A DNA stretch of 64,000 bases, from positions 10,134,501 to 10,198,500 of the forward strand of contig NC_090780.1 in NCBI RefSeq assembly GCF_040054535.1. Reading direction: 5' to 3'. The DNA comes from Antennarius striatus (lineage: Eukaryota > Chordata > Actinopteri > Lophiiformes > Antennariidae). Each line of letters starts with the position of its first letter. Position 1 is the first letter of the stretch. The notes beneath the pieces are model-generated. The model saw only the letters and a list, made by a program, of their open reading frames with translations. It searched no databases and was not told the DNA's origin. Below, in pieces: positions 1 through 64,000 of this stretch. The position numbers were made by a program, and so were the translations under genes.

Positions 1-761
1 ACATGAAGACCAGTTCTTCGAAAGTACTAATGACAGAAACATGTGCATCACACAAGAAGCTTTTTTTCTTTTTCTTTTTTTGCTGAGCTGTAGTGGTTAC
101 AAATATTTGTTCCATTTTGTTTTACTGCGTACTTTATGTGGAATGCTGTGTAATACGTTTGCAGGTTATGCCATTATATTTCCAAATGCCATTGTCCAAA
201 TGTTTGTGTCGTTCCATTCCGGAGGCATGAATCATTCTGAGGTTCCTGTTTGCCGTGTTGGGACATGTGTGGATTTACCACCATCAGATGTTGTTAACCT
301 GTTTTCACACTACATGTCCATTCTTTGACCAGCTGTCTTGAAGTCTATGGTTGAGGTAACAATACGCCTAGAGATTAGATTTTTTTGATTAGTCCACTGA
401 TAGAGAATCAATTCAAACAGCTTTGATGAAGAATCAATGGTTTGGGTAATTTTTCAGAGCAAATGTTTGCTTGTTCCAACTTATGAGGATTTTCTACCTT
501 TTTTTCCATACTATGTAAACTGTATGTCCTTTTGGTTGTTGATCATACACATGGGTATAATGGGCTTCACTAGTATTGTTCTAAAGTTGACTAAACAATG
601 ACTGGATTCAGAGCTCAGTTCAAGTACAGTTACAAAGACCATTCCTTTACTAGTGCATGCAATCTTTTACCCTCATACCATCCCTGCATTCCATTGCAAA
701 ATCGTGAAAAATAAATGTTTTCTTATTTTTTGTACGGTTCAGTTTAGAATTAATTTTGTTC
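1..761. other. Non-coding sequence upstream of tmem51
   Basis: This AT-rich stretch shows no convincing exon. The longest open frame (41-328) has no recognisable domain and begins in a T-rich run. It is probably upstream intron or flank of tmem51, because the first coding exon of that gene starts at an acceptor site and an untranslated exon must lie further 5'. Confidence 0.4.
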
Positions 762-944
762 CAAATTGACCGTAGTGTGTGAGTGTTTGCGTGTCTGGTT
801 GTCTGTGTCCTGTGTGGCTCTGCGGTGCACTGGCGTCGCACCCGGATATTTTCCCGCCTCACGCCCTCAGTCACCTGGGATAGGCTCCAGCCCCCCGCGA
901 CTCGCCACTAAAGATGAAGCGGCTGACAATGAATGAATGAATGA
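762..944 (+). repeat. Interspersed repeat fragment with GAAT tail (LINE-tail family, copy A)
   Basis: The block contains the phrase 'gataggctccagcccccc' and ends in a GAAT/ATGA simple tail. This layout is familiar from very common teleost retroelement 3' tails (L2-like). A second copy of the same family lies in reverse orientation at 32864-33150; the two share 'ggtgcactggcgtcg' and 'gcctcacgccct'. The family name is from memory of teleost repeats; the shared sequence is seen directly. Confidence 0.6.
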
Positions 945-1071
945 AAAAGCACTGAGAACGTGGGAGCAGTACATGATTTCACAAGACTGCAATTTAGAGG
1001 GAACATTGAATCCAAACATCTGTGTATTTGTCCATCCATCCTGTAGAGACAGGGATTCACTTCCTGTCTTT

Positions 1072-1072
<1 letters not shown>

Positions 1073-1132
<60 letters not shown>
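1073..1132. repeat. (GT)n microsatellite
   Basis: Uninterrupted GT dinucleotide tract of roughly 29 units. The Cys-Val or Thr-His open frames across it are translation artefacts. Confidence 0.95.
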
Positions 1133-1134
<2 letters not shown>

Positions 1135-1906
1135 GTACAGAGAGTGTGAGGTGGGGTACTCATGTTTCTGTTGACTGCAAAGGCTATTTTTTTCATCTTA
1201 GTCTATTCCCGTTATAATCCATCTGCACAGAATGTCTGTTGTTGTTTTTTAAATTGAAAGGACAAAATAAAGGTCCACACCTGGTAATGGCTTCATGTTT
1301 CATCCTTGGACTCAGGGTGCCCTGCTTTCTCCTCTCAGTGACTACATTTAGCTTTGATAGTTACAATACATCAAAATGCTGCTAATGTTCTATATGCACC
1401 CCCCCTCAACTCCTCATTATTTATGTAGTCTTTGCCCATCCTCCAACTTCATCATTTCACCAGCCTCCGTTCCATCAGCCAAATTTAATTTAAATTAAAT
1501 TAAATCATTTCATCAGCCTCAGCAGAGTCATCAGCCGCCGCCACCTCCGGTGGAGGGATTGGCCCTCCTTCTATTTAGGGAAGATGCCATCCAGTCACTG
1601 TTTTCCTGGGTATAAGAACCAAGGGCTTCCTGACTAAGAATGGCATACAATCTGCTGGAGTTTGGATTATGGTTTAATTTTATTGCTAAGAAGCCTTGAT
1701 GGGGGTTTACACTTTCCTGAGCGCCCTTCTTGTCTTTGGTACATCTTCCTGTAGCTCTTTGTTAGCGCTGCACCATATTTCATAACATTTTTTCAAATAT
1801 ATATTTTCTTTTAACAGATGTGATGCGTATGTTTTATTAACTTTTGGAAAAGTACTCTGTCTTTACTGTACTGATGGTCCTCTCTGTTCTAGTTTGCCCT
1901 GCAGGG
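1133..1906. other. Non-coding sequence before tmem51 coding exon
   Basis: No gene is visible. Near 1488-1505 is an AT-rich TTAAA/TTAAT run. The region ends in a pyrimidine-rich stretch with acceptor-like AG sites (ttctag at about 1906-20, then cctgcag ending at 1904), just before the tmem51 start codon, so at least its 3' part is intron. Confidence 0.4.
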
Positions 1907-3369
1907 ATGTGCTCCAGTCAGGGTATGTGCTGTGAAAGCAGCCGTAACAGATCCTCCAGGTCAGAGGGTTATGGTTCAGGAGCTCACTATGCCCTGTGTG
2001 CCCTGGGAGTGGGACTCATTGCCCTGGGTATTGTCATGATTGTGTGGACTGTGATACCAATGGATGGAGAGTCCTCCAACAGCTCGTCCACAACATCAAA
2101 TAACTCCACCAGGGGGGTTGATGATGAAGAAGAGGCTCCAGAAAGTGCAAAATCTTCAACCGTTGCTATGGTACTGGTTGGAGTTGGAGTAGTCTTGTTG
2201 CTTTTATCAATTTGTCTTGGTGTGAGGAGCAAGAGACAAGCCAGCATCAGACGAAGCCAGCCAGCAGCTACAGGAGTCGCCCTCATGGATAATGTGGCAG
2301 GGCAGCAGCAAGAGCCGTGAGTCTCTGATCCGCTTTGTGATTTTCTTGGTTGCTGAACTTGCAGCACATTTAACGTGTCCCTGCTAAGCTGAGCTTCATT
2401 TCTATAGGGATTCTGTTGTGTTGTTATTATTATTGTTGCATCCTGAAACAAATCTAGTTTGTTTTTATCGCATCCATCTGCACTAATGTAATACTGAACA
2501 GTCACTCAGGGTAAAATCATTATCGTGATACATTATGAATGAAATTATGGAGAGCGAATAGGTAAGTGGCTAATATGTATTTTCTCATTATTTGACATGG
2601 TAATTCTTTGTCTTAGCTTTATTGCTGTCATGGCAATCTGTTTGTTCTGATAGTCTGACACAGTCAGTGACAACACTGGTGAATTAAAGGGAGTTCTTAG
2701 CAGCCGTACAGCTGCACACGCCCCTCAGACCTCTGCAGACACCAGAACAGACTCGAGAGAATGAATACTGGAAATTGGACTGTTTGAAACTCTGAATCAT
2801 GATATTTCTGTCTTGTTCAATGCTTTAACACCATCCCATTAACATAAGGTAATCTTTAGGTGTCTTGTTCTGTATGGTACTGTTTCACTCAGATGTGCCT
2901 CTCATGCTCTTTCTGCAGAGCTGTCGACCCAGCCACATTCAGCGTGCCAAGCTATGAGGAGGTAGTTGGCAGCGACGAGTACCCCGTCCGCCGGAGCAAC
3001 CTTCGCGATAGCACCTCCCAGCTGCCGTCCTACGAGGACATCCTAGCTGCTGTGGAAAACGAGGGGGCAGAACCCAATAACAACCCCACCCAGGACACCG
3101 TTCAACTTGATCCTGCAGCAGCTGACGCTGATGCTGCAGGGCCCCAGGCTGACCCGCCCGGCCTCGTATCGCACCCCAGTCTGCCCAGCCGTAGCGCCAG
3201 CCGGGCCAGCCGTTTACTGCGGCCGCTTCGGGTCAGGAGGATCAAATCAGACAAACTGCACCTGAAGGACTTCCGCATCCAGATCCGCAGCCCCACTCAC
3301 AATCCTGTGACCATTGAACCCATCACACCGCCTCCGCAGTATGAAAATAAGATGCCTGAATTAGAGTAA
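1907..3369 (+). CDS. tmem51: Transmembrane protein 51 (TMEM51)
   Basis: Two coding exons, 1907-2316 and 2919-3369, encode 286 residues (human is about 253). The donor gtgagt follows 2316 in phase 2 and the acceptor ctgcag precedes 2919, restoring the frame exactly. The ATG at 1907 lies 2 bases after a good acceptor, so 5'UTR exons lie upstream; an in-frame ATG at 1844 would fall in that presumed intron. The protein has two hydrophobic helices (about residues 28-51 and 83-105) separated by a Ser/Asn/acidic loop with NST-type glycosylation sites. A cytoplasmic tail follows with VPSYEEV, LPSYEDI, the basic signature RPLRVRRIKSDKLHLKDFRI and a terminal TPPPQYE, a PPxY-type WW-binding motif. These tail motifs are diagnostic of TMEM51, a membrane protein with little known function. 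Whether this is the a or b fish paralogue cannot be told. Confidence 0.95.
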
Positions 3370-5241
3370 TGTGTCTTATTTTGCCAGTTTGCCATAAAAA
3401 AAACCCATATGCGTATGATGGACTAATGTTAACACTTTCTGAACCCATTTTCTTGGTTACTATTTAGTAATTAGAGCAGGCTGTGATCTGCTGTAGGGAA
3501 GTCTTGCAGTCATGCTCCTGAAAGGAGAATATTTTCTTGTTCCCTATCACTGAAACATTTGATTGGCATATTTCTCTTTGTTTCTGTAGATATTTAATTG
3601 TGTGAAAGGATCAGCCAAGTGAGTTAATATATTGATTTGAATGTGATTAAGTCATAACAGATCATTCTCATACATTAACTTGTTGTTATTGAATATTGAC
3701 TGATCAGTTGTTTAACTGTAGATAGTAACATGTTTTTTTTTCTGAAAGGAGACAAAAGGGGAAGCAATTTTGTGGTCAATATTAACGTGGCTATAAGTAT
3801 CCTAAGGATTAGATGTAGAGCAAGGTTTTTTCAGATTTGTAAAGCAAATGCACTGGCCAAAATGTATGATGAATATGCTGTTTGAAAGCTTTTGTGACTA
3901 TATTTTTAATACTTAAACACTAGTACATGAACATGTCCAACGTGAGGTGTCAAATACACCAGGAACAACTGTCACCTGTCATAGTTCTACCAGATGTCAG
4001 CTGCTGTACATTCTAGTGTTCAGATGCTTAAACTGGGTTAAAATTCATTTTTTTTAGAAGTGACAAATAAATGTTTTTATACTTTACTCAGGATTTAAGT
4101 TTCCTTGCTTATTTTGTTGAGATCAACATGTACTCCTCAAACATCAGCCAACACATGCAGCTATGGGAAATGAAAAGGAAAAACTGAACCAAAAGCCGAT
4201 TTGTCGCCTTTGAACCACTACTGATGTCACTCAAACCCAAAATTAAACATTTTCATTCCATTTTCTGGTGATTTGTTTCAGTTCCATGCTGTTATTGTTT
4301 GGTGAGGCTGTATTTATTTTAAAAGACCCATTTTTCTTTGTTAACATCAGTTAATAAAATCTAACTGTACTTGTACGTTTTGTTCCTTTCCTATTTTTGT
4401 GATACTGCACATCATCGTCACTTTTGTTTTTTCAGCATTCATTGGATAATGTGTGGCGCCCTCCTGTGGACATATGCAAAATAGGACTAAAGAATGAATT
4501 TATATTTAATGCCTAATACATTTGTCACAGAAGTTCAAGACAGCGTGGTAGTTGAATGTTTTTTAAAACACAAATTTTGAAAGTTATGTAGATTAGTGTA
4601 AAGGTTAATGTCAGCTGAAGAGGTTTTTAATAAAACCGTGCCTACATGTAATGTACAATCATTCCGACTATAAAACTTGTTTTCCCTGACACGTTTGCTT
4701 TTGGTCTACATTGTCATGGTAACACTAGTTTAAATAATATTCTGGCTTGGGGCTTTTATTTGTGGTTTTTATTATGGGAGAACTATTAAAAATTAAAAAT
4801 ACTTTAAGTGAAAGTCACCAGCAAAGTGTAGTTAAATCCGGAAGTTATTACAAATGCATCAGTTCTGAAGCATTCATGTGGAAGTATTTTAATGGTGTAC
4901 TTAGTGGGGGTGGAGTGAATTAGACCTGCTGTGGCCTATTTACTGTTCAGTATTGTACTCTATGATTGTAAAATATTTCATAAAAATTTGTTAAGTGTCA
5001 CGTGACATCCGTTGTCAAATAAAGAAGTGAATTACAGTACATATAGACAGCCCTGGACTACCGCTGTTAGGATTTAATTTACATGTTCCAAAGGTTTCTA
5101 AAGAAAGACGCGCGTCTCGATGGAAAGGCTGAAACAGTTTAGCGCTAAAGTTTAGTTCAATTAACTCTGTTTTCTTTAGCTCCACCTCTCCTCAGTTCAG
5201 TTTTTCCTTTTTTTTCTTCCTTTTTTCCCCCCTCTTTTAAT
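3370..5241 (+). other. tmem51 3'UTR and tmem51-ski intergenic DNA
   Basis: AT-rich non-coding DNA. Candidate polyadenylation signals AATAAA occur at 4066-4071, 4353-4358 and 5018-5023; the first, about 700 bases after the stop, is a plausible 3' end of tmem51. No ORF resembles a known protein. Confidence 0.55.
4066..4071 (+). promoter_or_regulatory. tmem51: Candidate polyadenylation signal of tmem51
   Basis: AATAAA hexamer about 700 bases after the tmem51 stop. Other AATAAA copies further downstream could mark longer transcripts. Which is used cannot be decided from sequence alone. Confidence 0.45.
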
Positions 5242-5362
5242 GTGCAGCTGCCATGTAGCAGAGGGAGGAACAGCTGGCTGAGGGAAGAGCCAGCCCAGGG
5301 AGTCAGTCACATTCCTGGCTGGGATTCAATGACTGAACCAGACACAAACAAACAGAGAGAGA

Positions 5363-5526
<164 letters not shown>

Positions 5527-5908
5527 ACTCACACATTGACGGACTGGGGAGACGGACGGAGCGTACGCTAGTTTGAGCAGACCAAGCATATTTCAAGCGC
5601 GCATTAGGAGTGCGTTAAACCGCAGGAGCGCAAAAAAACAACACGGTCTCCGGTGATTGTACGTTGGATAAATCCGAGTTTTGAGTCAGGCGTTGTCGAC
5701 TTTAATTGCCTCTTGCTTACAAGAACAGCCCAGTGAATCCAGCAGCCTTCACTTTTCTGAATGGACGCGCTGGGAAGCTTCTCCGGTGACATGGAAATGC
5801 GCGTTATTGAGCGTGTGGCCGGATGCTGAGGACGCTCGATCCGACAAGTCAGTTGGAGCTTTCATTTTAAGTTTAAAACCCAAACAAACACGTTTAATCG
5901 GTTACAAC

Positions 5909-34275
<28,367 letters not shown>

Positions 34276-36515
34276 AGTTGCACAAAACTGGAGAAAAAAA
34301 AGACTCTAAAGGAGCGTAATTGAGGACTTTGTTGCACCTCCATTTAGAGTTAAAGGAACTCTGCAAAATGCAAAGTCAGTTTTGAAGTCATATATAATAT
34401 GATATAAATCATTATTATTGTGACAATATATGAATTTTATTAAATGAACTGGAAAGTAGCATGATGTCTGAGCATGTTGTAGAGTGTGAGATTTAGAGAG
34501 ACTTCTTCAGTGATGAACACATCTCACCAGTAATGTCAGAGTCCTCCGATAGACACCTGATGCTATCCAAGGATTTTATTTTGGTATAAGCTATTGTAAG
34601 ATGTGCAAATATAGCAACATAACACTACTTGAATATGAAGGGAAGAAACATGGTGCGCCTGGTGCAGATGATGAAAATCTTGGTGCCACAGTATATATTG
34701 GTACACTCAAAGGTGTCACTGCAGACCACTGAAACAAGAGACACCGGTTTACCACTATTTACTTTTAATATCAGCTTGCTTTTTATAACTGTGTAGAGGA
34801 TATACTTTTTAAGAAATATTGCTTGCGCAGCGCTGTTATTCCACAGGCAAGAAAAATCCATATACAAACATGTACGCATGTATACCAGCTTGGTTACCTT
34901 TTGTATAAACCTGAAGTATTGGAGGTTACAGGGGGGTTACCTTCAGGTCCACCTCTGTTTCATTCTTGGATATTTTATGGAAGTGTTACTTTTAATATTA
35001 TATTACAACTTTATTTGTTGTTTGAACATTGTTTTTCAGGAATGCAACCAAACCATATGATAAATAGCAATGTTTTTGCCCACGTTAGTGCAGAAAAGTC
35101 TACAAATGCCCTCGTAAAAGAAAAAAAACTTTCAATAGTTGTCTGTTTTTGTTGAAATGCGGTACTTCTGATTTTCTATTGAGTTTTGTAAAATAATTTA
35201 TATTCTTTAATAATTTGCTGCCTATCAAAAAAACAAATTTTTAGTCAGTGGTGTTAGGGCTCTTAAATCAATAAATGCTGTTTATATGAACAACATTTCT
35301 ACATATATACAAAATATGGATATATATTTTTTTACTTTAAGAAAAGGAATTGCACTTTTAAAAAAAAGGATCTTGCTTACTCGCTGTTACATTTTTCAAA
35401 ATACAAGTTAACATGAGCTTTGACTTTAGACACACTTTCCCTCGATGCCCTCTGATGTAAATACAATAATATTGTAAATAATATATTTGTTGGTATGTTT
35501 GCTTGCTCCAGACTTAAACTGATTATGAATATTATTTTTTGTTCTTACTTGAAACAAAAAAGAAACTATTTGGATCTGGAAACCTGCAATGCCATAGTTA
35601 TATCTCCGAGTATTGTTGCAATCGCAGGGCAGTTAGCAGAACAGATGGATGTTTAAACAAGGAGAATAAAAATGTCATTGGTGTAGTTGACCTAGTAGTA
35701 CATGTTCTAGGTATGACAGACCAACACAATTTTATGATTTGTCCCTATATTTTGTTTTTTGAGAAGATCTTTATTACTTATGAATTATAGAGTATATATT
35801 ACACCACAGACCAAAAACTGAAAACATGGATTTGAAATCTTTGCACCTATAGATCCCTCATAAGATAGATTAGAATCAACACTTTCTTGTGGTTTCAATC
35901 TTAGGTGCTCTCGTGTATTTTAGACAAGGAACACTTTTATGTCTTATTATGATACCCTCTTTCAGTATTTGTTGGGTACAGTGTAATAGCAATATCCATT
36001 TTTTAGCCGATGCTGTTGTGGTTTTGGTTTGGAAGTGGGGGCTCGCTTGCCTCTTGTTTCAATGTTCTCTTTTCCTTCGGAAAACTTGTATAATAACCAT
36101 TAAAATCTAAATCAATCCTACGGCATTCTGAGAAATCTCTTTTTTCCCCACAATTAAAGCAGCAGTGAACCAATTATCATTTCATTGAGCCATATGGTCT
36201 GCAAAAGTTCTTATGCTAACATGTTAAACGGAGATAATAAACAGAGAAAACATTATGCCTGTCCAACATTAGCATGTTGGCACTGTCGACCTGTGTTATA
36301 TCATGTCAGCCAGTTGATTCTTCATTTAGCTTGAATTCTTTCCCTGCTAAAATAGACCTTCAAAAACATCAAACAAGTATAAACCTAGGTACCATGCTTC
36401 ATACTTTTTTAACAAAACAACCAATTGAATCATTTAATAAGAAATGTAAAATAAAAGTATAGTTATTCTAAAGTATCACATATGCCAACTGAGTGCTCTG
36501 CTGCTTCCTTTAGGC
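34276..36515 (+). other. ski: ski 3'UTR and flank
   Basis: AT-rich region after the ski stop. Candidate AATAAA signals lie at 35270-35275, 35665-35670 and about 36235-36240. The vertebrate SKI 3'UTR is long, so any of these could be used. No other gene is apparent. Confidence 0.5.
35270..35275 (+). promoter_or_regulatory. ski: Candidate polyadenylation signal of ski
   Basis: AATAAA within 'aatcaataaatgctg', about 1 kb after the ski stop. Further copies exist downstream at 35665 and about 36235. Confidence 0.4.
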
Positions 36516-36850
36516 CAGGGGTGGGCAATTAATTTTTACAAGGGGCCACAGAAACCTGAATGGTGTCACAGGGCCACACCAATGACAACAAACTTAATTC
36601 TGATCAACTTCCAAAATGCATTAAATTAAATATTTTTGAATAGCTGGTACTGATAACTGGTAGAATAAAACAACATAATATTTTATATTAGGCTATTTTA
36701 AATTGTGGTGTTTAATTTATGTAATTTGTGTAATTTGTGTGTATGTAACTTATGATAGGCTTCACACGGGCCAGACAGGGATGTACAGAGGGCTGGATGT
36801 GTCCTGTGGGCCGGCGCTTTACCAGGCTTGCATTGGGCTGACGACGCAGG
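36516..36850 (+). mobile_element. hAT-type non-autonomous transposon relic
   Basis: It begins CAGGGGTGGGCAATTAATTT, which fits a hAT-superfamily terminal inverted repeat, followed by 'aaggggccacag', 'agggccacacc' and later 'gggccagacagggatg' and 'gggccggcgctt', phrases typical of fish hAT elements. I cannot find a matching right-hand terminal repeat, so the copy is truncated or decayed. It lies between ski and plch2. There is no coding capacity. Confidence 0.5.
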
Positions 36851-37677
36851 ACTAAACTTTGAATACGCTCACTGGAAGCTCACTAAAAGATTTACAAACC
36901 AAGGAAATCATTGGGCCCTGTGGGGTCTTAAAGTTAATTCAAGTTTCAAATGACAAAATATATGTAGGTGTTTTTGCATTTAAATATATGTATTTAATAT
37001 TAATCTATTTCTGTGCATATTCAAATACAATCTGCCTCATACTGTAGTACATAGTATATACATTTGGCTCATGTCACACAGTGCCTCTAGGGGGAAGTCA
37101 CTGCACACACTTGCAGGGTGTGTATTTCAAGCTTCCAGCCCAATAAACAGTACAGTGTTCATTACTTTAAATTAAATGAATTCTAATATCATTCTTAAAG
37201 GCAGACTAATGTTTCTGTATTCTTCAATGAATATGGCTGTGGCAAATGCAGCTAAATGAGTATTTGCACCCTTCCTGTGTTACTCTGCTTGTTCAGAGGC
37301 TTAATGGTCGCGTGAAAATCCCTCCATGAAAGCGAGGCTGAAGACTGCAGGATTACAGCTTGTAGAAGACTTAGTGAGTGACACATGTTGAGCGTTCTTT
37401 CTCTGTCTCCTCTTATCGTACAAAAAAGTAATAATATCGGAGATCTATGGCTGCTGCACAGGATTACCTCAATCAAGATGATGAAGAACAAACCCGCAGG
37501 ATGGAAATGTTGTTGCCTGATCCCAAGTGAGAAGACTTAATGCGAGACGAGGATATGCTGACACTAAATTCTGTATGAGAGAAGTTGTGGAATAAACAAA
37601 CTTTACCGAGGAGCCCAGCAGAGTGAGGGTGGAGTTGGGTTCATGTGGTGTGAAGGGGGCAGGAGAGTTGGACTCAA
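36851..37677. other. ski-plch2 intergenic / plch2 5' region
   Basis: Mostly AT-rich DNA. The part nearest plch2 (about 37250-37677) is less AT-rich and may hold its 5'UTR or promoter, but no clear TATA box or CpG cluster is seen. Confidence 0.4.
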
Positions 37678-40600
37678 ATGTACAGTTCGGGTATGAGCAG
37701 TATCACAGCAATGGCTCCTCTGTCTCCAGGGCTGGGCGGCAGCCCACCTCTGTCCTCCATGTCACCCAAGAAGACCACCTTCCAGCCTTCAGGATCTCCA
37801 ATAACAGGAAGATTCTCCCCATCACTTCCTAAGGGCTCCTCCCAACAGATGAAACAAGCATCCAGTCCCTTGAACTCTTCCACTCTGTCCATTATGACTT
37901 CTCCAAAACTCTGGCAGAAAGCATCCATCTCCAGACTGGCAGAAGAGTTTTTCTGGATCGGTGGCAGTGTGGTCGCACAACCAAAATGGAGGCTGGGGCA
38001 AATAGGTAAATTTGAAATGATTAAGTAAGAAAAAAATATGTATATATAATGTAGTATGAACTGCTTTTAAATATTCAACTGCAATATGTCAGCAGTCTGT
38101 TCATCAGGAAAACCTGCAGGCTACTGGATCCTATAGGGAGCATTTTTGAATATTTATTTGTCACTGGAAACACCAATGAGAGCCTAAAATGTTACCAATG
38201 ACAACCTCATCCATCTAAAGTTGGAATTTCAACACTACAGAATGGAGTTGCAGGGAAGCCTGTGAGTAGATAATGGGCATATGGACAGTAGACAATCCTT
38301 TGGGATTAGCTTGAATGATTGCGTCACATGTATCTGAGCTTCAGATTACAAACAATGGTCACCTGCTCTCAGTTCACAGAACAATCACAACCCTATCATG
38401 ACCTGGAAATTGCTGGAGCTACTGTTTCAGACCAACACACTGCAAACGCCTTTTGAAAGTCACAAGAAATGTCAGCCGAGGAAAGTCTCAAGTGATCCTT
38501 CTAAATCTCATAACTGAAGGATTGGCTTGTTGGACAAAGGTTATTTCAGGGTTGTATGTGTTCGTCGTCTCTTTGTTTGCCCCTTATCATTATCACATAC
38601 TGTACACGCATACTTAAGTCCTGGTGTGACGCAACCTATAATCTCATAAACAAGTGCTTTATGGTAAACCTCTACTTGCCTCAGCTGCTTCAGGGATCCT
38701 TTGCTGCTGTCATGATGTCTTCCTGCACTCAATCACAATACATGTGCAACTATTTCACATATTTTCTCAATAAAATATGTACTTTTGACAATAACACAAG
38801 TGTAGGCACCAACATGTGACATTTCACATACATTTAATACATTTAATGCGTGCTTTGTACAAGGCTGTCCCAGCGGTGCGGGTAAATAAATGGCTGGTGA
38901 TCCCTGCTCAGCTAATAGAAGGGGAAGCCACACAATGCTTAATAAATACCGTGTCCTCTTGCTGTTTTACAGTGGAGAGATGTATGTGCACCATGCAGAC
39001 TGGCACTCAGATGACCAAACTGAAAGGGAAGAAGAAAGGACTGGTTCGATTCTTCTACCTGGATGAACACAAATCGTGCATACGATGGCGGCCGTCACGG
39101 AAACACGACAGAGCCAAAAGTGAGCCATCGCCACATTTTAGTTTTCATAACTTATCAAACAGAGCAAGAGAGTAATAACTGTAACATTAGTCACCACCAA
39201 ACTAAATGACTTGTTCGAGTGAAGCTTTCACACAAGTTTGATGGTGAGTTTTTAAAGGCATTTAAATTCATGTGTGTTTTATTTGGTCTGTCTGATTCTT
39301 CTGTGTCTGTTACATCCGCTAGAGGTTATGGTTTACTGCTGTCTGCCTGTGTTTATAATAACTGGGCTATTTAAAGTGTTATTAATAAATTCATATTTTT
39401 TGTTTATTTGGAAATTATTATCTGGAATCAGATTTTAAAAAAAAAATCATTTACACATATTTTTTGCAAGATAGGGTCTCTTAGAGATGTGATGTAATGT
39501 GTTTAACTTCATGGATACAAAGCTTGGACAAAAACTATAAATCCCCCACACAAAGTCAGATCTGACTCCATATAATAGTCCAGACTGGATGATTCAGAAT
39601 GTAAAGAACAATCAGGCTCATGGATAATTCACTATTGTGAGATGAGTAATAATGATACAGGTTTATAACAAAGGTCAAACAACCGAAACTCTATTGATTC
39701 AGTCAGCTGTCATGTTTTCATGACTGACACATCTTCAGTGTTTACAGAGATCACACCATTATTGAAACATCTTTTTCCACCAATAACTATATCAGACTAA
39801 TGATAATTCCACCGAGGTAACAAATTCCTGTAGGTAGGGTTCCCTGATTATTTTATTTGCATTTACTATATTTCTTGATCCTGTTCCAGTAACTATAGAT
39901 TCCATCCACGAAGTCTGTGAGGGAAAAAGGTCGGAGATGTTCAGGCGGTATGCAGACAACCGCTTCGATCCAAACTGCTGCTTCAGTATTTACTATGGGG
40001 ATCGTGTGAAGTCCCTGGATCTGGTCTCTACAAATGCAGAAGAGGCCCGCACATGGATCACTGGGCTGAAGTATCTGATGGCCGGTATCAGTGATGAAGA
40101 CAGTCTAGCTCGGAGGCAGCGCACCCGTGACCAATATCCTTCATCTTGCTCCACTTGCACATTCACTTCATAATGACTCAATGAATACATTTGTAATGCT
40201 TTCTCTCATCACACCACTCGCCTTCAATGTGCTTTGCAACCTGTTTCTCACCCAGTGTGAGCTTGAATAGGCTGACATCTATGATTCAATTCCCTCCATC
40301 AGCTTCAAGTAAACTTTTTCATCACAACAACACAGAAGAAGTGAGCTAATGAGTATTCATAGTTTCTCCCTTAACTGCAGATTTACGTGGTTACAGCAAA
40401 CTTTTTCTGAGGCTGACAAGAATGGAGATGGTACCTTGAGCATGGGAGAGGTGCACCAGCTGCTCCACAAACTTAATGTGAATTTACCCAGGCAAAAAGT
40501 CAGGCAGATGTTTCAAGTAAGATTTAAATGGACAGAGATCAATTGTGCATGTTGTAATAGATTTACTCCGCATAAGAACAATGGACTTACCTTTGTATTT

Positions 40601-43600
40601 TTCTTTTTTAGTGTCTGCTAATTGGAAATGTGGCTTCTTAAGTTGTGGCTTCATTAAGTTGTGGCAAAATATATAAGAGTATATATAAAATTCACATTGT
40701 GTAGCACAACAGTACAACATGATTTAACTGCTGGAAAATTACGGAAGCCAATATTAACTATTGAGCCCTGCAGTCAGCAAATGAAATTAGCAACAACTCT
40801 GCTGTATGCATGCTAACAATGACAAAATCAACGTAGTGTAATACGGTATTTACCATGGTGCTCATTTTTATTTAATACATATGGATATTAACTTTTTTGA
40901 ATTAGCATAAAATTCAACCACAGCGCGGGCTGATGAGATTGTCATTGATATTGTGTCAAAAACCACTAGTTGTGTTTCTGAATAATATTTGAGACATTTG
41001 CTCAAAACCATAAAAGAAAGGCAAATAGTCTGCGAGAAAGGAATGTATTAAATAAATCTGAAGTTTGTGTTCAAACAGGAAGCAAAAAGAAAGATTTAGA
41101 AAAGTGTTTAAAGGTATAAAATCCTTGAGGCCTTTTCCTTTTGAGATCTGAAATACTTTCACTGAAAGAGGTGAATCATATAGTGGCACATACAGTATTT
41201 CCTTTCAAATCGCCCACACAGAGAGTAGGGCTCACATCTTGCTTCATTATGTTCAGGACGCAGACACTGATGAGAACCAGGGATCACTGGGCTTTGAAGA
41301 ATTCTGTTCATTCTACAAGATGATTTCCACACGCAGAGACCTCTACCTGATAATGATCTCCTACAGCAATCAGAAAGAAGTCATGGATCTTCACGACCTA
41401 GCTCGCTTTCTTGAAAATGAACAGAAGGTACAACAAACACATTCATACCAACCTTACTTTTTATTTACTTTACATGCACATTCACTGTATTTACATTTTG
41501 TATATATTTCTTTTTATAGCACAGTAGCTCTAATTTGTGGTGGAGTAGAAAACACTACACACATGTCTGTTTGTAACTTTAGCAAATTGATCTCATTGCA
41601 TATTGGGATTTTAAAAAGAAAAAATGGTTACAAAAATAAGCTTAACAAGTTTGAATGAATAGTTGTTTCCACATGAAGTGACTGCAGCTGTCCTGGGATC
41701 TGCTGATTAAAGAAGAAAAGGTGTACACCAGTTGAAGATATATAAGATCAGTAATAAGACAACTTCTATAATAATGTTTCCAGCACAGCTACATGTATAT
41801 TAAGACTTCAGCATTAGTCCATCTGTCCTATTCTGCATAGCTCGGTGCTGTTGTTGTGATAAAGCACAAGGAAATAGAAACTTATTTGTGGCTGGATATT
41901 TTTTTAAATGACAGTTTACAGTAAATGAATATTCAATACTGGATCAGTCTCAACCACAAGTTACTTTCAGAAAAGACTCATTTGTGAACAGGGTCTTTTA
42001 AAGGGAAAATAGTATTCCTATGTGAGGCCTATGGACAGATAAGTGAAATCAACAGAAAATCCATCTAGTGCGTCTTTAGTATCTGGGCTCATACCCTAAT
42101 CACAGGGTTTGGGGACAGATGATATCCAAGGATCTTCTGGCAACAGCAGTTATTTACTCACAAATAAAGACCCTCCCAAATAGCTTACTATAGATGTCGC
42201 TCGAGCATCAGCAACAAGGAATAATTCTTATCTGAATGAAGAGTCAACAACCGCAATGCCAGCTTTTCTTTACCGGAAATAATGTATGTTTCCACATGTT
42301 TTGTACTGGCAGGCTTTGATGAGATTTTGACTTCCCCGCTGCCTCCACCAATAGCACTTGTCTTCTGCATCAAGTAGCTTCTCAGTCTAAGTGGTTGAAC
42401 TGGTTGAGCTTGTGATTGGAGTTATTTGTATATCCAATCATTTGGATGAATTGTTTTATAGATCCTGCCGTTTCCCAAGCATTTTCCCAGGCTCACTTCC
42501 TGTTGGGTTCAATAATAGTCTTTGGTGTCTAATTTAGATCCTTGCTCCATCAGTAGAAAGGAAAGAATTTAGGACCAGAGAATAGAACTTTTGTACTGTT
42601 GTCAGTTTAATTTCAGACCTCTTATTTTCTGAAAGATGGTTAATATAAAAATATTGGATCAGCTAAACTTAAAAATGACATTTCAAAAAAAAAATTCTTC
42701 CAGATGCAGAATCTGACCAGAGAGCATCTGGTTGACATAGTGTCCAAGTTTGAGCCGTGTCCTGAGAACCTACAGCGTATGGTACTGGGTATTGACGGTA
42801 TGAGAAATTTGCTTAAAACTGTATTTAACCATCACATATACTGTATGTCTTAAACATCAGGTATCATTTGAAAAAGGAACAGCGTCAATATATTATATCA
42901 TGTCTTAGAAACTACATTTATATACCACCAATATGTAACAGCAAATATGTTTATACGGAAAATGTAATTAATTAACGGATTTGTAAGATGCTATTGACTA
43001 AGCATCACAATTTTATGTGTCTCGCTGGAGTTCACGAAGTCCAGTGTTTTTCCTTTTTCTTTAAACCAAAAAAAAAAAAAAAATCCACTTGCTTCCAGTT
43101 AATATCTTACGGTTATGCTTTGTAAAAAGTTTTGCAAGTTTCCACATATGTTAGCCAACAATATTTTCTTACTCTGCTGACAGAAAAAATATTTTGGTCA
43201 GAATCATGTTCCCTTTTGTAATGTCTGTTTGATCCAACGCTTTTTCAATTCAGGGTTTACAAACTTCATGAGAAGTCCTGCAGGAGACATCTTCAACCCT
43301 GACCACAATCAGGTGAACCAGGACATGACACAGCCTTTGAATCACTACTTCATTGCCACCTCACACAACACCTACTTGACAGGAGACCAACTTCTCTCTC
43401 AGTCAAGAGTAGAAATGTACGCTTATGTTCTCCAGGCAGGCTGCCGCTGTGTGGAGGGTAAGAGCCTGCAAGACCGGAACATCAACTGTGCATGGCAATT
43501 ACATGACACACAAAGTGAGTCACTCACTCATGGCACTGCTTCTCCTTTCTCAGTGGACTGCTGGGATGGTCCTGACGGGGAGCCCATTATTCATCACGGC

Positions 43601-46600
43601 TATACCCTGACATCCAAAATTCTCTTCAAAGATGTCATTGAAACAATAAACAAATATGCCTTTACCAAATCACAGTAAGTGTCTCTGGGTCCTGACAGTC
43701 AAACCATCCCACCTATGCATCATGCTTGCTCTGCGCAGACATAATCACATGTCACAATCCTCCTTCCAGGTACCCGGTGATCCTCTCCATAGAGAACCAC
43801 TGCACTGTGCCTCAGCAGAAGAAGATGGCCAGCTGTCTGAAAGAAGTGCTACAGGACAAACTGGATCTGTCCAATTTCAACATGCACGAGAGCAAGAGAC
43901 TGCCTTCCCCTGAGATCCTGAAAGGAAAAATTTTAGTCAAAGTAAAGTTGTTTTAAGAGGCTTGTGCTGCCAATTCTGGACTAAAACCACACAGCAAACA
44001 GCACACATCTCACATGGCTTTATAATAAGAATATAATATGTTGTGTTTGCTTTCCAGGGGAAAAAGCTGCCAGCAAACATTGATCCTGATGCGGAGGAGG
44101 GTGATGTGTCTGATGAAGACACCGGTGAAGAGGAAGAGGAAGAGGAGGATGATAACTCACAGGCAAATGATTGCATGGAGAGACACACAGATGGATATTA
44201 GATAAACTGTATTTATACATATCTATGCATTATTTTTGACTCTTGTAGGATGGCAGCAGTGTGGCCTTTGCTAATCGAACAAAGAAGAAGAAAAGATTTG
44301 GCAGGTCAATCATGAGGAGCTTCAAAAGAAAAGTAATCCACTTTTATTTCATCAGTCTAGTTTCATATTACCCCTGCATATGATGATTACCCCGCTATCA
44401 GAATAATCAACCTTCACTAAGTCTTGCTCTTTATTTAACCCAAACCTTAACCCTAACCCGATCCCAACTCTGCCAATTGGTGGAAGCATGGAGTCCATGC
44501 TTTCACTAACTTCACTGCATCAGGAAAGTTTTGCTATTTTTTTTGTGAATTTTTGAGAGAAAAAAACAGGAGTGTTCATAATATTATCCAGAAGGTTCAA
44601 CGGATTTATCAAAGAAACCAATTTTATAGACAAAGATAGAAGCTGCTCTCTATGGACTACATTTAGAGTGAATCACTACATTAATGAATAAAAACAGAGA
44701 CTGCTGAAATAAAATAGATATATTTACACCAGTCACAAACTCTGGTTTGAGATAAATAATTGATAAACAGTTCTGTGAAAATAGCTCTACAATATTTTCC
44801 CTAGATGCTTCTCTCATTACTACCCAAACTCTCTCTCCTTTTCCCTGTTTTTAAATCTACCTGAATGAATGAATCCATTTCAATGAAACAAGAAAAGAGC
44901 CAAGATGGATTTTCCTGCAATTTATTATGATTCAGTTCAGTTTATGCGATCTTAAAATATATGTTTTACAGTAGCAGTGTTTGTCTGATTTGGCAAGAGC
45001 AAAAAGTAAAGAAACATTAGTCCTTCACAAGCCAAACATATGTACAGTAAAAATAGCACCATGTTTGAGAAGCAACAGTGTTCCTATAAAACAGTTTTTC
45101 ACTGTCACAATTACTGGAAAGTAGGAGAAGCATGTATATAAAGTACATTCAGTGTACCTTCAACTAGTTTAGCATAGAAGCTCTTGTTAAACATTAGAGG
45201 CATACATCTCAGGCTAAATGTTGAACCTTGAACAACTACAAAATCCACAAAATAAAATCTCATCTTTATGAAGAGTGAGTGGTAAGTTGTTGGACCCTTG
45301 TTAAAGCTGGACAAACTTATACATGACATGGCTGAAGAGGATGGAAAAAGAATTAATATTTACAATTTTAATGTGTAAATGTGAAAGAATCTGCTCTTTT
45401 TTCAGAGGAAAAAAAGAGTAAGAGTGAAAAATAAGGCGGCATCTGATGGCGAGTCTGATCACAGCAGCAGCAGGGAAAGGACGCAAATCATTTACCATCC
45501 TAAGTAAGGCTGCTGTTTGAGTTATATACTAGTAGATCAATGTAGTGCTCTTAGGTTCAGCTGCTATATGTCCGATCCTGTTCCCTCAGAAAGAGGAAGA
45601 CCATGAGGCTGTCCAGAGCTCTGTCAGACCTGGTCAAATACACAAAATCTGTCCGTGTGCATGAAATAGAAACACAAGGTAAGGAGTCTGTCACATTTTA
45701 AAGTACCAATGAATCTTTCATCTTGAATGGAAGCTTGATGCTGTTTCTACTGTCGGGTAGCTTTTACAAACAGTTGGCAGGTCTCATCCCTCAACGAGAC
45801 GGTTATGAACCAGATCTTGCAGCTGAAGCCTGCCGAGCTGGTTCGCTTCAACCAGCGGCAGCTTCTCAGAGTCTATCCATCCAATTTCAGAGTGGACTCC
45901 AGCAACTTCAACCCACAACCATACTGGAATACAGGATGCCATATGGGTAACACTTATGGAGATGTGAAAGACTGCTTGAGTACAATGTTTAGTATCCTTG
46001 CAGCTCATTATTCCTGTATGTGTGTTGATATTTCTCCCCAGTGGCCATGAATTACCAAACAGAGGGTCGTATGCTGGAGCTGAACCGAGCCAAGTTCTCA
46101 ACCAATGGAAACTGTGGATATATTCTGAAGCCAAAGTGCTTGCGTAAAGGTGAGTGTATTTGCAGATTGTTCTCAGTGAATGGAAACTGTCCATATGTGA
46201 GACATTGGTCAGTTATGTCGGATTGTCTCAGGTGCCTTTAACCCTATGTCGGAGGATCCTCTACCAGGACACAGAAAGACTCAGGTAGTGTTGAAGATCA
46301 TCAGTGGACAGCAGCTTCCCAAACCCAAAGACTCCATGTTTGGGGACAGAGGAGAGGTGAGGCAAATACACTGCAGTTATGATCTAATATTTATGCACCT
46401 GATAAAACTTTTAATAAGTTTCATCACTTAAATACTATTATTTTCATGTTTTTGTACACCCAGATTATCGATCCCTTTGTTGAAGTAGAGATAATAGGTC
46501 TACCTGGTGATTGTTCCAAGCAGCAGACCAGAGTGGTGGATGACAATGGTAAGTACAAAAAACAAACAAAAACACACAAACATTGCAATACAGATAATTA

Positions 46601-48634
46601 TAATAAACATGTAATTGTCTTTAATTTTATTCAGGGTTCAACCCAATGTGGGAGGAGACCCTTGTTTTTAACATTCAGATGCCGCAGATCGCTCTGGTGC
46701 GCTTTCAAGTGTGGGATCACGATCCTATTGGACGAGATTTTATTGGACAGAGAACAATAGCTTTCACCAGTATAATGCCAGGTAGATGACATGATATGTA
46801 AAGTCATGTTACATTACATGACATGTGTGTGCCTTAATGAAAGATGCTCACCGATGAAGAAATGATAGGAGCTCGTGATGGGAGAAAAAATGTGAACAAA
46901 ATGTGGGATAGATGTTTTATTTGCTTACTTTCAGGGAGTTTGGTGAGATAATATTACTCTCACATCTGTTTGATAAACCGGCCTAGAGCATTGTTTAGTC
47001 CAGCCTGAGTTATTTGCTATAGCTTTGCAAAAACACAACTGCTTACAACTGCTCATGTTGAGAATTAATGAATGTGACTAAATACAGACAAGCAATAGAA
47101 TATACTGTATATGTTTCCCAGAATGTCAAATTATCCCTTCAACATGAACTATTCAGGTTACCTTGAAATTTTTCTGAAAAACGTGTAGGTTATCGGCATG
47201 TCTACCTGGAGGGGATGGCAGAGTCTTCCATTTTTGTTCATGTTGCCATCAACGATGTAACAGGAAAGGTAAGTTACTCTAAATAAACTGACACACACTG
47301 ATTTTCACTTCAACTTAAATCTTAAATCCTTTGGTGCTTTTTACTAAACAGATCAAACCCACCAATGCAGTTCAAGCAGCCAGGAAACACATCCAAAAAG
47401 CAGCCCAGAAGCACATGAAGAGTCAACAAAGGCAGGCCTCTCTGGACTTCTCTGTCCTGTCGTCAGAAGATGGTCGTGCTCCATACCTCCGTAAGGATCT
47501 GGATGCCATATCTCTGGACAGCAAGAATGGTGAAATGTTCCCTGTGGTGCAAGGACCCACATCAAAGGCTGCCATCCATAAAGGGGCAATGAGCGAGCCA
47601 GTGAGGCGAGCTCACAGAGTTAAAATTTATGAACCACCAGAGAAATTGAGAGGGATCTTCAGCCGGATGTCTTCCACTGACTCCAACCACATGAGGGCTT
47701 CTCCCTGGGTGAAAGCAGATAGCTTTGACCTTGAGACCTCTCCACAGGCTTCTTGTCTTGATAGTCCTGCCCCCAACAGCCCGAATCCAATTAAAGAGGA
47801 GTTAGAAAATGAATACGATGAATCAACAGACTCAAACTGTCCTGAACAAGAGGCAGGTCAGACTTTTGGACCAGAGCTACCTGGCCAATCTAAGGAATTA
47901 TCAGAAGAACAACAACCAGATGAATCTGATCAACCACCAAAACCTCACACTGATTCAGTCTGTCAGTCTCAGCCCATGTCACATCATTTACTCCAGCCAG
48001 AAGCCAAATCCTCTCCACTCATCCCTCCATCATCTCCTGCAAAGGTGAGACGGACCTTAGAGGCTCCAGCTTATCCCCGACTATCAGCACCGGAACAAAC
48101 AAAAGCCCGGTCACAAAGTTGCCCTCGAAAACCAGCTACCGCTCCTCACACGCCAAATCCCATACTCCGCTGGAAGACGGGACAAGCACATCACTTCGGC
48201 AGCTACGGCTTCCACACAAGACCCACACAGAACGGCCTCTGCCTGTCTGACAGCACATCCAGCAGCAGCGACATGAGCTCTGACAGTCTGGAGCTCATAC
48301 CCTCCTGTGTGCCAGCTGGGGCAGAACATCTCGACGGAACTCTGCAACGGGAAATGAAGGCACTTTTTGACCAAAAGATGAGAGAGATTCGCTGTAAGTC
48401 ACCGCTCTTTCTAAAAGGTGAGTCATCGATAATCTTTGATTCCAGTTTGCAAAAAAATATAAATGCATAAAGTAAGCAGCGGTATGACGTGTTGAATTGA
48501 TTTTATTGTTTTCTTTTGTTTTAGATTAGAATACAGTTTAGACTTATAACTCCAAAAAACAACAACATCCTTTAGAAGAAGAGGAGGAGGAACTGCTCAA
48601 TCAAAACAGGGATGTGCAGGAGGAAGAGGAATGA
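37678..48634 (+). CDS. plch2: Phospholipase C eta-2 (PLC-eta2)
   Basis: Twenty-one exons give 1280 residues: 37678-38005, 38973-39119, 39890-40133, 40387-40516, 41257-41427, 42704-42797, 43254-43457, 43554-43674, 43770-43941, 44058-44162, 44249-44332, 45406-45503, 45590-45678, 45761-45946, 46042-46149, 46232-46356, 46464-46548, 46635-46781, 47189-47268, 47352-48417, 48576-48634. The enzyme hydrolyses PIP2 to IP3 and diacylglycerol. Order: N-terminal region with WIGGSVV; PH (about 110-235); EF hands, with loop [12 protein letters not shown] at 250-261; catalytic X (about 395-540); acidic/basic linker; Y (about 645-760); C2 (about 770-905); long Ser/Pro tail. Active-site residues are all present: His409-Asn410 (TSHNTYL), Glu439, Asp441 (VDCWDG), His454 (HHGYTLTSK), Glu488 (SIENH). 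The N-terminal WIGGSVV and the [16 protein letters not shown] segment favour eta-2 over eta-1. Intron 3 is AT-AC and intron 10 GC-AG. The start is the first ATG of exon 1 and is less certain than the rest. Confidence 0.95.
40134..40386 (+). other. plch2: U12-type AT-AC intron 3 of plch2
   Basis: The exon ends ...CGT GAC CA and the intron starts ATATCCTT (40134-40141), the exact U12 5' splice-site consensus. The intron ends ...GATTTAC at 40386 (AC terminus) with TCCCTTAAC at 40367-40375, one base from the U12 branch consensus TTCCTTAAC; the branch adenosine is about 12 bases from the 3' end. Splicing gives ...RTRDQ/WLQQTF, matching the PLC-eta reading RTRDQWL. No GT-AG alternative keeps this protein join, and the exon 3 frame hits a stop after reading into the intron. 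Confidence 0.9.
44163..44248 (+). other. plch2: GC-AG intron 10 of plch2
   Basis: The exon ends ...AACTCACAG and the intron begins GCAAAT, a GC donor with a consensus CAG before it; the acceptor is cttgtag. Use of this donor joins two phase-0 exons in the X-Y linker. The nearest GT alternative (gtgaag at about 44134) would bring a stop in the next exon. Confidence 0.75.
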
Positions 48635-49112
48635 AGTCTGTTTCACCCACTACAGTTACAGAGTATTTTTTATTACCATTGTTATCATTTTAGGCCTGCT
48701 GTAATGTTTACAATAACAACTTTTTTTTTTAATGCATGAACTAGATTTGAAGACACAATTGTTGAAATCATGTAATGCCATTGTCAACTGTACAACAGCT
48801 CCATTCATTATCACAAAAAAGAAAGGTCAGACACAGAAGAATATAAGTACAGGAGGAATTCACTGGGTCTAAATACAAACTATTTTAAGAATTATGTTTA
48901 TAATATTTAAAAAATAATATTTCTTTTTTTATTGAAACTATATTGTTCATATATTGTTAATGTTTTTTTTATGTAATTACCTTAAGATAGCATCTAAATC
49001 AGTAAAATATTAGATCAGATTCTGCAAAAAAACAACAACAAACAAAAAAAAAAGACTAAGTTAAAGGTAATAGTTTTCATATTTGTTTAAAAAGTATATT
49101 TCCAGGGGGTGT
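48635..49112. other. Convergent 3' region of plch2 and the glutamate receptor
   Basis: Only 478 bases separate the plch2 stop (+) from the receptor stop (-). On the minus strand AATAAA signals read at 48933-48928 and 48674-48669, the first about 180 bases past the receptor stop. No plus-strand AATAAA was found for plch2, whose 3'UTR may use a variant signal or run into the receptor gene. Confidence 0.6.
48928..48933 (-). promoter_or_regulatory. Candidate polyadenylation signal of the glutamate receptor gene
   Basis: TTTATT on the plus strand is AATAAA on the minus strand, about 180 bases after the receptor stop codon and beyond the end of its last coding exon. Confidence 0.5.
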
Positions 49113-52100
49113 TTATGGTTTTTCTTTGTCTACATTTTCCTCAGATTTGTTTCTTTTGTTGGTCCTCAGTCGTAGACTCAGTTCTTCTTTGAACGCCATC
49201 CAGCAGGATTTCTGTGGCAAAGACATAGAAATATAAGCTATAGTTCATGATACACAGGAGTTTATGATTAAAATGACTTTATTGTAAACTTCATTGTGTG
49301 GGTGACTAATTGTGTTGTGTGAGCCTTACCCAGCACCCTCCGGACCTACAGTTTTAAATTGTACTGACACAATGAAATGCTTCGGTTTTGTCTTCCCCCT
49401 CACAAAACGGATGTGACTTGTAAATGTATTTGTGCACATACCCTCTGCTCAACGGCAGTCCTACGGCTCTTAGAGGTGAGCTCCAGGACAGACAGCAGTG
49501 CTCCCAGTCCCAGACCAAGAGATAGAAGCAGAAACATCCCCTTGAGGCTGTGCGGTTGCACAGATAAAGACTTGGACTTGTTTGTAGTGCAGCTGCTGGC
49601 CCACCACTTGCTTCGCAGGTAGGCCAGCTCTCCTGCCTCACTCAGTTGTAGTATGGCGATACTGAGGTTCTTTATGAGGGATGAGCCTTGAGAAAATGAA
49701 TAGGTTTATTGTAACCACCATTTGAAATGTCATTTTTTAAATGAGTTTCATAATGAGAAGCCTCACCGAGGGCAGCAGCAATGCTGTATCCCCTCATACC
49801 AACAACTTCATGCGACCTGACTAGTTCACAATGATGTGCTACTGCCAAGTCCAAAGATACTGACTCTCCAATGAAAGCAAAGTTCCCCTCTTTGGCACGC
49901 TGAACCCCTTCGTCCATAGATGACACGAAACTCTTTGTTCTCTCCATGTGTTCATGGATTCTGCGATACACTGGATTATTTGAGTTCTGAATGAAAGAAC
50001 AGAATTAGAGAGAAAGCAAAGAGATGTCCAATCCCTAACTGGCCCAATGTCTGTACCTTAAAGAAGGCGAGGGTGGATGAACCAGCCATACAACCATACT
50101 GAATCACATCCTGATTTGCCAAGTCATCAAACCCTTTCACTGTCAGGTGGGAGTCAGGTGTCTTGGAGGAGCTGAGGTTGGAGAAATAATGAGCCAGGAG
50201 GACGATGGTAAATAACCACCAACTGCAGCCAATGATTCGTCCTGAAAGAGCTTTGGGATGAGGGCCAGCACCTGACAACACAAAAAGAAAAATGTTACAG
50301 AGAAATTCCAGAAGAGACACAAATCAATCATTTGTTCAGCCCGGAGTCTTTTCTGTCTGTTGGCATGCAGAGTGTCTGGTGTTGCTGGTTACCTTGAAGA
50401 GTCAGGCCTCCAGCTGTGTACCACAGACTGTGGAGGAAGCTAAATCTGTTCTGTTCACTCTGGGGATGACTCCACTCATATGGGCTCAGTCTGGATTTGC
50501 AAATAATATTAATTTCTAACGTTACCACACATTTGAAAGGGAACTACAAGCAATATCCACAGACCAGTTGTATCAATACATATTATAAGACATAGTGCGT
50601 CAACAAAGATGAATAAATCACAATTATAGCTTTTAATAATGTGGAACTTTTTGCATCACCAACCTGGCAACGGCAAACAAGCAAGCAGCCGTACCCAAAT
50701 AGGCAATGGCTGTGCAGACCCACGTTTTGGCTGTGAAGGGGTTCAGGAAATCAAATAAGGCAGCTTCCTCTGAGAAATCCTTCCTCAGCAGGATGCTGAT
50801 GCCTGTCTGCATGAAGGGTTTGCTCATCGCCACCACTTTCTCCCGAGATGCAGTGAGAGTGAGAGGAGCAATAGCAAGGTCTGCCTCCTGTAGCAGGGCA
50901 GGAACAAAGGATTTCAAGAAACTTAAATTAGACACACACGTGATTATAATGTTCACAACACTCATCTGAATGCACCGGTTGTGAGTCACAGATGCCAGCT
51001 GGGTGATTCAAGCTTCTGCAGAAGGGTTTGCTGCCCTCTGACCCCTCCAAATGTCAGCTTTCATGTACTCACACTTCTCACCACCTCTCCAATCATCCCG
51101 TTCCAGTTCCCACTCTCATCCTGTCGGCCGTATGAACCATCTCTCACCAGCTGCACTTTGTAATTGAATCCCAGTTTCTTTGCTAATTCAGACAGCAGGT
51201 CCATACAAAAGCCCTCCAGCTCTTTGCCTTTGGACATTGTATAAGGTGATTGCTAAAAGGAAACATGTCAAATGATAAACAGTGTTATTATTAAGCAAGA
51301 ATTTTGGAATGCACTTAAAAATTAAATTTAAGTACCTGTATTGTTGTAATTCTCAGCTCTGTGTGCGCTGAGGTTGAGGGGAAAAAGAATAAAAGTGCTT
51401 ATTGAATCGGACGCACATGTGCATTTGACTGTGTCCATAAAAACTGGAGACTTGAAAGATTTAAAGTGGATTAAATCAGTAGTTTCATCATCACAAAGGA
51501 ATCTTAATAAATGATGTGGATAATAACAAAGCAACTATTTTTGGTTAAGATTAACCACTATTCTCACAGTTCATGTCCAGCCTAAATTTACTAGAATCCA
51601 AGATCTGTGTGTACAGAGAGTCCAAGGGGAATCCTTGATTGCATATATTGACATTTGGCAACAGCTGTTTTCCGGTATCCTACAGATCTGGAATAGTTTG
51701 CACTCCACAGTATACAGTACTTAGCACAATGATTTAATTCATAAACTATCAATTCCATGGCACTGTGAGATGTGAGGGCAGTCAAACACTCATTTCAGGC
51801 CAAGGCCTTGGGGATTCCTCACCACAGGGTGATCCTTGCAACCATCAGAGCCTTCTTTTAAAACGATCTGATGTATGCAAGCCCCTGCCACTTTTTGGCC
51901 ACTCTGAAACACAAGGCTTTTGTTTGATTCATGACTCTTTTTGTGAGTGTGTGAACTAGCTGGTTTCTTTTTCTGTACTGCCTGTTCTGGACAGGATGTG
52001 GTGTTTGATACTGATACAGTTTGATATTGATCCAAGCTGACTATTTATTTATTTATGGCTCAATAGATTTAATGAATTTCAAATCCCATAAAGAACACAA

Positions 52101-52541
52101 GAGGCATGGCATAAAATAAAGTAACCTACCACAACACTATAAATGTGTTGGCTGGGGTTTTTTGTCTCAACATCCAGACATGTCAGAGTAAGGTGATAAA
52201 ATAAGTTGTTGCCCATCAGGTTCTGTTTATTCCAACATCGGTCAATGTAATATTTTTCAAAAATATTTTTATTCCTTATTGCGTCTTGCCACCTTTTAAT
52301 TCACCCGACACCGCATCAAGTTCCTTGTGTGGTAAACTTTACTGTACCTGGCAATAAACTATTTTCTGATTCTGATTCTAAATCTCTTTGATTTAGTGTG
52401 TGAGTACTATTTCTGTCACATTCATAGCATTGATCAAAAAAGTACCTTACCTGTAGCTGATGCTCCCATGTTCAGGTGAAATCCAAAACATACAAAGAAC
52501 CCAAACAGCATTGTGATTCTCCTCACTTGCATACTTTGCAT
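49113..52541 (-). CDS. Short ionotropic glutamate receptor, kainate-binding protein / GluR-U1 type
   Basis: Nine exons on the minus strand: 52541-52451, 51367-51336, 51252-51073, 50887-50664, 50490-50393, 50271-50057, 49986-49767, 49686-49442, 49211-49113. They give 467 residues, close to kainate-binding proteins and about half of a full receptor, because the large amino-terminal domain is absent. The start has a signal peptide (hydrophobic LFGFFVCFGF). Ligand-binding half S1 includes ELEGFCMDLLSELA and WNGMIGEV, with Pro109, Thr111 and Arg116 of PLTLTASRE for the agonist carboxyl group. M1 is about 155-178, the pore loop LWYTAGGLTLQG has Gln208 at the Q/R site, and M3 is about 221-242. S2 has Glu321 for the amino group, a likely disulfide Cys333-Cys386, and SKWW; M4 is about 400-421. 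The usual gate motif SYTANLAAF is replaced by AHYFSNLSS (235-243), as I recall for this subfamily. An acceptor one base before the ATG implies a 5'UTR exon upstream. Channel activity is uncertain. Confidence 0.9.
51368..52450 (-). other. Intron 1 of the glutamate receptor gene
   Basis: A 1.08 kb intron between the signal-peptide exon and the tiny 32-base exon 2. It is AT-rich without coding signal and contains a repeat tail at about 52316-52379. Confidence 0.75.
52316..52379 (+). repeat. Interspersed-repeat tail with GATTCT units
   Basis: The stretch 'ttccttgtgtggtaaac' ... 'tggcaataaact' ... 'ctgattctgattct' resembles a widespread teleost retroelement 3' end that finishes in GATTCT repeats. 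Only the tail is recognisable. The family assignment is from recall. Confidence 0.45.
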
Positions 52542-53240
52542 ACTGCAAGTTATAAAAATGCAATTAGTTATTAGTAACAACAATTGCATGAAAAATTATA
52601 CATTTGAAAACCTTTCTATATATACTGTGAAAAAAAAGTAATCAAATCAATACATAAGTAAAGTTATAAGTACAGGGAGAACACTACGAATAAATGTCCT
52701 CACTACCTGACAAGAACCCAGGATGTCACTGATCAACTGGTGTCAGACTGGTGTCAGAGTAAAGATCTCAGTTTGACTGTGATGCAGTGGTCAAATGGTT
52801 TTGAGATGCAAGTGTGTTTAAAAGATGTCTTTGAGGGAGGAGACAGCAGATGAATACTGAGGGGTGATGGTGGGGGTGGGGCATTAATAACAACCTATAC
52901 AAAATATTATTTAATACATAATATACATGTATATAAATGTGTGTAGAAAGAAGAACTCAGAATAACTGTTTTCATTAAACACATTATTATTATTTCGACT
53001 CATAACAAGATCTTTGTCCAATAGCACTGATATCCTGGCTACTGGGAATACTGGGAAAACCTTTAATTATACAAACACACTGTTAAGAAAATTCCCTAAT
53101 TTAAAATGAGCCAGAAATGACAAAATATGCTAATGTAGTAGAGCAAATAAGGGCTTTCACGTTTAAGGCCTGAGTAAGTCACATGATAACAGTCATTTGG
53201 TTCTGTTCAGGGTTTTTTTTTTTTACATGTGGACAGACTT
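52542..53240. other. 5' flank of the glutamate receptor gene
   Basis: A minus-strand donor-like site (gtcag/gtagtg) at 52707/52706 could end a 5'UTR exon that joins the acceptor before the receptor ATG; this is speculative. The rest is AT-rich flank with no coding signal. Confidence 0.35.
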
Positions 53241-53866
53241 TATAATGTCATTGAACGTGGCCGGACAGACGCGGGTTACCTCGGATGACTCGTTTAGAGG
53301 TGCCGCGGAATCACGGTCCGGGGAAATAACACGCAGAATGTATGTGACCGGCAAATAAAGGCAAGGCCAAGGCGCGGGATGTCGGTCCCGTTGTTTTTAT
53401 CACCGCGTCTGTCTGATCTAGGCTCCACATTGAGTTTGGTGAATCCGGTTTGTCGCATTGACCAATCGCGAGCGTGTGCGCGTTGGACGCGAGGTGGGAC
53501 GGCGAGCACTGATTGGCTGAGGCGTTTTTTCCAAAGGGGCGTATTTTTCAAGCCATCTTGACTGAATATTTAGCCTCATCCAAGAACATTAATGTGATAT
53601 CTTCGGGATTTTTGCGTTCATAAGTTGTGAACCAGCATCATTAGAAACGTTTAAACCATTACTATGAGGCCGGGTCTGCTTTATGTGTCTGAGCGAAGTC
53701 ACGGCGGAGAATTTAAGTGCTGAAGATGACGCTGTCGCTCTTGAAATTACCGGCTAGCTAAGCTAACAGCTAGCATGTCCGACTTGGTTGTAGTGTGTCG
53801 CTAGCTGACTGTAGGCTAGGTGCTGCTCCTGTCTGGCACACGCACTGCAGCGGACGATTTTTCAAG
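53241..53866 (+). promoter_or_regulatory. brpf3: CpG-rich promoter and first untranslated exon of brpf3
   Basis: CpG dinucleotides are dense from about 53260 to 53860, in contrast to flanking AT-rich DNA. A CCAAT box (53462-53466, 'gaccaatcgcg') and an inverted one (53512-53516, 'gattggctga') are present, with no TATA box, as in housekeeping chromatin genes. A strong donor (ttcaag/gtaacc) after 53866 probably ends the untranslated exon 1, which would splice to the acceptor before 55292. The receptor gene starts about 0.7 kb away on the opposite strand. Confidence 0.6.
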
Positions 53867-55291
53867 GTAACCCTCTCTGACATGTTAAATATCTTTCGCG
53901 TTGCTTAAACTTCTGCAGTTTTGTGGCAGGACTTCTGTGTGTCCTGTCCGACCGAGGAACGTAATCACATCAGCAGGAGACGGTCTTTTTTGTACAGGTC
54001 TCGAGTACAAAGCCAATTATTTTGCTCGATTGCAGTGTCGGGATCTAATGTATACATGCAGTTAATTTATACACACACGCACGACGCATACAGTGTGTTT
54101 GCTTTCTGGTTGCTGTCGGTATATGTAATTGGGCTGCTAATCAACTGGCAGTCCAAATGTTGTCTATGCTGTTGTGCGCTTAAAATGGCTGACAGATGTT
54201 AGATACTCGGGTTGGTATTTATTGCTCCTCAACCGAACTACACACAACTACGCACAGCAACAAGGACAAATAGAGAATCCTGGAATCTGATTGGGCAATG
54301 AGGGAACAAGGACCATGACGGACCCCTAGCTGCACCAATGGAAACACATCGAGGCGCACAAACCAAAACGAGAATTTACTGTAGATTTGCCTGAGTCGAG
54401 AGTTGTCGAAATAACACGCTGTTTTTATTATGAGCCCACTAGGGTTAACCCTTTTACACAGTTTTATTAGTTTTAAAAGCTATACAAACTTGAACTTGTA
54501 CACAAAAATGTACTGTTTGTCTGAAGCGTACTGTTTACTGCGTTTCTTTTGTAATTTATTATAACATTTATACTTATAAGATTAAAAATCTTTTAAAATT
54601 TTTTTTAACTTACTATTCGTAACACCTCATGTGTTGTGCACCAAATTGGTAAATAACGTTTATTCTCATTCTGAGAAAATTTGCCAGAGACTCATTGTTA
54701 GAATACAAAACCATATCATATGAAAGCAAAGGCACCATTTTAAAATAATTTAGTTGTAAGTTTAGTAATATACTTACATTCTTGTAGTGAGAATCTGATG
54801 TTTGAATAGTAAAATCGTGACAAAATCAGTTTTAGTAAATTCAGAGATCTAATGTCTGGAAACCACAATTACAGAAAGAGGTAATTACCTACCCTTCTTT
54901 AACATAAACTCAAAACAGTATATATATTTTAATTCTGTAACTCACCTTCATTCATTTGTGTTCCACCATGCCTATTATTAATTTAATGTCAGCATCACAT
55001 TTAGAGGATTGGCAACACAAATCAGAAAAAATAAAACACCTGAACATTCCACAGGAAATGGGTTATTTGATAATAGTGATATTTTTTTTACAATGAAAGG
55101 AATGAGGCAGGGTTGGTCACCTGAAACACACAAATTGTTCAAGAGTTTTAGTCCAGTAGGAAACATTTTTTGGGGAAAAAACTTTATTGGTAAACAAATA
55201 GTTTTTATAATGTGTCCCAACTTGGAATTGGGGTTTAACAGGAAACATAAATGCATGCATTAAGTCTGTTTTTCTCCTTTGTGTCTCCTAG
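53867..55291 (+). other. brpf3: Intron in the brpf3 5'UTR
   Basis: AT-rich, about 1.4 kb, bounded by gtaacc and gtgtctcctag. Short open frames in it (53921-54202, 54978-55256, 55009-55263) have no recognisable content. Confidence 0.6.
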
Positions 55292-55360
55292 GGGGCTGGT
55301 GTAACTCCCATGCAGAGGGTGAGGAGGTGGGAATGTTACACAGCTGTTAGCAGACTCAAC

Positions 55361-58300
55361 ATGGGTCGGGGTCGAGGCAGAGGGAGAGGACGGAGCAGGG
55401 GGTCATCGGGCCAGTTACGGCCCCCCTCGCCTTACAGACTGCAGCTGTCTCCATCCAGGGAGACTTTGACTTACGCACAGGCGCAGAAAATAGTGGAAGT
55501 AGATTTAGATGGAAGACTCCATCGCATCAACATCACAGACACTCTGCCGGTGATCACAGAAGACGAGATGATGGCTCAGGATATCGTTGAATGCAACAGC
55601 AACAAGGAGAACAGCGAACAAATGCAGAGTAAAACCAGACTGTGGAGGAAACCTCCAAACTGTAAAAGTAGAAGAAGTGGCAAAAACACATCTTACCAGA
55701 ACCAACGTCCTGGTTCTGAGCAGCACACAGGATCCTCCCAGCACCCGTCCCACCAGAGCCCCCTGCCCGAGCCCACCTTTCGTGTGCTGAGTTCAGTTTG
55801 CCCCTCTGAGGCGCCTCCTCTCCCGGCGGCCTACTACTGCTACGTGGAGAAGTCGCTGGAGGAGCAGGACAGCGTGGCCGAGTACGACATGGACGAGGAG
55901 GACCTGGCCTGGCTGGAGATGGTGAACCAGAAGAGGGTGACTGACGGCCACGCCTCCGTGTCTCCGGACACGTTTGAACTTCTGATCGACCGCCTGGAGA
56001 GAGAATCCATCCTGGAGTCCCGCAGCCAGGCGCTGTCCCACAGCGCCGTGGACGAGGACGCGTTCTGCTGCGTTTGCCTCGACGACGAGTGTCTCAACAG
56101 TAACGTCATCCTCTTCTGTGACATCTGCAACCTGGCCGTCCACCAGGAGTGTTACGGCGTGCCCTACGTCCCCGAGGGCCAGTGGCTGTGCCGCTGCTGC
56201 CTGCAGTCCCCCTCCCGTCCTGTCGACTGTGTGCTCTGTCCCAACCGAGGAGGTGCCTTCAAACAGACCAGTGACGGGCGGTGGGCCCATGTTGTTTGTG
56301 CCATATGGATCCCGGAGGTGTGCTTCGCCAACACGGTGTTTTTGGAGCCTGTCGAGGGGGTCAAGAATATTCCCACTGCTCGCTGGAAGCTCACCTGCTA
56401 CCTCTGTAAGCAGAAAGGCAGAGGAGCGTCCATTCAGTGCCACAAAGCCAACTGTTACAGGGCCTTCCACGTCACCTGCGCCCAGAAGGCCGGCCTGTTC
56501 ATGAAGATAGACCCGGTGAGGGAGACGGGCGTGAACGGCACCACCTTCTCTGTGAAGAAGACCGCTTTTTGTGAGCATCATTCTCCGCTGGGTAGTCGAC
56601 GGGATGGGTCTGGAGACGAGTCAGTGGAGGGGAGGCTGGTGGGGGGGAGGGGTAACCGGGGTCAGAGGTCGTATACTCAGAGTCCTCCTCCTCCATCCAA
56701 CAAGAAGGCTCCCAAGGGGCAGAAGAAGAAGAATACGAAGGGCTCCGGGGGGTCGACGCGTCGTTCAGCTGTGCCTGTGCTGCTCGTGCCTCAGATCCCG
56801 TCTCACAGGTGTGTTTACAAGCTGTCAGGATTTAAACTGCCAGATGACCATATGGATTTAATGCTGTGTCTTCTGTCAAAGAAGGGGCTCAAGATCATCC
56901 GTCTAGGGATCAATAAGAAATATTGACCTCTTGTTTTTTGTATGCAGTGATGCTTTAATGGAGCTCACTGTTAGTTGTGTTAACAGGACCACAGTGTTGC
57001 CTCACAGGTATTAATATGAAACTTTCACATCTCCTCAGGCTAAACAAGATCTGTACAGGAGTTGAAGTCCAGAGGAAGAATCAGTTCATGCAGAGGCTTC
57101 ATAACTATTGGTTGTTAAAACGACAGTCAAGAAACGGGATGCCTTTAATACGCCGACTTCATTCACACCTGCAGAGCCACAAGACTGCAGAACAGGTGAG
57201 GACAAAGACCATGAATGCCAACTTGTTTTTGTGCTGTACTTGTTAAATGTTGTACAAGAAGCTATCAGATCAGTGAAAGTGGTCTAAATATCTGTAGTTT
57301 TACTTCTATTTTTTTTTTCAGTCAATCACAAAATAGCTGATGAAGTTGTACAGTTTTTACAACATGTGATTGTGCTCATTTTAGATTCGTTTAAAGCTAA
57401 TCTCAAGGTAATTGACTCATGTTACTGAATCGCTGTGGTGGAGCGTCCTAAATCATCAGAACCACACTTTTCAGTGATTGTTGTTCAGTCACTGAGACAA
57501 ACTGCTTCACACACACGCTTGTCTTCTCACACGTGGGAATCAAAACATACGCACAGGCCTCACTCTTAGTGAATCTGATTCACACAACGCTTCGCAGCTC
57601 TGTCACTGGTGTTAGAACTCAGACCACATCAGAGTGACTCGTAAACGTTCAGAATGTTTGGGTTATTCTCATTTATACTCGGTCAGAAACATTGATTGTT
57701 AGGCTTATCCACTACAGTGGATATTGATTATGTCATTTTGGAGGTTTGAAGGTTATTGTAGACTACAAGAAATGTGGATGTAGGGCAGCGCCAGAATTGA
57801 GTCTGTGATCCACTAGAGGACTTTCAGCATCGGTACACGAGGAACATGTGAATCATGTGAATAATAATACTTGTGTACCGTAGTAGTGTCAGAATGGCCA
57901 GCGTGTTTTAATTACCGCCACCCATCGCCTCATTGTGAGATTCATCCTTCACCACCCAACCAATAAAAATGTGCTCTTTTAAGTTTTCTTTGTCTTTCTC
58001 CCCCTACAGCGGTTGAAATATGTTTGCTAAATGTTTGATATTTGCTTTTGAAAAGTAGAACAGACTGATTATACCGAGGTATTTAATTTCTCTATACTGC
58101 AGCTTGTTTCCATAATTCTGATTGATGTGAAATCTTAATTGAAAACAGAATCTGTTATGCTTGTTTCTTTGCATTCAGAAGGAACCTGATGAGAAGCTCT
58201 GCGCTGCGAGAGAGGAGCTACGATACTGGCAGAAGTTAAGGCAAGACCTGGAAAGAGCCCGACTTTTGGTGGAACTTATCCGCAAGAGAGAGAGGCTAAA

Positions 58301-60116
58301 GAGAGAGCAGGTGTGTAAAAGAGGACACTGTGGTGATTTAATTTGCTTGACAGGCTTCTACCGGCATTGCATTCAGCTATTAACCATATGCTATACATTG
58401 AAGCGGTAATTAAGACCTTTGGGTCCCTGAATTCCCTGTTTTTCCTTTTCCTCCAGGTGAAAATTCAGCAGGCTGCTCTTGAACTGAAATTGACGCCTGC
58501 ATTGGTGCTTTTACGATCCACCTTGGACCAACTGCAAGAGAAGGACACAGCAAAGATCTTCTCTCAGCCAGTCAATCTGTCAGAGGTAGGCGCTGATACA
58601 AAACAGTTTGAATTAATGCAGTTTTAATCCGGTTTCTGCTTTGCTTTGGCTTTTCTTGGAATCATCTAAGTCTTCTTTTCATGACTTACCTAGGTCCCAG
58701 ATTACCTGGAGTTCATTTCCCAACCCATGGACTTCTCTACGATGCGAACCAAACTGGAGGGACACGCTTACTGCTCCATCGCAGACCTGGAGAAGGACTT
58801 CAACCTCGTCATCTCCAACTGTCTCAAGTATAATTCCAAGGACACCATGTTTCACAAGGCAGCCTTACAGCTGAGGGAGGTGGGTGGAGCGGTTCTCCGT
58901 CACGCCCACAGGCAGTCCCAGAGCATCGGCCTTGACCCCAGCACCGGCATGCATCTCCCAGATGCTCTGAACAAACAGGGATTCTACCACTGCACATGGG
59001 ATGATGGTGAGTGGGGAACGGGGACTAGCCGTTTCTTGGAGAACATAACCCCCACATCTCAGTTACTGATTCGCCTTTTTCCTTTGTTGCTTCTCTTCTC
59101 GTGCTCCACACAGTTGACTCTCTCTTGGACCCAGACAACAGACTCCACCTAACCACTGATGAACAGCTAAAGACCTTACTGGACAAACTGGACATGGTGA
59201 CATCCATGCGTACCAGCGGTGGCCGAACTAAACGCATCAGGCTGCTGCGCCGAGAAATCAACGCTCTCAGACAAAAGATGAATCACCAGCAGCACAGCTC
59301 TCATTCTGTGAACGGTAATGACAAGGAGGGTGACGGAAAAGAAAGGGGAAAGGTGGAAAAGGAGGAGCAGGAAAGAAGTGAGAAGGAAAAGAGAAATGAA
59401 AAAACAGGTGTTGACAACAGACCTTCAGCAGCGGTGTCCAACTCTGGGACAGGTAAGACCTTCTTCTGTTTGAGATTGAATTATGTGTTTCAAAGTTATT
59501 TAACCGTTACTTCTATTGGACTTCTATTTGATCCAGATGACTCTCCACCTGTGCTCGAACTAAGCTGCCCGGTGTCATCACCACTCCCAGGAGATGCTCC
59601 TCTGGAGCCCCCAGTCCTGGGCATTGTAACCGGTGGACGACGGTCACCTGGACGGTCCTACAAGCGTCAGAGAACGTCCCGCAGTGGAAGCAAAAGTCAA
59701 GGTGAAGATGAGGCTGAAGTTGGTGAAACGCCGTCGTCACAACCAGAAGCTGTTCATGAAGTCACTCCGCTGGGAACGCCCCCCACCCCGCCTCTGGTTG
59801 GAGTTGGTCGTCGTACGTCTGTTTTATTTAAGAAGGCTAAAAATGGGGCGCGGATGGCAAAAAACAGGTCCCCTCCTCGCCAGAACGGGAAAGCATCTGA
59901 CGATAAAACAAACGGGTTGGAGAGGACCCCCGCCAGACCAAATTCACCCAGTGTGACCAACATCACCACCTTACCCCCTACGCCCAGCGCTTCCCCTACG
60001 CCTCAGTCTCCATCCTCTCACCACCTGAGGTCCAGAGGCCACAGCTCAGAGAGTGAAGCCGAAAAACTCCCTCCACCGCCGAGAGACAGTGAGCATATAA
60101 TAGATTACTATATGTA

Positions 60117-60196
<80 letters not shown>

Positions 60197-61073
60197 GTGT
60201 ATTTGTAGAAAAATTCTGGAGTTTTGTAGAGTCACTGTTTGATCTGTTTTCACTAGAGCTGACGAACGGGAAGCACGCCTGTGCAGACCATGACGATGAT
60301 GAAGACGATGATGATGAAGACCAAAAACTAGAGTGAGTTTGGAATCTTTATGAGTTTTCATAATTTGTGTGAAGACTGAATTAGGTTTAATAATAAGCGA
60401 ACTGAAGGAAGAAAATCAACTGAAAACAAGTTCAGATTTGACAAACAGCACAAGGATCGGGGGCTCAGCCTCTGTACGACAGCGATTGTAAATGATTTTT
60501 CTGTGTTAATACATTCTTTACAAAACGCTGCTCCACACTCGTGTTAAATGTCACACCTCTTACTGCTGTCACACGTTCTAATCGCACAAGGGATCGGCGT
60601 GGTTCTACCTCTGTTGTGTTCACTGTAAACAAACGGGATTCTAGAGAGTGGCTCTTGTTTTGTAACGCTGCGATCTCAGAGGAAATGGAGGTCTTCCCAG
60701 AACCCCTAATTTGTTGTTGTAATTATACCACTTAAAAATCAAGGGCTTAAACTGCTTGATTTAATAAAAAAAAGGGGATATTCATTTTGCAGTAAGTTCA
60801 TGAATATGAAAATGAAGATTGGCTCCCAGCAGTCTGCCAGTATGGACAGCTGGATTTAACTAAGATTGGTGAGACATTCTGGTGGCTTCAGATCATAAAG
60901 AATAAACGGTGGAGCTCACAGCCAGGTTAATAGAGAAAGTAAGAACATATCTCCATGTTCAACGTGATGACAGAACAGCTGTGTGCCCTTAAACCACTTT
61001 TTCATTCATTGAAAAGGAAGAAACTTATTATATTTATCCTCTTGGGGAAGTTATTTTTGCACTCAAGCCTATT

Positions 61074-61138
<65 letters not shown>

Positions 61139-63231
61139 CACAATCCTGAGAACACTCCCCCAGTGGTGTGGACATATTCTAAGGTGACAGTGCCTCGATT
61201 CACTGGGCTCAAATTGTGAAGGGGGATGACATCCACATTTCTTTTGTGGATCGGCTGCCATAAACTCTGACCCTCGACCCCGATGATACTATTTGTGATG
61301 AGCTGGGGACTTTAGGCTTCATCGGTTCCAGATCTTGGCAAAAAAATGAATACAACTCTGGATGGAAATAAATGTTACGACATTGCGTAAGCTGATCAAA
61401 ATTATACCCATCAAATCGATGCTAGAGTGAATGTGTTCCATGATCAAAGTTAAAGGCAGTATTGCGTTTTTTATATTCTTTATTGATCACTAGAGGGGAT
61501 TGGAAATGTGGGGGGAGATGGTGGAGCGATGGGTGCTAATGCAGCAGTCAGGGGAACCTCACAGTGCCCTTGAGCAACGTACTATCCTAAGTGGAGTACG
61601 TTTTTAAAAAATGGATTAGTATGTGATCACATTCTGTTTTGTTTTAGCCCAGAACTTTCCCTGGCGGGTTAGATTAAAGTCTAGCCTCAAATACCGGTAA
61701 CCCCATACTCGTGCAGATTCTCATTCTTCCAGGTCTGGAGTTCCAGCAAACTAAGATGCATTTTTCTAATCGCAGCCTCCTGTACATTTCCAGCTGAGAC
61801 AGCCTCACAGAAGGTTTAAATACCTGAACTCCACACCAGTCAGTCAGAACTGAACAAGCCTTAAATTTTTCTGCCTTGAATAAAGTTGCACCAGGATGGC
61901 CGAGTGGTTCAGGCGTTGGTCTTAAGATCCAGTGGATATTTGTCCACGTGGGTTGGAACCCCACCCCTGGTAAAGTCTGGGGCAGCTCATTCCAGCTTTA
62001 ATTATAAACAGTGTGGGTGGTGCACTGTGGCTTTTTCGGGGCGGCAGTGGCTCAGTTGGTAGAGCGACTCGTCCAACGATGTCCATTTGACGGTTCGGTT
62101 ACCGCTCCCACCCGGTCAATCGGAATGTGAGCTGACAGAGAGAGGTGTCAGATTATGCTAACGGTGTGATCTGCAGTGAGCTAACAATTTACCTACAGGG
62201 ATTAATAAAGTATAATCTATTCTATTCTAGAGTCGCATCTGCTTCAACCTCACAATTTACTGCACTTAACTTAAAAGTGACTTGCTTCTCTTGTTTTTCT
62301 GATTTCTTTTAATTTAAGTGTCTCCCCACCTAAAAGAAGTCGTGGTAAACCTGCACTGGTTAAAGTTCCCAGCAGTGACAATGGAGACATCTCTGGTGGG
62401 TACGGTCACAAAGCAAACAAAATCCAGTGAAATACTTGTACTTTTGTTCATTGAGTTTGGTGAACAGTGTAACGTTATGCACCATTTTGGAAGCGATACA
62501 GTTTAATTGTCATTTTGAGATTGAAAAGCATCATGAACATAAATTAATTAGATGTGCTGGAATATTTTATTCACAGGAAAGTCGACACTTCTCTCTGTGG
62601 ATTGTGAGACCAAGCTCGCACCGCTGGACCTGGTTTGGGCCAAATGCAGAGGATATCCATCGTACCCAGCAATGGTGAGGATTTGTTTAATCGGTGATGA
62701 TCACAGATTAAACATGGTGATGTGATGGATCAAAATCAGAGAAGCTGATCATAGACAAGACTGATAACTTTGCCAACTCTCAACATTTATGGTTGCAGAT
62801 TGTGGACCCGGACATGCCCCAGGAAGGGCTTCTTCATAACGGCATCCCCATTCCAGTGCCTCCTGTGGAGGTGCTCAAACTGGGCGAGGTGAGGGAAACT
62901 GAAGAAGGCGAAAAGCTCTTCTTAGTTCTCTTCTTTGACACCAAAAGAACTTGGTAAGATTCAGACAGGCAGACTACACCTGGTGCTGATTGTGGAAACA
63001 AATAGTAGTCGTCATAGTTACGTTGAAATCGTCTCCTTTGGTTTTAGGCAATGGCTGCCACGGAACAAACTGCTGCCTCTAGGGAAGGATGACACTGTGG
63101 ACAAACTGCGCTTAATGGAAGGCAAGAAACCCAGTGTTCGCAAGTCTGTCCACACTGCGTACGACCGGGCAATGTTACACCTAAACCACGTGAGAGGAAA
63201 TCTAAACTTCACTCCCTCCAACTTCATATGA
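55361..63231 (+). CDS. brpf3: Bromodomain and PHD finger-containing protein 3 (BRPF3)
   Basis: Twelve coding exons: 55361-56808 (exon from 55292), 57039-57195, 58179-58310, 58457-58585, 58694-59006, 59114-59452, 59537-60088, 60257-60332, 62319-62395, 62577-62674, 62799-62953, 63048-63231. They give 1219 residues (human about 1205). BRPF3 is a nuclear scaffold that joins HBO1/MOZ-family acetyltransferases to ING and MEAF6 and guides H3 acetylation. The conserved N-terminal region has [21 protein letters not shown]-type sequence; PHD1 starts at about 235 ([23 protein letters not shown]), then a zinc knuckle and the extended PHD ([15 protein letters not shown]). The bromodomain spans about 605-705 with acetyl-lysine-reading Asn669 (CLKYN). 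[16 protein letters not shown] is a BRPF3 signature. The C-terminal PWWP domain (about 1095-1200) includes [14 protein letters not shown] and [13 protein letters not shown]. The start at 55361 (aacATGg, then [10 protein letters not shown]) has better context than the in-frame ATG at 55310, which would add 17 residues. BRPF1 is excluded because its N-terminal zinc finger is absent. Confidence 0.95.
57196..58178 (+). other. brpf3: brpf3 intron after coding exon 2
   Basis: About 1 kb, AT-rich, bounded by gtgagg and gcattcag. No gene or clear repeat is seen in it. Confidence 0.7.
60119..60193. repeat. (CT)n(GT)n compound microsatellite
   Basis: A short CT run passes into about 31 GT units, starting some 30 bases after the brpf3 exon 7 donor and ending about 63 bases before the exon 8 acceptor. 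It therefore fills much of a 168-base intron. Confidence 0.95.
61077..61135. repeat. (CA)n microsatellite
   Basis: Perfect CA tract of about 29 units in a brpf3 intron. Confidence 0.95.
61890..61972 (+). tRNA. tRNA-Leu(TAA)-like sequence, probably a decayed copy
   Basis: An 83-base unit starting ACCAGGATGGCCGAGTGG and ending CCCCTGGTA has the layout of a type II tRNA-Leu, with anticodon loop CTTAAGA (anticodon TAA at 61923-61925), a long variable arm and a good A box (TGGCCGAGTGG, 61897-61907). Several defects suggest a pseudogene: the B box/T loop reads GGTTGGAACCC instead of GGTTCGA, which breaks the invariant TTC; the last acceptor-stem pair is A-C; the innermost anticodon-stem pair is T-T; and no run of four Ts follows closely. 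It lies in a brpf3 intron on the same strand. Confidence 0.6.
62040..62229 (+). repeat. tRNA-derived SINE-like unit
   Basis: The 5' part has an A box (TGGCTCAGTTGG, 62048-62059) and a degenerate B box (GGTTCGGTTAC, 62092-62102) at tRNA spacing. After a tRNA-unrelated body the unit ends with 'gggattaataaagta' and a TCTAT/TCTATT tail. This is the arrangement of fish tRNA-derived SINEs. The exact family is not known to me. Confidence 0.6.
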
Positions 63232-63505
63232 ATTTTAGATTTTATCATCTTAAACAGACTGGTTCATCAGTGCTCCTAAAACAGTGACGGTAAGACGGTC
63301 ACTGTTTGATGGCTTTCCACGTAAAACAGTCGCCGCAATTTTTTAAATGGAGTGAAAGACATTTTCATAGAAGTATTTGTTCGTTTATTTGTGTCATTTT
63401 TGGAAACATTTTACACAACTGCTGTGGCTCCATGTTCCTGTAAGGTTTCTACTAGAGGCCAAAGTGAGTCCAGTGTCATGTGAGAAAGTGTAAATTATTT
63501 AGGAA
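63232..63505. other. 3' flank of brpf3
   Basis: Presumed brpf3 3'UTR and flank. No canonical AATAAA was found before the transposon relic, so the polyadenylation site is unresolved. Confidence 0.4.
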
Positions 63506-64000
63506 GGGGTGTCCAAACTTTGTAAGAAGGGCCAGATTTGATAATATCAACATGTCCAATATTAATGGCAATATTTAAAACAATCAGAAATAAGAATGAA
63601 AATATTTTGTTATTTAATATTTTAATTTATATTTAACAAACAGTGAGGTTACACAAGTTATCTGAATCTCCAGCAGAACCTGTAAAGAACCGTGTGATAA
63701 CAGACGTGTTGCTCTGATAACACAACAAAACCCAACACTAATGCGAAGAGTAACACTGAGCTCTGGATCTCAATACGTGCCTAAAATGTCACGTAGGGTC
63801 ACTCTGTCTTGATTGCAAACAGTTCAAGTTAAAAGCAGAGAACATCTGCTCACACAAATATATGGAGACAAACAAGCTTAACATTCTCTTCACAAATGCA
63901 CCCCCATCTGGAAACTTGTCCTTAACCAGCTGCCGTTTAAGATACTTGGAGATCTGCAGGTGTTGAGTCCACATCAGGAGGGTCCAAACGTCTCTCACTG
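63506..64000 (-). mobile_element. hAT (Charlie-like) transposon relic, cut by the window edge
   Basis: The left end reads 'ggggtgtccaaacttt' then 'agggccagatttgataa', typical of the terminal region of hAT-Charlie elements. Inward, the minus strand encodes FVKRMLSLFVSIYLCEQMFS (within 63998-63789), which resembles the C-terminal dimerisation segment of hAT transposases (usual pattern LFGSTYLCEQLFS). The frame is short, lacks the usual downstream residues and runs to the right window edge, so it is a decayed, partial copy transcribed leftward. Confidence 0.6.

Follow-up and report, generated by a model that had tools for sequence, protein, structure and literature searches.

Evidence for a U12-type AT-AC intron at the PH/EF-hand junction of a probable plch2 gene in Antennarius striatus

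In the 64,000 nucleotides of Antennarius striatus DNA analyzed here (hereafter, the window), a phospholipase C gene is interrupted by an intron that starts with AT and ends with AC. This raises the question of whether the intron belongs to the minor, U12-type class and whether its splicing might limit how much of the full enzyme is made. Judging from motifs and homology, we consider it very probable (about 95%) that positions 40134-40386 represent a minor (U12-type) intron with AT-AC ends, located in an eta-type phospholipase C gene that is most probably plch2. The features that bear on this reading are compiled in Table 1.

Table 1. Features at the AT-AC intron and its flanking exons (positions refer to the window)
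Feature	Position	Strand	Basis or remark
Upstream exon (end of PH domain, linker)	39890..40133	+	Open frame, PLC-gamma homology through the junction, Pfam PH_12
Predicted plch2 U12-type AT-AC intron, 253 nt	40134..40386	+	Motifs, homology, splice-pair enumeration, shuffles
5' splice site ATATCCTT, 8/8 U12 consensus	40134..40141	+	Motif scoring
In-frame TAA upon intron retention	40171..40173	+	Reading-frame translation
Branch element TCCCTTAAC, 8/9 vs TTCCTTRAC	40367..40375	+	Motif scoring
CTGCAG, possible competing AG acceptor (AG 40379-40380)	40375..40380	+	6 nt from branch A; Phe-Thr insertion in frame
Terminal AC of the intron	40385..40386	+	Sequence reading, frame-consistent
Exon 3' of the intron, first EF hand	40387..40516	+	Pfam EF-hand_7 and EF-hand_1, PLC-delta1 alignment

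Gene identity and intron borders

The deduced protein showed Pfam matches to PH_12 (residues 100-211), EF-hand_7 (229-293), EF-hand_like, and PI-PLC-X (385-516) in this order, i.e. a PH domain, EF hands, and PI-PLC-X in sequence. Together with its PDB matches, these domains place the gene in the phospholipase C family. None of the 23 PDB sequences matching at E ≤ 1e-20 is named eta, the best of them being delta1. The tentative assignment to eta-2, and with it the name plch2 that we assume here, derives from the human PLCH2 sequence and from a SKI-family neighbor. We read the locus as a phospholipase C gene of the vertebrate eta type, most probably plch2. The presence of a SKI-family gene beside PLCH2 would fit the human 1p36 neighborhood.

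Several other genes were recognized in the window. A TMEM51 homologue exon (Pfam TMEM51) lies at 1841-2317 on the plus strand, followed by the first open frame of the SKI-family gene (5672-6859, plus strand), with Pfam matches to Ski_Sno_DHD and the c-SKI Smad4-binding domain. Coiled-coil-like frames at about 33233-34275 (plus strand) resemble, by eye, the 3' part of this SKI-family gene; the one piece of these frames that was scanned, 33233-33643, gave no Pfam match. Further along, an ionotropic glutamate-receptor-like gene is located on the minus strand at about 49976-51004 (Pfam Lig_chan and Lig_chan-Glu_bd), and a gene with EPL1, PHD-finger, and bromodomain matches at 55292-59149 on the plus strand, which we take to be BRPF-like from this set of domains. 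Two additional frames, at 62721-63228, had no Pfam match. A tRNA-Leu (TAA) was identified at 61890-61972 (plus strand) by ARAGORN, and Rfam likewise gave a tRNA match (41.9 bits).

At the borders of the intron, the DNA reads ...CGCACCCGTGACCA/ATATCCTTCATC......TTTCTCCCTTAACTGCAGATTTAC/GTGGTTACAGCAAACT..., where the slashes mark 40133/40134 and 40386/40387. The upstream exon ends in CA and a CAG codon is split as CA/G, so that the intron is in phase 2. This split cannot slide, since CA is followed by A rather than G and GTGG is preceded by C rather than A. Taking donors from 40060-40210 and acceptors from 40290-40420, we enumerated all GT-AG, GC-AG, AT-AC, AT-AG, and GT-AC pairs and obtained 112 stop-free in-frame pairs (35 AT-AG, 26 GC-AG, 26 AT-AC, 19 GT-AC, and 6 GT-AG). 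The pair 40134/40386 is the only one of them that yields RTRDQ/WLQQTF with no residue lost or gained. Aligned with PLC-gamma, the joined protein is ungapped at the junction in all three alignments among the matches listed, and with PLC-delta1 there is a one-residue gap three residues ahead of the aligned Trp. The borders are thus fixed by homology, independently of the splice motifs. A preceding sequence-only reading had proposed the same borders and had placed the intron between the PH domain and the first EF hand. Both proposals hold, as the former correspond to the sole pair leaving the protein unchanged and the junction falls at Q229/W230, beyond PH_12 and right where the EF-hand_7 match begins.

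U12-type signals and their chance expectation

The U12 branch consensus is TTCCTTRAC, from which TCCCTTAAC departs at a single position. The branch A is 40374 (or 40373), which lies 12 (or 13) nt before the intron end; taking the second A of the element gives 12 nt. The four motif claims of the sequence-only reading, namely a perfect U12 donor, a branch element departing by one base, a branch-to-end spacing of about 12 bases, and an AC terminus, were all borne out: ATATCCTT occupies the first bases of the intron and scores 8/8, the branch element and its spacing are as just described, and the AC agrees with the reading frame. A spacing of 12 nt is within the optimum of 11-13 nt that is reported for U12 introns (PMC3584512).

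We compared the intron with its siblings in the same gene, using the 15 plch2 introns that were modeled from homology (eight at 38006-43769 and seven at 45679-47351); plch2 introns before 38006, between 43770 and 45678, and after 47351 fall outside this comparison. The remaining 14 are all GT-AG introns, with donor scores of 2-5/8 against the U12 consensus and 6-9/9 against the U2 consensus (one of the nine U2 positions being free), compared to 8/8 and 3/9, respectively, for the AT-AC intron. Among the introns modeled, 40134-40386 is, by these scores, the only one of the U12 type. A U12 branch match of 7/9 was present in two of the 14 siblings (at 11 nt in intron i2 and at 22 nt in intron j6), which, together with the one departing position, renders the branch match weak by itself. 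U12-type introns are characterized by the lack of a distinct polypyrimidine tract; the pyrimidine fraction at -20 to -4 was not distinctive (0.65 vs 0.41-0.88 in the siblings) and does not tell the two classes apart in this gene.

Taken alone, the motifs are no evidence. The window contains two copies of ATATCCTT, against an expectation of 2.01, and 9 near matches to TTCCTTAAC, which is below the 17.8 expected. A donor followed within 3 kb by a branch element with no more than one mismatch and by a matching end was found once in the window; such a combination also appeared at least once in 35 of 60 dinucleotide shuffles (mean 0.88, largest 4), i.e. at the level of noise. The picture is different when the search is anchored at the ends defined by homology: when the intron was shuffled 20,000 times by mononucleotide, both elements, with at most one mismatch each, were present in a single case. 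In these shuffles the separate rates were 0.00175 and 0.0067, with a product of ~1.2e-5, and the probability of the exact donor alone at the anchored end is ~6.5e-5. Two other sites in the window were considered as further U12 introns and rejected. For the second ATATCCTT, at 11598, the following 3 kb contain no branch element with one mismatch or fewer that has an AC 9-16 nt past its branch A. The other site, GTATCCTT at 45992, is internal to one of the GT-AG introns of plch2.

According to the established scheme for minor introns, U11 and U12 recognize donor and branch jointly, and U6atac then replaces U11. In plch2, U11 and U12 would recognize ATATCCTT and TCCCTTAAC together, U6atac would displace U11 from the donor, and the 3' splice site would be the AC located 12 nt past the branch A. 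Splicing would then join RTRDQ to WLQQTF, thereby connecting the PH domain with the EF hands and the catalytic core. Given the perfect donor, the near-perfect branch element, and the 12-nt spacing, removal by the minor spliceosome is much the likeliest reading of the sequence, and removal is presumably constitutive.

Alternative readings

The sequence-only reading suggested that minor-spliceosome efficiency could limit production of the full enzyme. An explanation of this kind, which is compatible with a U12-type intron, regards it as a regulatory brake, by which tissue- or stage-dependent minor splicing would set the level of the full enzyme. We consider this possible, although rather unlikely. 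In its favor, a retained intron would add 12 intron codons and then an early stop, ahead of the EF hands and the catalytic domains. In addition, PMC3584512 describes U12-type introns as 3- to 5-fold slower in vitro and at least 2-fold slower co-transcriptionally, with a proposed rate-limiting role, and PMC8280824 describes AT-AC sites as outcompeted by GT-AG minor sites and AT-AN introns as dependent on CENATAC. However, these rate and competition effects are properties of the class, none of them being specific to plch2, and a pan-eukaryotic survey (PMC10639083) favors neutral processes over a selected role.

A second alternative concerns the 3' end. The intron might terminate at the CAG at 40380, giving an AT-AG U12 intron (40134/40380), or use both ends as a tandem acceptor, with Phe-Thr added between PH domain and EF hand. 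The CTGCAG acceptor is in frame and is preceded by a pyrimidine fraction of 0.8. Since the PLC homologues align poorly right before the Trp, homology alone is compatible with such an insertion and does not decide against it. The position of this CAG only 6 nt from the branch A, compared to the optimum of 11-13 nt, and the description of AT-AG terminus combinations as disfavored, both according to PMC3584512, argue against it. With the AC end, moreover, the protein aligns to the PLC-gamma chains among the matches listed without any insertion. We therefore regard an AG end, alone or in tandem, as very improbable. Slightly less credible still is a combined reading, in which a slow AT-AC intron would have been kept to gate PLC-eta2 output and a tandem CAG/AC end would give rise to a second in-frame isoform, with two extra residues in the PH-EF hinge, when minor splicing falters.

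Major AT-AC introns do exist (85 "major AT-AC introns or related subtypes" are counted in PMC8280824), but a U2-type intron at this place, be it with GT-AG borders or of the AT-AC kind, has hardly any chance of being correct. Scored as U2 donors, the 14 GT dinucleotides at 40000-40259 reach 6/9 at most, and the AT donor reaches only 3/9. All six in-frame GT-AG pairs share the donor 40071, with which the upstream exon would lose its last 21 residues.

Relation to known minor introns and implications

The intron thus best read as U12-type shares with vertebrate U12-type AT-AC introns the donor, the branch element, the 12-nt spacing, and the AT-AC termini. As is typical of the class, it is a single minor intron among major ones in the modeled part of the gene. 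Apart from one mismatch in the branch element, we found no departure from the class. The sequence-only reading called AT-AC introns a small minority even among U12 introns, which is fair, if mild: according to Table 2 of PMC7367187, they account for 26% of U12 introns in human, 22% in zebrafish, and 12% in both pufferfish species. The phospholipase C family, to which plch2 belongs, has already been reported as rich in minor introns, with 60% of its genes given as minor-intron genes in PMC6865273. Gene names beginning with "PLC" do not occur in the main text of that paper, nor do "phospholipase" or "PLC" in the main texts of PMC7367187, PMC6717393, and PMC8280824. Our searches of the open literature gave four papers that pair phospholipase C with "minor intron" but none that does so for PLCH1 or PLCH2; PLCH2 and U12 appeared together only in a TRPM7 paper and PLCH1 and U12 only in a microgravity paper, both on other subjects by title. 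Phospholipase C and U12-dependent co-occur as terms in PMC2603472 and PMC7544984. A pattern scan for relatives of the PH exon returned 13 matches in viral_contigs and 93 in genome_contigs, with none confirmed; as these collections consist of viral and prokaryote sequence, the scan is uninformative on vertebrates.

Vertebrate U12-type AT-AC introns are cataloged in U12DB, IAOD, and MIDB, and it is quite possible that the plch2 intron already has an entry in one of them. Overall, it is a well-supported, ordinary, textbook member of a well-known class. It also provides a clean illustration of how gene finders that assume GT-AG ends misread genes with AT-AC introns, since the full protein is not obtained from any of the GT-AG pairs in the range enumerated. 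Should plch2 indeed be limited by minor splicing, PLC-eta signaling would join the processes that are sensitive to minor-spliceosome disease.
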